DNA of 64,000 nucleotides from Pseudomonadota bacterium. GTDB lineage: Bacteria > Bdellovibrionota > UBA1018 > CAIMNF01. Shown here in pieces: positions 1 to 64,000 of the stretch. The stretch covers positions 1 through 64,000 of the forward strand of contig JAIXWV010000022.1 of assembly GCA_027491115.1 (NCBI GenBank), written 5' to 3'. Below the pieces are notes generated by a model, which saw only the letters and a list, made by a program, of their open reading frames with translations, searched no databases and was not told the origin of the DNA. Numbering within the stretch: the stretch's first letter is position 1; every line of letters begins with the position of its first letter. A program made the position numbers and the translations under genes.

Positions 1-82
1 CCATTCCGAACTCAGAAGTTAAGCCCGCCTGCGGCGAAAATAGTGCCGAGGTAGCTCGGTGTCAAAATAGCACGACGCCCCC
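1..82 (+). rRNA. rrf: 5S ribosomal RNA, 3' part (5' end outside window)
   Basis: The first bases carry the conserved 5S loop (CCGAACTCAGAAGTTAAGC), then the helix IV/loop E region and a C-rich 3' end. The 5' third of the gene lies before the window, so an rRNA operon ends here. A strong hairpin with a T-tract follows at once. The exact 3' end is estimated to within a few bases. Confidence 0.9.
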
Positions 83-93
83 ATTTAATTCGA

Positions 94-134
94 AACCCCC
101 GGTTGTTTCTTCACAACAATCGGGGGTTTTTTTG
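94..134 (+). terminator. Intrinsic terminator of the rRNA operon
   Basis: An AACCCCCG/CGGGGGTT stem with an inner GTTGT/ACAAC extension is followed by seven or more T residues. It sits just after the 5S gene and before the convergent transglycosylase gene. Confidence 0.88.
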
Positions 135-146
135 TATTTACCGGAC

Positions 147-1109
147 TCAGTTTCCGGCGCTGAGCAAGGCGTTTGCAATCCGAGAGATGACCAGTCCGTA
201 GTCCTTGCTTCGGTTGTATGCGTAGAGGGCCCGGAGTTGGGCTTCCTCGGACTGGTTGGTCCATCCCGAAATACTGAGGAAACGTCCCACACTCAGGATT
301 GCGTCCGAATGAAGGTGAAGGTCCGCCCGCCTGCGGTACTTGCTGACCGCATGGGTGAGGTAACTCGACGGAATGAACTGGGGAATTCCGAATGCGCCCG
401 CAAAGGACCCCTGGAGACGGAACGGGTTCAGGATGCCTTCTTTCCAGAGTTTTTGAAGAGCCTTCAGTTCTTCAGTCGCCCATACGGCCTTGGCCTCACA
501 GCGTTCGATCGTCTTCTCACGGGCAGCCTCAAGGGAGTTGATCTTCTTCCGTGGTGCGGCCTCGTATTTTGCGGGCAGTGCCTCGAGAACCTTGGAGCAC
601 AGATTAGGGTGCGCCCCCAGAACCAAGGAGTGGAAGATCCAGGGTACCGGGTGCCGTCCGAGGTCCTTCCCGAGTTTGGTCTCCACCCAGAGCAAGGATG
701 CGATCGCATAGGCGTTCACATGATATTCCTTCTCGGCTTCTTTGAAGCTCAATTGGTGGTCGCGAAGGTACTTCAGGATGGCCCGTCTTCCCGGGGGAGT
801 GTCGTGGGAGAAGTAATCCCCGGAGTAGAGGAATCCGAGGACATTCGGTTCAAGGATCTTCGTCGCAGACTCTATCCAGTTCTTCTTGCCGTGGATGTAA
901 CGACGGTTCAGTTCCCGGATGAACTCATCATCCAAACCCGCATCGCGAAGACGCTTTTCGGCGGTTCGAACCGGGGCCGTGGGGTCGGCTTCAATAGGCC
1001 CGAGTGTGACTGGGGCCTGGTGGAGGGGGGATGGGGTCGGAGTCGCACAAGAAGGCGCGGAGGCGAAGCAGAGGGTGAGGACCAGGGTGCGGAGGGCGAC
1101 CGTTCTCAT
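147..1109 (-). CDS. Lytic murein transglycosylase (MltB/SLT_2 type), probable lipoprotein
   Basis: About 320 residues. The protein starts with a basic-hydrophobic export signal ending near a cysteine (residues 1-21, SAPSC), so it is probably a lipoprotein, although the lipobox is loose. The mature part has the MltB-type catalytic stretch IASLLWVETKLGKDLG (Glu in a helix) and later GAFGIPQFIPSSY, the hallmark of membrane-bound transglycosylase B relatives that cleave peptidoglycan to 1,6-anhydro-muropeptides. The reading frame stays open upstream to 1337, but that extension overlaps the acetyltransferase gene and lacks a signal, so ATG 1109 was chosen. No strong ribosome site is visible. The gene converges on the rRNA operon. 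The family is secure, the exact subfamily less so. Confidence 0.85.
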   Translation of the reverse strand: MRTVALRTLVLTLCFASAPSCATPTPSPLHQAPVTLGPIEADPTAPVRTAEKRLRDAGLDDEFIRELNRRYIHGKKNWIESATKILEPNVLGFLYSGDYFSHDTPPGRRAILKYLRDHQLSFKEAEKEYHVNAYAIASLLWVETKLGKDLGRHPVPWIFHSLVLGAHPNLCSKVLEALPAKYEAAPRKKINSLEAAREKTIERCEAKAVWATEELKALQKLWKEGILNPFRLQGSFAGAFGIPQFIPSSYLTHAVSKYRRRADLHLHSDAILSVGRFLSISGWTNQSEEAQLRALYAYNRSKDYGLVISRIANALLSAGN

Positions 1110-1173
1110 GATGTCTTCAGGATAGCGAAGGCCACGACTCCGGAGGATGGGAAAAAAATGCCGGCCCCTGGGA

Positions 1174-1698
1174 TCAGAGGCGCTTACCGAGCAGAACCAA
1201 CTCGGTGCTTCCGACCCGGATTCTGGAAGCTTCCAGGTAACCGTTCTTGTTGTAAAACCCGACATTCCGTTCGGTCGCACCTGTGACCAGGTGCACTCCC
1301 GGAATGGAGTGACTCTTGAGGCGGCGCTCGAACTCAACTAGGAGCAGGCTCCCGAGTCCGAGTCCCCGGGCTTCCGGACTGAAATTGATGTGCAAGTGGG
1401 CCGGATAGTGCCCCATCACCTGCCTGAATTCTTCCAGATACGGATTCAAAATAAAGTGTTCATTGCGGGTTTCGGGAGCACCGGCCAAATAACCCAGCAC
1501 CTGATTGGTGGCACCACGGGCGATCAGAAACCAATCGGGGTCTTGCTCGGCATACACCCCGAAATAGCGCTGAAGGAATCTGAGTCGCTCTTCCTCCCCT
1601 GAAAAAGTTTTCTTGGAACTCGATTCAAAAAAAATCTGTTCCGTGGCTTCAAGCTCTGCCCGGTGAGATGTGGATTCGGAAAGGGAATGGATCTGCAT
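1174..1698 (-). CDS. GNAT-family N-acetyltransferase
   Basis: 174 residues. The C-terminal half shows the GNAT acetyl-CoA fold: the beta4 strand AHLHINFSPEARGLGLGSLL with the pyrophosphate-binding R-x-x-G-x-G/A-like loop, then a helix, then ATERNVGFYNKNGY, the usual last motif. The substrate cannot be read from sequence. The start codon ATG 1698 follows directly on the T-tract of a strong terminator (1699-1737) with no ribosome-binding site, so the gene is either translated from rare read-through RNA or starts elsewhere; no better in-frame ATG is near. It lies upstream of the transglycosylase on the same strand, with a 64-base gap. Confidence 0.8.
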   Translation of the reverse strand: MQIHSLSESTSHRAELEATEQIFFESSSKKTFSGEEERLRFLQRYFGVYAEQDPDWFLIARGATNQVLGYLAGAPETRNEHFILNPYLEEFRQVMGHYPAHLHINFSPEARGLGLGSLLLVEFERRLKSHSIPGVHLVTGATERNVGFYNKNGYLEASRIRVGSTELVLLGKRL

Positions 1699-1737
1699 AA
1701 AAAAATAGCCCCCCGACCGGATGACCGGCCGGAGGGC
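1699..1737 (-). terminator. Intrinsic terminator after the PuuD-like gene
   Basis: Read on the minus strand: a 13-pair stem GCCCTCCGGCCGG / CCGGTCGGGGGGC with a TCAT loop, then TATTTTTTT. The T-tract ends at the ATG of the next gene. Confidence 0.87.
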
Positions 1738-1751
1738 AAATCAATGATTCA

Positions 1752-2447
1752 TCAACCGGCCAACAGGTGCATGGCTGCGTAAAGCACCAGGGTCAGGAGC
1801 ACACCGAAATGGACCACATGCTTCAGTTTCTGAAGCGGGCCCATCTTGCCCTTGACGGCGTTGAGTTCGAGAGCTCCGGCAAGGATACCGAACACACACC
1901 AATACGGGATCAGGCTCTTCTCAGGAGAAAGAGCGAGAGGCAGGTGGGAGGCCGCGGTCATGAAGAACAGCATGGGGACCGAGAACAGGGTGTTGGTACG
2001 CGACGCAATTGCGGCACGGGCTGCGAGGTCGGCAACTCCCGGAATGGCGGGCTCGCCGCGAGCAGTACGTTCAGCATTTTCGATGATCACCCGGTTGTTC
2101 GGCCAGATGATGAGCCAGACGTTCAAGAACATCAGGGTACCGAGAAGACCGCCGGTCAGGATGATGGTCGCCCATGAAGAGGTCGCAGGGATACCCAATG
2201 CACCCATCTTGTGTCCGATCATTCCCCAACCGGTGAGAAAGGTCACCAGTGCGCCGTAACGGAACCAGAACATGGTTCTCGGAGTCAGTTTCTGGAATAC
2301 CGCCGACTTGGTCGCGGCATCGGCCTCGCCCATGAAGGCCATCTGGGAGAAATTGAAGTAATACAGGTGTCCGATCCAGAGAATCCCGAAAAAGACGTGG
2401 AACCAACGTAGCCAGAATTCGGCGGCTGCACCGGAGAAGAGGGTCAT
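1752..2447 (-). CDS. PuuD-like integral membrane protein (urate oxidase N-terminal domain family)
   Basis: 231 residues with about six to seven hydrophobic helices. It matches the membrane domain seen at the N terminus of PuuD-type urate hydroxylases (WLRWFHVFFGILWIGHLYYFNF near the start; WPNNRVII in the middle), but lacks the C-terminal cytochrome c domain of PuuD. Several histidines lie in or next to helices (FHVF, IGHLYY, MIGHKMG, ASHLPL, KHVVHFG, AMHLL), consistent with b-type heme, which is inference. Stand-alone copies occur in many bacteria without purine genes, and no purine gene is nearby, so urate oxidation should not be assumed. AAGGAGTG is a good ribosome site 5 bases before the ATG. 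A Fur-type palindrome lies 32 bases upstream. Confidence 0.75.
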   Translation of the reverse strand: MTLFSGAAAEFWLRWFHVFFGILWIGHLYYFNFSQMAFMGEADAATKSAVFQKLTPRTMFWFRYGALVTFLTGWGMIGHKMGALGIPATSSWATIILTGGLLGTLMFLNVWLIIWPNNRVIIENAERTARGEPAIPGVADLAARAAIASRTNTLFSVPMLFFMTAASHLPLALSPEKSLIPYWCVFGILAGALELNAVKGKMGPLQKLKHVVHFGVLLTLVLYAAMHLLAG

Positions 2448-2478
2448 AGGTCACTCCTTGTGAATGAAAGGTTCAAAA

Positions 2479-2493
2479 CGATAATGATTATCG
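2479..2493 (-). promoter_or_regulatory. Fur-type operator upstream of the PuuD-like gene
   Basis: CGATAATGATTATCG is a perfect 7-1-7 palindrome and closely matches the core of the Fur consensus (GATAATGATAATCATTATC). It lies 32 bases upstream of the ATG at 2447. A second Fur-type palindrome occurs at feoA in this window, which supports the reading. Confidence 0.65.
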
Positions 2494-2569
2494 AAGAGGG
2501 TAGCACAGAATCAGTCCGGATCCGCATCTTTTCGAAGTCTTCATGCGGCGCAGTAACGAGTCGTAAGCC

Positions 2570-4789
2570 TCAAGGCTTCTTCAGCCGCTTTTGGATTTCC
2601 TCAAAAAAGTTGAGAACTTCCTCTTCGTGGCGTTTTGCTGCTTCTTCGCTTTTGAATTGGGGAGTCGAGCTCTCGTCTCGCTCGAGGATTAAGTCCTGCG
2701 GAATGTCTTCAAGAAACCTGCAGGGGTTCCTCGGTACGGCCTTACCGTAGCGGATCCGGTTCTTCGCCCGGCTAAGGTAGAGGACTTCCTTGGCCCGGGT
2801 GATGCCCACGTAAAACAGTCTGCGCTCCTCGGACAGGTCAGTACCCTCGTCGATGGTCCGTTGGTGGGGGAGGTTTCCGTCTTCGAGGCCCACCAGGAAT
2901 ACCACGGGAAACTCAAGCCCCTTGGCACCATGCAGGGTCATCAGGGTCACGGCATTTTGGGGAGTGTCTTCCTTGTCTTCTTCTTCCTTGGAATTGAGAA
3001 CCAGTTGCGAGAGAAACTCCTCCAAGACGGGCTCGGCCGTCTTCGGGCTCTCCACTTGGGAGAGCGGGGCGATGTCCATGAGGCCGATACTGCTCGCGAG
3101 TTCGTCGATGTTCTCGAACCGGCGCTGGGCTTTGGCGAGGTCGTCCTCTTCAGCCTGAAGTGCGAGCTTGGCTCCCACGCGCTCGAGACTCGAGCGGGCC
3201 CACTCTGAAATGGCCGAAAGGAACGCTCCGTCTTGATCTGCAAAATCCTCGCGGCGGATATTTGCCAGTCCTCTTCTGAGTTCATCAAGAGTTTGGAGAA
3301 AGGAACCGATCCCTTTCTTTGCGCGCTCGTTCAGTCCGGAGGTGACTTCTTCCAACACCATGGCCTCGTAAAACGAGCAGCCTCTTTTCACTGAAGCCTC
3401 ATGGATGGCTTCGATCGAGGCCTTTCCGATCCCTCGAGCGGGCCAATTGATGATGCGCCGGATGGCCGTGTCGTCCTTGGGATTCAACACGAGCTTCCAG
3501 TAGCAAAGGATATCCTTCACTTCTTTTCGATCCAGGAACGACAGGGCCCCGACCAATTTGTACGGGATCTGATGGAGTCGGAGGGCCTCCTCGAAGATCC
3601 GGGACTGGCGGTTCGATCGATAAAGTATGGCAAAGTCGTTCCAGAAAACATGTCCCGCCCCTGCGTCGCTGCCGTTTGCGCGTTGTTCACCGAGTTTTTT
3701 GATTTCTTCGACCACCATTTGGGACTCGGCCCGGTCTTCTTCTACCGCGATCAGATGGATGGGAGATCCTTCTCCTTTGCCCGACCAGAGCGACTTCGGG
3801 TGCCTCTTCTGGTTCTTGGCGATGACCTCATTGGCGGCCTTCAGGATGTTCTCGGTGCTTCGATAATTCCGATTCAGGATGATCCGGGTCGTATCTTTGA
3901 AGTGCTCGTGGAATCCAAGGATATGTGCCGGATCGGCTCCCCGCCAGGCGTAGATGGATTGATCGTCATCGCCCACGACACAAAGATTCTGGTGAGTGCA
4001 AGTCAGCGCCTCGAGCAGTCGGAACTGAGCTGGATTCGTATCCTGGTACTCGTCCACCAGGATGTACTGGAATCGCCAAGAGAGACCTTTCCGGACATCC
4101 TCATGGGTCTCGAGCAGTGTGACAGCATGGAAAAGGAGATCGTCGAAGTCCATCGCATTCAGGAGCTTCAATCGTTCAATGTACCGAGGAAACACGCTCT
4201 GGACCGCGATCGAATACTCGTCGTAAGAAACCTTCGGTCCTTTCAGTCCGTCGAAGAACTCCATCGCCTGGTCACCCGATAGGAACTTGTTCTTGGCCTG
4301 ACCGATCTGGAACAGGATCCACGCCGGATCGAACTTTTTGCTGTCGATGTTCACGTGCTTTAGGATTTCCCGGACAATCGCTTCCTGGTCGGAAGGGTCA
4401 AGGATCGAGAACTCGCGCGTGAATCCGATGCGGTCCGCATACTCCCTCAGGATCCGGACGCAAAGGCTGTGAAAGGTGGAAACGATCAGACCCTTGGCCG
4501 CCTGGTCACCCGCGGTTTTTTTCACCAAGGCACGGACCCTGTCTTTCAATTCAGTTGCCGCTTTATTGGTGAAGGAAAGCCCGAGGATCCGGTTTGCAGG
4601 GATGCCTTTTTCCGAGATCAAGTAAGCGATTCGGTGGGTCATGGTATTCGTTTTTCCGCTACCAGCGCCCGCTAGAATGAGGAGAGGCCCCTCCGTATGC
4701 AAGACGGCGGCGCGTTGTTCGGGGTTCAAGCGACTCAGATCGAGCTTGGATTTGGAAGCAGGTGATTTTGCTTTGGAATGAACGTCCAT
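2570..4789 (-). CDS. UvrD/PcrA/Rep-family ATP-dependent DNA helicase
   Basis: 739 residues, typical of superfamily 1A 3'-5' helicases in repair and replication restart. Motifs appear in order: Q motif LNPEQRAAV, Walker A AGAGSGKT (about residue 41), motif II VDEYQDTNPAQ, motif III VVGDDDQSIYAWRGA, motif IV NYRST, motif V TLHGAKGLEFPVVFLVGLEDG and motif VI ERRLFYVGITRAKEVLYL. The length fits PcrA/UvrD and excludes the larger RecB/AddA types. UvrD, PcrA and Rep cannot be separated by eye. It is divergent from thyA across 72 bases, and no clear ribosome site precedes the ATG. Confidence 0.93.
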   Translation of the reverse strand: MDVHSKAKSPASKSKLDLSRLNPEQRAAVLHTEGPLLILAGAGSGKTNTMTHRIAYLISEKGIPANRILGLSFTNKAATELKDRVRALVKKTAGDQAAKGLIVSTFHSLCVRILREYADRIGFTREFSILDPSDQEAIVREILKHVNIDSKKFDPAWILFQIGQAKNKFLSGDQAMEFFDGLKGPKVSYDEYSIAVQSVFPRYIERLKLLNAMDFDDLLFHAVTLLETHEDVRKGLSWRFQYILVDEYQDTNPAQFRLLEALTCTHQNLCVVGDDDQSIYAWRGADPAHILGFHEHFKDTTRIILNRNYRSTENILKAANEVIAKNQKRHPKSLWSGKGEGSPIHLIAVEEDRAESQMVVEEIKKLGEQRANGSDAGAGHVFWNDFAILYRSNRQSRIFEEALRLHQIPYKLVGALSFLDRKEVKDILCYWKLVLNPKDDTAIRRIINWPARGIGKASIEAIHEASVKRGCSFYEAMVLEEVTSGLNERAKKGIGSFLQTLDELRRGLANIRREDFADQDGAFLSAISEWARSSLERVGAKLALQAEEDDLAKAQRRFENIDELASSIGLMDIAPLSQVESPKTAEPVLEEFLSQLVLNSKEEEDKEDTPQNAVTLMTLHGAKGLEFPVVFLVGLEDGNLPHQRTIDEGTDLSEERRLFYVGITRAKEVLYLSRAKNRIRYGKAVPRNPCRFLEDIPQDLILERDESSTPQFKSEEAAKRHEEEVLNFFEEIQKRLKKP

Positions 4790-4861
4790 GTCCGGGGCCT
4801 CAAGCTATCTCAGGCCTTTTGATTTTGCAATTTCGCCAATCCGGTGACACCCTGAATTTGG

Positions 4862-5656
4862 ATGAAATCGTATCTCGACCTGATGCAAAAGATCTTGGAT
4901 GAGGGTACCCGGAAGACCGACCGGACCGGAACCGGAACCCTGAGCCTTTTCGGGGCGCAGCTCCGTTACAATCTGGAGGACGGGTTTCCTCTAGTGACCA
5001 CGAAGAAGGTCCATTTGCGATCCATCATCCACGAGCTGCTCTGGTTCCTGAAAGGCGAGACGAACATCGCGTACTTGAAAGAGAACGGAGTGAGCATCTG
5101 GGACGAATGGGCGGATGCCCAGGGCAATCTCGGACCGGTCTACGGAGCCCAGTGGAGATCCTGGCGGGCACCGGATGGAAGAACGATCGACCAGATCACC
5201 CAATTGGTGGATCAGATCAAAAAAAATCCCGACTCCCGTCGATTGATTGTGAGCGCTTGGAATCCGGGTGAAATCGACCAAATGGCCTTGGCGCCGTGCC
5301 ATGCTTTTTTTCAGTTCTATGTCGCGGATGGCAGACTTTCCTGCCAACTCTACCAGCGTTCAGCTGACTTTTTTCTCGGGGTGCCTTTCAATATCGCGAG
5401 CTATGCGCTCCTGACTCTGATGGTGGCCCAAGTCTGTGACTTGAAACCGGGAGATTTCGTCCACACCTTCGGAGATCTGCATCTTTATCTGAATCATCTC
5501 GAGCAGGCCAAACTCCAGTTATCGCGCGACCCCCGTCCTCTTCCAAAGATGAAACTGAACCCCGCAGTTCGCGATATCTTCGGTTTCCGTTTTGAGGACT
5601 TCACTCTAGAAGGCTACGATCCGCATCCCGGCATCAAAGCACCGGTCGCAGTTTGA
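4862..5656 (+). CDS. thyA: Thymidylate synthase
   Basis: 264 residues, the same length as E. coli ThyA. It converts dUMP and methylenetetrahydrofolate to dTMP and dihydrofolate. Visible motifs are [11 protein letters not shown] near the N terminus, the catalytic-cysteine region [14 protein letters not shown] (about residue 146), [23 protein letters not shown] for dUMP binding, and the C-terminal [14 protein letters not shown] that closes the active site. It is followed after 9 bases by folA, which recycles the dihydrofolate product; the two form an operon. Confidence 0.97.
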
Positions 5657-5665
5657 GGGAACACC

Positions 5666-6181
5666 TTGAAAATCATCGCCATCGCAGCAGTCGGAAGGAA
5701 CGGAGTGATCGGACGGGGGAGCGAGCTTCCCTGGGACATTCCCGAGGATATGAAATTCTTCCGGGACTCCACGCGTGGGCAAATCGTCCTGATGGGACGG
5801 AAGACTTACGATTCATTGGGAAAAGCGCTACCCGCCCGAAGGAATGCGGTGATCACCCGCAACACTTCCTGGTCAGTTCCTGATGCGGAAGTCTACTCCG
5901 ATCTTCCATCGGCACTGAAGGCCTTGAAGCCTGTAGCCCTATCTGAGGGAAAGACCATTTTTGTGATCGGAGGAGCTGAAATTTACTCACTTTCGCTGCC
6001 TTTTTTGGATGAAGTCTGGCTCACAGAAATCGATTCTGATTTCGAAGGAGACGTGTTCTTCCCGCTGTACCGGGAAGGGCGTTTCGAGGCGGCCGGGTTT
6101 GTGAAGGGCGGAGTGCGCGAGCAGTCCGATTCGGTCTCTCCGTTTCATTATCGTTTTTGTGTGTATCAACGCAGCGCTTGA
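5666..6181 (+). CDS. folA: Dihydrofolate reductase, TTG start
   Basis: 171 residues. It reduces dihydrofolate with NADPH and is the partner of the preceding thyA. Motifs: AVGRNGVIGRGSELPWDIPED (acidic catalytic residue in the PED segment), MGRKTYDSLG, and IFVIGGAEIYSLSLPFLDEVWLTEI. The start is TTG at 5666, supported by GAGGGA seven bases upstream and by the family N terminus KIIAIAAVGRNGVIG; no ATG lies in a suitable place. It lies downstream of thyA in one transcription unit, with no hairpin between them. Confidence 0.95.
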   Translation: MKIIAIAAVGRNGVIGRGSELPWDIPEDMKFFRDSTRGQIVLMGRKTYDSLGKALPARRNAVITRNTSWSVPDAEVYSDLPSALKALKPVALSEGKTIFVIGGAEIYSLSLPFLDEVWLTEIDSDFEGDVFFPLYREGRFEAAGFVKGGVREQSDSVSPFHYRFCVYQRSA

Positions 6182-6204
6182 ATATAGCCCATTGATTTCA
6201 ATAT

Positions 6205-6218
6205 GTTGCAGCTACAAC
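6205..6218. promoter_or_regulatory. Possible operator upstream of the XRE regulator
   Basis: GTTGCAGCTACAAC is palindromic except for one pair and sits about 90 bases before the regulator gene in an unusually A+T-rich spacer. Autoregulation is a guess from position. A weak promoter candidate follows it (TTGCAT 6232-6237, 17-base gap, TAATTG 6255-6260). Confidence 0.3.
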
Positions 6219-6307
6219 GCAAAAAGTGATTTTGCATAAAATTTTATCGTTGAATAATTGAATTAAACATGGTTAGTTGAGCCCACTTTCAGCAAGGAGT
6301 ACGAACT

Positions 6308-6775
6308 ATGAAACGTGGCAGACCTAAGGGAAAATCAACTGACAAGCGCTCTTTCGGACCACTCGGTGACCTCATTCGCAAGCGCCGTTTGGAAAAGGCC
6401 CTCGGGCTCGCCGACGTTGCCAAAGCCGTGAAGTGCTCTGTGCAATTTATTTCAAACATCGAACACGGCCGTGCGCCTCTTCCTTGGGATAAGGCCGAGC
6501 GACTGTCGAGCTTCCTCGAGATTCCGATGGACGAGCTCCAGGCAGCCAACCTTCAGATTCGAGCCGACTTTAAGAGCTTCATGGCCACTTCAAAAGGCAA
6601 GCGTGTGGCAAAGGCCAACACCGCTCTCGCTTCGGTGAAAGATGCGGCCACTGTCGTAGCGGCCAGTGCCCAAGATGCATTGCTCAGCGACATCATCCGT
6701 TTGTATCAGGCGGCTGCGCCGGCCAACCGGAAAAAGCTCTACACCGCTGCCAAGGAATTGCTCGAATCCGTTTGA
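6308..6775 (+). CDS. XRE-type helix-turn-helix regulator with AT-hook-like N terminus
   Basis: 155 residues. Residues 1-12 contain KRGRPKGK, matching the AT-hook core GRP flanked by basic residues. Residues about 18-75 form an XRE/Cro helix-turn-helix (LGDLIRKRRLEKALGLADVAKAV, then FISNIEHGRAPLPWDKAERLSSFL). The C-terminal part is Ala/Lys-rich and helical. AAGGAG lies 8 bases before the ATG. The gene stands alone between an A+T-rich spacer and a strong terminator. The DNA target is unknown. Confidence 0.8.
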   Translation: MKRGRPKGKSTDKRSFGPLGDLIRKRRLEKALGLADVAKAVKCSVQFISNIEHGRAPLPWDKAERLSSFLEIPMDELQAANLQIRADFKSFMATSKGKRVAKANTALASVKDAATVVAASAQDALLSDIIRLYQAAAPANRKKLYTAAKELLESV

Positions 6776-6804
6776 AACTTTGCCGAGGGGGCTCGGTAGG
6801 GGAC

Positions 6805-6841
6805 GAGGGTTGTCGGAGGGGTCCGACAGCCCTCTTTTTTT
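6805..6841 (+). terminator. Intrinsic terminator after the XRE gene
   Basis: GAGGGTTGTCGGA / TCCGACAGCCCTC form a long stem with a GGGG loop, followed by seven or more T residues. Confidence 0.9.
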
Positions 6842-6847
6842 AAGCTT

Positions 6848-7165
6848 ATGAACGACGAATACTATTTTTTGGATCCGGCCCACACTGATCCGAAGCGGAT
6901 CAAGAAAGAGCGCGAGATCGCCCGTGAATTGAAAAAAACGCCGTGGTGGAAAGAAAAGATCCGCCCGGGTTTGTGCGCGCACTGCGGATTGAAGTTCAAG
7001 CCCGAGCAGTTGACCATGGATCATTTGGTTCCTTTGGCTCGGGGCGGCACCTCCGCGAAGTCCAATTTGGTTCCCTCGTGCAAAGAATGCAATGCGCAAA
7101 AAAAATTAAGCACACCGGTGGATCTGCTCTTCGCACAGCTCGAGCGCGAAAAAAACGGACTTTAA
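6848..7165 (+). CDS. Small HNH endonuclease-like protein
   Basis: 105 residues. The HNH/beta-beta-alpha-metal module is clear: CAHCGLKF supplies the first zinc cysteines, then MDHLVPLARGGTSAKSNLVPSCKECN gives the catalytic His (DH), the Asn (NLV) and the second cysteine pair. The first 40 residues are basic and helical. Such small free-standing HNH proteins cleave or nick DNA; no partner restriction gene or intron is visible. The ATG lies 6 bases after the T-tract of the preceding terminator and has no ribosome-binding site, so how it is expressed is unclear. Confidence 0.8.
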   Translation: MNDEYYFLDPAHTDPKRIKKEREIARELKKTPWWKEKIRPGLCAHCGLKFKPEQLTMDHLVPLARGGTSAKSNLVPSCKECNAQKKLSTPVDLLFAQLEREKNGL

Positions 7166-7239
7166 CTCGGTAAAAAACGTCATTTTTTTTACGCCCGCTC
7201 TTTAAGTAGTTCGACCCTAGCGGAGTGCGTTAAAAAAGG

Positions 7240-7254
7240 TGTGAGTTTGTCACA
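7240..7254. promoter_or_regulatory. Inverted repeat in the act operon upstream region
   Basis: TGTGA-GTTTG-TCACA is an inverted repeat with a 5-base centre. The half sites are CRP/FNR-like, but the usual spacer is 6. It lies about 140 bases before actA, just upstream of a plausible promoter. Confidence 0.35.
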
Positions 7255-7263
7255 ACTTCGTCA

Positions 7264-7292
7264 TTGTCAACTCAAGGTGTTTTCAATAATCT
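7264..7292 (+). promoter_or_regulatory. Candidate sigma70-type promoter for the act operon
   Basis: TTGTCA (7264-7269) is followed after 17 bases by TAATCT (7287-7292), or with a shorter gap by AATAAT. Transcription would start near 7298, giving a leader of about 80 bases before actA. Confidence 0.35.
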
Positions 7293-7298
7293 CAAGGT
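7271..7298 (+). repeat. Direct repeat CTCAAGGT, two copies 20 bases apart
   Basis: CTCAAGGT occurs at 7271-7278 and 7291-7298, inside and just after the candidate promoter. A period of 20 bases puts the two copies roughly two helical turns apart, as for tandem regulator sites. Confidence 0.45.
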
Positions 7299-7330
7299 CA
7301 TTCCAGCAGTAAGTTAAATTGATGAAATTT

Positions 7331-7352
7331 CGGGCATTATGTCCGTTTTTTT
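7331..7352 (+). terminator. Hairpin plus T-tract in the act leader (possible attenuator)
   Basis: CGGGCA-TTA-TGTCCG (6 pairs, one G-T) is followed directly by seven T residues, 28 bases before the actA ATG. No gene ends nearby that would need a terminator here, so it would act inside the leader of the act messenger. Confidence 0.45.
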
Positions 7353-7379
7353 CGATCTAAAGAATTGGAGCGACCCAGC

Positions 7380-7949
7380 ATGAACTCAGGTCTGCGCAAA
7401 TTTGCGCTATTTGGGGTGGTAGTTGTAGCAGCACTTCTCTGGCAGGTTCTTCCCAGAACCTCGAACCAGGGATACGAACCGGAGCAGCCGATCCCATTCA
7501 GTCACAAGCTTCATGCCGGGAAATTCAATATCGACTGCCGTTATTGCCATACCGGAGCCTACAAAGGCGCCCATGCAACCGTGCCTTCGGTTTCCACCTG
7601 CATGAACTGCCACTCGGTGGTCTATCCGGAAAGCCCTTGGATGCAAAAGATCAAGAAGGCGTATGCCGAAGGCAAGCCGATCGAGTGGGTTCGGATCCAC
7701 GAGCTTCCTGACCACGCGCACTTCAATCACAAGCGCCACGTTTCCAAAGGCGTTTCGTGCGAGACCTGTCATGGCAACGTGAAAGAAATGGACCGTCTGT
7801 ATCAGGCGCAGCCACTGACCATGGGTTGGTGCTTGAACTGTCACCGCGGGTTCGAGACCCCGAAATACCTCAAGAAGAGCATCTATCCGGAGAATCCGGA
7901 TTCGACCGATCCGGTCGCGCCCTTCACTTGCAACACCTGTCACTACTGA
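7380..7949 (+). CDS. actA: ActA, pentaheme cytochrome c subunit of alternative complex III
   Basis: 189 residues from ATG 7380 (TTGGAG 9 bases upstream; an in-frame TTG at 7365 is part of that site). An N-terminal membrane helix (residues 6-22) is followed by five CXXCH heme sites: CRYCH, CMNCH, CETCH, CLNCH and CNTCH, plus extra histidines as distal ligands (FSHKLH, FNHKRH). This matches ActA, a periplasmic heme subunit that carries electrons out of the quinol:electron acceptor oxidoreductase. It is first in actABCDEF. Confidence 0.95.
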   Translation: MNSGLRKFALFGVVVVAALLWQVLPRTSNQGYEPEQPIPFSHKLHAGKFNIDCRYCHTGAYKGAHATVPSVSTCMNCHSVVYPESPWMQKIKKAYAEGKPIEWVRIHELPDHAHFNHKRHVSKGVSCETCHGNVKEMDRLYQAQPLTMGWCLNCHRGFETPKYLKKSIYPENPDSTDPVAPFTCNTCHY

Positions 7950-7971
7950 ACCTTTTTGGAGCTGAATCACG

Positions 7972-10900
7972 ATGGAACTCAACGAAAAGAAGAATGAGCA
8001 GAAGTTCGAGAAGCCCAGGTACTGGAAAGGTCCCGAGGAGCTGAATCCCTCCTACTGGTCCGACGAGTCTGTCCAGACCCGGAATGCACAGGAATTCTAC
8101 GACAAGCCCATTGAGACTCTCGAAAAAATCGAGGCAATGGACAAGACCGGAGTGACCCGCAGGGATTTTCTCACCGTGATGGGAGCAAGCATGGCCATGG
8201 CCAGTTTCGCTTGTGCCCGTCGCCCGGTGAACAAGATCATTCCTTACGTGGTCCAGCCGCAGGAATTGACCCCCGGCATCCCGCTCCACTACGCATCCAC
8301 TTGTAAAGAGTGTGCCCAGGCGTGCGGGATCCTGGTGAAGACCCGTGAGGGTCGTCCGGTCAAGCTCGAGGGGAACGAGTCCCATCCGATGAACGCAGGA
8401 AAGCTTTGCGCCCGCGGACAATCTTCCATTCTCAATCTGTACGATCCGGACCGCATTCGTCAGCCGATGAAAGGTGCCAAAGGCGGAACCAAGAACGGCG
8501 CGAACTGGGCCGAAGTGGACGCGTTGGTTGTCGCCGCGCTCAAGGAAGCCAAGAAAGTGCGCATCGTCTCCTTGCCTGAGTCGGGTGAGTCCACGCGTCG
8601 GATCATGAAAGAATTCATGGCGGCTTTCGTGGATTCCAAGTGGATCGAAGTCGATCCGATCGGCATGGACGAAGTGGCTGAAGGCCAGGCGGAGAGCTAC
8701 GGAACCAATGTGTTCCCTGATTACTCATTCGATCGCGCGGAAATGGTCGTCTCCTTCGGTGCGGACTTCCTCGGCACTTGGGGCAACCCGGTCGAGAACG
8801 GCAAGCGTTGGGCGACGACCCGCAAGCTTGCTGGCAAGAAAGACGACGCACTCTCGAAGCTCGTCGTGTTTGAAGCCAACATGAGCATCACCGGAGCGAG
8901 CGCCGACGAGCGTTTCCCGGTGGTTCCGGGCAATGAAGTGGCAGCTGCGCTGGCTTTGGCACACGAGTTGATCGTGAACCAGAAGCGCGGCAAGTTTGCC
9001 TCGGTTCAGGAAGTGTCCTCTCTTCTGTCCGGATCGGTCGAAGAATGGATCTCCAAGGCAGGCAGTCTCGATCGCGCGAAAGTCAAGAAGATCGCCGATG
9101 AGCTCTGGAACGCCCGTGGCAAGAGCATTGTGGTGGGCCATGGCTCGATCGCATTGCAGTCGGTTGTCAACTTGCTCAACAGCACTCTAGAAAACGATGG
9201 GAAAACCATCGACGGAACCGCGGATGTGGTGACGTACAACTCCTCCACCAAGAATCTCGTGGCCCTTCAGGCCGAGCTCGAAGCAGGTCAGGTGGATGTA
9301 CTGGTCGTGCATCGTGCGAATCCGGTTTACTTCCTCCCGAAGGGTGGTGAATTCGGTGAGGCCATGAAGAAGGCCAAGCTCGTGATCGCCGTCACTGACC
9401 GCGTGGACGAGACCGCTGAGTTCGCGGACGTGGTGCTCGCCGAGAATCACTATCTAGAAAGCTGGGGAGATGCGCATCCTAAGGCGTCCATCCACTCGCT
9501 GCAGCAACCCACCATCGCTCCACTTTTCGACACCCGCAGCATGGAAGACATCCTGATCGGATGGACCCGTGGCGGAGTCAAGGCCGGCGGACTCCTGGCT
9601 ACGATCGCATCAGGTCCGAAGAACAGCTTCCACGATTACCTCAAAGAAAGCTGGAAGCAGACACTCTATCCGGCTCACGGCAAGGGTAAGGCGTTCAAGG
9701 ACTTCTGGGAGCTGACCCTGCAGATGGGTGTGCTCGAGTCCAAAGGTGGGGCGAGCCGTGAACGGGCCTTCAAGGCCGGTTCACTCAAGTCCGCCAAGGA
9801 CGCCATTGCCAGCCTGAAAGGGCTTTCTCTCGGCAAGAAAAAGATGGGACCTCGTACCGAAGGTTCCGGTTTCGCCCTCGGGATCTACTCGAAGGTGTCC
9901 CTCGCCGACGGTCGTTCTGCGAACAACGCTTGGATCCAGGAAATGCCGGATCCGATCAGCACAATCACCTGGGACAACTACCTGAACATCGGGCCCGCTT
10001 CGGCGGCCGAACTCGGTTTGGAAACGAACGACGTCGTTCTTCTCAGCGGAGAGACTTCGAGTTTTGAAATTCCTGTGAAGGTCCAACCCGGTATCCTGAA
10101 AGGCGTGGTCACCCTCGCCATGGGATACGGCCGGACCCGTGCGGGAAAAGTCGGATCATTGGTCGGTAAGAACGCCTTCAAAATGGCTTCTTTCTCCGGT
10201 GAGCGCGGACTGCTCCTGAATCAGGGCACCGTGACCATCGCCAAAACCGGCATGAAGTACCAGCTCGCCGCCATTCAAGAGCATCACCGGATCATGGGTC
10301 GCCCGATCCTGAACGAGATCTCTCTGGACGAGTACCGCAAGGATCCCAATGCGGCCATGGAAGTCGAACCCCCCGTCAAAATGGCGAAGGTCCCGACTCT
10401 TTGGGACGCTCCGGTCGACTACTCCAAGAACGAGTACCGCTGGATGCTGGGTGTGGATCTCAACTCCTGTACCGGTTGCGGGGCTTGCGTGATCGCATGT
10501 CAGGCCGAGAACAACACTCCTGTGGTGGGACGCGACCGTGTCCGCCAGAGCCGTGAGATGCACTGGATGCGGATCGACCGTTATTACAGCGGTGACGAGA
10601 CGAATCCTACCGTGGTGTTCCAGCCGATGATGTGTCAGCACTGCGAGAACGCACCTTGCGAAACCGTTTGTCCGGTCGTGGCGACTTCTCACAGCGATGA
10701 CGGTCTCAACCAGATGACCTACAGCCGTTGCGTGGGGACCCGTTACTGTCAGAACAACTGTCCGTACAAGACCCGTCGCTTCAACTTCTTCGATCACTGG
10801 AAGGACTACAAGGACACTCTCAACATGGTTTGGAACCCGGACGTCACCGTGCGTTCACGGGGGATCATGGAGAAGTGTACTTTCTGTGTTCAGCGGATCA

Positions 10901-11155
10901 ACGAGTCCAAGAGCAAGGCCAAGGACAAGAAGACCAAGATCAAGGACGGCGATTTGAGGACCGCGTGTCAGCAGACCTGTCCGACCGACGCGATCGTGTT
11001 CGGAAATGTGAACGACAAGGAAAGTCAGATTTCGAAATGGATCTCCAACCCACGGACCTTCCGGTCCATGGAGATTCTCAACACCCGTCCGGCAGTGAAT
11101 TACCTCACAAAGGTCAGGAACGCCGAAGGCGAACAGCATGCAGGAGGCAAAGAAC

Positions 11156-11169
<14 letters not shown>
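7972..11169 (+). CDS. actB: ActB, fused molybdopterin-like/iron-sulfur subunit of alternative complex III
   Basis: 1065 residues. A twin-arginine signal ([14 protein letters not shown] at 63-64) follows a 60-residue lead, as usual for ActB, so the protein is exported folded. The body is a large molybdopterin-oxidoreductase-like domain, beginning with a cysteine-bearing segment ([10 protein letters not shown]). From about residue 825 comes a ferredoxin-like domain with [35 protein letters not shown] and CTFC...CQQTC, the ligands of four iron-sulfur clusters. In characterised complexes the molybdopterin-like part holds no molybdenum cofactor and the clusters relay electrons from quinol toward the hemes. 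The gene end overlaps actC by 14 bases. Confidence 0.96.
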
Positions 11170-12536
<1,367 letters not shown>

Positions 12537-12544
<8 letters not shown>

Positions 12545-13109
12545 GGAGAACGAAAGTCCGGTTCTTTCCGGTGTGGTGGGATTTTTCGACGATCCCGAAA
12601 GTCTGATCGAAGCGACAGCCAAGGTCCGTGACTCGGAATACAAAGACTTCGATTGCTTCACTCCGTATGCGGTCCACGGCCTTGAGCACGCTCAAGGATT
12701 GGCCCGCTCGAAGGTGCCTTATGTGACCGGAGCGCTGGCGTTCACCGGTACTGCGACCGCCTTCGCCTGGCAGTATGCCGCATCAAAAACCTGGTGGCCG
12801 CACATCATCGGTGGGAAGCCTTTCAATTCGCTTCCAGCTTTCGTTCCGATCATGTTCGAGCTTTCGGTTCTTTTCGGCGGAATTGCGACATTTCTCGCGA
12901 TGCTGGCGTTCAACCGGCTTCCGAATCTGAGTAAGCGCTCGTTCGATCCTTCGATTACGAACAACCGTTTCGCGATCATGATCGAAAGTCCTCCTGCATC
13001 GGATGATGATGAGACTCCGGTCGAGTTTTCAGCAGAGAAGGCAGAGGCTTTCTTGAAGTCGCTCGGGGCGAAGGACACAAGAAAAGTGTTCGAAGAGGGG
13101 TGGTTCTGA
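12537..13109 (+). CDS. actD: ActD, DUF3341 membrane subunit of alternative complex III
   Basis: 190 residues. The N-terminal [20 protein letters not shown] and [12 protein letters not shown] are the marks of ActD (DUF3341). Two membrane helices follow ([41 protein letters not shown]), then an acidic cytoplasmic tail. ActD is a structural subunit packing beside ActC/ActF. Its position between actC and actE and the 8-base overlap fit the conserved operon order. Confidence 0.93.
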
Positions 13110-13110
13110 A

Positions 13111-13701
13111 ATGAAAACCTTGGTTCAGATTTCGTTCTTGTCTGCGCTCGGCTCTTTGCTGGGCGGTTGTTACGTGAAGCATTCGAAGCCGTACTATGTG
13201 TACGCTCCCGACATGCATTACAGTGTGGCGCTCAAAGCCCAGGAGGAGGGTGCGACTCGGTCTCCGGTTGAGGGTACCGTGCCGCGCGACTTCAGGCCTT
13301 ATTCTTTCGTTTCGATCGACGAGGCAAAGGCCAACCTGAATCCGCTTCCTCGCAGCAAAGAGACACTTCTCAGTGGGAAGTCTCTCTATAACACTTATTG
13401 CATCGTGTGCCACGGTCAGTACGGTGAGGGAGACGGGAACGTGGTGGCTATGAAGGACTGGCCCCGTCCGCTTTATCCCCGTCCACCCAGCCTTCAGAGC
13501 GAGAAGGTTCGTGACTACAAAGACGGCCAGATCTTCCATGTCATCACCATGGGTCAGAACCTGATGCCTTCTTACGCCGAGAAACTGAACGAGGAAGAAC
13601 GTTGGGCTGTGGTCCATTACGTCCGGGCTCTTTACCGGGCCAAACACCCGAACGCCGAGGACCTGAAAAAGGCCGAAGGCTACGTGGAAGAGAATCTCTG
13701 A
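13111..13701 (+). CDS. actE: ActE, monoheme cytochrome c lipoprotein of alternative complex III
   Basis: 196 residues. A short signal ends in a lipobox (LLGGC, Cys near residue 20), so the mature protein is membrane-anchored in the periplasm. One class I cytochrome c domain is present: GKSLYNTYCIVCHGQYGEGDG (CIVCH heme site) with a distal methionine in NLMPSYAEKL, then ERWAVVHYVRAL. ActE is thought to hand electrons to the oxidase. It starts 1 base after actD. Confidence 0.94.
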   Translation: MKTLVQISFLSALGSLLGGCYVKHSKPYYVYAPDMHYSVALKAQEEGATRSPVEGTVPRDFRPYSFVSIDEAKANLNPLPRSKETLLSGKSLYNTYCIVCHGQYGEGDGNVVAMKDWPRPLYPRPPSLQSEKVRDYKDGQIFHVITMGQNLMPSYAEKLNEEERWAVVHYVRALYRAKHPNAEDLKKAEGYVEENL

Positions 13702-13721
13702 GAAAGGATTGGTAAAGAAGC

Positions 13722-14930
13722 ATGGGACACGCACACGCGATGGATCACAAGATTGAGAACCCCGGACGCCTCAGGGCTTCCGGTTTCATGACCGGACTGT
13801 TCTCATTTTTCATTCTGCTTGGATTGGTTTCTTTTTTCGTGCTCTTCTCGATCGATCAGAAGCATGCATGGTCTGCGGTCCTCAGGTCGCATTTTTACTT
13901 CCTGGCGATCTCGATGACGGCATTGTTCTTTGTGGTGATCCAGTGGGTGACCACCTCGATGTGGAGTTCTCCGGTCCGCCGGATCGCAGAAGGCTTCACC
14001 GCCTACATCCCGTTCATCCTGGTGTCGACCTTGTTGGTGTTCGCCGGCTCGAAGTCGCTGTTCATGTGGCTCGATCCCGCACACACGCACGGGGATCATG
14101 TGATCGAGGGGAAACTCGGTTACCTGAACATGACCTTCTTCAGTATTCGGACCCTGATAGCCGTTCTGGGTTGGGCGTTCTTCGCGAACAAAATCGTGGG
14201 AGCTTCTTTGAAGACGGATAACGGGGCGGATTACAAAGCCGCCTACGAGAGCAATCGCAAGTGGGGTGTCGGTTTCCTGGTCTTTTTCGCGATCACGTTC
14301 TCAATGGGCGCTTTCGACCAACTCATGTCTCTGGATCCGCACTTCTTCTCGACCATGTTCGGTGTCTACACCTTCGCAGGGGCGTATCAGACGTTCTTCG
14401 CGATGCTGGCCATCGTAGTGATTATGATGAAGCGCTCAGGGTACCTCTCGAAGGTGGTGAATGAGAACCATATTCACGACATCGCCAAGCTCATGTTCGC
14501 TTTCACGGTGTTTTGGGCGTATACCGGGTTTTCCCAGTACATGCTGATCTGGTACGCCAACTTGCCCGAAGAGACCGGTTACTTCCTCCTTCGCTTCAAC
14601 GAGGGTTGGACTCCTTGGACCATTTCTCTGTTTGTTGGGAAATTCCTACTTCCGTTCTTCCTTCTGCTTCCGCGCGGGAACAAAAGGAGCGAGGAGATCG
14701 TGTTCCTTACCGCATGTTGGATTCTGATCACCGAGTACTTCGATCTGAACTGGATGATCCAGCCCCAGATTTTCGAAGCAGGACCTAAATTCCATGTCGC
14801 CGACATTGGAATTTGGCTCGGATTCTTCGGAGTTTTCGGAATGCTGGTGAGCCGGTTTTACCGCAAGAATAATGTCCTGGCGATTCGGGACCCGTACTTG
14901 GCGGATTCCGTGTTCCATCACCACATCTAA
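13722..14930 (+). CDS. actF: ActF, membrane subunit of alternative complex III
   Basis: 402 residues with about ten membrane helices and a histidine-rich start (GHAHAMDHK). It is the ActC-related second large membrane subunit; YIPFILVSTLLVFAG, MSLDPHFFSTMFGVYTFAG and the WYANLPEETGYF loop are typical. It may form part of an ion path, which for this complex is still discussed. It is the last gene of the operon, followed by a strong bidirectional terminator. Confidence 0.93.
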   Translation: MGHAHAMDHKIENPGRLRASGFMTGLFSFFILLGLVSFFVLFSIDQKHAWSAVLRSHFYFLAISMTALFFVVIQWVTTSMWSSPVRRIAEGFTAYIPFILVSTLLVFAGSKSLFMWLDPAHTHGDHVIEGKLGYLNMTFFSIRTLIAVLGWAFFANKIVGASLKTDNGADYKAAYESNRKWGVGFLVFFAITFSMGAFDQLMSLDPHFFSTMFGVYTFAGAYQTFFAMLAIVVIMMKRSGYLSKVVNENHIHDIAKLMFAFTVFWAYTGFSQYMLIWYANLPEETGYFLLRFNEGWTPWTISLFVGKFLLPFFLLLPRGNKRSEEIVFLTACWILITEYFDLNWMIQPQIFEAGPKFHVADIGIWLGFFGVFGMLVSRFYRKNNVLAIRDPYLADSVFHHHI

Positions 14931-14947
14931 GTTTTGGAATCAGTTTC

Positions 14948-14986
14948 AAAAAAGGGCGCTGGAGGGATCCTCCGGCGCCCTTTTTT
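14948..14986. terminator. Bidirectional intrinsic terminator between actF and the GbsR-like gene
   Basis: GGGCGCTGGAGG-GATC-CTCCGGCGCCC is an almost perfect 12-pair stem, with A-run before and T-run after, so it works for both converging genes. Confidence 0.93.
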
Positions 14987-15503
14987 ATTTCACATCGAAC
15001 ATATGCTTGAGTTGTTCGGGCTGGATCTGGGTGAGGGCCAGCATCGCTTGTAGGGTGTTCTGCGCGCCGTTGATCATCAGACCTATGGATTCGAGGCGCT
15101 CCGGTTCAAGCATGGACGGATCCGCCCCTGATTCGGAAAGACTCTTCAACAGTTTGAACTCTTCGTCGGTCTTTTTTAGAAGTTCCTGCTCTCGGGTGAC
15201 CAGGACTTGGCGGATGGCCGAGAACACATCCGGATTAGCCATGTAGAATTTGTTCTTCTTATTCAGGCTTTCTTCGGTTTGGAACACAAGTCCGTAATGC
15301 ATGAGATCTTTCATCGTGAGGCTGATCAGAGCCTTCGACACCTTGAGGCGTGAAATCAACTCTTGCGCGGAGACTGGACGTGGAGACAAATAGAGGTGCG
15401 TCCAAATCATTCCGTGGATGCGCTTAAATCCCCAGTATTCGATAAATGTGCCAACTTTTTCGGCGAGCCGATTGACTTGACTCAATGTGGATTGACGTTT
15501 CAT
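14985..15503 (-). CDS. GbsR/MarR-type transcriptional regulator
   Basis: 172 residues. The winged helix-turn-helix region has the GbsR signature: EYWGFKRIHGMIWTHLYLSP, then SAQELISRLKVSKALISLTMKDL and a wing MHYGLVFQ. The C-terminal half is helical and charged, for dimerisation. In other bacteria GbsR-like proteins control osmolyte genes and some respiratory genes; here the target is unknown. It is divergent from osmC across 59 bases that contain a 20-base palindrome, the likely operator, so it probably controls itself and osmC. Confidence 0.82.
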   Translation of the reverse strand: MKRQSTLSQVNRLAEKVGTFIEYWGFKRIHGMIWTHLYLSPRPVSAQELISRLKVSKALISLTMKDLMHYGLVFQTEESLNKKNKFYMANPDVFSAIRQVLVTREQELLKKTDEEFKLLKSLSESGADPSMLEPERLESIGLMINGAQNTLQAMLALTQIQPEQLKHMFDVK

Positions 15504-15504
15504 G

Positions 15505-15524
15505 AGTTTATATTATCTTAAACT
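15505..15524. promoter_or_regulatory. Palindrome between the GbsR-like gene and osmC
   Basis: AGTTTA-N8-TAAACT, 6-base arms, lies immediately next to the regulator start codon in a short divergent spacer, suitable as a MarR/GbsR dimer site. Confidence 0.45.
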
Positions 15525-15562
15525 ATCGGGCGCTAAATGTCAGCGGCCTGGAGGAATAAAAT

Positions 15563-16012
15563 ATGGTCCAGTATCCACTGAAGTTCTCGGTTTCAGCAGA
15601 AGGCGTCTCGGGAATCGATTCGACTTGGAATGCTCGCGTCCCGGGAAGTTCGCCCGGTGAAGTTCGCGATCTGACGGTGGCGATTCCACCTGAGTTTCAA
15701 GGGCCGGGTGGTGGCTACTCGCCCGAAGACTTCTATGCGCTAGCGCTGTTGAACTGCTTCATGGCTACCTTCCGAGTAATCGCCTCGAAGTCCCAGTTGT
15801 CGTATCAGTCTATCCGGCTGAACGGAGAGCTTGTGGTGGATCGGGACGAAAAAGGTGCCCCTTGGATGAAGCACTTCACCCTCTCCGCAACCTTGTCTGG
15901 AGCAGCGGATCCGGAGAGAGCAAAGCGGTTATTGGAAAAAGCGAGCCAGTCTTGCTTGATTCTGAATTCGGTCAAGACAGGGAAAACCTTTGAGTTTGAG
16001 GCACTGCCTTAA
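15563..16012 (+). CDS. OsmC/Ohr-family protein
   Basis: 149 residues. Two conserved cysteines sit in the family positions (LALLNCFMATFRVIA, about residue 72, and KASQSCLILNSVK near the C terminus). These proteins reduce organic hydroperoxides with the cysteine pair. The segment GGGYSPEDFYALAL is typical. GGAGG lies 7 bases before the ATG. OsmC and Ohr cannot be firmly separated. The stop codon overlaps that of the opposite small gene. Confidence 0.83.
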   Translation: MVQYPLKFSVSAEGVSGIDSTWNARVPGSSPGEVRDLTVAIPPEFQGPGGGYSPEDFYALALLNCFMATFRVIASKSQLSYQSIRLNGELVVDRDEKGAPWMKHFTLSATLSGAADPERAKRLLEKASQSCLILNSVKTGKTFEFEALP

Positions 16013-16215
16013 GCGGCTTTTTTCTCGTTGCCGGAATTGGTATTCCGTCGATTCGGGAACTGGATGATCTGAGCCGTCGGGCGTTCACTTTCCGATTGGG
16101 CTTCCAGCTTCTCGCGCTCCGCCTTCAGGCGGTTGATCAGCTCCCGGTTGAGTTTTTCGAAGTAGAGTTCCTCGGCATCATAGCCCGCATGCGACCAATC
16201 GTGTTTGCTCAGCAT
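16009..16215 (-). CDS. Small protein of unknown function
   Basis: 68 residues, charged and mostly helical (DAEELYFEKLNRELINRLKAEREKLEAQ), ending in a polar tail. I do not recognise a family. The frame is open to 16260, but a good promoter reading toward the gene (TTGCGA, 16-base gap, TATACT; 16253 down to 16226) would start RNA near 16219, only about 4 bases before ATG 16215, so the short form is chosen and the messenger may be almost leaderless. It overlaps the osmC stop by 4 bases, tail to tail. Confidence 0.6.
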   Translation of the reverse strand: MLSKHDWSHAGYDAEELYFEKLNRELINRLKAEREKLEAQSESERPTAQIIQFPNRRNTNSGNEKKAA

Positions 16216-16225
16216 AGTAAGTAAC

Positions 16226-16253
16226 AGTATAACGCGTTGCGAAAACTTCGCAA
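16226..16253 (-). promoter_or_regulatory. Promoter with palindromic operator for the 68-residue protein
   Basis: On the minus strand TTGCGA (16253-16248), 16 bases, TATACT (16231-16226). The -35 element is part of a perfect 7-3-7 inverted repeat, TTGCGAA-N3-TTCGCAA (16237-16253). Confidence 0.5.
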
Positions 16254-16296
16254 TAAGCAAAAATGCTTTTAATTGCTCATGCTTACCTGAATTACG

Positions 16297-17193
16297 TTAA
16301 TTTCGGGGATGAAGCCAGATAGACCAAAGATCCGCTGTAATGACAAAGAGATAGACCATCATGCTGAAGTTGATGCTGAGGAAGAACCTGAGCCAAGTCT
16401 TTTGTGCCGGGTGGCGGAGAAAACGGAGCAGTTCGAAGATCAGCCAGGTGCTGGTGAGCAAGCTGCCGGTCAGGCCCAGGATCCCGATCGGGAAGAAGAG
16501 CGGTGAGAGGAGTCCGAGGGCAGCGTAGGCCAGGCACCAAAGGGTGATCTGAAATCGGGTCACCCCAGTTCCTTTTGCGACCGGAAGTGTAGGAAAGCCT
16601 CCCTGGTTGTAGTCTTCTGAATATTTGAGTGCAAGTACCCAGAAGTGAGGCATTTGCCAAAAAAAGAGAATGGCGAACAAATAGTAGCCTCGAAGGTCGG
16701 TCAGGCTTCCATCTGCAGCGACGAATCCGATCCAAATCGGGAGAGCTCCGGGAATGGCGCCAGGAATGGCGGCGAAGGCGAGTTTCTTTTTCCACCAAAG
16801 GGTGTACAGCCCGTTGTAGCTGATCACGGCTGCCCAGCCGAGGACGAGGACTGGTGTTGATACCCAGCTCAAGAGCAGAGTGCCCATGGCGAGAAGCAAG
16901 ATCGTCAGAGATGAGGCTGTGGCCAGACTGACCCTTCCGCTCGGAAGTGGACGGTCGCGCGTTCGAGCCATTTGAGCGTCTTGCTTTCTCTCTTGAATTT
17001 GATTCAGCGCGCCAGCCGCGAGAGCTAGGCAAGAAACGCCAGCCAAAGACAGTGTGAATCGTGACCAATCAAAAGGAAGCTCGAAGGGGTGGCCGATCAT
17101 GAATCCGGCTGCGAGAGTGATAGCTTCCAGTAGGACGATTTCCGCTTTGGTCAGCCTGAGGATGATCTTGGTCTGGTCCAAAATTTTTGTCAT
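16297..17193 (-). CDS. ctaB: Heme O synthase (protoheme IX farnesyltransferase)
   Basis: 298 residues, about nine membrane helices, UbiA prenyltransferase superfamily. It adds a farnesyl group to heme b, giving heme O, the precursor of heme A for the oxidase. The first Asp-rich/Arg motif reads NQIQERKQDAQMARTRDRPLPSG, and YNGLYTLWWKKKLAFAAIPGAIPGALPIWIG is the second conserved loop. It is divergent from the sco-ctaCDEF operon. Heme A synthase (CtaA) is not in the window, so the final step must be coded elsewhere or the enzyme uses heme O. Confidence 0.93.
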   Translation of the reverse strand: MTKILDQTKIILRLTKAEIVLLEAITLAAGFMIGHPFELPFDWSRFTLSLAGVSCLALAAGALNQIQERKQDAQMARTRDRPLPSGRVSLATASSLTILLLAMGTLLLSWVSTPVLVLGWAAVISYNGLYTLWWKKKLAFAAIPGAIPGALPIWIGFVAADGSLTDLRGYYLFAILFFWQMPHFWVLALKYSEDYNQGGFPTLPVAKGTGVTRFQITLWCLAYAALGLLSPLFFPIGILGLTGSLLTSTWLIFELLRFLRHPAQKTWLRFFLSINFSMMVYLFVITADLWSIWLHPRN

Positions 17194-17265
17194 GGTAGTG
17201 TCATATTTTTATTACGGAATCCGGTTCCTGCTGTTAAGGTATTCATCATACGAAGAGGGTGTTTT

Positions 17266-18156
17266 GTGAAGCTGCATTTTGGAAAAAATGCGATTTTTTG
17301 CGTCCTGTTGCTGGGTCTTTCAGGCCCGGTGTCTGCACGTGCGGATTCAGTCACTGCCGAAAAGCCCGCTCAAGTTGAATTGAAGGGTGACCCCAAAAAA
17401 GTACCGCAGGAGCTCGACGGCGTCGGTGTTTCTGAGCACCTGGGTGAGCGTGTGGATCTTTCCGGAATCGAGCTCACGGACTCAGCTGACGGGAAACTCA
17501 AGAAACTTTCCGAGTTCTTTTCCAGCGGGAAGCCGGTCATTCTCAATCTCGTGTATTACGAGTGTCCAATGTTGTGCACCATGGTCCTGAATGGTCTTAC
17601 TGAAGGGATCAAGGGGCTTCAGTGGAGTGTTGGGCAAGAGTTCCACACTGTCACGGTCAGTATCAATCCCAAAGAGTCCTCCCAGATGGCGCTAGCCAAG
17701 AAAGAGGTTTATTTGGAGGAGTATTTTGATGGAGCCAAAAGGAATGTAGACTCGGCGAAAGCTGGCTGGCACTTCCTTACTGGGACAGAGGATCAGATCA
17801 AGAAGCTCTCTACTCAGGTCGGATTTAATTTCAAATATGACGCTTTTCAAAAACAGTACGCCCACCCGGCGGTGACCTTCATTTTGACGCCTGAAGGGGT
17901 GGTTTCTCGCTACCTTTATGGTGTGACCTACCAGCCCAAGGATCTCAAGCTTGCATTGCTTGAAGCTTCCCAGGGCAAGATCGGCAATGTTCTCGATCGT
18001 CTTCTCATGTTTTGCTATCACTACGAGCCCTCTGCCCGGGGATATTCCCTTCAGGCGTTCAGAGTGATGCAATTGGGCGCTGCTCTCACAACGCTCCTGT
18101 TGGGCTCATATCTTTGCATCTTTTGGACCAGACAAAGGAAAGGAAAAACGAAATGA
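17266..18156 (+). CDS. SCO1/SenC-family copper chaperone, GTG start, C-terminal membrane anchor
   Basis: 296 residues. A cleavable signal (to about residue 26, SARA|DS) precedes the thioredoxin-like SCO domain with the copper motif YYECPMLC (CxxxC) and the distal histidine in QYAHPAVTF. It delivers copper to the CuA centre of subunit II, coded next. A single helix near the C terminus (VMQLGAALTTLLLGSYLCIFW) followed by basic residues anchors it, unlike classic N-anchored SCO. Start GTG 17266 has GAGGG upstream. The stop overlaps ctaC (ATGA). Confidence 0.92.
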   Translation: MKLHFGKNAIFCVLLLGLSGPVSARADSVTAEKPAQVELKGDPKKVPQELDGVGVSEHLGERVDLSGIELTDSADGKLKKLSEFFSSGKPVILNLVYYECPMLCTMVLNGLTEGIKGLQWSVGQEFHTVTVSINPKESSQMALAKKEVYLEEYFDGAKRNVDSAKAGWHFLTGTEDQIKKLSTQVGFNFKYDAFQKQYAHPAVTFILTPEGVVSRYLYGVTYQPKDLKLALLEASQGKIGNVLDRLLMFCYHYEPSARGYSLQAFRVMQLGAALTTLLLGSYLCIFWTRQRKGKTK

Positions 18157-19226
18157 ACAAGCTGCTACTTTGCTTGCTCTTCATCACCTCAACTGCACAG
18201 GCCGCGACCATTCCGGTGGCAGCGAGCGATGTGGCTCAGAGTTGGGACGGAATCTATTGGTTCCTTGTATATCTCAGTCTCGTATTCTTCGTCGGAATCG
18301 TGGCTGCCATGATCATCTTTGCGGTAAAATATCGCAGTGGTGTTTACAAGAAGCCAAAATACATTCACGGGAACACCCCGCTGGAGATCATTTGGACCGT
18401 GATCCCGACCATTCTTCTTTTCGTTTGCTTCGGTTGGGGATGGCAGGTCTACAAAGAGATGATCCATGCTCCTTCCGATTCGATGGAAGTTCGTGTCATC
18501 GGCAAGCAATGGCTGTGGCAGTTCGTATACAAGAACGGTACCAGCAGTGTTGGTGATCTTTTTGTCCCGGTGAACAAGCCGGTGAAGTTGATCATGTCCT
18601 CTGAGGATGTGTTGCACGCGTTTTTCATTCCGAACTTCCGGGTGAAGAAGGACGTGGTTCCTGGCATGTACTCGAATGTTTGGTTCGAGGCGAAAGTTCC
18701 TGGAATTCACCAAGTGTACTGTACCGAGTATTGTGGAACCTCCCACTCTGGCATGCTTGCTCGTCTCATCGTTCTGAGCGAGTCACAGTGGAAGGACTGG
18801 TTGTCCGGCAAGAAGATCGATGTTGATGCTCTGCCTGCCGATCCGACTTTCCCCGGTTTCAGAGCAAATCGCTTAGGTGAGGGGATGCCTGACGCGCAGG
18901 CCGGCACCCAGTCCGGTGGCCAACTCAGTCTCGCTGACAAGGGTAAGGCTCTGGTTTCGACCAAGGGCTGTGTTGCTTGTCACTCGGCTGACGGCTCTAA
19001 GTTGGTGGGTCCTTCGTACAAGGGACTTTACGGTCGAGAAGAGAAAGTGGTGGAAGGCGGAAAAACAATTACCGTGACCGCGGATGACAACTACCTGCGT
19101 GAGTCGATCGAGAATCCTCTCGCCAAGGTGGTCGAAGGTTATCCGCCCTCGATGCCTCCCTACAAAGGACTCGTGAACGAGGAAGAGCTCGCCGCGATCA
19201 TCGAATACATCAAGAGTTTGAAATAA
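18153..19226 (+). CDS. ctaC: Cytochrome c oxidase subunit II with fused cytochrome c (caa3 type)
   Basis: 357 residues from ATG 18153, which overlaps the sco stop. A signal peptide is followed by two membrane helices and the CuA domain: VIGKQWLWQFVY, then the copper ligands in VLHAFFIP and CTEYCGTSHSGML. A C-terminal cytochrome c domain follows (GCVACHSADGSKLVGPSYKGLYG; distal Met in PPSMPPYKG). It takes electrons from the act complex or a soluble carrier and passes them via CuA to subunit I. Confidence 0.95.
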   Translation: MNKLLLCLLFITSTAQAATIPVAASDVAQSWDGIYWFLVYLSLVFFVGIVAAMIIFAVKYRSGVYKKPKYIHGNTPLEIIWTVIPTILLFVCFGWGWQVYKEMIHAPSDSMEVRVIGKQWLWQFVYKNGTSSVGDLFVPVNKPVKLIMSSEDVLHAFFIPNFRVKKDVVPGMYSNVWFEAKVPGIHQVYCTEYCGTSHSGMLARLIVLSESQWKDWLSGKKIDVDALPADPTFPGFRANRLGEGMPDAQAGTQSGGQLSLADKGKALVSTKGCVACHSADGSKLVGPSYKGLYGREEKVVEGGKTITVTADDNYLRESIENPLAKVVEGYPPSMPPYKGLVNEEELAAIIEYIKSLK

Positions 19227-19244
19227 TTGAAGGAGAACGACGAT

Positions 19245-20867
19245 ATGTCTCACTCTGCTAGCGCACATGGCGATAACTATCTGAACCACTCCCACGGACT
19301 GAAGTCCTGGTTGCTCACTCTGGATCACAAGCGGATCGGTCTCATGTACCTTTTCGTGATCCTGGGGATGTTCCTTCTCGGGGGGCTTTTCGCTCTCGGA
19401 GTTCGATTGGAGCTTTTTTCACCGGGAATGCAGTACTTGACGATGGATCAGTACAACCGGTTTTTCACCTATCACGGCGCCATCATGGTGTTCATGGTGA
19501 TCATTCCGTTGATTCCCGCCGCAATCGGTAACTTCATCCTTCCGATGCAAATCGGGGCGAAAGACGTCGCGTTCCCTCGTTGGAACCTGGTTTCTTTCTA
19601 CGTATATATCCTTGGTGCAACCATCGCTTCGAGCACGCTCTTCCTGAAGGGTGTCGACACGGGCTGGACCTTTTATGCTCCATACTCGATCAAGACCGGG
19701 TCCAGTGCGACCCTGGTGTTGCTCGGTGCCTTCATCATGGGCTTCAGTTCGATTTTGACCGGACTGAACTTCATCGTGACGATCCACAAGCTGCGGGCTC
19801 CGGGACTCACCTGGGATCGCTTGCCTCTGTTTCTGTGGGCACTCTATGCCACTTCGATCATCCAGGTTCTGGCCACCCCGGTCCTGGCGATCACTTTGTT
19901 GCTCCTCGTTTTGGAACGCTTGATCGGGATCGGGATTTTCGATCCGACTCTCGGCGGTGACCCGGTGTTGTTCCAGCATTTCTTCTGGTTCTACTCTCAC
20001 CCTGCCGTGTACATCATGGTTCTCCCTGCGATGGGTGTGATTTCGGATGTGATTCCGGCGTTCTCCCGTAAGCCGGTGTTCGGTTACAAGGCGATCGCAG
20101 CTGCGACCTTCGGGATCGCCCTCGTGTCGTTCGTGGTTTGGGGTCACCACATGTTCGTGAGCGGTCAGTCCGATTTCGCGAACTTCGTGTTCTCCTTCTT
20201 GACCATGCTCGTCGCTGTTCCGACCGGTGTGAAGGTGTTCAGCTGGCTCGGGACCATGTACAAGGGCTCCCTCCGGTTCGACACTCCGATGTTGTACGCG
20301 ATGGGATTCCTGTTCGTGTTCACAATCGGCGGATTGACCGGGGTGTTCCTCGCGGTGGTTTCTGTGGACGTCCACCTGACTGCCACTTACTTCGTCGTGG
20401 CGCACTTCCACTATGTGATGGTGGGTGGCACCTTGCTTGCGTTCCTCGCGGGCTTGCACTACTGGTTCCCCAAGTTCAGCGGAAAGATGTATTCCGAAGG
20501 CCCGGCTCGCCTGGCTTCCTGGATGATCATGGTCGGATTCAACGTGACCTTCTTCCCGCAGTTCATTCTCGGTGTGCTCGGAATGCCCCGCCGTTACGCG
20601 GATTATCTTCCCCAGCTCACCACGCTGAACCGGATTTCGACCATGGGATCCTGGATCCTGGGTATCGGGTTCTTGGTGGTCGCTTGGAACCTTGCTCGCG
20701 GATTAAAGTCCGGTCGTGCATCGGGTCCGAACCCCTGGGGTGCTCTCACTTTGGAATGGATGACAGCGTCGCCACCTCCGCATGAGAACTTTCTCGTCGA
20801 GCCGGTGGTGACCGATGGTCCTTACGAATACCGGGGCGAAAAAGCTCTGATGGGCGATAACGCCTAA
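19245..20867 (+). CDS. ctaD: Cytochrome c oxidase subunit I
   Basis: 540 residues from ATG 19245, with GGAGAA upstream; the in-frame TTG 18 bases earlier is rejected. About twelve helices hold heme a and the heme a3-CuB site: [10 protein letters not shown] (heme a His), [20 protein letters not shown] (CuB His and cross-linked Tyr), [11 protein letters not shown] (two CuB His), [11 protein letters not shown] (heme a3 and heme a His). It reduces oxygen and pumps protons. It belongs to the A-type group by the YSHP motif. Confidence 0.97.
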
Positions 20868-20881
20868 GAAAGGAAAAAATC

Positions 20882-21541
20882 ATGGCTCAAGCAACCGGCT
20901 CAGTACCGCATCATGAACGTCACCATGCCCATCACTTCAAGACGGGCATGGAGGAATTTGAGGCATGCAAGCAGGGGATGTGGATTTTCCTCGTGACCGA
21001 GGTCCTATTCTTTGCGGGCATGTTCATGGCTTATGCCGTTCTCCGTGTCTTTTATCCGCAAATGATGAAAGACGTCCATCAACTGCTCAACTGGAAGATG
21101 GGAGCTCTCAACACCGTCATCCTCATCAGCAGTTCACTTTCCATGGCCCTTGCCGTGTCGGCGGCCCAAAGGGGAGAGCGGGAAAAAATTGTCAGGAATC
21201 TCTGGATCACTCTCTTGTTTGCAGGCGGGTTCCTTGTGGTGAAGTACTTTGAGTATTCGCACAAGATTCACGAAGCGATCCTACCTGGGAAGCTGTACGC
21301 ATACCAAGAGTTAAGCGTAGCGAAAGCTCCGCTGTTCTTTTCTGTGTACTTCGTCATGACCGGCATTCATGGTTTGCACGTGATCATCGGTATGGGCGTG
21401 ATTTACTGGCTGATCCGCCGGGCCTCACGTAACGAATTCGGTCCGAATTATTTCACCCCGGTCGAGATGACCGGGCTTTACTGGCACTTCGTGGATCTGG
21501 TTTGGATTTACCTGTTCCCGTTGCTGTACCTGGTGAGCTAA
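20882..21541 (+). CDS. ctaE: Cytochrome c oxidase subunit III
   Basis: 219 residues, about five to six helices. GMWIFLVTEVLFFAGMFMAY near the start and FSVYFVMTGIHGLHVIIGMGVIYWL, then GLYWHFVDLVWIYLFPLLYL at the end are family hallmarks. Subunit III steadies subunit I and its proton uptake path. The N terminus is histidine-rich (HHERHHAHHF). It starts 14 bases after ctaD, with AAGGAAA as ribosome site. Confidence 0.95.
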   Translation: MAQATGSVPHHERHHAHHFKTGMEEFEACKQGMWIFLVTEVLFFAGMFMAYAVLRVFYPQMMKDVHQLLNWKMGALNTVILISSSLSMALAVSAAQRGEREKIVRNLWITLLFAGGFLVVKYFEYSHKIHEAILPGKLYAYQELSVAKAPLFFSVYFVMTGIHGLHVIIGMGVIYWLIRRASRNEFGPNYFTPVEMTGLYWHFVDLVWIYLFPLLYLVS

Positions 21542-21554
21542 GGAGAAAAAGATT

Positions 21555-22346
21555 ATGTCAGATCAACATCAACATCACAGTCATCATATTCTTTCGAACT
21601 CCATGGCCTGGAGAGTTTTCGGGGCACTGATCTTTCTGACAGTGGTCACCGTTGCAATTGCCCAGGTCGACCTCGGGGTCTTGAATTTCGCGGTCGCTAT
21701 GCTGGTGGCTTCGGTTAAGGCCTCTTTGGTGTGCATGTTCTTTATGGGTCTCAAGTATGATCATAAAGAGAACACGGTCATTTTTTCGACTTCGCTCATC
21801 TTCATGGCGATCTTCATGATTCTCACCTTCGGAGATTTGCTCACCCGGGGTGATGTCTACGTGAAGGACATGAAAAAGATCATTCCAGATGGCGCTGTGG
21901 CCGCATCGACCAAGTCCAAGTTTGAGAAGGCTTGGGTCTCCAATCCCGAGCTGGTCACCGCGGGTAAAGAGCTTTTTGCTGCCCAGTGTGTCTCCTGTCA
22001 CGGAGCGGGTGGGGGCGGAGACGGTGTCGCTGCCGCGGGTCTGAATCCCAAGCCACGTAACTTCAAAGCCGGAGATGGTTGGAAAGCCGGTCGCAAGCCG
22101 AGTCAGATTTACAATACTCTGACCAAAGGGTTGAACCAAATGCCTGCATTCGGAACCCTTCCTCCGGACGACCGTTGGGCCTTGGCCCACTATGTCCGGA
22201 CTCTCGGTCCACACGAGTCCGAGAAAGACGGAGCAGAAGATCTGAAGAAGATCGGGATTGACCCAACCAAAGCCGACGGCGGTGGTTCGGGTGAGAAATC
22301 CATCCCTGTGGATCTGGCCATCGACCAGATCACCCAAGGAAAATAA
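21555..22346 (+). CDS. ctaF: Cytochrome c oxidase subunit IV fused to a cytochrome c domain
   Basis: 263 residues. Residues 1-100 form the three-helix prokaryotic subunit IV (RVFGALIFLTVVTVAIAQ; VKASLVCMFFMGLKYDHKEN; LIFMAIFMILTFGDLL). Residues about 130-225 are a class I cytochrome c: GKELFAAQCVSCHGAGGGGDG heme site and a distal Met in LNQMPAFGTLPPDDRWALAHYVR. Subunit IV usually lacks a heme domain, so the complex has two tethered cytochromes c (CtaC and CtaF). The C-terminal tail is Gly-rich and hydrophilic. It is last in the operon. Confidence 0.9.
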   Translation: MSDQHQHHSHHILSNSMAWRVFGALIFLTVVTVAIAQVDLGVLNFAVAMLVASVKASLVCMFFMGLKYDHKENTVIFSTSLIFMAIFMILTFGDLLTRGDVYVKDMKKIIPDGAVAASTKSKFEKAWVSNPELVTAGKELFAAQCVSCHGAGGGGDGVAAAGLNPKPRNFKAGDGWKAGRKPSQIYNTLTKGLNQMPAFGTLPPDDRWALAHYVRTLGPHESEKDGAEDLKKIGIDPTKADGGGSGEKSIPVDLAIDQITQGK

Positions 22347-22370
22347 GCGACCGTTCAGTTCAATGTCGGA

Positions 22371-22406
22371 GGGGGATGGGGCTCTGCCCTGTCCCCCTTT
22401 CTCTTT
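22371..22406 (+). terminator. Intrinsic terminator after ctaF
   Basis: GGGGGATGGG-GCTCT-GCCCTGTCCCCC stem with small mismatches, followed by TTTCTCTTTT; it lies between convergent ctaF and gpmA. Confidence 0.75.
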
Positions 22407-23099
22407 TCAGGATTCGATGTAGGAATCCTGTTTCAGGCGCAGTGAAGTGTCGAAATCGAAGACCCACGGCTTTCCGGTGGGGATATTGAGTTCCAGAACT
22501 TCTTCAGGAGTGAGCCCCTTGATGTGTTTGACCAGGCCCCGGAGACTGTTTCCATGCGCAACGATCAAGAGATTCTCGTCTCGTTTGAGGCGGGGGGCGA
22601 GTTCCTCGTTCCAGACCGGCATCACCCGTTCGATGGTGGTTTTCAAGGATTCGGCGAGTGGGGGATGCTCGAGGCCCAGTAATTTGTAGCGAGGATCCCG
22701 GGCAGGATTCATCGGCGAGTTGGGCTCGAGAACCGGGGGGAGGGTTTCGTACGATCTCCTCCAAATTTTGACCTGCGCATCACCGTATTGCTTCGCGGTT
22801 TCTTCTTTGTTGAGGCCTTGCAGGCTACCGTAATGCCGTTCATTGAAGCGCCAGGTTCGGGTCACCGGGTACCAGAGACGGTCCATCGCCTCGAGAGCCA
22901 AAAAATGGGTCCGGATCGCACGTTTCAAGACCGATGTGTAGGTCTGATGGAACTCGATGTTCAGTGACTGGAGCATGTGGCCGGCGGCCTGGGCTTCATC
23001 CACTCCTTTTCCGGAAAGGTCGACATCGACCCATCCCGTGAAGCGATTTTCGAGGTTCCATTGGCTTTCTCCATGGCGGAGGATCACGAGTTTTCCCAT
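22407..23099 (-). CDS. gpmA: 2,3-bisphosphoglycerate-dependent phosphoglycerate mutase
   Basis: 230 residues. It interconverts 3- and 2-phosphoglycerate through a phosphohistidine. The N-terminal VILRHGESQWNLENRFTGW holds the phosphorylated His; the second catalytic His is in VAHGNSLRGLVKHI. NERHYGSLQGLNKEETA and the C-terminal LNIPTGKPWVFDFD are also typical. It is a single gene, convergent with ctaF and divergent from feoA, whose Fur-controlled promoter begins 22 bases upstream of this ATG. Confidence 0.95.
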   Translation of the reverse strand: MGKLVILRHGESQWNLENRFTGWVDVDLSGKGVDEAQAAGHMLQSLNIEFHQTYTSVLKRAIRTHFLALEAMDRLWYPVTRTWRFNERHYGSLQGLNKEETAKQYGDAQVKIWRRSYETLPPVLEPNSPMNPARDPRYKLLGLEHPPLAESLKTTIERVMPVWNEELAPRLKRDENLLIVAHGNSLRGLVKHIKGLTPEEVLELNIPTGKPWVFDFDTSLRLKQDSYIES

Positions 23100-23120
23100 G
23101 TCTCGGATCGTACCATAACC

Positions 23121-23166
23121 TTGACGGGAACGAGTGGGTTTGGTATCTGTTGAGAATGATTCTCAA
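23121..23166 (+). promoter_or_regulatory. feoAB promoter with overlapping Fur box
   Basis: TTGACG (23121-23126), 17 bases, TATCTG (23144-23149) with a TGG extended -10. The predicted start, about 23156, lies inside TTGAGAAT-G-ATTCTCAA (23150-23166), a perfect 8-1-8 palindrome that contains the Fur consensus TGAGAATNATTCTCA. Iron-loaded Fur would block the start site. Confidence 0.75.
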
Positions 23167-23185
23167 TAAAGAGGAATCGCTTCCA

Positions 23186-23422
23186 TTGTCGTGTCTCCAA
23201 CCCGGAGAGTCAGGTCGGATCTTAGGATTCGATGTGGAGGCGTCCCGCGAACCGTTTTTTTTGCGTTTGCTTGAGGTCGGGTTTCTCCCGGGAGAACGGA
23301 TCGAGGTGTTGAACCTGTCGCCGTTTGGAAGGGATCCCATCAGCGTACAGGTGATGGAGGGTGTCTACGCGATCCGCTTGCATGAGGCCGAAAGAATCCG
23401 GGTGGTGAGGGAGAGATCGTGA
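23186..23422 (+). CDS. feoA: FeoA, ferrous iron transport accessory protein, TTG start
   Basis: 78 residues from TTG 23186, preceded by GAGGAA at 9 bases. The more upstream ATG at 23156 lies inside the Fur box and near the predicted RNA start, so it cannot serve. The SH3-like FeoA fold is visible: LQPGESGRILGFDVE, LRLLEVGFLPGERIEVLNLSPFG, and VMEGVYAIRLHEAERIRV. FeoA supports FeoB-driven ferrous iron uptake. The stop overlaps the feoB GTG by 4 bases, so the two genes are translationally coupled. Confidence 0.88.
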   Translation: MSCLQPGESGRILGFDVEASREPFFLRLLEVGFLPGERIEVLNLSPFGRDPISVQVMEGVYAIRLHEAERIRVVRERS

Positions 23423-25290
23423 GTAAGAAACGGATTGCATTGGTGGGCACACCGAATGCGGGTAAAACCGCATTGTTCAATGCACTGACCCGATCACACC
23501 AGAGAACAGCGAACTATAGCGGAGTAACCGTGGAGAGTGCAGAGGCGGATTTGGCTCTCCCCGGTGGAGAAGTCTGTTCGCTTGTCGACTTGCCCGGTGC
23601 TTACAGTCTCAGGCCCTACACAGAGGATGAAGGTGTTTTGACCCGCTCCCTGATTGGACAGGGGTATGACGGAATGATTCTCGTCGCTGACGCGACACAA
23701 CCGGAGCGATCCATCCGATTCATGCTTGAGGTCCTGGATTCCACATCCATTCCGTGTGTCATCGCTCTCAACATGATGGATCTGGCGGAATCGAGAGGGT
23801 TCCGCTTTGACCTTTCCCGCTTGGAGACCGAGGGCGGAGTCCCGGTGGTTTCCTGTTCTGCCTTGCGGAAAACCGGACTAAAACCGGTTTTGCATCTTCT
23901 CGAAAAAGCGATCGCGGGACCCCGGCGTGAGAAGCATGTCTTCTTCCCGCCTCCTGAGGTGAACGAGACACCCGAGCAGTCTTCTCGGCGGATCCTCGAA
24001 TTTTACAAGCGGGCGGACAGTATCAAAAAAGCGGTATTGATCCGCTCCGGTGATCCCGACACGAGGTCTCGTAAGATCGATCGTGTGGTCTTACATCCGG
24101 TTTGGGGGCTGGTCGTCCTGGTAGCCATTTTGGGACTCACTTTCCAGCTGATGTTCAATCTGGCGCAGGTTCCGATGGATCTCATCGAGGGGGCCGTTTC
24201 AGGGCTACAAGAGTGGGTGAATCACCTCGAGATACCCATATTGGCCAGGAGTTTTCTCGCTGATGGAGTCTTGGCGGGTGTCGGTGGAACTTTGGTGTTC
24301 TTGCCCCAAATCCTGATTCTGTTTTCGATGATCCTTTTGTTGGAGGATGTCGGGTTCATGGCCCGTGCCGTTTTCATACTAGATCACCTCATGGGCAAGG
24401 TGGGTCTGCACGGACGAGCATTTTTGCCTCTTCTCTCGAGCTACGCGTGTGCCGTTCCAGGCATCATGGCCACTCGAACCATGGAAGAGCGTCGGGACAG
24501 AATTCTCACGACCTGGATCATCCCGCTGACGACATGTTCGGCAAGATTGCCTGTCTATGCCCTCTTGATTTCAGCTTTCATCCCGAACATCGAAGTGCTT
24601 GGGGGGCTCAAACTTCAAGGACTCGTGATGCTCGGGTTGTACGCCGCCGGACTCTTATCCGCTCTGATTCTCGGTGCCATCTTGAAAAAACTTCTCTTCA
24701 AAAAAGGACGCCCGCCGCTATTGATCGAACTTCCCTCTTACAAGCGCCCCTCATTCCGAAGCTTGCTGAAAGGTCTTCTGTACCGAGCACGCCTTTTCCT
24801 GGTTCGGGTTGGAACGGTGATTCTGGTTCTGTCGATTCTGATCTGGGGGCTTTTGAGTTTTCCACGTGCAGGGGATGGATCCGCTCTTCCGATCGAGTCG
24901 ACTTATGCGGGAAGGATCGGAAAGACCCTCGAGCCTGCATTGAGTCCGCTCGGGTTTGATTGGAGAATCGGAATGGCCCTGGTCCCGACTTTTGCAGCCA
25001 GGGAAGTCATGGTGAGCACTCTGGCCACAGTCTATGCGGTGGAAGAAAGGAACGAGGCAGGCGAGTCGGCGGATCTGGGTGAGATCCTCCGTAAGGAGTG
25101 GGGAGTTGCGACGGGCCTTTCTTTGCTGGTCTGGTTCATTTTCGCACCGATGTGTCTTTCAACTCTCGCAACCGTGCGACGTGAGCTCCAGGGTACGAAG
25201 CATGCTGTCTTCATGACTTTGTACCTGTTTGCTCTGGCCTACGGGGCATCCTGGGCCACCTTCTCATTAGTCAGCCGATGGGTTCGATGA
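23419..25290 (+). CDS. feoB: FeoB, ferrous iron transporter, GTG start
   Basis: 623 residues. The N-terminal GTPase has G1 GTPNAGKTALFN (canonical form GNPNCGKT), G3 DLPGAY and G4 NMMD. The membrane part has two gate repeats: GGTLVFLPQILILF with SYACAVPGIMATRTM, and FAAREVMVSTLATVY with FAPMCLSTLATVRRE, each with a cysteine near the pore. It moves Fe(II) into the cytoplasm. It is shorter than the 773-residue E. coli protein, with a small linker. The last 20 bases overlap the convergent gene. Confidence 0.95.
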   Translation: MSKKRIALVGTPNAGKTALFNALTRSHQRTANYSGVTVESAEADLALPGGEVCSLVDLPGAYSLRPYTEDEGVLTRSLIGQGYDGMILVADATQPERSIRFMLEVLDSTSIPCVIALNMMDLAESRGFRFDLSRLETEGGVPVVSCSALRKTGLKPVLHLLEKAIAGPRREKHVFFPPPEVNETPEQSSRRILEFYKRADSIKKAVLIRSGDPDTRSRKIDRVVLHPVWGLVVLVAILGLTFQLMFNLAQVPMDLIEGAVSGLQEWVNHLEIPILARSFLADGVLAGVGGTLVFLPQILILFSMILLLEDVGFMARAVFILDHLMGKVGLHGRAFLPLLSSYACAVPGIMATRTMEERRDRILTTWIIPLTTCSARLPVYALLISAFIPNIEVLGGLKLQGLVMLGLYAAGLLSALILGAILKKLLFKKGRPPLLIELPSYKRPSFRSLLKGLLYRARLFLVRVGTVILVLSILIWGLLSFPRAGDGSALPIESTYAGRIGKTLEPALSPLGFDWRIGMALVPTFAAREVMVSTLATVYAVEERNEAGESADLGEILRKEWGVATGLSLLVWFIFAPMCLSTLATVRRELQGTKHAVFMTLYLFALAYGASWATFSLVSRWVR

Positions 25291-26821
25291 TCCCGCTTCT
25301 TGGAAGGAACCGGATTTTTTGACCGGATTGCAAACGTTCAAATGCGCCCTTCACTCCAAAGATCGCTGGTATCCCGAACTCGCGACATAGAACGGACGAG
25401 TGAGAGAGCGTGGATCCCGACTCGCAGATCAATCCAGCGATCCAGGGTAACTGGTGGACGATGCCGGGGCTTGCTGCGTGCATGACCAGGATCTTGCCTT
25501 TGAGTACTTCCGGGGATTCCGGCATCCTGTCCTCTTGTGAGATCAGAAGCACCTCTCCTTCCATCGGAAGGTCGAGTGATTGAGAAGCACGGAGAACTTC
25601 TCTCTGCGGGCCAGCATCCGGTACCCAATTTCCTTTATGATCGTGGCGTAATCTTCCGTGGACATTGATTTCCCCCTGGTCATAGTGGATCACTCTGCGG
25701 TCCATGATCAGGTCGCGATAGTTGCCGCCCGGCTGGTCCATCGCAATGAGCTCTTCCAGGTGGAAGTAGAACACGTCCTCCCTGGATTCGATGGCACCTT
25801 TCTCTTCAAGGAATTTCCCCATTTGGAGCAATCTACCGCGGAGCACTCCGAACGCCCGAGCTCTCATCCAACGGGAGCTTTGCCGGAATGAGATCAACGC
25901 AGCAAACTTCCGGTCGAGCCAGCCGGTAACGCCCTGACTCCGGCCTCCGGCGGCAATGATGGTCGACGGTTTCCGCTCTGTATCTTGAAGAAGAATCGGG
26001 AGGAAAAGCTCTGGATATTCCCGGTAACTGCGGGTTTCTAGCTTGAGCTCGCCCGGACATCGGTCGCCAAATTCATCAAGGAAGTCATTCAGGAGATGGG
26101 CAAGATCATCGTTCCGAAGCCGCAACATGGCGGGAGAATAGTGGCCTGTACCGGCGCAAGAGAGCAGATAGTCGCGAGCAGCGCTGTCCTGGTAGATTGC
26201 AGACCTCAAGTGGCGGATACTCCTCAAGCAAGATGCGGTCGACGGATCGGTACGGACAGGTGCCTTCCGTCCGATCCAGCGATAAAGATCGTCCAGAAAA
26301 AGGGCGAGGACATCGACCCGAAGAACGGGTTCGAACCGTCTCCGCGTTTCGTCAATGAACGGTAGGAGAGATTCCCTAATCCTCGACCAGTCTGACTCCG
26401 GGTTGAATCGGGATCGCTCGATTCTTAAGTATGTATCGAGATCTCTCAAGAATTCGACCTCACCATCTTCTACCTTTCGGAAGGTTGAAATGAGCTCGCG
26501 GAGCAAGGGCCTCAGTGTCTGAAGGGGAATTCTGGGTCGCTGTCCATGGGTGGGTAGGAGGTTTCTGGCAGCTTCTGGACCAGTCCTGAGCAATGAGGAG
26601 AGGGAGGAGATCGAGTAGTATGCGCGTCCTTCGATGAAAACGACCGGTGAGGCGGGTTCGGGTAAACCCGCAGAACGTGCCAAGGTCCTGACCAGGGGGG
26701 GGTAGATTCTGAGAATCACGTCCCGGGTCATGGGCGCACAGGGTCCGGGAAAACTCTCCGAGAGGTTTTCGTCATCCAGAACCGGAACACCTGTCGGGAC
26801 ACCCGTGGATTCAGTGCTCAT
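25271..26821 (-). CDS. PEP-utilising-enzyme-like protein (swivelling His domain, no ATP-grasp)
   Basis: 516 residues from ATG 26821; an open extension to 27190 runs into kamA and is rejected. The C-terminal 80 residues are a PEP-utilising mobile domain: PGIVHQLPWIAGLICESGSTL continuing with SHSSVLCREFGIPAIFGV, the phosphohistidine loop, although the usual TSHAAI is changed. The start (ENLSESFPGPCAPMT) resembles the linker domain that follows the ATP-binding domain in rifampicin phosphotransferase and PEP synthase relatives. The ATP-binding and PEP/pyruvate barrel domains are both missing. The substrate is unknown, and either a partner gene supplies phosphate or the activity is lost. It overlaps feoB tail to tail. 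Confidence 0.7.
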   Translation of the reverse strand: MSTESTGVPTGVPVLDDENLSESFPGPCAPMTRDVILRIYPPLVRTLARSAGLPEPASPVVFIEGRAYYSISSLSSLLRTGPEAARNLLPTHGQRPRIPLQTLRPLLRELISTFRKVEDGEVEFLRDLDTYLRIERSRFNPESDWSRIRESLLPFIDETRRRFEPVLRVDVLALFLDDLYRWIGRKAPVRTDPSTASCLRSIRHLRSAIYQDSAARDYLLSCAGTGHYSPAMLRLRNDDLAHLLNDFLDEFGDRCPGELKLETRSYREYPELFLPILLQDTERKPSTIIAAGGRSQGVTGWLDRKFAALISFRQSSRWMRARAFGVLRGRLLQMGKFLEEKGAIESREDVFYFHLEELIAMDQPGGNYRDLIMDRRVIHYDQGEINVHGRLRHDHKGNWVPDAGPQREVLRASQSLDLPMEGEVLLISQEDRMPESPEVLKGKILVMHAASPGIVHQLPWIAGLICESGSTLSHSSVLCREFGIPAIFGVKGAFERLQSGQKIRFLPRSGIIEPIG

Positions 26822-26896
26822 ACTTGCGAGCCTATCATGTTCAGAAGAGTGAGGCTTTGTCTGCTTAAAATCCCTTAAATCTCGGATTCTTACCGG

Positions 26897-26926
26897 AAGG
26901 GGCTCTGTGTCGTAAGGAGCCTTTTT
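26897..26926 (+). terminator. Weak hairpin with T-run in the kamA upstream region
   Basis: AAGGGGCTC / GAGCCTTTT pair with two G-T pairs and an 11-base loop, followed by further pyrimidines. No gene ends here (the flanking genes diverge), so it may be a leader hairpin of kamA or chance. Confidence 0.25.
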
Positions 26927-26963
26927 CCTTGAATTCACCCCGGGTCTCGGGCAAGATGCCCGC

Positions 26964-28118
26964 ATGGGATACGACATCAAGACAGTAAATACGGTTCGTG
27001 AACGTCGCTTCGAGGCTGCTCCGCGCCCGGAACTCTGGGCCGATGCGCCGGAGCGGGATTGGAATAACTGGATCTGGCAGCAACAAAAACGCGTGAAGAC
27101 GATGGAGCAGCTGGAGAAAGTGATCAATCCGACAGCTGATGAGCGCGAGGCGTTCGCCCAATCCCATGAAATGTTCAACATGGGGATCACTCCCTATTAC
27201 GCGGCCCTCATGGACAAGGACGATCCAAATTGTCCGATCCGGCTCCAGTCCGTACCGGGTAAAGGCGAATTGCATATTGCCCCCGAGGATCTCGAAGATC
27301 CTCTGGCCGAGGAGCGCGACATGCCCGTTCCCGGAATCACCCACCGTTATCCTGATCGGGTCCTGTTTTACACCACTCACAACTGTGCCATGTACTGTCG
27401 GCATTGTACCCGGAAGAGGAAGGTGGCTGATCCGGACTCAGCGACTTCGGCGAAAACCCTCGAAGAAGGTCTGGCTTACATCGAGCGAACCAAGAGTATC
27501 CGCGATGTGGTGATTTCCGGTGGGGACGCACTCTCGAATTCAGATGACCGGATCGAGTACATCCTTTCCCGTCTGCGTGCGATGGACCACATTGAAATCT
27601 TCCGAATCGGAACCCGGAATCTGGTGACATTGCCCCAGAGGATCACCGACGACTTCTGCAAAATGCTGAAGAAGTATCAGCCGGTGTTCATCCACACCCA
27701 TTTCAATCATCCGAAGGAGCTGACTCGCGAGGCTTTCGACGCTTGCGCCCGTCTTGCTGATGCGGGATGCGTGATCAACAATCAGATGGTGTTGCTCAAA
27801 GGGGTGAATGACGACCCGAAGACCGTGATGGAGCTCAATCACAAGTTGTTGATGGCCCGTGTCCGTCCTTACTACATGTTCCAAGCCGATCTCTCCCAAG
27901 GCATCAGTCATTTCAGGACTCCGGTGGAGAAGGGCCTCGAGATCATCAAGGCACTTCGGGGTTGGACCTCGGGGATGGCGGTTCCTCACTTCGTGATCGA
28001 CGCTCCCGGTGGCGGCGGAAAGATTCCTCTGCTTCCGAAGTATCTTGTCGGCCAAGAGGGCAAGGAATGGACTTTCCGGAACTACAGGGATCAAGAGTAC
28101 AAGTATTTTGAGCCGTAA
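26964..28118 (+). CDS. kamA: Lysine 2,3-aminomutase family radical SAM enzyme
   Basis: 384 residues. The radical SAM cluster motif CAMYCRHC lies near residue 141, followed by TRKRKVAD. The PLP lysine is in IDAPGGGGKIPLLP near the C terminus, and TPYYAALMD and MPVPGITHRYPDRVLF are typical. It interconverts L-alpha-lysine and L-beta-lysine. Length and C-terminal region fit KamA better than EpmB (about 340 residues), and no epmA/efp gene is nearby, but an EpmB-like role cannot be excluded. No clear ribosome site precedes the ATG. Confidence 0.88.
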   Translation: MGYDIKTVNTVRERRFEAAPRPELWADAPERDWNNWIWQQQKRVKTMEQLEKVINPTADEREAFAQSHEMFNMGITPYYAALMDKDDPNCPIRLQSVPGKGELHIAPEDLEDPLAEERDMPVPGITHRYPDRVLFYTTHNCAMYCRHCTRKRKVADPDSATSAKTLEEGLAYIERTKSIRDVVISGGDALSNSDDRIEYILSRLRAMDHIEIFRIGTRNLVTLPQRITDDFCKMLKKYQPVFIHTHFNHPKELTREAFDACARLADAGCVINNQMVLLKGVNDDPKTVMELNHKLLMARVRPYYMFQADLSQGISHFRTPVEKGLEIIKALRGWTSGMAVPHFVIDAPGGGGKIPLLPKYLVGQEGKEWTFRNYRDQEYKYFEP

Positions 28119-28563
28119 AGCACCGCTCTGGCTCCTGCTTCTGGTTTCATGTGCCTCGGTTCCGGATATGCTTCCGGAGAGGCATACTCGTCATCGTTTT
28201 CCAAAGGATCGGGTATATATCGAAGAACCGATAGGGAAAGACGCGGGTCGTCCCTATCTGCCGCTCGGTTGGGTCAAATCCAAGGCTTCCTGGTCTACCA
28301 TGGACCAGGACCCGAACTCACCCCGGCTTTGCAGGAATTACTTCAACAAGGCGGCAAAGAGCCTACTGGATGAGGCCATCAAGGCTGGAGCTGATGCCGT
28401 GATCAAGGTCCGTTCCGTGGTGTTGCTGCTCGATGGGAAGCTCGAGTTCCATCCTGGTGCTGAATGTTCAGACGATGGGGCGGAGGGCGAGGTCCTGCTC
28501 CAGGGAATCGCCATCAAATTCAAGCCCTTGCCTTCACCTAGCCCTGTTTCTGAACAGCGTTAA
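28108..28563 (+). CDS. Putative lipoprotein with YbjQ-like domain, TTG start
   Basis: 151 residues. No ATG fits; TTG 28108, inside the kamA end, gives SRKAPLWLLLLVSC, a short lipoprotein signal with a fair lipobox (LVSC, Cys near residue 15). The mature part ends in NKAAKSLLDEAIKAGADAVIKVRSVV ... GEVLLQGIAIKFK, which resembles the YbjQ/heavy-metal-binding fold (helix, then GADAVI-type strand). The similarity is by eye only. It overlaps kamA by 11 bases and may be co-transcribed with it. Confidence 0.6.
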   Translation: MSRKAPLWLLLLVSCASVPDMLPERHTRHRFPKDRVYIEEPIGKDAGRPYLPLGWVKSKASWSTMDQDPNSPRLCRNYFNKAAKSLLDEAIKAGADAVIKVRSVVLLLDGKLEFHPGAECSDDGAEGEVLLQGIAIKFKPLPSPSPVSEQR

Positions 28564-28613
28564 AGTTTTTCTGCGGATTTACCGATTAGACTTTGACGAG
28601 GGTACACCATTCT

Positions 28614-30596
28614 ATGAGCGAATCAGTCCTCAAAAAATTCGGAAAGTATTTCCTGCTCGATCGGATCGGAGAGGGCGGGATGGCCGAGATTTTCCGTGCC
28701 CGCTTGGCAACCGCCGATGCGAATGGCCGATTCATTGTGATCAAGCGAATCCAAGGCGCCTACAGCAATAATCAGGAGTTCGTTCAGATGTTTCGCGCCG
28801 AGGTCCAGGTGACGATGCGATTCTCGCATCCGAATATCGTGCAGTTGTATGAGTCCGGAGAAGAGTCCGGTCAGCATTACATTGCAATGGAGCTGGTGGA
28901 GGGTCGGAACCTCAGACAGGTCCTATCGAAGATTTCCCAGAAGCAACAACGTATCCCCATCCCTGCGTCTTGTTTTGTCATCGAGCAGGCCGCTGCGGGA
29001 TTGAATTATGCACACCAATTCAAGGATCGAATCACCGGAGAGCCACTGAATCTGGTTCACCGTGACGTGAGTCCACAGAACATCCTCGTTTCTTACGATG
29101 GGAACATCAAAGTAATTGACTTCGGCATCGCCAAGGCAGCGACCAATGGGGAAGCGACACGTGCCGGTGTGATCAAAGGGAAACTGAGTTACCTTTCCCC
29201 TGAACAAGTAATGGGTGAGGTACTTGACGGAAGGTCAGATATTTTTGCCTTGGGCATTGTGCTTTGGGAGTTGCTCACCGGTAAGCGCCTCTTTGTTGCC
29301 GATGGAGATAACGAGTTCCAGGTTCTGAAGATGATCGAGAGCTGCACCTCTTATGTGAAGCCTCCTTCGACCTACAATCCTGAAATTTCGAAGGATCTCG
29401 ATGCAGTGGTGATGCAAGCCCTCGCCCGCGATCCAAAAAAACGGTTTCAGAATGGCGAAGAGATGGGGCGTGCCCTCAGAAAGTTGCTGGCTGTCGAGTA
29501 CTCCGATTTCGGTCCATCGGATCTGTCCATTTTCGTTAAGAAACTTTTCCATGATTTGATCGTTGAGGATCGAAAACAACTTCAGCAATTGAACTCACGT
29601 GCGGACGAGCTGATCGCACTAGGTGCCCCGGTGCCTGTGAAGACGACACCGTCTTCCGAGGCAAAAACCGATTCCGGTGTACCTACCAAGGATGCTCCAA
29701 GGGAACAAACCCGGGTCAGTAATCTGGGAGACAAGTTTGACAAGTCCCAGATCACATCTGCAGATCGTGTGGAAATTGCGCGACAACCTCAGAATCAAAT
29801 GCGGGTACCTTCGACCAACCGGGGAAATACGCAAACCGGAATCCGCTCAAATCCACAGATGAACAAAGGGACGGGAACGGGTATTCGCAGGGCTGTGCCT
29901 CAGGTGGAGCCTGTTCCGAGTACGTCGGGTTCAGGCGGAGGAATAAAGATTCTCGCTGGAGCCGCGATGTTGGCGATCGCTGGTTTTTTTGCCTTTGAAC
30001 AGTTGAATCCTGTTGATCGTAAGCCTGATTCGGTTTCGATGGAAGATCCTACGCCCGCGGTACAGAATCCGTTCACCAGCAAGGCCAATTTCAGGGTCCG
30101 TATTTTTCCGGATGGCGACCTTTCTAAGACTCGAATCACAGTGAACTCGGCTCCGTTCGATCTCAATAAAGGGTTTATCAATCTCAACATCGATGAGCCT
30201 GTAGAACTGGTCATTGAACGACAGGGCTTCGTGACATACCGAAAAGAATTCACAGTGAAGCAGGGTGATTTGAATTCTTCACGAGAGTTCGTGATGGATG
30301 TGAAGCTTGATCCGATGGTATACGGAACTTTCACCTTATCGACCCAACCTGAGATCGCAGATGTCAGTATTGTCAATTTAGACCAAGGGACATCGGGGAA
30401 TTCCTCCAAGCCATTGAGCTTGAAGACTCCGGTTTACCAGGAGAAGCTGGCTGTCGGTCATTATCGCGTGACGGTTCGAAACGAAACGTTGAATGTTGAG
30501 AAGTCCTTCCAGATCGAAATTAAAGAGGGCGATCGTTTGGTCAAGAATGGAGTTGCGCTCGAGCCCGTGAGAAGTCCTGCAGGAAACCGCCGTTAG
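28614..30596 (+). CDS. Membrane-anchored Ser/Thr protein kinase (Hanks type)
   Basis: 660 residues. Kinase domain about 12-290: glycine loop RIGEGGMAEIFRA, VIKRI lysine, catalytic HRDVSPQNIL, DFGIAKA and a KGKLSYLSPEQ activation segment. A polar Pro/Thr/Asn-rich linker follows, then one membrane helix (IKILAGAAMLAIAGFFAF, about residue 450), then two beta-rich repeats outside the membrane that resemble PEGA-type sensory domains. ATG 28614 is preferred over TTG 28593 because GAGGG lies between them. It converges on the response regulator, with 4 bases of overlap. The ligand is unknown. Confidence 0.9.
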   Translation: MSESVLKKFGKYFLLDRIGEGGMAEIFRARLATADANGRFIVIKRIQGAYSNNQEFVQMFRAEVQVTMRFSHPNIVQLYESGEESGQHYIAMELVEGRNLRQVLSKISQKQQRIPIPASCFVIEQAAAGLNYAHQFKDRITGEPLNLVHRDVSPQNILVSYDGNIKVIDFGIAKAATNGEATRAGVIKGKLSYLSPEQVMGEVLDGRSDIFALGIVLWELLTGKRLFVADGDNEFQVLKMIESCTSYVKPPSTYNPEISKDLDAVVMQALARDPKKRFQNGEEMGRALRKLLAVEYSDFGPSDLSIFVKKLFHDLIVEDRKQLQQLNSRADELIALGAPVPVKTTPSSEAKTDSGVPTKDAPREQTRVSNLGDKFDKSQITSADRVEIARQPQNQMRVPSTNRGNTQTGIRSNPQMNKGTGTGIRRAVPQVEPVPSTSGSGGGIKILAGAAMLAIAGFFAFEQLNPVDRKPDSVSMEDPTPAVQNPFTSKANFRVRIFPDGDLSKTRITVNSAPFDLNKGFINLNIDEPVELVIERQGFVTYRKEFTVKQGDLNSSREFVMDVKLDPMVYGTFTLSTQPEIADVSIVNLDQGTSGNSSKPLSLKTPVYQEKLAVGHYRVTVRNETLNVEKSFQIEIKEGDRLVKNGVALEPVRSPAGNRR

Positions 30597-31267
30597 GGTA
30601 GGTACTTGTAGCCGATTCCGTAGACGCTCTGGATGTGGACATTCATTTCTGGGATTTTTTTCCTCAGTGAACGGATGTGCACATCGATGGTTCTGTCGGT
30701 GGTGGCGGGGGCAGAATCTTTCCAGATTTCTCTCATGATCTCCGAACGTGAAACGACCACGCCATTACGCGAAGCGAGTAGTCGTAGAATGTCATATTCA
30801 GTGAGGGTGAGAGGAACAGGTTGTTCATCGTAATTCGCAGTGCGGTTGATCGGGTCGATCTCGAGTTTTCCTACCTTCACTTTGGGTGAAACGGAAACAC
30901 GCGAACGCAATAAGCGTGATTTGATACGGGTCATGAGTTCACGGTGATCGAATGGTTTGGGAAGGTAGTCCTCTGCACCCATCGAAAGTCCATAGGTGAT
31001 CTCAGCCGTTGTGTTCTTGCCTGATAGGAAGATGACGGGAATGGATTGGGTATCAGGTTCGGACTTCAGTCTTTTACAGGTGTCGTAGCCGTTCAACACA
31101 GGCATGATCACGTCAAGAACGATCAGGTCTGGTTGTTGGGCCCTAGCTATGGCAATCCCATCTAGGCCATTACCTGCGACCAAGACATCAAACTCTCGTC
31201 CGAGCATGACCTGCAGGAATCTGCGGGTGTCGGAGTTATCCTCGATGACCAGGATCTTCTGTCGCAT
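30593..31267 (-). CDS. OmpR/PhoB-family response regulator
   Basis: 224 residues. Receiver domain 1-120: acidic pair EDN, phospho-acceptor in LIVLDVIMPVLNGYD, Thr/Ser in FLSGKN and Lys in LPKPFDHREL. The C-terminal winged helix (PLTLTEYDILRLLASRNGVVVSRSEIMREIW, RTIDVHIRSLRKKI, IQSVYGIGYKYLP) binds DNA. No histidine kinase is adjacent; the neighbours are a STAS-like protein and a 50-residue protein in the same operon. Its ATG lies inside that small gene, with GAAAGG as ribosome site. Confidence 0.94.
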   Translation of the reverse strand: MRQKILVIEDNSDTRRFLQVMLGREFDVLVAGNGLDGIAIARAQQPDLIVLDVIMPVLNGYDTCKRLKSEPDTQSIPVIFLSGKNTTAEITYGLSMGAEDYLPKPFDHRELMTRIKSRLLRSRVSVSPKVKVGKLEIDPINRTANYDEQPVPLTLTEYDILRLLASRNGVVVSRSEIMREIWKDSAPATTDRTIDVHIRSLRKKIPEMNVHIQSVYGIGYKYLP

Positions 31268-31388
31268 CTGAGAGCCTTTCGGCGATCGAGGAAAGTCCAG
31301 AGAGCAGCAGTTCGCTCTCCATGGGATCGAGTGGTCTGTTCAGTCCGAGAATCCGGGAGAGTTTTTGCAGTAAATCCTGATCCATCAT
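31236..31388 (-). CDS. 50-residue small protein between STAS-like and response-regulator genes
   Basis: ATG 31388 overlaps the stop of the preceding gene (ATGA), and the end overlaps the response-regulator gene by 32 bases in another frame. The peptide is Leu-rich and helical (DQDLLQKLSRILGL, then ESELLLSGLSSIAERL) with a polar end. GGAG lies 12 bases upstream. Exact coupling to both neighbours supports a real gene filling what would otherwise be an odd 117-base gap. There is no known family. Confidence 0.55.
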   Translation of the reverse strand: MMDQDLLQKLSRILGLNRPLDPMESELLLSGLSSIAERLSDATEDPGHRG

Positions 31389-31876
31389 TTGTTGCGTTCG
31401 CTCCAAAGCTTTTTAGCAAAGCTGCCGAACCATGGGCTGGTTTCACCGAGGTGGTCGATCCGCTTCAATTCGTCTTCGACTGTTTGTCTGAGATTCCGGT
31501 TTTCCTCAATCAGTCGCTCAGCATCCATGCGCATTCTTTCACGCAAGTCGATTCGGGATTGAAGAACATTGACCTGCTCCTCAAGTGCGGATTCGATGAG
31601 TTTCCTCCGGATTTCTTCTAGCTCAGAGGTGTTTCTCGCGCATTTGAAGTGTAGTCCCTTCGAAGAGGCGAGCGACTTGGCTTCTTCGATCAATCCATCC
31701 AAAGAGGCGAAGGGGGTATTTGTTTCGATACCGCCCAAGTCAAGAATGGTGAAAAGAGGTGCGGTTTCGAAGAATCTGAAAAGGCTTGATCTGAGGGTTT
31801 CGAGATCCTCGATAGAAATCGGGCCTTGGATCCGGAACTCATTGATGCCATTCCTGGTCTGAAAGAGGATGTTCAT
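31385..31876 (-). CDS. STAS-like protein with C-terminal coiled coil
   Basis: 163 residues. Residues about 10-90 follow the STAS/anti-anti-sigma pattern: IQGPISIEDLETLRSSLFRFF, then TILDLGGIETNTPFASLDGLIEEAKSLASSKGLHF, alternating strands and helices. The usual phosphorylated Ser/Thr position is not certain. Residues 95-145 form a charged coiled coil (EEQVNVLQSRIDLRERMRM). It heads an operon with the small protein and the response regulator and is divergent from an outer-membrane protein followed by a SpoIIE-type phosphatase. This suggests a partner-switching role, which is inference. Confidence 0.6.
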   Translation of the reverse strand: MNILFQTRNGINEFRIQGPISIEDLETLRSSLFRFFETAPLFTILDLGGIETNTPFASLDGLIEEAKSLASSKGLHFKCARNTSELEEIRRKLIESALEEQVNVLQSRIDLRERMRMDAERLIEENRNLRQTVEDELKRIDHLGETSPWFGSFAKKLWSERNK

Positions 31877-32012
31877 AATTTCATTGTCTCACAAGGTGCG
31901 AACGTTCCATAGAGTCAGGCCTTTGACTGTGGGTGGGCAATTTTTGCCGATGGCGTTTTGACGCTGAATGTTTCTCGGGCTCCAGCCGAAAAGGAAATGG
32001 GAGGTGGAGTCC

Positions 32013-33143
32013 TTGGTTTCAGGAAAGGGTTTGTTTTGGATGATCGGACTGAGCTTGATGGGGGCGATCCCACAGGCATCCGCTATTCCCTTTTCTTATC
32101 CCGGAATCCGATATGTGAGTCCATACAGCCAGTCCCTAGGGGGTGTGACCCTCCCTCTCTCAAACGAAACGGGTAACTCCCTGTTCAATAATCCAGCAGG
32201 TTTGGCAAGGAATACCAAGTTCAGAGCAGAATACCTCAACCTACAGTTTGATGTGAATTCCGGAGTTGCGGGTGACATGACCCAGGCTACCAGAATGTTC
32301 AATCTTGGGACACTGAGCGGCACGCTCAATTCAGACATCAATTACCTTTACTCGGGCGGAATAGGAAATCTGACCGCTGTGTCCTGGGGGGGCTTTGCTG
32401 TCGGATTGCTTTTGCAAGACCGAGTCCGTGCATATTCAGATGGAACTAATGTCCACTATGAGACCAACACCTTGGCGGTTCCTGCGCTCGGATACGGTTT
32501 CTCGTTAGCTCGAGGTGTGGTGCGACTCGGTTACAGTCTTCAGTTAGTCAATCTTGCCTCTGGCACGACGCAATCGGTTGCTGATTCAAGCGCCAGATTC
32601 CTTTCCGGATTGAGCGAGGGTAAAGGGCTTGCGCATACGGCATCCGTCAACTTTGCATTTCCGTTCACTTATCTTCCGACCCTGTCCATCGTGGCAAGGA
32701 ATATTGGTGGGGTGACCTATGCTCAAGGAAGCCTTCTCCCACGGGCGAACTCACCCAGTGGGGCACCCCCGACCGAGGAGATGACGGTGGATGCTGCGTT
32801 CGGGATGATGGTCCGAATATCCGGTCAGGTGAAGACTAATTGGTACCTACAGTACAAGGACGTTAGCAACAAGGTGAGTGTGCCTTTCCTGGAGAAGCTC
32901 AACTTCGGTGTCGATCTCAGCCTGAGTCCAGCAGTCGGACTCAGAGCCGGCATGACCGGGGATCAGTTCAGTGCTGGACTGGGCTACCGGAGCGAATCGA
33001 GCGAAATCAATCTTGCTTGGTACAAGGATCCCACACCGTTCAAGGACATTTCCTATTACGACACCCGTTTTGCACTACAATACAAGGTCCTTTTCCAGGA
33101 CCAGAATACCCGCAACCGTGAGGATGAGGGCAAACTCAAGTGA
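32013..33143 (+). CDS. Predicted outer-membrane beta-barrel protein, TTG start
   Basis: About 376 residues. TTG 32013 with GGGAGG 8 bases upstream gives a textbook signal peptide (SGKGLFWMIGLSLMGAIPQASA|IP); ATG 31968 would add 15 polar residues in front of it. The mature protein has SLGGVTLPLSNETGNSLFNNPAGLAR, as in FadL/PorV-like barrels, then many alternating strands and a C-terminal strand with aromatic residues (FALQYKVLF), although a charged tail follows. The function is unknown. It is followed after 9 bases by the SpoIIE-type gene, so the two are probably one operon. Confidence 0.7.
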   Translation: MVSGKGLFWMIGLSLMGAIPQASAIPFSYPGIRYVSPYSQSLGGVTLPLSNETGNSLFNNPAGLARNTKFRAEYLNLQFDVNSGVAGDMTQATRMFNLGTLSGTLNSDINYLYSGGIGNLTAVSWGGFAVGLLLQDRVRAYSDGTNVHYETNTLAVPALGYGFSLARGVVRLGYSLQLVNLASGTTQSVADSSARFLSGLSEGKGLAHTASVNFAFPFTYLPTLSIVARNIGGVTYAQGSLLPRANSPSGAPPTEEMTVDAAFGMMVRISGQVKTNWYLQYKDVSNKVSVPFLEKLNFGVDLSLSPAVGLRAGMTGDQFSAGLGYRSESSEINLAWYKDPTPFKDISYYDTRFALQYKVLFQDQNTRNREDEGKLK

Positions 33144-33152
33144 GAGGACGCT

Positions 33153-34295
33153 ATGACTAAGCCAAAATTTCATTTCAGCATTCTCGGTCGAGATCGCATG
33201 ACCGAGCAACTCTGGATCGAAGAACTCAGGACGCTTCAGCGCGGTCTGGGAGGAGCTTTGGGGGGAGCGCCGACGGGGGCCGGCGAGGTACTTTCCAATC
33301 TGATTCTCATTGATGCTTCCAGGCCAGGTTGGCAGCAATGGCTGGAGAGTGTAGATCCAGCCGGAAAATCCGTTATTCTGGTATTGGACGAGGAGGCTGG
33401 TTTGCCGGCAGGAACTGACATCCAACAGGTTTCCGATCTGTTGGTTCATCCTTTCCGGATTCCCGGATTGTTGAGTGTCGTCAAACATCATCATGAAAGG
33501 ATCCGAGCTGATGAGCTCCTCGCCGAAGCGGTCGCGGCCGAACGCGATCTTGTGGATGCGAATGCCACACTCGAAAGAATTTTGCAGGCAAAGACCCCCA
33601 AAAGATATTCGGGAATCAAGGGACTTCAGATCATGTCGAAGCATCTCTCGGGATTAAAACCGGGCGGGGATTACTTCGATGTTTTCGAGTCCGATAAAAA
33701 GGATTTCGTAAATCTGCTGTTGGTGGATTCCTCAAGTTACGGAGTATCTGCTGCGATTCTCGGCATGATCCTATCTTGTTCCGCGCGAATGGCAAACGAT
33801 CATCAAGTCACCACTTCACAATGGGTCCGCAACATTTATGAGGAGCTCCGCCTCACTCTCGGTGACCAGGGGCACTTCAGCATGTTTTTCGGTCGATTGA
33901 ATCGGCGTGATTTCAGCCTCCACTATCAATTGTTTGGATCGGTCGAATGCTTTGTGGTGGATCAAACGGGCACCTCCAAGAAGCTCGATCGGAGTGGCGA
34001 GGCAATTAGCAACCGTCATGTTCCTTCTGAGTCGGAAGAGAAGATCTTGAAGCTCCAGCCCAAAGACCGCATGGTGCTTTTGTCTGACGGATTTGTGAAG
34101 GGTATCGGTGGGGAATTTCAATTGGATCGGGTATTCCGAGAAAGGCTCGAACGGGAGCCATTCGCTCTCGTGAACGAGTTGGCATTCCTCATCAAGTCTC
34201 GTTTGAACGAAGGAGAGACCTTCCCGGGAGAGGACTGTTCCGCCATCGTCATCGACGTCGAGAAACGAGTGTTACGACTCGCCCCTACGGGTTGA
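33153..34295 (+). CDS. SpoIIE/RsbU-type PP2C phosphatase with N-terminal receiver-like domain
   Basis: 380 residues. Residues 1-115 look like a receiver domain without its acidic pocket (LSNLILIDAS at the acceptor strand, VILVLDEEAG, LLVHPF). A short helix leads to the SpoIIE domain: LKPGGDYFDVFE, NLLLVDSSSYGVSAAILGMIL, DRMVLLSDGFVKG and GEDCSAIVIDV, keeping the metal-binding Asp positions, with S-S-S-Y in place of the usual V-S-G-H. It would dephosphorylate a STAS-type protein; a candidate lies at 31385-31876. The last 11 bases overlap mscS. Confidence 0.8.
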   Translation: MTKPKFHFSILGRDRMTEQLWIEELRTLQRGLGGALGGAPTGAGEVLSNLILIDASRPGWQQWLESVDPAGKSVILVLDEEAGLPAGTDIQQVSDLLVHPFRIPGLLSVVKHHHERIRADELLAEAVAAERDLVDANATLERILQAKTPKRYSGIKGLQIMSKHLSGLKPGGDYFDVFESDKKDFVNLLLVDSSSYGVSAAILGMILSCSARMANDHQVTTSQWVRNIYEELRLTLGDQGHFSMFFGRLNRRDFSLHYQLFGSVECFVVDQTGTSKKLDRSGEAISNRHVPSESEEKILKLQPKDRMVLLSDGFVKGIGGEFQLDRVFRERLEREPFALVNELAFLIKSRLNEGETFPGEDCSAIVIDVEKRVLRLAPTG

Positions 34296-35082
34296 TTCGA
34301 GCAATGGCCAGAGGAGGAAGTGGGTGGTTCCCTGACTTCAGAATGGCGTGAATGCGGGAATGCCCAGCTGTTAGGACACTTGCGTGGTCGGATTGGACGC
34401 AGGCTGCCTTGAACTGAACCACCATACCCTGAGAATGAAACTCGATGATTTCTCCGGTCACGGGAGGGGTGTTCCGCACACCGGGGAGACCGGTGAGTGC
34501 CTCTGTGACCTCACGTATCACGCGATCCGGGTCGGCGGCGAGACTGAGATGAATCTTGAATGAAGCAAGACGCCAAGGGTGTGAACTCGAGTTCACGATG
34601 TTGTCCGAAAAGAGTTTATGGTTGGCTACGAAGATGCGCTGCTGATCAGCGTTATCGATCAGAGTGGCAAAAAGACCGATTTCTCGAACCACACCGGTGA
34701 CTCCCGCTCCTTGGATGACGTCTCCAGCTTTGAAGGGTCGGAATACGATGAGAAAAATTCCGGCTGCGAAATTCGAGAGCAGCCCGGACCAGGCGACACC
34801 GATTGCCACACCTGCGGCGGCAATGACCGCCGAGAACGAGGTGGTTTCGATTCCGAATAGACTTAAAACTGCCACAATCGCAAGTGCACGAATGGAGAAG
34901 GCGAGAGTCTGGTTTGAGTAAAGGATGAGTGTGGGGTCCACATTCTTCGATCTGAGGGCGGTTCCCAGCAGACGGTTTGCCCATCGGATCACGAGCGATC
35001 CGGCGGTCCAAAGTGCGAAAGCACCGACCACCTTCAATAAGAACGGAACGAGCCAACTGTGAATCAGAACTTCGGGTGTCAT
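34285..35082 (-). CDS. Small-conductance mechanosensitive channel, MscS family
   Basis: 265 residues. Three membrane helices are followed by the MscS pore helix region (GVAIGVAWSGLLSNFAAGIFLIVFRPFKAGDVI) and the beta domain (GVVREIGLFATLIDNADQQRIFVANHKLFSDNIVNSS), then the alpha/beta cage. The length fits the minimal MscS type. The gate opens under membrane tension and releases solutes. It overlaps dapF by 4 bases (ATGA) and belongs to the same leftward operon. Confidence 0.9.
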   Translation of the reverse strand: MTPEVLIHSWLVPFLLKVVGAFALWTAGSLVIRWANRLLGTALRSKNVDPTLILYSNQTLAFSIRALAIVAVLSLFGIETTSFSAVIAAAGVAIGVAWSGLLSNFAAGIFLIVFRPFKAGDVIQGAGVTGVVREIGLFATLIDNADQQRIFVANHKLFSDNIVNSSSHPWRLASFKIHLSLAADPDRVIREVTEALTGLPGVRNTPPVTGEIIEFHSQGMVVQFKAACVQSDHASVLTAGHSRIHAILKSGNHPLPPLAIARINP

Positions 35083-35825
35083 AGGGTGCCCTCGAAAGTT
35101 TTTTCGACTTTACCGGAGAACCAGATGTCATCGAAGTGGCCGGGGGCAGTGCTCCGGAATTCAACCCGGAGTTCACCCCCCATGCAATGGATCAGTTCGT
35201 TGCCAGTCACGATGGCAGTGGCGATGGCTCCTGTTCCGCAGGAAAGCGTCTCATCTTCCACCCCCCGCTCGTAGGTTCTGAGAAAAACCTGACCATCCCT
35301 TTTCTCGTAGAAGTTTACATTGATTCCGTTCGGCAAGAACTGGGAAGAGTTCCTGATTCTACGACCTTCACCCACGACATCATAGTCGATCAGACCAGTG
35401 ACCGGGATCACCAGATGAGGTGATCCGGTGTCCAGGACATGTCCCACCGAGGTCTCTCGGATTCCACTCACTCCCTGCATGCGGATGGATACGGAGCCCC
35501 CGTCTACCTTTCCGATATGCTCCCCGTCGATTGCGATGAATCGTGATTCACCATTGGATATCCCTAAATCAGCGGCAAATCGGAGCAAGGCTCTTCCCCC
35601 ATTTCCGCACATGGTGCATTCGCCTCCGTCCGCATTGTAATTCTTCATTCCAAAGTCGTAGCCCTCTGCCCGAATCAGGAGGATGAGACCGTCAGCTCCA
35701 ATTCCGTAGCGCCGGTGGCAGAGTCGAGCAATCTCGGCACGACTCGGGTTCCAGACGGAAAAACGGTGATCAATCAGAATGAAGTCATTGCCGTTAGCAT
35801 GGTATTTCGAGAACTTCAGAGCCAT
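35079..35825 (-). CDS. dapF: Diaminopimelate epimerase
   Basis: 248 residues. It converts LL- to meso-diaminopimelate for lysine and peptidoglycan. Motifs: KFSKYHANGNDFILID at the start, GIGADGLILL, MCGNGGRALLRFA (first catalytic Cys) and SCGTGAIATAIV (second Cys). ATG 35825 matches the family start; a GTG two codons earlier is possible. There is no good ribosome site, but the upstream gene ends just before it, so translation may be coupled. Confidence 0.95.
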   Translation of the reverse strand: MALKFSKYHANGNDFILIDHRFSVWNPSRAEIARLCHRRYGIGADGLILLIRAEGYDFGMKNYNADGGECTMCGNGGRALLRFAADLGISNGESRFIAIDGEHIGKVDGGSVSIRMQGVSGIRETSVGHVLDTGSPHLVIPVTGLIDYDVVGEGRRIRNSSQFLPNGINVNFYEKRDGQVFLRTYERGVEDETLSCGTGAIATAIVTGNELIHCMGGELRVEFRSTAPGHFDDIWFSGKVEKTFEGTL

Positions 35826-35834
35826 GCTCACACT

Positions 35835-36920
35835 TTAACCGGAGACGCTCTTTTTGAGAAGACTCGCGCTCAGCTCCACCTCATACTGGGAGGGGAGACG
35901 GAGTGGGGTGATCTTGTGTTCGAGGTATCCAAGTGCGTCGGCACCCTTGAGTCGGGCACGGCGCTTCAAGGCTTCTGTCATGCGTTCGATCAGTTCCTGG
36001 AACAATTCTGACTTTTCGACCTCCAGCATTTCGGCGCGGAGATATTGGACCATGCGGATCGAGTCAAAAATCACATATCCCGCTTCCTTGACTGCGATAG
36101 CAGGAAGTATCGGGATCTTCAATTCAGCGCGACTCTCAGACCGTGATCCGTCGAAATGAAAGCGCGAAGAGGGAGACTCGGGAGTCACCTCTTCAGGATC
36201 CCTTGGAGAAGGCTTCAACAAAAATTCCAGCCCTGAATCCCGCATGTCCTGGATGAGTTTTATCCCTGAAAACTCACTGATCCTCGAAAAGAGTACCCGT
36301 CCTGCACTGATCTGGAAATCGAGCTCGCTCGAAGAAATTCCAACATCATTTTCGGTGATGAAAAGGAGCAATTTGTCCCGAGCGAACAGATCAAACTCAC
36401 CCGAGACAAAAAGATGATGAGGGAATCGGGTTCCTGGAGTGAACGGGGCTTCTTTCACTTTCTCGGCGTAAGACCGGATGGGCTCCAAAGGAGCTACGGG
36501 TTCCGGGGAAGTGGAGGGAAATTCCTCGAGAAAATCCATGGGAGGTGCCGAATCAGGCACTGTGGATTCCGAGGGAGTGAAAGTATCGCCAGGAGCGAAC
36601 GGATCAGGCAAATCAGACGGACCCACATCCATGACGGGGGGAGTTTCGGAAGCCATGATTGCGAACGGATCTTGAGCAGGAAAGATTTCCTCAGGTGGGG
36701 GCTCTGATGTGGGGATCTCTTCGGGTGGGGGCTCATGATCCATCATTCCGATTTGGTCGATGGATTCAAAAGTATCGATTGCTTCAATCGGCAGAAGTTC
36801 ATTTACGGCAAATGGATCCTCCGGAGCCTTGGCTCCGTCGTCACCCACCGGATCGAGCTGGGGCAGATCGAGGATCCCCGTCAGATCTTTCTTGTCAGGC
36901 GGGTTTCCATCGTTCGGCAT
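35835..36920 (-). CDS. Acidic Pro-rich repeat protein with folded C-terminal half, unknown function
   Basis: 361 residues. ATG 36920 lies 2 bases after the secA stop; the open extension into secA is rejected. The first 165 residues are acidic and Pro-rich, probably disordered, with DPFA three times (EDPFAVN, QDPFAIM, PDPFAPG) and EPPPEEI twice. Residues about 180-250 look folded (HHLFVSGEFDLFARDKLLLFI, ISAGRVLFSRISEFSGIKL), then a helical end (AEMLEVEKSELFQELIERMTEALKRRA). I know no family. Its position between secA and dapF suggests co-expression only. Confidence 0.75.
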   Translation of the reverse strand: MPNDGNPPDKKDLTGILDLPQLDPVGDDGAKAPEDPFAVNELLPIEAIDTFESIDQIGMMDHEPPPEEIPTSEPPPEEIFPAQDPFAIMASETPPVMDVGPSDLPDPFAPGDTFTPSESTVPDSAPPMDFLEEFPSTSPEPVAPLEPIRSYAEKVKEAPFTPGTRFPHHLFVSGEFDLFARDKLLLFITENDVGISSSELDFQISAGRVLFSRISEFSGIKLIQDMRDSGLEFLLKPSPRDPEEVTPESPSSRFHFDGSRSESRAELKIPILPAIAVKEAGYVIFDSIRMVQYLRAEMLEVEKSELFQELIERMTEALKRRARLKGADALGYLEHKITPLRLPSQYEVELSASLLKKSVSG

Positions 36921-36922
36921 AC

Positions 36923-39631
36923 TCAGAGGTGAACTCCATGACACTTTTTGAACTTCTTGCCGCTTCCACAAGGACAATCATCATTGCGACCGACCCGGGA
37001 AAGGTCGGTTCCCTGGGGGAGGGGGCCCAGACCCTTGAGCGCCTCGGCCGCCGAAAGCATTCTTGGACCTCCCGGGAATTCAGAGGTGACTTCGATCTCC
37101 TCGGCCTCGACAGCCTCCGAGGGTTCGGCAGTGATCTGGACGGCGAAAAGTTTCCGAACCACGTCACCCGTAATCTGAGCCATCATCATTTCAAAGAATT
37201 TGAATCCCTGCTTCTTGTACTCCACCAAGGGGTCTTTTTGTCCGTAACCCTGCAAGCCAATCCCGTCACGGAGGTGATCCATGGCCAGGAGGTGGTCTTT
37301 CCACAAGTGATCGATGGTTCCGAGCAGGACCATTTTCTCGACCTGACGGACCAGGTCGGCACCATACTGGGTTTCCTTCGTCTGGTAGGCTTCCTCAGTC
37401 ATTCGGGAAAGGAGTTTCTTCAGGCCCTCTCCGTTGAGGGGTTGAATATCAGATTCACGAATGTCTGCATGGATCTGATAGGTGACGGCGAGAGCTTCGT
37501 TGAGTTCCTTCAGATTGAGGGAAGATGCTCCATCCACTTTCCGGAGTTTCCCCCCCGGGAAGAAGTCTTCGGTAATTGCGGAATTGATCTCTTCCACCAT
37601 TGAAAACACCATTTCCCGGAGATTGGCCTGTCCGAGCACTTCCCGGCGCCAGGCATAGACGACTTTCCGTTGCTGATTCATCACATCGTCGTATTCGAGC
37701 AGGTGCTTCCGGATGTCGTAGTTGTGTCCCTCTACCTTTTTCTGCGCGTTCGCGATGGCTTTGGTGATCCAAGGATGCTCGATCGGAGCGTCGTCCTCCA
37801 TGAATCTCTTGATGTTGACGCCTCCGAAAATACGCATCAGATCGTCATCCAGCGAAAGGTAGAACTTCGATTTCCCTGGGTCGCCTTGACGGCCGGCACG
37901 ACCCCTAAGCTGATTGTCGATCCGGCGCGACTCATGCCGTTCGGTTCCGAGAATGTAGAGTCCGCCGAGACTCTTCACTTCGTTCCGCTCCCGCTCGACG
38001 TCATCCGCCCAACGCTTCATGTTCTCTTCGAGTCTGGCTTTCCAGTCAGCATGTTCTTCCTCGGTGGCTTCCGGAGGAAGGGTGCCTGTGGCTTGCTTGG
38101 CCAGGAACTCGGCATTTCCACCGAGCAGGATGTCAGTTCCCCGTCCGGCCATGTTGGTGGAAATCGTCACGGAGCCCTTGCGACCGGCCTGCGCGACGAT
38201 ATCGGCCTCGCGCTCGTGCTGTTTTGCGTTCAGGACGCTGTGGCGGATGCCCACCGACTTCAAGTGACCGGAAAGCTCTTCGGATTTGTTCACCGAGACC
38301 GTCCCGACCAGGACGGGTTGCCCGCGTTCGTGGGCGGTCTTGATCTCTTCCAGAATGGCTTTGATCTTTGAAGACTCGGACTTGTAGATGGTGTCCGCAT
38401 CGTCCTTACGGATGTTGGTCCGGTTGGTGGGAATGATGGTGACATCGAGGTTGTAGATCTGTTTGAATTCGGTGGCTTCCGTGTCGGCGGTGCCGGTCAT
38501 TCCCGAAAGTTTTTTGTACATCCGGAAGTAGTTCTGGAAGGTGATGGTGGCGAGTGTCTGGTTCTCGCTCTCGATCTTCACCCCTTCTTTCGCCTCGACA
38601 GCTTGGTGCAGACCATCACTCCAGCGGCGGCCCGGCATGAGGCGACCGGTGAACTCGTCCACAATACAAACTTCGCCCTCTTTCACGACGTAATCCACAT
38701 CGCGCTTGAACAGGACATGCGCCCTCAAGGCCTGGTTCACGTGGTGGAGGAGCTCGATGTTTGCCGGATCGTACAGGTTCTTGATCCCGAGCCGCTGCTC
38801 CATCTTGTCCACACCCGATTCGGTGAGTGCGGCGGTCTTGGATTTCTCGTCCACAGAGTAATCGGTGTCCTGGGTCAGTCCGCCATCCACGCGGATCTGG
38901 CGGTCGATGATGTAGTATAGTTCTGTCGAATCTTCGGATGGGCCCGAAATGATGAGCGGGGTCCGTGCCTCGTCGATCAGGATCGAGTCGACTTCGTCGA
39001 TGATGGCATAGTTCAGTTCGCGTTGGACGTAGTCCTCCAGGCGAAACTTCATGTTGTCGCGTAGGTAGTCGAATCCGAATTCGTTGTTGGTTCCGTAGGT
39101 GATGTCACAACCGTAGTTGATTTGGCGCTGACGGTCGTTCAGACCGTGCATGATGATCCCGGTGGAGAGCCCCAGGAATCCGTAGACTCGTCCCATCCAC
39201 TCGCTGTCCCGGCGGGCAAGGTAGTCGTTGACGGTGATGACGTGAACGCCTTTTCCTTCCAGTGCGTTGGTATAGGAGGGTAGTGTGGCGACCAGGGTCT
39301 TTCCTTCCCCGGTTTTCATCTCGGCGATGCGCCCACGATGAAGGGTGATGCCCCCGATGAGCTGGACATCGTAGTGACGTTGTCCGATCACACGCCAAGC
39401 CGCCTCACGGACGGTTGCGAAGGCTTCCGGCAAAATGGAGTCGATTTTTTCGCCCCGAGCGAGCCTCTCTCGGAACTTCGCGGTCTGCGCTTTCAGGTCG
39501 TCGTTGGAAAGTGCCTTGATCCGGGGTTCGAGTTCGTTGATCCGGTTGACGAGCGGGGCGATGGTTTTCAGCTCCCGTTCATTTTGTGTTCCGAAAATTT
39601 TCCTGCCGAACTGGCTCAGTTGATTGATCAT
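36923..39631 (-). CDS. secA: Preprotein translocase ATPase SecA
   Basis: 902 residues. The motor subunit drives proteins through SecYEG. ATG 39631 has AGAGG upstream; the frame is open 19 codons further, but that is not used. Motifs: [14 protein letters not shown] (Walker A), [46 protein letters not shown] and [14 protein letters not shown]. The C-terminal zinc and SecB-binding end is intact ([18 protein letters not shown]). It is followed 2 bases later by the acidic repeat protein and preceded by an M23 peptidase gene. Confidence 0.97.
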
Positions 39632-39644
39632 GATGTCCTCTTTT

Positions 39645-40547
39645 TCAATTTTCCAAAATATAGGCCAAGGGGTCCACCGGGATGCCATGCACCCGTACCT
39701 CGTAATGGAGATGCGCTCCGGTCGACTTGCCCGAGTTTCCGATGAGAGCGATCAATTGACCACGTTTCACGAGCTGTCCGGGTTTCACAATGATTCGGGA
39801 CGTGTGTCCGTACCAGGTCTCGAGTCCGTAACCGTGGTCCAGGATCACGATCTGACCGTAACCCGACTTTCTCCCTGCGAAAACGACAGTCGCCTGTGCG
39901 GGGGCCTTGATCGGAGTTCCGACTGCATTGGCGACATCGAGTCCTTCGTGCATCTTCTCGGCCCCGTCGCCGAGTGGGGAAACGCGGACTCCGAAACCGG
40001 ACGTGAAGTACCCCTCTGCCGGTTTCTTGGTCGGTAAGGCGTTCAAAAAGGATTTCTGGTCTGAAAGCAACTCATAAAGGTCGTGGAGGGATTGTTCAAG
40101 TTCGAGCGATTTGAGGCTAACTTTCTCGAATTGGGTGTCTTCGGTCGTGATGGGGTTTTCACGGGATGCGAAGGCGAGGTTTTGAGCCGCATTCGGAGGT
40201 GGGAGCTCGATGTGTCTCGAGAGCTGGTCCTGATCCATGAGGTTCGTGATCATTTTCAGGCGCGCAGAAAAGTTCTCAATTCGATCGAGACTCGACTCAA
40301 GAGCCTCCAAACGGTTCTGATAGATCTGAAGGTCTTGGCGGAGTCTCCGGTTCTCGGATTGAAGCTCCCGGTTCTCGTAGACCTGGTTGGCAACAAAACG
40401 GTAATCCAAAAACAACGTGATCGAGATGAGTACCAGCACCGGCACGATCACCCATCCTGCACGGACCAACCATGAGGGGATGTTGAATTGCCTCGGGCGT
40501 GAGGAATTCTCCGGAATGATCATGATGGTGTAAAAGCGGTTCGACAT
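39645..40547 (-). CDS. Membrane-anchored M23 (LytM) metallopeptidase with coiled coil
   Basis: 300 residues. One N-terminal membrane helix ([18 protein letters not shown], about 32-50), a coiled coil (about 55-110), then an M23 domain: [24 protein letters not shown] (His and Asp zinc ligands), [41 protein letters not shown] (catalytic HLH). It cuts peptide cross-links in peptidoglycan or, in this architecture, controls amidases. It lies 13 bases before secA, an order seen in related bacteria. Confidence 0.92.
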
Positions 40548-40555
40548 GGTATTGC

Positions 40556-41302
40556 CTAAAGCACTTTCACCAAAACGACCGTGGCATTGTCATCACCGCT
40601 TTTCGAGTTCGCGGTATGAATGAGTCGTTTGGCTGCTTCGCCCAAGCTTAACCCGTTACTCCGGGTTTCTTCAAGAATTTCAAACATTAGGGCATCGTCC
40701 ACTGGTCCGGATACTCCGTCTGAACACAGCAGGAATCCGTCCCCCCGTGCCACAGGGAAGGTGAAGCAGTCTGCCTTCAGGCCAGGCTCGTATCCGACGG
40801 AGCGCGTAATCACATTCTTCATCTCGTCGGACTTGACCTGTTCACGGGTGATCAGGCCAGCGCGGAGCTTCTCTTGGACCAAAGAGTGGTCTTTGGTCAG
40901 TTGCCAAATGCCATCGCTGTTCCAGTAGTAACCCCGAGAGTCTCCCACTTGGAGCAGAGTGGCGGTCTCACCCCGGATCAGAAGGACGGTTGCGGTAGTA
41001 CCCATGCCATGAAGGCGGGAATCTTCATGGGACCGTTTCAGAATGGCCTCATTCGAGTCCTGGATTGCCTTTTCGAGCAAGGTTCGATCCGGATCGGTTG
41101 GGTTGCGCTCCACGGTTTGAATCAGGGTTTCAACACACAACTGGCTCGCGATCTCGCCCCCCTGGTGGCCCCCCATCCCGTCTGCAACCACAAAGAGTCC
41201 AAGATCCGGGCGAACGCCTCCCATGTCCTGGTTTTGTTTTCGCTTCAGGCCGATATCGGAGATCAGAGCACAATCCAGGATCAGGTTCGAGTTTCCACTC
41301 AT
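40556..41302 (-). CDS. PP2C-family protein Ser/Thr phosphatase
   Basis: 248 residues from ATG 41302; an upstream TTG adds 8 residues and is less likely. Motifs in order: RKQNQDMGG, VADGMGGHQGG, GMGTTATVLLI, LQVGDSRGYYWNSDGIWQLTKDHS, LCSDGVSG and GDDNATVVLV, giving the full set of metal-binding Asp residues. It is a bacterial stand-alone phosphatase that could reverse the Ser/Thr kinase at 28614-30596 or PrkA. It lies 8 bases before the M23 gene on the same strand. Confidence 0.93.
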   Translation of the reverse strand: MSGNSNLILDCALISDIGLKRKQNQDMGGVRPDLGLFVVADGMGGHQGGEIASQLCVETLIQTVERNPTDPDRTLLEKAIQDSNEAILKRSHEDSRLHGMGTTATVLLIRGETATLLQVGDSRGYYWNSDGIWQLTKDHSLVQEKLRAGLITREQVKSDEMKNVITRSVGYEPGLKADCFTFPVARGDGFLLCSDGVSGPVDDALMFEILEETRSNGLSLGEAAKRLIHTANSKSGDDNATVVLVKVL

Positions 41303-41370
41303 GGCGATTGAAACCAGTCTGAACAAGAATAGGCCGGATGTCCATGTTTTCCGTGTCGTGGCGCCTGGGG

Positions 41371-42144
41371 TCAGAATCTTGACAAGGTGGGGCCGATTTC
41401 ATCCCGAATGTGTTGGGAGAGGGCGTCTGGATCCGAGAAGAACCAGTTCACCGAAGGTTGGTTTCCGATGGTGTGATCATGATCGAGGAGCAGGCGTTTA
41501 CCTGCAATTCGAGCCAATGATCCTGCAGAGTCGAGGATGTTCCATCCTGGTAGACGCTCCTCAAAGGCCTTCCGGATCCATGGATAGTGGGTGCAGGCCA
41601 ATAGAGCTGCTCCGGGCTTAAGAGACCGGTATTCGTGGACATACTCGTCAACGGTCAGGCCCAGGATCGGGTGTTCGATCCAGCCTTCTTCGATCAAGGG
41701 AACCAAAAGGGGGCATTCCTGTTCGAAAACCCGGACTTCAGGGGATTTGATTCTCAACCACTCGGAATAAATCCTGCTTCGGACCGTAGCGCGTGTTCCC
41801 AGAACCAATGCGGGGGCCTGTCCGTCCGGGATTGCTTCAATGATGGATTCAATCCCGGCCTCGACGACATCCAAAATGGGAAGGCTCGTGAGCACCTGTT
41901 TGAACTCATTCAGGGCAATGCTGGCTGCAGTATTGCAGGCGATGACCAGTGCTTCGATTCCATGCGTAGCCATTTTGAGGGCTGAGTCCCGGCAAAGGGC
42001 GCGAATCTGTGTCGGGCTCTTGGAACCGTAGGGGACATTGGCTGTGTCGCCGAAGTAAAGGTACTGGTGGGAGGGAAAGCGCTTGCGCAACTCCTTCAGT
42101 ACGGTCACTCCACCCACTCCCGAATCAAAGACACCGATTCTCAC
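41371..42144 (-). CDS. murI: Glutamate racemase
   Basis: 257 residues from GTG 42144 ([15 protein letters not shown] follows at once, as in the family). A TTG at 42180 would add 12 residues, and neither start has a good ribosome site. It makes D-glutamate for peptidoglycan. The two catalytic cysteines are in [12 protein letters not shown] and [23 protein letters not shown] is also conserved. It is leftward and divergent from prkA. Confidence 0.92.
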
Positions 42145-42198
42145 CCCAAAGAGGTTGCTAGAAGCCCCGGGAAAAGTCAAAACCCTGGCAGAAAAATG

Positions 42199-42228
42199 TT
42201 GCTGCGGGTTAAATCAGGTTTGTAGAAT
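42199..42228 (+). promoter_or_regulatory. Candidate promoter for prkA operon
   Basis: TTGCTG, 18 bases, TAGAAT (five of six bases match the -10 consensus). RNA would start near 42235, leaving a leader of about 75 bases before the prkA ATG. Confidence 0.35.
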
Positions 42229-42310
42229 GGAATGCGGTGCAGGGGGCGTTTTCCTTAGACGGGGGGGCCATTGCATCGCTACACTGAAGTCGAGAAGAGG
42301 GCCTGTCACG

Positions 42311-44383
<2,073 letters not shown>

Positions 44384-44385
44384 GA

Positions 44386-45506
44386 ATGATAGACGGTGCT
44401 CGCCGGGATCATGCCCGTTTTCGCCAGATTGTCCGGGGGAAGATCAAGCAGGATCTCAAGAAGTACATCACCCATTCCGAGATGATCGGACGCAAGGGCA
44501 AGGACACGGTGACGATTCCTATGCCCCAGATTGACATCCCCCGCTTCCGTTACGGATCGAACCAGGGTGGTGTGGGTCAGGGAGAAGGTGATGTCGGGGA
44601 TCCGGTACCCGGCCAAGGGGATCCGAGCGATCAGCAGGGCGAAGGTGGCAAGCAGGCCGGGAAAGACGGCGGCGAGCATGAGCTCGAGGTCGAATTCACT
44701 CTCGAGGAGCTAGCAGAGATCCTGGGTGAGCAGTTGGAACTTCCCCGGATCGAGCCAAGAGGCCAGAAGACCTTGAAGTCTAAGGTGGACAAGTACACCG
44801 CCATCGCTACACAGGGACCTAATTCACTCCGTCACTTCAAGCGGACCTTCAAGGAGGCTCTGAAGCGGCAGATCGCCTCCGGCACCTATGATCCTTCGAA
44901 TCCCGTGATCGTTCCCATCAAAAAGGACATGCGCTACCGTTCCTGGAAATCCGATGTTCAGCATGAGAATTCAGCTGTGATCATCTACATGATGGACGTT
45001 TCCGGATCGATGGGGGACGAGCAGAAAGAAATCGTTCGCACTGAAGCCTTCTGGATCAACACCTGGCTCCGTTCCCAGTACAAGGGTGTCGAGACCCGCT
45101 ACATCATCCACGACGCCACGGCGAAGGAAGTGTATGAAGATACGTTTTTCAGGACACGTGAGAGCGGCGGGACGCTCATCAGTTCGGCTTACAAGTTGTG
45201 CGAGCAGATGATTTCCACAGACTATCCCCCCGGAGACTGGAACATCTATCCGTTTCACTTTTCAGACGGAGACAATTGGTCGACCGAGGACACCAAGTCC
45301 TGTATCGAGCTCCTGAAGACCTCCCTTTTGTCGAAAGTGAACGTGTTCTGCTACGGGCAGGTCGACTCACGATACGGATCCGGCCAGTTTTTCAAAGATT
45401 TGAATGAAGCCTTCGGAAAAGAGGATGACCAGGTGATCTTGTCCAGAATCGAGAACAAGGACGGTATCCTTCCCTCGATCAAGGATTTCCTGGGAAGGGG
45501 GAAATA

Positions 45507-45507
<1 letters not shown>
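44386..45507 (+). CDS. yeaH: YeaH/YhbH family protein (DUF444) with von Willebrand A domain
   Basis: 373 residues. [19 protein letters not shown] near the start and [14 protein letters not shown] are typical of YeaH. A Gly/Gln-rich linker (about 65-105) separates them from the vWA domain: [17 protein letters not shown] holds the DxSxS metal site, with [12 protein letters not shown] further on. The exact role is unknown; it always travels with PrkA and SpoVR. It starts 2 bases after prkA and its last base overlaps the spoVR ATG. Confidence 0.93.
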
Positions 45508-46994
<1,487 letters not shown>

Positions 46995-47003
46995 TCTTTT
47001 GAT

Positions 47004-47453
47004 TCACTTTGGCTCTTTTCCCAGGGTTTTCCGGATGAAGGTTCGGTTGGGGAAGTTGATCACAAACCCTGCGGCAGAGGCACCCAGGAACGGAAGGATG
47101 AGTGAAGGCTGTTTTTGAAGAAAGCCTGCGACAAATCCGTACAAACAGACGCTCTCCAGTAGGGCCAGTCTGACGACGAATCCAGTGAAGAACCCTTCGA
47201 GCAGGTCATTCTCATCCCCGCCCGTGGGTGGTAGTTTTTTGCTCGCATCTTTCCATAGGAGCTTCGGGACGAACCATGCGAGTAGTAGAGTTCCCGCAGA
47301 CAGGGCTCCGATCGCAAGGACTACGGGTGATTCGGTGATCGGAATTGCTGCGGGAGTGGTTTCCGGGGCTTTCACCACGGTCTCCAGAACCGCTGCGTAA
47401 AAGAATTGTGAAATGAATAGCATCGACCAAAGGATCAGAGGTGGGTTTTTCAT
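47004..47453 (-). CDS. Small integral membrane protein, unknown
   Basis: 149 residues with about four hydrophobic helices: LILWSMLFISQFFYAAVL, VVLAIGALSAGTLLLAWFV, LALLESVCLYGFVAGFL and LILPFLGASAAGFVINF. A loop between helices two and three is acidic (GGDENDLLEG). No known family was recognised. It lies 9 bases after ppk on the same strand and ends close to the convergent spoVR gene, so it is probably co-transcribed with ppk. Confidence 0.75.
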   Translation of the reverse strand: MKNPPLILWSMLFISQFFYAAVLETVVKAPETTPAAIPITESPVVLAIGALSAGTLLLAWFVPKLLWKDASKKLPPTGGDENDLLEGFFTGFVVRLALLESVCLYGFVAGFLQKQPSLILPFLGASAAGFVINFPNRTFIRKTLGKEPK

Positions 47454-47462
47454 GGTTTACTC

Positions 47463-49493
47463 TCAGGTGATCGGTTTACCGCGGGCCTTGTGCATCAAGA
47501 TCTGATGGGTGCCGAGCTCCCTTTTGGGATGTTTCACTTTTCTTTTCTTGTAGGTTCCATCGGAACGCATCTCCCAGCCTTGGCGGTGATCGTCGATCAG
47601 GAGATTCAGGAAGTCGAATATCCGTTCCCGGTGCTGGGGGTCCTCGATGGGGGCGACCGCCTCCACCCTGGATAGGAGGTTGCGGTGCATCCAGTCTGCT
47701 GAGCCGATGAAGAGCTCTCCATGGATCGGATTTTTCTCTCCATTTTGGAAATAGAAGACACGGGAGTGCTCAAGGAACCGTCCGATCACCGAATAAACCC
47801 GGATATTTGAACTGAGACCCTTCACCCCGGGTCTCAAGCAACAGATTCCGCGGACAATCAGGTCGATCTGGACTCCCGCTTCCGAGGCTTCATACAGTGC
47901 GTGGCTGATGTCCCGTTCATCGAGGCTGTTCACTTTGGCGATGATCCTGGAGGGCAGGCCTTTTTTGGCATTGGCGGTCTCGCGGTGGATCCGCCGGAGG
48001 AACTGTTCCTTCAGGGTCAGGGGAGCGACCAAGAGTTTGTTGTAGTCCTTCTTGAGTGATTTGCCGGTCAGGAAATGGAAAAGGTTCACCACATCCTCGG
48101 CGATTTCCCGTTTGCAGGTGAAGAGCCCGAAGTCTGTATAGAGTCTCGAGGTGACGGAGTGATAGTTCCCTGTCCCGATATGACAGTAGCTTCTCATTTC
48201 GTCGCCTTCCTGCCGGACAATTAGGGTGGTCTTGCAGTGGGTTTTCAGTCCGATGACGCCATAAACGACATGGACGCCCGAGTCTTCCAGGCTTTGTGCG
48301 ACGAGAATGTTTTTTTCCTCGTCGAAGCGGGCTTTGAGTTCGACGAGACAGACGACGTGCTTGCCCAGCTCGGCTGCTTTTTTGAGTAAGGGAATGAGCG
48401 GACTGTCGGCACCGGTGCGGTACAGGGTCATTTTGATGGCCGTGACCTTAGAATCGTTGACCGCCGCACGGATGAAGCGCTCCACCGAGCCACTGAAACT
48501 CTCGTAAGGATGGTGTACCAGAATGTCATGGTGTTTGATGGTCTGGAAGATGTCCCGGTCCGGATCGGAAAGTGCGGGAACTGGTACGGGGATCCAAGGT
48601 TCGAATTTGAATTCGGGACGATTGAGCTCGAGGATCGGCTTCAATGATGTGTATTCGAGTAATCCTTGCACCCCATAAACTTGATCCTCGTCGAGGTGGA
48701 GTTCGTCACGAAGCATTTCAAGCATCAGAGGGTGGCCTTTGCCGGTGTATTCGAGGCGTACGACGTCACCGAACTTCCGTTCCTTCAGTTCGGTCGAAAT
48801 CGCCTCGAGCAGATCGTCGGAGTCCTCCGGGTCAGCTTCGATGTTGGTGTTGCGAGTCACGCGGAAGGGCATCATGTCCCGGATTTCCATGCCCGGGAAG
48901 AGTGAGTCCACGTTCGCCACGATCAGTTCGAGTACGGACAGGAATCTCGCGTGTTTAGGATCTTTCTTACCGTCCACCCGGATCCATTGCGGAAAGAAGT
49001 TGGGAACCTTGATTCTCGCAAAATGAGTCTCATCCTCACGGCCCGGATAATTCAGAAACACACCCAGGGAAATGGACAGGTTGGATACGAAAGGAAAGGG
49101 GTGACCTGAATCCACTGCGAACGGAGTCAAGACGGGGAAAATCTGGTGTCTGAAAAAATGGTTAGCTCTCTCGCGTTCTTCGGACGAGAGCTCCTTCCAT
49201 GGCAGCAGATGGATGCCAGAGTTTTTTAGCTCCGGTACCAGTTCTTTCTCAAAACAGGTCCTGAGGTCCGAGAGCAAGGGGAGTAATTGTTCTCTAAATC
49301 TGATTCTTGCATGGGAATAGAGGGATCCCATGCGTTTCATGAAATACTCGTCCAAGTTCGATTGAAAGATCCCGAGGAACCTGACCCGCTCGAATAAGGG
49401 GGTGCGGTCATCAAGGGCTTCGTGAAGCACCCGCGCATTGAACTCGAGCCAGCTTAAATCGCGATGGTTGAAGAGGTCCTTCTCACTCATCAT
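47463..49493 (-). CDS. ppk: Polyphosphate kinase 1
   Basis: 676 residues. It makes inorganic polyphosphate from ATP through a phosphohistidine. The N-terminal HRDLSWLEFNARVLHEA and FLGIFQSNLDEYFMKRMGSL are typical; the phosphorylated His lies in IGLKTHCKTTLIV and the second conserved His in RFLEHSRVFYF. IHRETANAKKGLPSRIIAKVNSL is the phospholipase-D-like core. Two adjacent ATG codons are possible starts. No pho-type genes lie next to it. Confidence 0.96.
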   Translation of the reverse strand: MMSEKDLFNHRDLSWLEFNARVLHEALDDRTPLFERVRFLGIFQSNLDEYFMKRMGSLYSHARIRFREQLLPLLSDLRTCFEKELVPELKNSGIHLLPWKELSSEERERANHFFRHQIFPVLTPFAVDSGHPFPFVSNLSISLGVFLNYPGREDETHFARIKVPNFFPQWIRVDGKKDPKHARFLSVLELIVANVDSLFPGMEIRDMMPFRVTRNTNIEADPEDSDDLLEAISTELKERKFGDVVRLEYTGKGHPLMLEMLRDELHLDEDQVYGVQGLLEYTSLKPILELNRPEFKFEPWIPVPVPALSDPDRDIFQTIKHHDILVHHPYESFSGSVERFIRAAVNDSKVTAIKMTLYRTGADSPLIPLLKKAAELGKHVVCLVELKARFDEEKNILVAQSLEDSGVHVVYGVIGLKTHCKTTLIVRQEGDEMRSYCHIGTGNYHSVTSRLYTDFGLFTCKREIAEDVVNLFHFLTGKSLKKDYNKLLVAPLTLKEQFLRRIHRETANAKKGLPSRIIAKVNSLDERDISHALYEASEAGVQIDLIVRGICCLRPGVKGLSSNIRVYSVIGRFLEHSRVFYFQNGEKNPIHGELFIGSADWMHRNLLSRVEAVAPIEDPQHRERIFDFLNLLIDDHRQGWEMRSDGTYKKRKVKHPKRELGTHQILMHKARGKPIT

Positions 49494-49600
49494 TTTCTTT
49501 TCGGTGGACGGGATCCAGGACTGAAGTTATCCGGGAAGGCGTCAAAAACTCGACATCACTCGCGCTGGACAGTGAGGTGCAGCTCCGGCAAAATCAAAAG

Positions 49601-52600
49601 ATGAACCAGACGGATCCGACTCCATCTCGATTGCGTCTCTCACGTAGGTTCTCTGAGAACGGTGTCGACCCTTTGGATTCTGTGCCAATGACCCGAGCTG
49701 ATTCAAAAATACGGGATCCAGACGGTCGAATCGTTTTTGAGTTGAAAGACATAGAGGTTCCAGCGGCCTGGTCCCAGCTCGCTGTGGATATCGTCGTCTC
49801 GAAGTATTTTCGAAAAGCAGGGGTGCCGGGCACTGGACATGAAACTTCCGTTCGACAGGTGATCCGGAGGATCGTCGCAGCCCTTGGTGCTGCAGGTAGA
49901 AGAACCGGTCTGTTCTCTGACTCGGATCAAATTGTTTTCGAGGACGAGCTTTCGCACCTTCTTGTGCATCAGTTCGCCGCGTTCAATTCGCCGGTCTGGT
50001 TCAACCTGGGTCTCCATGAGCAGTACGGGATCCGGGGAAGCGGGGGAAACCATTTTCACGATCCCGTCACCAACTCGATCCGTGAAACCTCGGATGCCTT
50101 TGAGCATCCGCAATGCTCGGCTTGCTTCATCCAGTCAGTGGATGACGACTTGATGTCGATCTTCGATCTGATGAAAAACGAGGCCCGGCTCTTCAAATAC
50201 GGGTCCGGGACCGGAACCAACTTTTCGAGGATCCGGGGGCGTCAGGAGAAACTTTCCGGAGGCGGGTACTCCTCGGGATTGATGAGTTTCCTTGAAGTTC
50301 TCGATCGCGGAGCAGGGGCCACCAAGTCCGGAGGGACCACCCGCCGGGCCGCCAAGATGGTCTGTCTCGATCTCGATCACCCTGAAATCGTCGACTTCAT
50401 CGAGTGGAAGATGCGTGAAGAGCGGAAAGTGGCCGCTCTCATTTCCGCCGGTTACAGTTCTGATTTTAACGGTGAGGCGTACCATACGGTTTCTGGTCAG
50501 AATTCGAACAACTCGGTCCGGGTCACCGACGGGTTCATGAAAGCGGTGATCGAAGACGGTCCATGGCGAACAACATCCAGGACTGACGGAAGCGTGACCG
50601 AGACCTTCCGTGCCCGTGAACTCTGGCGGAAGATCGCCGAAGCGGCATGGGCCTGCGCGGATCCCGGACTTCAGTTCGACACCACGATCAATTCCTGGCA
50701 CACCTGTCCGGCGACCGGCCCGATCCGTTCCTCCAACCCTTGCTCGGAGTACATGTTTCTCGATGACAGTGCGTGCAATCTCGCTTCGTTGAATCTTGTC
50801 CGTTTCCTTGAACAGGACGGATCATTCGATGTCGAAAACTACCGTCATGCCATCCGGATCCTGATCTTAGCACAAGAGCTTTTGGTGGATCATTCGAGTT
50901 ATCCAACAGCCAAGATCGCAAAAAACTCGCACGACTTCCGTCCTCTCGGTCTCGGCTACGCCAACCTCGGAACATTCTTGATGCTGAAGGGACTTCCTTA
51001 CGATTCGGAGAGGGGGCGCTCGTGGGCCGCTGCCCTGACCGCGATCCTGACGGGTGAGGCTTATGCTGTAAGTTCTGAAGTGGCAGGAATTCTTGGTCCA
51101 TTCAGCGGCTTTTCGACGAATCGGGGAGCCATGCTCGGAGTCATCCGGAAGCACCGGGATGCGGCCAGTCGGCTGTCTGATGAGGGAATCGATCCCGGGC
51201 TTCGGGTTGCCGTTTCGGAATGTTGGGATCGGGCACTCCGGTCTGGCGAGCTAGTCGGATACCGGAATGCACAGGTGACGGTGCTCGCACCGACCGGCAC
51301 AATCGGTCTCTTGATGGATTGTGACACCACCGGGATCGAACCTGATTTCGCACTTGTGAAGTTCAAAAAACTCGCGGGTGGTGGGGTGTTCAAGATTGTA
51401 AATCAGTCTGTGAAGGGAGCACTTCTCCATCTCGGATACACACCGGGGCAGATCGCCGATATTCTCGAGACCCTGACGGGCACACAGAAGTTCGACTCGC
51501 GGGCCCCTCATGTCAGTCGGGATTTCCTGCTTTCCAAGGGACTCATGGCTGACGAGATTGCCCGGATCGAGCGAAGCCTTCCCGGTGTCCTGGATCTCAG
51601 GAGTGCTTTCACCCGCCACGCTCTCGGAGATGAGTGTCTCCGGCGAATCGGTGTCGGTGAAAATGAGTTCAGATCCCCCGGATTCAATTTACTCGAGTGG
51701 GCAGGGCTGAGTTCCGACCAGGTAGATGAGGCGAACGCCGTGATCTGTGGGACCCTCGGCATCGAGGGCGCTCCGCATCTCTCGGAGGAGCATTTGGCCG
51801 TTTTCGATTGTGCCAGTCCCTGCGGACCGAAGGGCACCCGTTATATCGCTCCGATGGGACATATTCGGATGATGGCTGCCACTCAGCCCTTTCTCTCCGG
51901 TGCGATCTCGAAGACGGTGAACCTTCCAAACCACACCACGGTCGAGGAGATTGAAGAGCTGCACCTCCAGTCCTGGAAGCTTGGCCTCAAAGCGGTCGCT
52001 CTTTACCGTGACGGCTGCAAGCTTTCACAGCCCCTTTCCACTCGTGTTCCGGGGACGGGAAGTTCCACGGGGGGGCGACACCGTCTTCCGTCTAAGCGGA
52101 GTGGACTGACCGTGGAAGCAGCGGTGTCCGGCACCAAGGTTTATCTTCGTACAGGGGAATATGAGGACGGAAAACTCGGAGAGATTTTCATCGATCTGGA
52201 TCACGGTAACGAGACTTACCGGTCCATCATGGATTGTTTTGCGATTTCAATCAGTCTGGGTCTTCAGTACGGAGTCCCGCTTTCGGAGTATGTCGACAAG
52301 TTCACCTTCACGCGATTCGAGCCGGGTGGACCGGTCACCGGACATCCTAATGTGAAGATGGCCACTTCGATCGTGGATTATGTGTTCCGTGTGTTGGGAA
52401 TGGAGTACCTGGGCCGGACTGATTTTTTGCAGGTCAAGCCCGCATCCAACATTCAGCGCGCGGAAACTACGGGGCCTGATGTTGAAGAACGCTTGGCGGG
52501 TCTCTCTCCCGATGCGCCTCTATGCGACTCTTGCGGGTACCGCACTGTACGGAGCGGGTCTTGTTTCAGGTGTCTGAACTGCGGGAACAGTATCGGTTGC

Positions 52601-52606
52601 AGTTGA
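49601..52606 (+). CDS. nrdJ: Class II (B12-dependent) ribonucleotide reductase
   Basis: 1001 residues. It reduces ribonucleotides with adenosylcobalamin and so works with or without oxygen. Motifs: FNSPVWFNLGL, FKYGSGTGTNFSRIRG, NPCSEYMFLDDSACNLASLNL (radical Cys region), LAPTGTIGLLMDCDTTGIEPDF. A TSCPD domain follows (about 830-940), then a C-terminal zinc-ribbon end CDSCGYRTVRSGSCFRCLNCG. ATG 49601 is preferred to GTG 49577, although neither has a strong ribosome site. It is a single gene, convergent with fabH. Confidence 0.95.
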   Translation: MNQTDPTPSRLRLSRRFSENGVDPLDSVPMTRADSKIRDPDGRIVFELKDIEVPAAWSQLAVDIVVSKYFRKAGVPGTGHETSVRQVIRRIVAALGAAGRRTGLFSDSDQIVFEDELSHLLVHQFAAFNSPVWFNLGLHEQYGIRGSGGNHFHDPVTNSIRETSDAFEHPQCSACFIQSVDDDLMSIFDLMKNEARLFKYGSGTGTNFSRIRGRQEKLSGGGYSSGLMSFLEVLDRGAGATKSGGTTRRAAKMVCLDLDHPEIVDFIEWKMREERKVAALISAGYSSDFNGEAYHTVSGQNSNNSVRVTDGFMKAVIEDGPWRTTSRTDGSVTETFRARELWRKIAEAAWACADPGLQFDTTINSWHTCPATGPIRSSNPCSEYMFLDDSACNLASLNLVRFLEQDGSFDVENYRHAIRILILAQELLVDHSSYPTAKIAKNSHDFRPLGLGYANLGTFLMLKGLPYDSERGRSWAAALTAILTGEAYAVSSEVAGILGPFSGFSTNRGAMLGVIRKHRDAASRLSDEGIDPGLRVAVSECWDRALRSGELVGYRNAQVTVLAPTGTIGLLMDCDTTGIEPDFALVKFKKLAGGGVFKIVNQSVKGALLHLGYTPGQIADILETLTGTQKFDSRAPHVSRDFLLSKGLMADEIARIERSLPGVLDLRSAFTRHALGDECLRRIGVGENEFRSPGFNLLEWAGLSSDQVDEANAVICGTLGIEGAPHLSEEHLAVFDCASPCGPKGTRYIAPMGHIRMMAATQPFLSGAISKTVNLPNHTTVEEIEELHLQSWKLGLKAVALYRDGCKLSQPLSTRVPGTGSSTGGRHRLPSKRSGLTVEAAVSGTKVYLRTGEYEDGKLGEIFIDLDHGNETYRSIMDCFAISISLGLQYGVPLSEYVDKFTFTRFEPGGPVTGHPNVKMATSIVDYVFRVLGMEYLGRTDFLQVKPASNIQRAETTGPDVEERLAGLSPDAPLCDSCGYRTVRSGSCFRCLNCGNSIGCS

Positions 52607-52621
52607 GTCGTGAAGAGTGCC

Positions 52622-53614
52622 TCAGTACGCCCAGTCGATCAGCGTGGCTCCCCACGTGAAGCCGCCCCCGAATGCGACCAACATGAGACGATCCCCCTTT
52701 TTCAGACGCGGCTCCCACTCCCACAAGCAAAGAGGTAGAGTGGCTGCGGTTGTGTTTCCGAACTTTTCGATGTTGACCATCACCCGATCCATTGGGATTC
52801 CTGCCCTCTCCGCAGTGGATTCGATGATACGGATATTCGCCTGATGGGGAACGAGCCAGGTGATGTCTTCCGGTTTCAGTCGATTTCGCTCCATCAGTTC
52901 AAGCGCAACCTCCGCCATGCCTTTCACGGCGAATTTGTAGACAGCGGCACCCTCTTGTTTGACGAAGTGTTGGCGGGCTTGAACGGTTTCTAGACTTGGA
53001 GGAAGCAGCGAACCACCGGCCTCGGTCCGGAGGTACTTCACTCCCGAACCATCACTTTTGAGCAAACTGTCACCGATTCCCAATCCGGAATCCGTCGGTT
53101 CCAGGAGCACTGCTCCAGCACCGTCTCCGAAAATGATGCAAGTATTCCGATCCTGGTAGTCGATGATGGAGCTCATTTTGTCGGCTCCGACCACGACCAC
53201 CTTTTTGTGTCGACCGCTTTCGATCAGGGCGGCACCTGAGGTCAACGCATAAAGAAATCCGGAACAGGCTCCCGAGAGATCGTAGCCCCATGCGTTTTTT
53301 GCGCCGATCCGGTCACAAACGAGGTTTGCTGTCGACGGAAAGGGGTAGTCTCCGGTCACAGTAGCAACAATCAAACATTCGATTTCAGAGGGTGCGATCC
53401 CCCGTTTTTTGCAAAGTTCGAGCACTGCCGGAACCACAAGATCCGACGTGGCTTTTCCAGTCTCTTTCAGGATTCGACGCTCCCGGATCCCGGTTCGAGT
53501 CCGGATCCATTCATCCTGGGTATCCACCATTTTCTCGAGATCCTGGTTGGTGAGTCGGGTCTCGGGAACATAGCCTCCCACTGCAGTGATGGCGACACGG
53601 GGTTGTGAGGTCAT
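52622..53614 (-). CDS. fabH: 3-oxoacyl-ACP synthase III
   Basis: 330 residues from ATG 53614. It starts fatty acid synthesis by joining acetyl-CoA and malonyl-ACP. The Cys-His-Asn triad is present: YDLSGACSGFLYAL, WLVPHQANIRI and VEKFGNTTAATLP. DEWIRTRTGIRERRI near the start and the C-terminal GDRLMLVAFGGGFTWGATL are typical. It stands apart from other fab genes; fabI is 3 kb further on, on the other strand. Confidence 0.95.
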   Translation of the reverse strand: MTSQPRVAITAVGGYVPETRLTNQDLEKMVDTQDEWIRTRTGIRERRILKETGKATSDLVVPAVLELCKKRGIAPSEIECLIVATVTGDYPFPSTANLVCDRIGAKNAWGYDLSGACSGFLYALTSGAALIESGRHKKVVVVGADKMSSIIDYQDRNTCIIFGDGAGAVLLEPTDSGLGIGDSLLKSDGSGVKYLRTEAGGSLLPPSLETVQARQHFVKQEGAAVYKFAVKGMAEVALELMERNRLKPEDITWLVPHQANIRIIESTAERAGIPMDRVMVNIEKFGNTTAATLPLCLWEWEPRLKKGDRLMLVAFGGGFTWGATLIDWAY

Positions 53615-53646
53615 GGTGGAACGGTACCTGAGGGAGAAGCAAAAAT

Positions 53647-54768
53647 CTACTTTGCCGACCCGAGCAAAAGATTGATCAGGAAAATGCAATCGTGCCCGGC
53701 GGATTTGGGAGAAATCTCGACATCATACTTGGGCCAGCCGTCCTCTACCTTGGGAAAAGGTTTTGTGGCGGGGCACCGGGCCAAAAGGAGGCGGGCGGTT
53801 TCCTCGTCGGGGCCCCGTACCAGAAAACGGAGTAGGGGTTGGTCTGGATGCCGATAGTGGAGCACGATACTGACTGCGTCGATGAGATCCGAATCGGCGA
53901 TCTGGATCCCTCGTTTCTTCATTTCACGGAGCAAATAAATGGTTTCAGCGGTTCCGAGGAGATCGTATCCTTTTTCCTGTCCCACTTTCCGGTCATCCTC
54001 GTTCCTGACCATCAGATAGCCGAGGTAGCGCAAGGACTGGTCCTCCTGCAAAAAGTGATAGTGCTCGTTCAGTTGCCAGGCCAAGTGCCAGAAATAGGCC
54101 CGGATCCGGCACTGGTTTTCTGGATCCCGGACGTCCGGGCAGAATCGACTGTCGGTCTTGCGGATGTAAGCGATCCAGTCAGCTGCGGTCTTCAGATCCG
54201 CTTTTGCGACCAAATACGCCAGAACGCCCCGGGCAGAAGAAGAAGAGAACGAGGGTTTGCCTTGGCTCTCCACTCCGATGAAGCTTTTGCTCCGCCAAAA
54301 ACGGCCTTGATCATCCCGGGCCTCACGGACCTGTTCACAAGAGGCGAAGTCACCCGATAGACAAAGAAGCCCAAGGTGACGCAAAGCTTCGGGATAGGGA
54401 CAGGTGTGATAGGTCAGGATTCCGTCATCGCATCGGGGCGCCCACTGCTTGATTTTCGATCGAAGAGCCCGGAGGGCAGCCAGTGTGGCGGGCTGTGGGG
54501 GAGGTGAAGATGTTTTCTTGAGCCACTCAGGATCAAGTCCCCCGGCTTCGGCCGCAATCTCATCCGTGATGGCGCGAGTCTCGTCAATGTCGCGTTCAGT
54601 GTCGGTCAGTCGGGCGAATCCAATATGGAGGTCGGCTTCCGCCAGGCTCATTCCGAAAATTTTTTCAAAGTGGTGACGTCCAGTCAAAATCAGGAGGCCT
54701 AAAATCACGGCGGGAAGAAACAGAAGAAAACGTTTTCTTTGGGCCGATGTCATCTTCAACTTTGGCAT
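53647..54768 (-). CDS. Membrane-anchored helical protein of unknown function
   Basis: About 373 residues. A basic start and one hydrophobic helix (RFLLFLPAVILGLLILTG, residues 13-30) anchor it, with the rest probably outside the cytoplasm. The body is helical with seven cysteines in scattered short stretches (CDDGILTYHTC, LCLSGDFASCEQV, RFCPDVRDPENQC), compatible with disulfides and an alpha/alpha repeat fold. I cannot assign a family. An open extension to 54951 lacks a signal and is rejected. It is 32 bases from fabH on the same strand. Confidence 0.7.
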   Translation of the reverse strand: MPKLKMTSAQRKRFLLFLPAVILGLLILTGRHHFEKIFGMSLAEADLHIGFARLTDTERDIDETRAITDEIAAEAGGLDPEWLKKTSSPPPQPATLAALRALRSKIKQWAPRCDDGILTYHTCPYPEALRHLGLLCLSGDFASCEQVREARDDQGRFWRSKSFIGVESQGKPSFSSSSARGVLAYLVAKADLKTAADWIAYIRKTDSRFCPDVRDPENQCRIRAYFWHLAWQLNEHYHFLQEDQSLRYLGYLMVRNEDDRKVGQEKGYDLLGTAETIYLLREMKKRGIQIADSDLIDAVSIVLHYRHPDQPLLRFLVRGPDEETARLLLARCPATKPFPKVEDGWPKYDVEISPKSAGHDCIFLINLLLGSAK

Positions 54769-54805
54769 GGGTCTGATGAAATGATCCCTAGAGTGTCCGG
54801 GGGGA

Positions 54806-55489
54806 TCAAGGAATTTGTTCAAAAGTGATGGGTTCGGGGGCGTTGATCCGGTACCGAGCACCCCGAAGCTCGAACTCGACCTGACTGGCGTGCAAACCAA
54901 GCCGCATTGGCGTCGGCATTTCTCTCGATGAGCCGTAAATCGGGTCTCCAATCAATGGGAGCCCATGATGGGCCAGGTGGGCTCGAATCTGATGCATCAC
55001 TCCGGTTTCGATGCGGACCTCGATTCGCAAGGCATTGAGTCCGGCCAAGGATACCGGTTGGACCGAGTCGATCCAGGTGAGGGCAGGAATGGGCTTGCCC
55101 CGGAAGCGCCTGAACTTTCCCTCTGGCAGGACGATCATCCGCCTTTTGCTTTGCGGGTGGTGGGCGAGCGGAAGATCGATTTTGAGCGGCAGGTTCGGCA
55201 GGGCGGGGTCCCGCTCGGCTTTTGACCAGGCAAGGTAAGACTTGCGAAGAGTTCGCTCGGCGAACTTTTGCCTCATCTGCATGAAGACCTCATCGTTCTT
55301 GGCGAACAAGAGTACGCCACTGGTTCCGGTATCGAGCCGGTGCAGAAGCTGGATGGGCAAGTGCGGGAAAAGAGTCTTGACGCACCGCTCGGCGGTGAGT
55401 TGATTCGGATCTCTTTGGTTTTGCGAGGGAAGTCCGGAGGGCTTGTTCAGGGCCAGAATGAAGTCGTCCTCGAAGAGGAGTTCGATCAT
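54806..55489 (-). CDS. RluA-family RNA pseudouridine synthase
   Basis: 227 residues. The catalytic motif IQLLHRLDTGTSGVLLFAKN with the nucleophilic Asp is RluA-type, as are ALNKPSGLPSQ near the start and GVMHQIRAHLAHHGLPLIGDPIYG near the end. There is no S4 domain, unlike RluC/RluD, so it resembles RluA/TruC in size. The target RNA position cannot be told. It heads the leftward group of fabH and the unknown membrane protein. Confidence 0.92.
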   Translation of the reverse strand: MIELLFEDDFILALNKPSGLPSQNQRDPNQLTAERCVKTLFPHLPIQLLHRLDTGTSGVLLFAKNDEVFMQMRQKFAERTLRKSYLAWSKAERDPALPNLPLKIDLPLAHHPQSKRRMIVLPEGKFRRFRGKPIPALTWIDSVQPVSLAGLNALRIEVRIETGVMHQIRAHLAHHGLPLIGDPIYGSSREMPTPMRLGLHASQVEFELRGARYRINAPEPITFEQIP

Positions 55490-55560
55490 GGGTCGAGATT
55501 AACACGAATGGTGTGGTGTTTCCTGTTGATTTTCAATGGCTTTGGACTAATGTCAGGCTT

Positions 55561-56109
55561 ATGAACATCAAACGTCACACTCTGCGTCTAGTCGCTCTTT
55601 GCGCCCTGCTGAAACTCGGCTTTGCCGGGGAGGCTCGTGCCCTCATTGTCGAAGGCTCGGTGGATTATCCGGTGGGAGTCGGTGCGGCTGCCCAGAACTT
55701 CAATCCGAATCTCGGTTTCACCGGAAAAATTTATTTGAATCCGATTTTTGATCCGGCGATTCGGAACTACGTGAGTTTGGCCTATCAAAACCTTTCTTTG
55801 AAGACCGAGGCGAACAGCTCGTTCCGGATTTTCCCGGTTTTGGCGGGGCTCGAATTCCAAGGCAAGGTGACGGATAAAATCCACACGACGCTCGGTGGGG
55901 GGATTGGGTTTGCAACAGCATACTTGAATTCACGCTCGGCGACGCTCTTCCGCACTTACGGATACTTTTCGGCTCAGCTTCATGGCGGGATCGAGTACGA
56001 CATGGGAAGCGGGTTCTCGACCTTCTTCCGTTTGCCGATCACCTATATGGTCAGCTCGGCCACCATCAGCTACCTGACTTACACTTTCGGCGCCAATTAC
56101 GCGCTCTAA
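55561..56109 (+). CDS. Small predicted outer-membrane beta-barrel protein
   Basis: 182 residues. A signal peptide (KRHTLRLVALCALLKLGFAGEARA, cut near residue 27) is followed by alternating strands such as LGFTGKIYLNPIF, YVSLAYQNLSLKT, FRIFPVLAGLEFQGKV and YGYFSAQLHGGIEYDMG. The last residues, FGANYAL, end in a strand without the usual final Phe. The size suits an eight-strand barrel. No known family was recognised. It sits 22 bases before a lipoprotein gene. Confidence 0.65.
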   Translation: MNIKRHTLRLVALCALLKLGFAGEARALIVEGSVDYPVGVGAAAQNFNPNLGFTGKIYLNPIFDPAIRNYVSLAYQNLSLKTEANSSFRIFPVLAGLEFQGKVTDKIHTTLGGGIGFATAYLNSRSATLFRTYGYFSAQLHGGIEYDMGSGFSTFFRLPITYMVSSATISYLTYTFGANYAL

Positions 56110-56131
56110 CCCAGAAAACACGAGGAAGATC

Positions 56132-56677
56132 ATGAAAAATACTATCAAGAATGCCATCGTGGGAATCAGTCTGGTGCTCGGTCTCTCCGCATGCGGGGGG
56201 GCGAACGGATTGGTCGATCCGATCACGCTGTTCAGTGACAACTCCATTCCGAAGCTGAATGCGATTGTGGTTGGAGGATTTGCAGGGCAGGCGACTTTGC
56301 TAGCTTCATTTTCACCTTCAGCTCCCTACTGGGTAATGCAAGGATCCATTATTGGACTTCCTGTGGTAGCTCCTGCAAACGGTATCGTTACCTCGACAGG
56401 TCTCACCACAGTTGATGGAATTTCCGCTCCTTATGTCGCTATTGCGCACTCCGGAAGGATTTCGACCGCGATTTACGGAATTCCGAATGTTTTGGTGCGG
56501 GCAGGGGATTCGGTTCGAGCAGGAGACTCTTTGGGTGCTTTTGCCGGATTCGGTGGGCGGGTAGCATTTCAGGTGTTGCTTGACGGAGTCCCGATTTGTC
56601 CACTTTCCTTTATGAGTGATTCATTCCGGGTGACATTGACCACTTCTTTTTTTGGGGCACAGGCGCCCTGCCTCTGA
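56132..56677 (+). CDS. Lipoprotein with degenerate M23/LytM-like domain
   Basis: 181 residues. A classic lipobox LSAC near residue 21 gives a lipoprotein. The C-terminal 110 residues follow the M23 strand order: [53 protein letters not shown] and [17 protein letters not shown]. The catalytic HxH is replaced (AFQV where HLHFEV is expected), so it should not cut peptidoglycan and may instead bind it or regulate, as EnvC/NlpD-like proteins do. It lies 5 bases before fabI. Confidence 0.65.
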
Positions 56678-56682
56678 TCTCC

Positions 56683-57459
56683 ATGAGCACACTCGCGGGT
56701 AAAAAAGCTGTCATCCTCGGTCTTGCCAATGACCGTTCCATCGCTTGGGGAATCGCCCAGGCCTTGCGTGCGGCCGGAGCCGAACTCGCTTTCAATTACC
56801 TCGGTGAATCCTTGGAGCGTCGGGTGCGGCCTTTGGCCGAGAGCCTCGGTGCCTCGATCATCGAGCCCTGTGATGTGACCAGTGACGAGCAGATTGCTTC
56901 CTTCTTCGCCAAAGTGAAGGAGAAGTGGGGCGGGATCGACATCCTGATCCACTCCGTGGCCTTCGCAAACAAAACCGACCTGTCTGGCCGCTTTGTCGAC
57001 ACGACCCGTGACGGATTCCGCCTGGCTCTCGATGTGAGTGCTTTTTCTTTGGTGGCTACCGCGCGCGAAGCCGAAAAGCTCATGGATCCGACCAAGGGTG
57101 GGACCGTGATCACGCTCACTTATTACGGATCCGAGAAGGTGATGCCCGGTTACAATGTCATGGGTGTGGCCAAAGCCGCACTCGAGGCCTCAGTCCGGTA
57201 TCTGGCGCACGATTTGGGAATGAAGAAAATCCGCGTACACGCCATTTCAGCCGGCCCGATCAAGACCCTTGCGGCCGCGGGTGGAATTTCGAATTTTCGT
57301 GATTTCCTCGGGCAGATCGAGCAACGCGCTCCATTGCACGAGAATGTCTCTCCTGAAGATGTGGGATCCTTGGCTGCGTATTTGTGTCAGGACGGCGCCC
57401 GTCACATGACAGGGAACGTCCTGTACGTGGACTCCGGATTCAACATCATGGGTGCCTGA
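56683..57459 (+). CDS. fabI: Enoyl-ACP reductase (NADH), FabI type
   Basis: 258 residues, short-chain dehydrogenase fold. It reduces trans-2-enoyl-ACP in each elongation round. N-terminal [21 protein letters not shown] binds NAD; the active-site pair is in [21 protein letters not shown] (Tyr, six residues, Tyr, then Lys). [13 protein letters not shown] closes over the cofactor, as in FabI. The stop overlaps the cysE start (TGATG), so the two are coupled. Confidence 0.95.
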
Positions 57460-58004
57460 TGTGGGACCTCATCCGGACCTACCGTAAATACGATCCGGCG
57501 ACCAAAAGTTCCCTGGAGGTTCTCTTTCTTTATCCCGGTGTGAAGGCGATCGGGTTTCATCGTCTTGCTCATGCACTCTACCGTGCCGGTATTCCCTTTA
57601 TCCCACGCGCCATCAGTGAGTGGTCACGGTTTCTGACCGGCATCGACATCCATCCCGGGGCCCGGATCGGGAAGAACCTCATCATCGACCATGGCATGGG
57701 TGTGGTGATCGGTGAAACGGCCGAAGTGGGGGATCATTGCCTGATTTTCCACGGAGTCACTCTCGGTGGGGTCGATTTCAGTCCGGTGAAGCGCCACCCG
57801 ACCCTGGGGAATCATGTTGTGGTGGGGGCGGGTGCGAAGATCCTCGGGAACATTACGATCGGAGACCATGCCCGGATCGGTGCGAACTCCGTGGTGATCA
57901 AATCAGTTCCGGAACACTGCACCGCCACGGGAATTCCGGCCAAAGTGGTGAACTCCAAAGGCGTGCTTCCGGGCGAAGAGCTCAAGCACGACCAGATCGA
58001 CTGA
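57459..58004 (+). CDS. cysE: Serine O-acetyltransferase
   Basis: 181 residues from ATG 57459, which overlaps the fabI stop by 1 base. It makes O-acetylserine for cysteine synthesis. The left-handed beta-helix with hexapeptide repeats is clear: [72 protein letters not shown]. It is the short form without the N-terminal domain of E. coli CysE. The catalytic His/Asp region IIDHGMG is intact. Confidence 0.93.
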
Positions 58005-58012
58005 AACCGGTC

Positions 58013-59152
58013 TCAGGGTTGGCAGTGGTGCCGGGTCATTGAGGCTTCACAGAAGGCTTTCAAGCTCTTGAGATTCCTCGAGACCTCGATGTTTTCCTCA
58101 GGGGCGAATTCGATTCTGGAAACCAGGGCGCTCGCCTCGGCATAGGGTTTGTCCGGTTCATACCAAGGCTCGTAAACGAGCCCATGCTTGGAGGTGACTT
58201 CAATGATCTTTGGAGATTTCTTCAGCGTCTCGGCGTAAAAATTGATGTCCCAGAGGTGGATCTTGGCCCGGTTGCCGGACAATCGTTCCACCCGGTTCAC
58301 CAGCACCACATGAATGTCTGTGCTCATCCCGAGGATTTTTCCGGTGGGAATCAATGCCGAGAACAAGACTTTCGGAAACTCCCCCCGTTGGAGGCGGACT
58401 TCGAGGTTTCTCAGTAAAGACTCCACTTCTTCGAAGCTCATCGCCTCGGTGGAGTTCTTGAAGATATTGAGAGAAGTGCTTCGGACGGCTCGATTCCTCC
58501 AGAGTTCCATGGTGTTCAGCTTGAGGTAGAGCTCAATGCGGGGTTCGAGACTCAGCTCGCGTAGATTCCTGTAGCCCGGGATCACAGTTGCGTGGCCTGC
58601 GACGATGCGGTCTATCTTGCGCAGATAGAACTCCACATCAGGGACCCGCGGTTGGGAAGGGTCGAAGAATGCCAGTTGAGTCAGGTTTCGGAAAAGGGTC
58701 GCAAATCCCCAACAGTAGCCAAACTTACGGTCACTGATCCCCTCGAATTCGTGGTCGGCATTCACCAAGGTGAGGCCGTTTTCTGCTTCTGGTTGGTACA
58801 GTCCCTGGTGAATCCGGAGGTAGCGGGTGTAGGCGGGATCGGAAATCCGTTCTCGTGCCGACTTCATTCGGCGGTATTCGGATTTCATAGAACGAAAAGC
58901 ACTCTCGATATTTTTTTCGATGTTGCCGTTAGTGCCGGTCAGAACCAAGCGCTCCTGGTTCAGCGGTTTCTTCAGGCGGAATCGGGTCCCCCGTGAAGGG
59001 TCGTTTCCGGCATGGTCGTGAGCCGTGTCGACCTCGTGGTCATGAGGGGTACCGCTCAAGGGGAAGGGGGTGGGCTCAGGGAGTGCAGCATGGGTGTTTA
59101 GCCCGAAGCAAAGCAGGGCGACAACGGGGCTGATTTTGCAAATCTTGCGCAT
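58013..59152 (-). CDS. Secreted protein with Cys/His/Asp pattern of papain-like fold, unknown
   Basis: 379 residues. A signal peptide (ISPVVALLCFGLNTHA|AL) is followed by a His/Pro-rich segment. A helical part leads to KFGYCWGFATLFRNLT (about residue 147), later DIHVVLVNRVE (about 283) and IHLWDINFY (about 300). Cys at the head of a helix, then His and Asp on strands, is the order of papain- and transglutaminase-like enzymes; NxD is also near (WDIN). This is only a pattern match, and no family was recognised. There is no lipobox. The neighbours are cysE (convergent) and PAP2. Confidence 0.6.
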   Translation of the reverse strand: MRKICKISPVVALLCFGLNTHAALPEPTPFPLSGTPHDHEVDTAHDHAGNDPSRGTRFRLKKPLNQERLVLTGTNGNIEKNIESAFRSMKSEYRRMKSARERISDPAYTRYLRIHQGLYQPEAENGLTLVNADHEFEGISDRKFGYCWGFATLFRNLTQLAFFDPSQPRVPDVEFYLRKIDRIVAGHATVIPGYRNLRELSLEPRIELYLKLNTMELWRNRAVRSTSLNIFKNSTEAMSFEEVESLLRNLEVRLQRGEFPKVLFSALIPTGKILGMSTDIHVVLVNRVERLSGNRAKIHLWDINFYAETLKKSPKIIEVTSKHGLVYEPWYEPDKPYAEASALVSRIEFAPEENIEVSRNLKSLKAFCEASMTRHHCQP

Positions 59153-59167
59153 GGGAACGCAGATTTA

Positions 59168-59872
59168 TCATGTGGAGACAGGGGATTCAAGAAAAATTTC
59201 GCGGCGCGTCACCCTTTGATACACCACCCATCCCACCAGACTTCCAAAGAAAAAGCCGGCCAGGGTGTCGGTTGGGTAGTGCCGGCCGCCGACCACTCGC
59301 AAGCACGCGGTCAGTGCGGTCAAAAGGGGGTAGGCCAGCCAAGCCAGAGTGAGGATGGTTCGGCGTTTTTCTCCCCCCACGTGGTCGCGGAGGCTCAGGC
59401 AGGTCATCAGCAGGGCCAGGGCGACAAAACTGGTATGACCGGAATAGAAGGAGGTGTATTGGTGGATGTTGGCCCCGTCCCCGGTGGGGGATCGAAAGAC
59501 CAGGGGGCGAGGGCGCTGGGCCAGGGCCCGCACCGCTTCGACCACGACACCGTTCCAAGCCGTTGCTGAAAGAAGGGCCAGGTTCAGGGTCAGGGAGTGC
59601 CGGACCCCTCGACGGATCAGCAGCCAGGGCAAGATGAAGGCCAGGGCTCCTACCGAGTTTTGGAGGAGGTTGGATAGGAAATCCGCGAATACAGATTGAA
59701 AATCGAAGGCGATTCGATCCAGGCCGTTGACCTGGTCGACCGTGCAGGGAGTCGGTTCGGTGGCGCACCAAGGCTTGATCCAAATAGGGCGAGCCAGGAA
59801 GAATGCGAGGTAAATCCCGGAGGGAACCAAGATCGTCGGGAGCAGTGTTTTGAGGCGGGGAACCGGTGGCAT
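59168..59872 (-). CDS. PAP2-family membrane phosphatase
   Basis: 234 residues with about six helices. The three phosphatase motifs are visible: VVEAVRALAQRPRP (atypical first motif, Arg-Pro present), FYSGHTSF (catalytic His) and RVVGGRHYPTDTLAG (second His). It would dephosphorylate a lipid such as undecaprenyl diphosphate or phosphatidate; which one is unclear. It runs leftward, 15 bases from the secreted protein gene, so the two may be co-transcribed. Confidence 0.88.
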   Translation of the reverse strand: MPPVPRLKTLLPTILVPSGIYLAFFLARPIWIKPWCATEPTPCTVDQVNGLDRIAFDFQSVFADFLSNLLQNSVGALAFILPWLLIRRGVRHSLTLNLALLSATAWNGVVVEAVRALAQRPRPLVFRSPTGDGANIHQYTSFYSGHTSFVALALLMTCLSLRDHVGGEKRRTILTLAWLAYPLLTALTACLRVVGGRHYPTDTLAGFFFGSLVGWVVYQRVTRREIFLESPVST

Positions 59873-59950
59873 TTCTCTTGTCAGAGTCTACCTTCGCAAG
59901 TAAGGTATTGGAATTCAAAAGTGATTCAACTCCAGAAAGGAAATCCTCCC

Positions 59951-60478
59951 GTGTGGAATGTTAAAGTGGGACAACCCGCTCCTCAATTCAAGGCCCCTGC
60001 GTATGTCGCAGGCCAGTTCAAAGACGTTTCCCTCCAGGATTACAAAGGAAAGTGGGTTTGCCTGTTCTTTTACCCACTCGACTTCACTTTCGTTTGCCCC
60101 ACGGAGATCCGTGGTTTCGCTCAGCTTGAAAAACAATTCCTCGAGTCCAACTGCCAGGTGATCGGCGCGTCGACCGACAGTCAGCATTCCCACAAGGCCT
60201 GGTTCGAGAAAGACCTTCCAGAAGTGAAATTCCCTGTTCTTGCGGACACCAATCATTCTGTGTCCCGGAACTACGGAGTTCTCATTGAAGACAGCGGAAT
60301 CGCCCTTCGGGGTACGTTCCTCATCGATCCGAACGGGATCCTGCAAGCCATGAGTGTGAATGCTCTGGGCGTGGGACGCTCGGTCGAGGAGACCCTCCGC
60401 ACCCTTCAAGCCCTCCAAACTGGCGAACTGTGCCCCGTAAACTGGAAACCGGGCCAGGCAACTTTAACCAAGAAGTAA
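59951..60478 (+). CDS. Typical 2-Cys peroxiredoxin (AhpC/Prx1 type), GTG start
   Basis: 175 residues from GTG 59951, with AGGAAA 9 bases upstream; no ATG is available and the open frame before it has no coding features. Peroxidatic Cys in YPLDFTFVCPTEIRGFAQLE, resolving Cys in GELCPVNWKPG. It reduces peroxides using a thioredoxin- or AhpF-type donor. It is followed after 13 bases by a tiny basic protein in the same unit. Confidence 0.93.
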   Translation: MWNVKVGQPAPQFKAPAYVAGQFKDVSLQDYKGKWVCLFFYPLDFTFVCPTEIRGFAQLEKQFLESNCQVIGASTDSQHSHKAWFEKDLPEVKFPVLADTNHSVSRNYGVLIEDSGIALRGTFLIDPNGILQAMSVNALGVGRSVEETLRTLQALQTGELCPVNWKPGQATLTKK

Positions 60479-60491
60479 AGGAAATCAGAAC

Positions 60492-60680
60492 ATGAGCACT
60501 ACCACTACCACCACTCCCAAGGCCAAACTCGGACGTCGCACCATCCGCAAGCTCGGACGCGACAAGCGCAAGACCAAGATCGTCGCAGACAAGGAATTTG
60601 CGAAGAAATTGTTCGACGGCAAGTCCAAGCGCTCTGCCGACAAAAAAGTCGCTTTCCGTAAGAAGAAAGCCAAGAAGTAA
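60492..60680 (+). CDS. Very small basic protein, unknown
   Basis: 62 residues, more than a third Lys/Arg, with a Thr run at the start (STTTTTTPKAKLGRRTIRKL) and a Lys-rich end (VAFRKKKAKK). It has AAGGAAA as ribosome site and its own terminator, so expression is likely. Composition suggests binding to nucleic acid, either as a ribosome-associated or nucleoid protein, but no family was recognised. It is co-transcribed with the peroxiredoxin gene. Confidence 0.75.
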   Translation: MSTTTTTTPKAKLGRRTIRKLGRDKRKTKIVADKEFAKKLFDGKSKRSADKKVAFRKKKAKK

Positions 60681-60698
60681 TTTTTAACAAGTGAGAGA

Positions 60699-60735
60699 GG
60701 GCCGTGCCCGTGAAGCGGGTTGCGGCCCTTTTTTT
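60699..60735 (+). terminator. Intrinsic terminator after the small basic protein
   Basis: GGGCCGTGCCCG-TGAA-GCGGGTTGCGGCCC with a small internal mismatch, then seven T residues that end at the ATG of the next gene. Confidence 0.9.
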
Positions 60736-61416
60736 ATGGCCAAAGAACGGGCTCAGAAGATCATCGCCGCGGCCGGCCTGATGAGCCGCAGGCACGCAGA
60801 AGAAGCGATCCGTGCGGGGCGTGTGGCCCTGAACGGCGAAGTGTTCACCGATCTGGGAAGGGTCCTCGATCCGGAGACCGATCAACTGACCTTGGACGGG
60901 GCGCCGGTCAGAAAACCGGAGCGGAAACGCGTTTTCCTGTTTCACAAACCGAGGGGAGTGGTCACCACCAAGGACGATCCTGAGGGCCGCCCCACAGTGA
61001 TGGATTTTTTCAGGGATCTCCCCGGGTTGAATCCGGTCGGACGTTTGGACTTCGATTCCGAAGGCCTGTTGCTCATGACCGATGACGGGGATTTGCTTCT
61101 CCAGTTGACCCATCCCCGCTACGGGGTTCGCAAGGTGTATGAGGTCGAAGTGCAGGGTAAGGTTCCGCGGGACTTCCGGAAGCGTCTGCTCGATTCGGTT
61201 GAGCTTTCCGACGGGCCGGGAAAATTCGATGAGCTGGAGGAACTCCAGTCAGGCAAACGCTACCGGGTGACCGTGAGTGAGGGACGAAACCGCTTTGTCC
61301 GGCGCATGTTCGGGGCACTCGGTCTTGCTGTGGTTCGTTTGATCCGGGTCAAGATGGGAGATCACGAACTCGGAACCCTCAAGCCGGGCGAAAGGCGTGA
61401 GGTGGAGACCTCGTGA
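60736..61416 (+). CDS. RsuA/RluB/RluE/RluF-family pseudouridine synthase
   Basis: 226 residues. An N-terminal S4 RNA-binding domain (ERAQKIIAAAGLMSRRHAEEAIRAGRVALNGE) precedes the catalytic domain: HKPRGVVTTKDD, NPVGRLDFDSEGLLLMTDDG (catalytic Asp), and GRNRFVRRMFGALGL. This order is the RsuA/RluB type; rRNA position is not known. ATG 60736 follows directly on the T-tract of the previous terminator and has no ribosome site, which is odd. A GTG at 60691 would read through that hairpin. The end overlaps the next gene by 4 bases. Confidence 0.92.
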   Translation: MAKERAQKIIAAAGLMSRRHAEEAIRAGRVALNGEVFTDLGRVLDPETDQLTLDGAPVRKPERKRVFLFHKPRGVVTTKDDPEGRPTVMDFFRDLPGLNPVGRLDFDSEGLLLMTDDGDLLLQLTHPRYGVRKVYEVEVQGKVPRDFRKRLLDSVELSDGPGKFDELEELQSGKRYRVTVSEGRNRFVRRMFGALGLAVVRLIRVKMGDHELGTLKPGERREVETS

Positions 61417-62099
61417 GTCTGAGCGGGATCGAAACCCGGATCATCGCCTGTGAGGCTTGTCCACGCCTCCGGGAGCACTGTCTGGAGACGGCCCGTGTGA
61501 AACGGAGGCAGTTCCGCGATCAGGACTATTGGGGGAAACCGGTGCCCGGCTTCGGAGATCCAGAAGCACGTTTGTTGATCGTGGGTCTTGCTCCTGCGGC
61601 ACATGGAGCGAATCGGACTGGGCGGATGTTCACCGGAGACCAGTCAGGGCTTTGGTTGTATCGAGCCCTCCACCGAGCGGGATTTTCGAATCAAGCGCTC
61701 AGCGAGGGAAGAGGAGACGGACTCCGGCTCCGCGATTGCTACGTCACCACGGCAGCCCGGTGCGCACCTCCCGGGAACAAGCCCCTGCCGGAAGAGTTGG
61801 CACGCTGTGGTGCCTTCCTGGCTGAAGAACTGGCGGCGTTAAAACGGGTGCGGGTGTTCTTGGCCCTGGGCAAGATCGCACTTCATGCGCTCTGGCGCCA
61901 ATTGCCAGAGGATGTCAAACCCGCCCGGACTCTACCGGTCTTCGCTCACGGAGCAGAAATCCCCTTAAATGACGGGCGCCTGATCGTCTGTTCCTACCAT
62001 CCGAGCCAGCAAAACACCTTCACGGGTCTGCTCACGGAATCCATGTTCGACCGGATGTTCGAGGTGTCACGGGAACACCTCGTTTCGGGCGAAATTTGA
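61413..62099 (+). CDS. Uracil-DNA glycosylase, family 5 (UDGb type), GTG start
   Basis: 228 residues. The Fe-S ligand region starts CEACPRLREHC, then VPGFGDPEARLLIVGLAPAAHGANRTGRMFTGD, the motif 1 of family 5, which lacks the usual catalytic acid. CYVTTAARCAPPGNKPLPEE supplies further cysteines, and VCSYHPSQQNTFTG is motif 3. It removes uracil and oxidised bases from DNA. GTG 61413 overlaps the pseudouridine synthase stop (GTGA). Confidence 0.92.
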   Translation: MSLSGIETRIIACEACPRLREHCLETARVKRRQFRDQDYWGKPVPGFGDPEARLLIVGLAPAAHGANRTGRMFTGDQSGLWLYRALHRAGFSNQALSEGRGDGLRLRDCYVTTAARCAPPGNKPLPEELARCGAFLAEELAALKRVRVFLALGKIALHALWRQLPEDVKPARTLPVFAHGAEIPLNDGRLIVCSYHPSQQNTFTGLLTESMFDRMFEVSREHLVSGEI

Positions 62100-62133
62100 C
62101 TCAACTTTTTGCAGTTTTTGCCGATCAGGTACC

Positions 62134-62586
62134 ATGGCTTCCAGGCTCCGCAAGCACTCCACTGTCATCACCGTTTTTCTCGGGTTGACTGCATTCTCTT
62201 GTTCTCTGCCATTCTTTGCCAAGAATGAAGAGGGGCGAATGGATCGGAGTTCCTCTTATCCAGCCCGTCTGACCGGAGTGCTTGAACTCAATCCACGCTG
62301 TAGCGGTGGCTACTACCAGATTCGCCTGGTGGGAATGAACGACGAGTCCCAGAATCAAGTGGAGTCCCAGTCCGATCAGAACGGAAGATTTTCGATTGTC
62401 GCTCCTTCTGGTTCTTACCAGATCCAGGTGGCCAAAGGGGAGTGTGGGGTCAAGCAGGCCATTCATCTCGAGGGGAACACCGAACACATGATTTCCCTAC
62501 CGGTGGCCGAAACCCAAGCACTTGAGAAGTCCGAAAACTCACCTGGTCGACTTCCTGCGTCAATCCTGATCGAACCAAAACGCTAG
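62134..62586 (+). CDS. Putative lipoprotein with beta-sandwich domain
   Basis: 150 residues. The signal ends TAFSC (lipobox loose, Cys near residue 23). The remainder has ARLTGVLELNP, YYQIRLVGMND, SDQNGRFSIVAPSGSYQIQVAKGECG and IHLEGNTEHMISLPVAE, the strand pattern of a carboxypeptidase-regulatory-like beta-sandwich (a Gly-Arg-Phe turn and a Ser-Tyr-x-Ile strand). The tail is polar. The function is unknown. It stands alone, 34 bases after the glycosylase gene. Confidence 0.65.
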   Translation: MASRLRKHSTVITVFLGLTAFSCSLPFFAKNEEGRMDRSSSYPARLTGVLELNPRCSGGYYQIRLVGMNDESQNQVESQSDQNGRFSIVAPSGSYQIQVAKGECGVKQAIHLEGNTEHMISLPVAETQALEKSENSPGRLPASILIEPKR

Positions 62587-62658
62587 GGCAATCATTTCCC
62601 ATTCAGGGTGTCCGTCTCTCTCCCGAAGAGAAGGCATCACCTGAGGAGGGATGAGGAA

Positions 62659-62919
62659 ATGAGCAAGGCAAACGAGATTTTCGAGGAAATCGAGCTTTCC
62701 AACGACACTTCCGTAACGGAGACCGGACAGGCTTCCGCCTTGAAACCAGGAATCGGATCTCTCGAACAGGTCGTCCGACACTTTTCTCACTGCCAGATCT
62801 GCGGAGGACGGATGCACTTCAATTATGTAAGTGATTTCAGTCGGAATACCACGCAGGAAAAGGCCATCTGCCCCGAGTGCGGTCTCGACACTCGCGAAGT
62901 TTTGCATCGTCTCCAGTAA
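62659..62919 (+). CDS. Small zinc-ribbon protein
   Basis: 86 residues from ATG 62659, with GGAGGG and GAGGAA upstream. An acidic start (ANEIFEEIELSNDTS) leads to two Cys pairs, HCQICGGRMHF and ICPECGLD, spaced as in a zinc ribbon. I know no family or target. It lies 18 bases before the divergent glycosylase relative and may be translated from the same messenger. Confidence 0.7.
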   Translation: MSKANEIFEEIELSNDTSVTETGQASALKPGIGSLEQVVRHFSHCQICGGRMHFNYVSDFSRNTTQEKAICPECGLDTREVLHRLQ

Positions 62920-62937
62920 TGGGTTAGCCTCCGGGAC

Positions 62938-63339
62938 GTGAGCTCCCGTCTGACTTCTCTGCTTCCAGATTCCTCTTTTGTCATGGCCCGTAAGGCTGCG
63001 GTGGATCGTATTCTGATTCTCGGAAGAGGTGTTCACGGGGGCCCGAGCGGTGAGCTACTCACCAAGATGGTCGCTTCCATGCATGCCCCTCAAGACGGGG
63101 TCACCCTGTTCGATGCGGGAGACGACTTCGATCCTTCACGTCTCAAGGGATTTCGCGTTTGCGTGATTCTGGGTGAGGAGCTTGGCGCCCTTCATGGCTG
63201 GAAACGCGGTGGTTTCCTCGATTGGAACGGGGTCCGCTTGATCGTCACCGAGTCACTCGAGGACCTGCTTCAGCGTCCGGCTCTCAAGCGTTCCGCCTGG
63301 GAGGATCTGAAGCTGGTGATGCGGGAAATGGGCTGGTGA
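62938..63339 (+). CDS. Truncated uracil-DNA glycosylase-like protein without catalytic motifs
   Basis: 133 residues, GTG start (an ATG at 62983 is an alternative). The order of elements follows family 4 uracil-DNA glycosylases: a first strand DRILILGRGVHGGPSGELLTKM in place of GEAPG...GRSG..L..M, a middle strand VCVILGEELGALHGW, and the ending RLIVTESLEDLLQRPALKRSAWEDLKLVMREM, which closely resembles the YHPAYLL...KR..WEDL end of that family. The catalytic and Fe-S residues are absent. It is perhaps a non-enzymatic DNA- or protein-binding relative. The similarity is read by eye. Confidence 0.55.
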   Translation: MSSRLTSLLPDSSFVMARKAAVDRILILGRGVHGGPSGELLTKMVASMHAPQDGVTLFDAGDDFDPSRLKGFRVCVILGEELGALHGWKRGGFLDWNGVRLIVTESLEDLLQRPALKRSAWEDLKLVMREMGW

Positions 63340-63345
63340 TTCAGT

Positions 63346-63771
63346 TTACAGTTTGATTTGCCCGGACTCTCCGAGGATCCGCGCGGTTTCACAGATCTTT
63401 TCACGGGCCAGGAGCACGTCGGATTGCTTCTGAGGTCCCATCATTTGGATTTCCTCGAGCAGGGCTCCGACTTGTCTCTCGGTCATTTTGGAGAACACGG
63501 TTTTCTTCGATGTTTCATCCAAACCCCGGAGCGACAGTGCAATCAGATTTTGAGGGCAGGCACGCAACACTTTCTGAAGATCAGCGGCTTCGAGTGCAAT
63601 GATCCGATCGAAGCTGATCATGCCTTTTTTGAGCTTTTCAGCAAGCCCGGGGTCTTTCTGACGGATTTCTCCGAGGATCCGGTTACGCATCGCCGGGTCG
63701 AGCCCTGCCAGCATTTCCGAAGCCATTTTCGCACCGTTGATTTTGATCGGTTCGTCTTTTTTCTTTGTCAT
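63346..63771 (-). CDS. Stand-alone FliG C-terminal-domain-like protein
   Basis: 141 residues. The last 95 residues follow FliG-C: FDRIIALEAADLQKVLRACPQNLIALSLRGLDETSKKTVFSKMTER, then LLEEIQMMGPQKQSDVLLAREKICETARIL. In FliG this domain carries the charged residues that meet the motor stator. The N and middle domains are missing (FliG is about 330 residues), and no flagellar gene is nearby. The first 40 residues include LAGLDPAMRNRILGEIRQKDP, a partial ARM-like unit. It converges on the glycosylase-like gene. Confidence 0.7.
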   Translation of the reverse strand: MTKKKDEPIKINGAKMASEMLAGLDPAMRNRILGEIRQKDPGLAEKLKKGMISFDRIIALEAADLQKVLRACPQNLIALSLRGLDETSKKTVFSKMTERQVGALLEEIQMMGPQKQSDVLLAREKICETARILGESGQIKL

Positions 63772-63781
63772 CTGGCAAGCC

Positions 63782-64000
63782 TCAGAGGGTTTTCAGGTAT
63801 TCGACGATTTCGTCTTTTTCTTGCGGATTCAGGTCGATGAATTTTTCGTGGCCGCGATTGGACTGTCCGTGGAGGCGGGTATCGTAGATCGTGCGGTCGG
63901 ATGGCATCGACGCAGGAACCTCGATCCGGGTCAAACCCATCCGGACCGGATCGAAGCGGTATTTTTCTCCGGCGTCTTTGAGTGAAAACCGCACCGGCCG
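63782..64000 (-). CDS. C-terminal part of a probable c-type cytochrome (5' end outside window)
   Basis: Only the last 70 or so residues are present; the frame stays open to the edge. The end, NRGHEKFIDLNPQEKDEIVEYLKTL, matches the last helix of class I cytochrome c and cytochrome c peroxidase-like proteins (GH-x-F, then a helix ending EYLKTL). The heme site would lie beyond the edge. VRMGLTRIEVPASMPS and YDTRLHGQSN precede it. It is 10 bases upstream of the FliG-C-like gene on the same strand. Confidence 0.6.
   Translation of the reverse strand, partial: RPVRFSLKDAGEKYRFDPVRMGLTRIEVPASMPSDRTIYDTRLHGQSNRGHEKFIDLNPQEKDEIVEYLKTL

Follow-up and report, generated by a model that had tools for sequence, protein, structure and literature searches.

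Sda, MgrB and the DUF1127 proteins, of about 45-50 amino acids, are small proteins associated with two-component systems, and Sda is a helical hairpin. Sensor kinases are known to be bound by small proteins of <50 amino acids (PMC12501420), and MgrB is membrane-bound (PMC8404706). Short translationally coupled ORFs and uORFs of bacteria have been reviewed (PMC12548453), and combine an ATGA start/stop overlap with a position just before the downstream gene. The partner-switching proteins RsbV, SpoIIAA and RsbS are of the STAS fold.

The locus described here has points of likeness to each of these. A 50-codon ORF is joined by ATGA to a STAS-like gene and stands just before a response regulator gene, as in the coupled short ORFs. 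Its product resembles Sda, MgrB and DUF1127 in length, in predicted helical structure and in its association with a two-component protein, and its upstream neighbor has a predicted STAS fold in common with the partner-switching proteins. Annotation routinely drops genes of about 50 codons. Here, the DNA by itself is enough to detect a small overlapping gene, and equally diverged genomes that have or lack the ORF at this junction provide an internal control.

Position and anatomy of the small ORF

The window, that is, the whole stretch of 64,000 nucleotides analyzed, is part of a 2.55-Mb metagenome-assembled genome of an uncultured member of the Bdellovibrionales (G000, locus L001), which was compared with 11 relatives from the same genus. 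The preliminary description had placed a 50-residue gene between a STAS-like gene and a response regulator gene, with exact overlaps on both sides. Its coordinates and both overlaps proved exact when re-read from the sequence; the strand, which had not been stated, is minus (Table 1). The stop codon of the STAS-like gene, TGA, is at 31387-31385, and A-T-G-A is common to this stop and to the small-ORF ATG at 31388. At the other end, the TAA of the small ORF lies 32 nt within the response regulator gene, in a different frame.

Table 1. Features of the STAS-regulator locus, in window coordinates
Feature	Position	Strand	Remarks
Ser/Thr protein kinase gene	28593-30596	plus	
OmpR/PhoB-type response regulator gene, 224 aa	30593..31267	minus	Pfam Response_reg 1.8e-25, Trans_reg_C 5.5e-22
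Two-frame overlap, 32 nt, small ORF 3' end and response regulator gene	31236..31267	minus	
Small ORF	31236..31388	minus	50 codons and TAA; 50-aa product MMDQDLLQKLSRILGLNRPLDPMESELLLSGLSSIAERLSDATEDPGHRG
GAAAGG	31275..31280	minus	candidate Shine-Dalgarno of the regulator, within the small ORF, as read from the sequence
ATGA, STAS-like gene stop and small-ORF start	31385..31388	minus	same layout in L002, L003 and L008
STAS-like gene, 163 aa	31385..31876	minus	STAS-type domain, residues 1-80, then 64-residue helix and conserved LWSE end
LWSE codons	31385-31410	minus	contain GGAG
GGAG	31401..31404	minus	candidate Shine-Dalgarno, 12 nt before small-ORF ATG, read from the sequence
SpoIIE-type phosphatase gene	33153-34295	plus	

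Taken in this genome alone, the small ORF is weak evidence of a gene, since a given frame is open in 39% of random 117-nt stretches of the 64-kb window. ATGA-overlap starts were also seen for other short ORFs in the window. The open frame of the small ORF becomes significant because it is conserved in relatives. Its translation would be demonstrated by the detection of, for instance, the peptide ILGLNRPLDPMESELLLSGLSSIAER.

The junction across the genus

The full 50-amino-acid ORF occurs at the STAS-regulator junction in three genomes, G000, G001 (L002) and G007 (L003). The frame, length, start and stop are the same in L002 and L003, with 0 indels and 74-80% identity over the full length. At the junction of G010 (L008) there is a 48-amino-acid ORF, flanked by ATGA on either side. 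In G003 (L009, with the junction on G003:C227), a seven-codon ORF encoding MREPHSS exactly bridges the STAS and regulator genes, also with ATGA at both ends, and is perhaps what an internal deletion has left of the small gene. Six relatives have no small ORF: the regulator ATG directly overlaps the STAS stop in G002, G004, G005, G009 and G011, and the STAS stop directly overlaps a TTG start of the regulator in G008. The remaining junction, that of G006, is interrupted by the end of a contig. Since 6 of the 11 relatives do without it, the operon cannot require the small ORF. These states, from a full ORF through a seven-codon ORF to none, form a natural series suited to studying how small genes enter and leave a coupled operon.

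A start/stop overlap is present at this junction in all genomes of the genus in which the junction can be read. The four genomes with a full-length ORF all have the ATGA start overlap, and at the 3' end three have the 32-nt overlap and L008 has ATGA. The GGAG sequence also precedes the downstream start in the relatives that encode LWSE, at a spacing of 6-12 nt. Both in the window and in these relatives, GGAG is contained in the codons for the LWSE C-terminus of the STAS-like protein, where constraint may come from both the protein and the RNA.

A profile search of 58 genomes of the class found no convincing homologues beyond the four junction copies. The comparison set is made up of three close orthologues, including the copy in the window, and one distant homologue, that of L008. 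The L008 ORF is collinear with the three close copies and aligns without gaps over 33-38 residues, with PL, LL, L and A positions in common. Its mean alignment score was matched by 1 of 5000 shuffles, but a profile of the three near-identical close sequences scores it at only 4.9 bits. Because both synteny and pairwise alignment support homology, the 48-amino-acid ORF is probably homologous to the small ORF.

In the phylogenetic tree, G010 was placed apart from the clade of the three close genomes, with low support, and the AU test gave a borderline rejection (P 0.05) of the split joining G010 with these three. The distribution of the small gene could have been caused by a single gain, by ancient presence and several losses, or by transfer. 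The SecA of G010 is split over contigs C4 and C14 (L154 and L155), with identities of 88% and 74-78%, perhaps because the assembly is broken there or the bin is mixed.

Selection on the small protein

It had been suggested that the gene is real and easily missed by length cut-offs, and that relatives should show an intact frame and an excess of synonymous over nonsynonymous change outside the overlap. The two close ORF-carrying relatives, L002 and L003, have neither frameshifts nor stop codons, and the protein shows detectable selection. The dN/dS values of the non-overlapping part are 0.38, 0.10 and 0.11 in the three pairs among the three close copies, and the variable columns outside the overlap are distributed 9/9/22 over codon positions 1/2/3. 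When the same substitutions were relocated at random to sites with the same base, 16-19 amino-acid differences were expected, against the 13, 9 and 9 observed. As few differences were found in 0-2 of 20000 replicates for pairs 1-3 and 2-3 (P <=1e-4), but this placement test gave only P ~0.06 for pair 1-2; the pairs are not independent in either test. Both neighbors have lower dN/dS values than the small ORF (0.02-0.03 for the regulator and, where defined, 0.03-0.08 for the STAS gene). These results show that the amino-acid sequence of the small ORF is under purifying selection.

The 32 bases of the overlap are invariant in the three close genomes, and the first variable base is just past the small-ORF stop. 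Among regulator codons 1-10, nine keep their residue and could have changed synonymously; all nine are identical in the ORF-bearing trio, versus 26% of such codons elsewhere in the gene. In the ORF-less trio L005, L006 and L007, which is equally divergent (26% elsewhere), only one of eight such codons is identical. The constraint on the overlap is therefore confined to genomes having the small ORF and is not a general trait of the regulator 5' end. By itself, the conservation of the overlap fits either selection on the peptide or another clade-specific nucleotide constraint; combined with the dN/dS values upstream of it, selection on the peptide is the simplest reading. On this sequence evidence, the small ORF is very probably a real protein-coding gene that is specific to its lineage.

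The neighboring genes

The STAS-like protein matches the Pfam STAS family with an E value of 0.014 and 15.6 bits, below the cut-off of 22.6 bits. Its AlphaFold2 model has a pLDDT of 87, and the best Foldseek match to this model is RsbV (E 1.1e-4), an anti-sigma factor antagonist, and others of this kind follow, with TM1442, RsbS and SpoIIAA also matched (E 1e-4 to 3e-3). As judged by the model and Foldseek, the upstream protein is predicted to have a STAS fold. All 12 genomes of the genus have it, whereas the rest of the 369 genomes searched from the phylum do not, and a plasmid search returned no match to it.

Genes for a Ser/Thr protein kinase and a SpoIIE-type phosphatase, both on the plus strand, flank the STAS-regulator operon, as in partner-switching circuits, and suggest that such a circuit may exist here. 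No histidine kinase was evident among the neighboring genes inspected.

Predicted structure and family searches

AlphaFold2 modeled the 50-amino-acid product as a two-helix hairpin, with helices at residues 4-14 and 22-43 and a pLDDT of 83. The last ten residues, which are encoded by the overlap, are less certain (pLDDT 62). Of the amphipathic, leucine-rich pattern reported earlier for the peptide, the leucine-rich helices are real, and the amphipathicity is only partly above that of shuffled sequences. In two of the sequences, helix 1 was equaled by 33-58 of 5000 shuffles, and helix 2 was indistinguishable from shuffles.

A Foldseek search with the hairpin model found no similar solved structure, a sequence search of the PDB found nothing significant, and NCBIfam and PHROGs searches with the small protein gave nothing meaningful. 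By these searches and the model, the small protein appears to belong to no known family. We considered and rejected membership in DUF4404 (Pfam PF14357), to which the window protein has a weak likeness in leucine pattern, restricted to residues 4-44. The match has an E value of 0.068 and 14.3 bits against a cut-off of 27 bits, the two orthologues have no match, and a search for the family in G000 did not recover the small gene.

Proposed function and alternative explanations

The explanation that we favor, and to which we give about even credence, is that the small ORF is a real gene in the middle of a three-gene operon with coupled translation, and that its hairpin product binds and modulates one of its neighbors. 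The operon would encode, in order, a STAS-domain coiled-coil protein, the 50-amino-acid protein and the OmpR-type regulator. Ribosomes finishing the STAS gene would restart at the common ATGA and make the 50-amino-acid protein, and ribosomes from the small ORF would then feed the regulator start, producing the three proteins in a fixed ratio. Since the LWSE codons hold GGAG 6-12 nt before the next start, one ribosome-binding site could serve the small ORF where it is present and the regulator where it is not. Coupled translation of the three genes is most likely, and agrees with the layout of the junction, with its start/stop overlaps in all readable genomes. The binding step is the weaker part of the proposal: the hairpin, presumed soluble, would most likely act on the long coiled coil of the STAS-domain protein or on the receiver domain of the regulator.

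The small ORF might instead be only a relay that carries ribosomes across the spacer between the STAS stop and the start of the regulator, the peptide itself being irrelevant. Such a role would agree with the same start/stop overlaps and with ATGA at both ends of the L008 small ORF and of the MREPHSS ORF of L009, and the review of translational coupling (PMC12548453) describes such relay ORFs. However, a relay would need no more than an open frame, whereas selection on residues is evident from the dN/dS values (0.10-0.38) and from the placement test, and six relatives couple the STAS and regulator genes directly without a relay. We regard this explanation as unlikely.

Equally unlikely, in our view, is that the hairpin is a connector or inhibitor whose target is either the receiver domain of the regulator or a histidine kinase encoded elsewhere, by analogy with the action of Sda, MgrB and DUF1127 on kinases. 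The size, the helical model and the place beside the regulator are in keeping with such a function, as are the documented small proteins that bind kinases (PMC12501420), and an unlinked partner kinase is possible because no histidine kinase is evident among the inspected neighbors. Searches by sequence and by fold, however, gave the small protein no match to a family of this sort.

A conserved RNA hairpin that hides the regulator start, with the ORF incidental to it, is very improbable. In L001 and L002 the regulator start lies between the arms TCCTCGAT and ATCGAGGA, and the folding z-scores are -1.5 and -2.1, but the hairpin is not formed in L003 (z -0.1) or L008 (z +2.4), and for this reason it is a poor alternative explanation of the conserved overlap. 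Of the 45 predicted pairs, a single one has changed on both sides and still pairs, Rfam gave no match, and the hairpin would leave the codon pattern upstream of it unexplained. Less probable still is a chance open frame in the spacer, which, although about 39% probable for a 117-nt stretch, is contradicted by the dN/dS values, the placement test, the overlap-codon test and the collinear ORF of L008.

Comparison with known systems

Returning to the favored reading of a selected protein in a coupled operon, we propose, tentatively, that the gene may represent an undescribed family of helical hairpins of about 50 amino acids, restricted to one genus of Bdellovibrionales. Its members would be an optional third component between the STAS coiled-coil protein and an orphan OmpR-type regulator, cleanly gained or lost, with the operon coupled either way. 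As far as the evidence goes, the small gene is not a new kind of system.

The small protein has no sequence or structure match to Sda, MgrB or DUF1127, the last of which is a different family. Unlike these proteins, it is encoded inside a regulator operon by way of overlapping reading frames, and any partner is putative. The STAS-like protein differs from RsbV, SpoIIAA and RsbS in its added 64-residue helix, in having no conserved serine, by inspection, at the usual phosphorylation position, and in its Pfam STAS score below the cut-off. Unlike the short coupled ORFs and uORFs reviewed in PMC12548453, the small ORF is internal to an operon, overlaps its downstream gene by 32 nt and encodes a peptide that is itself under selection.
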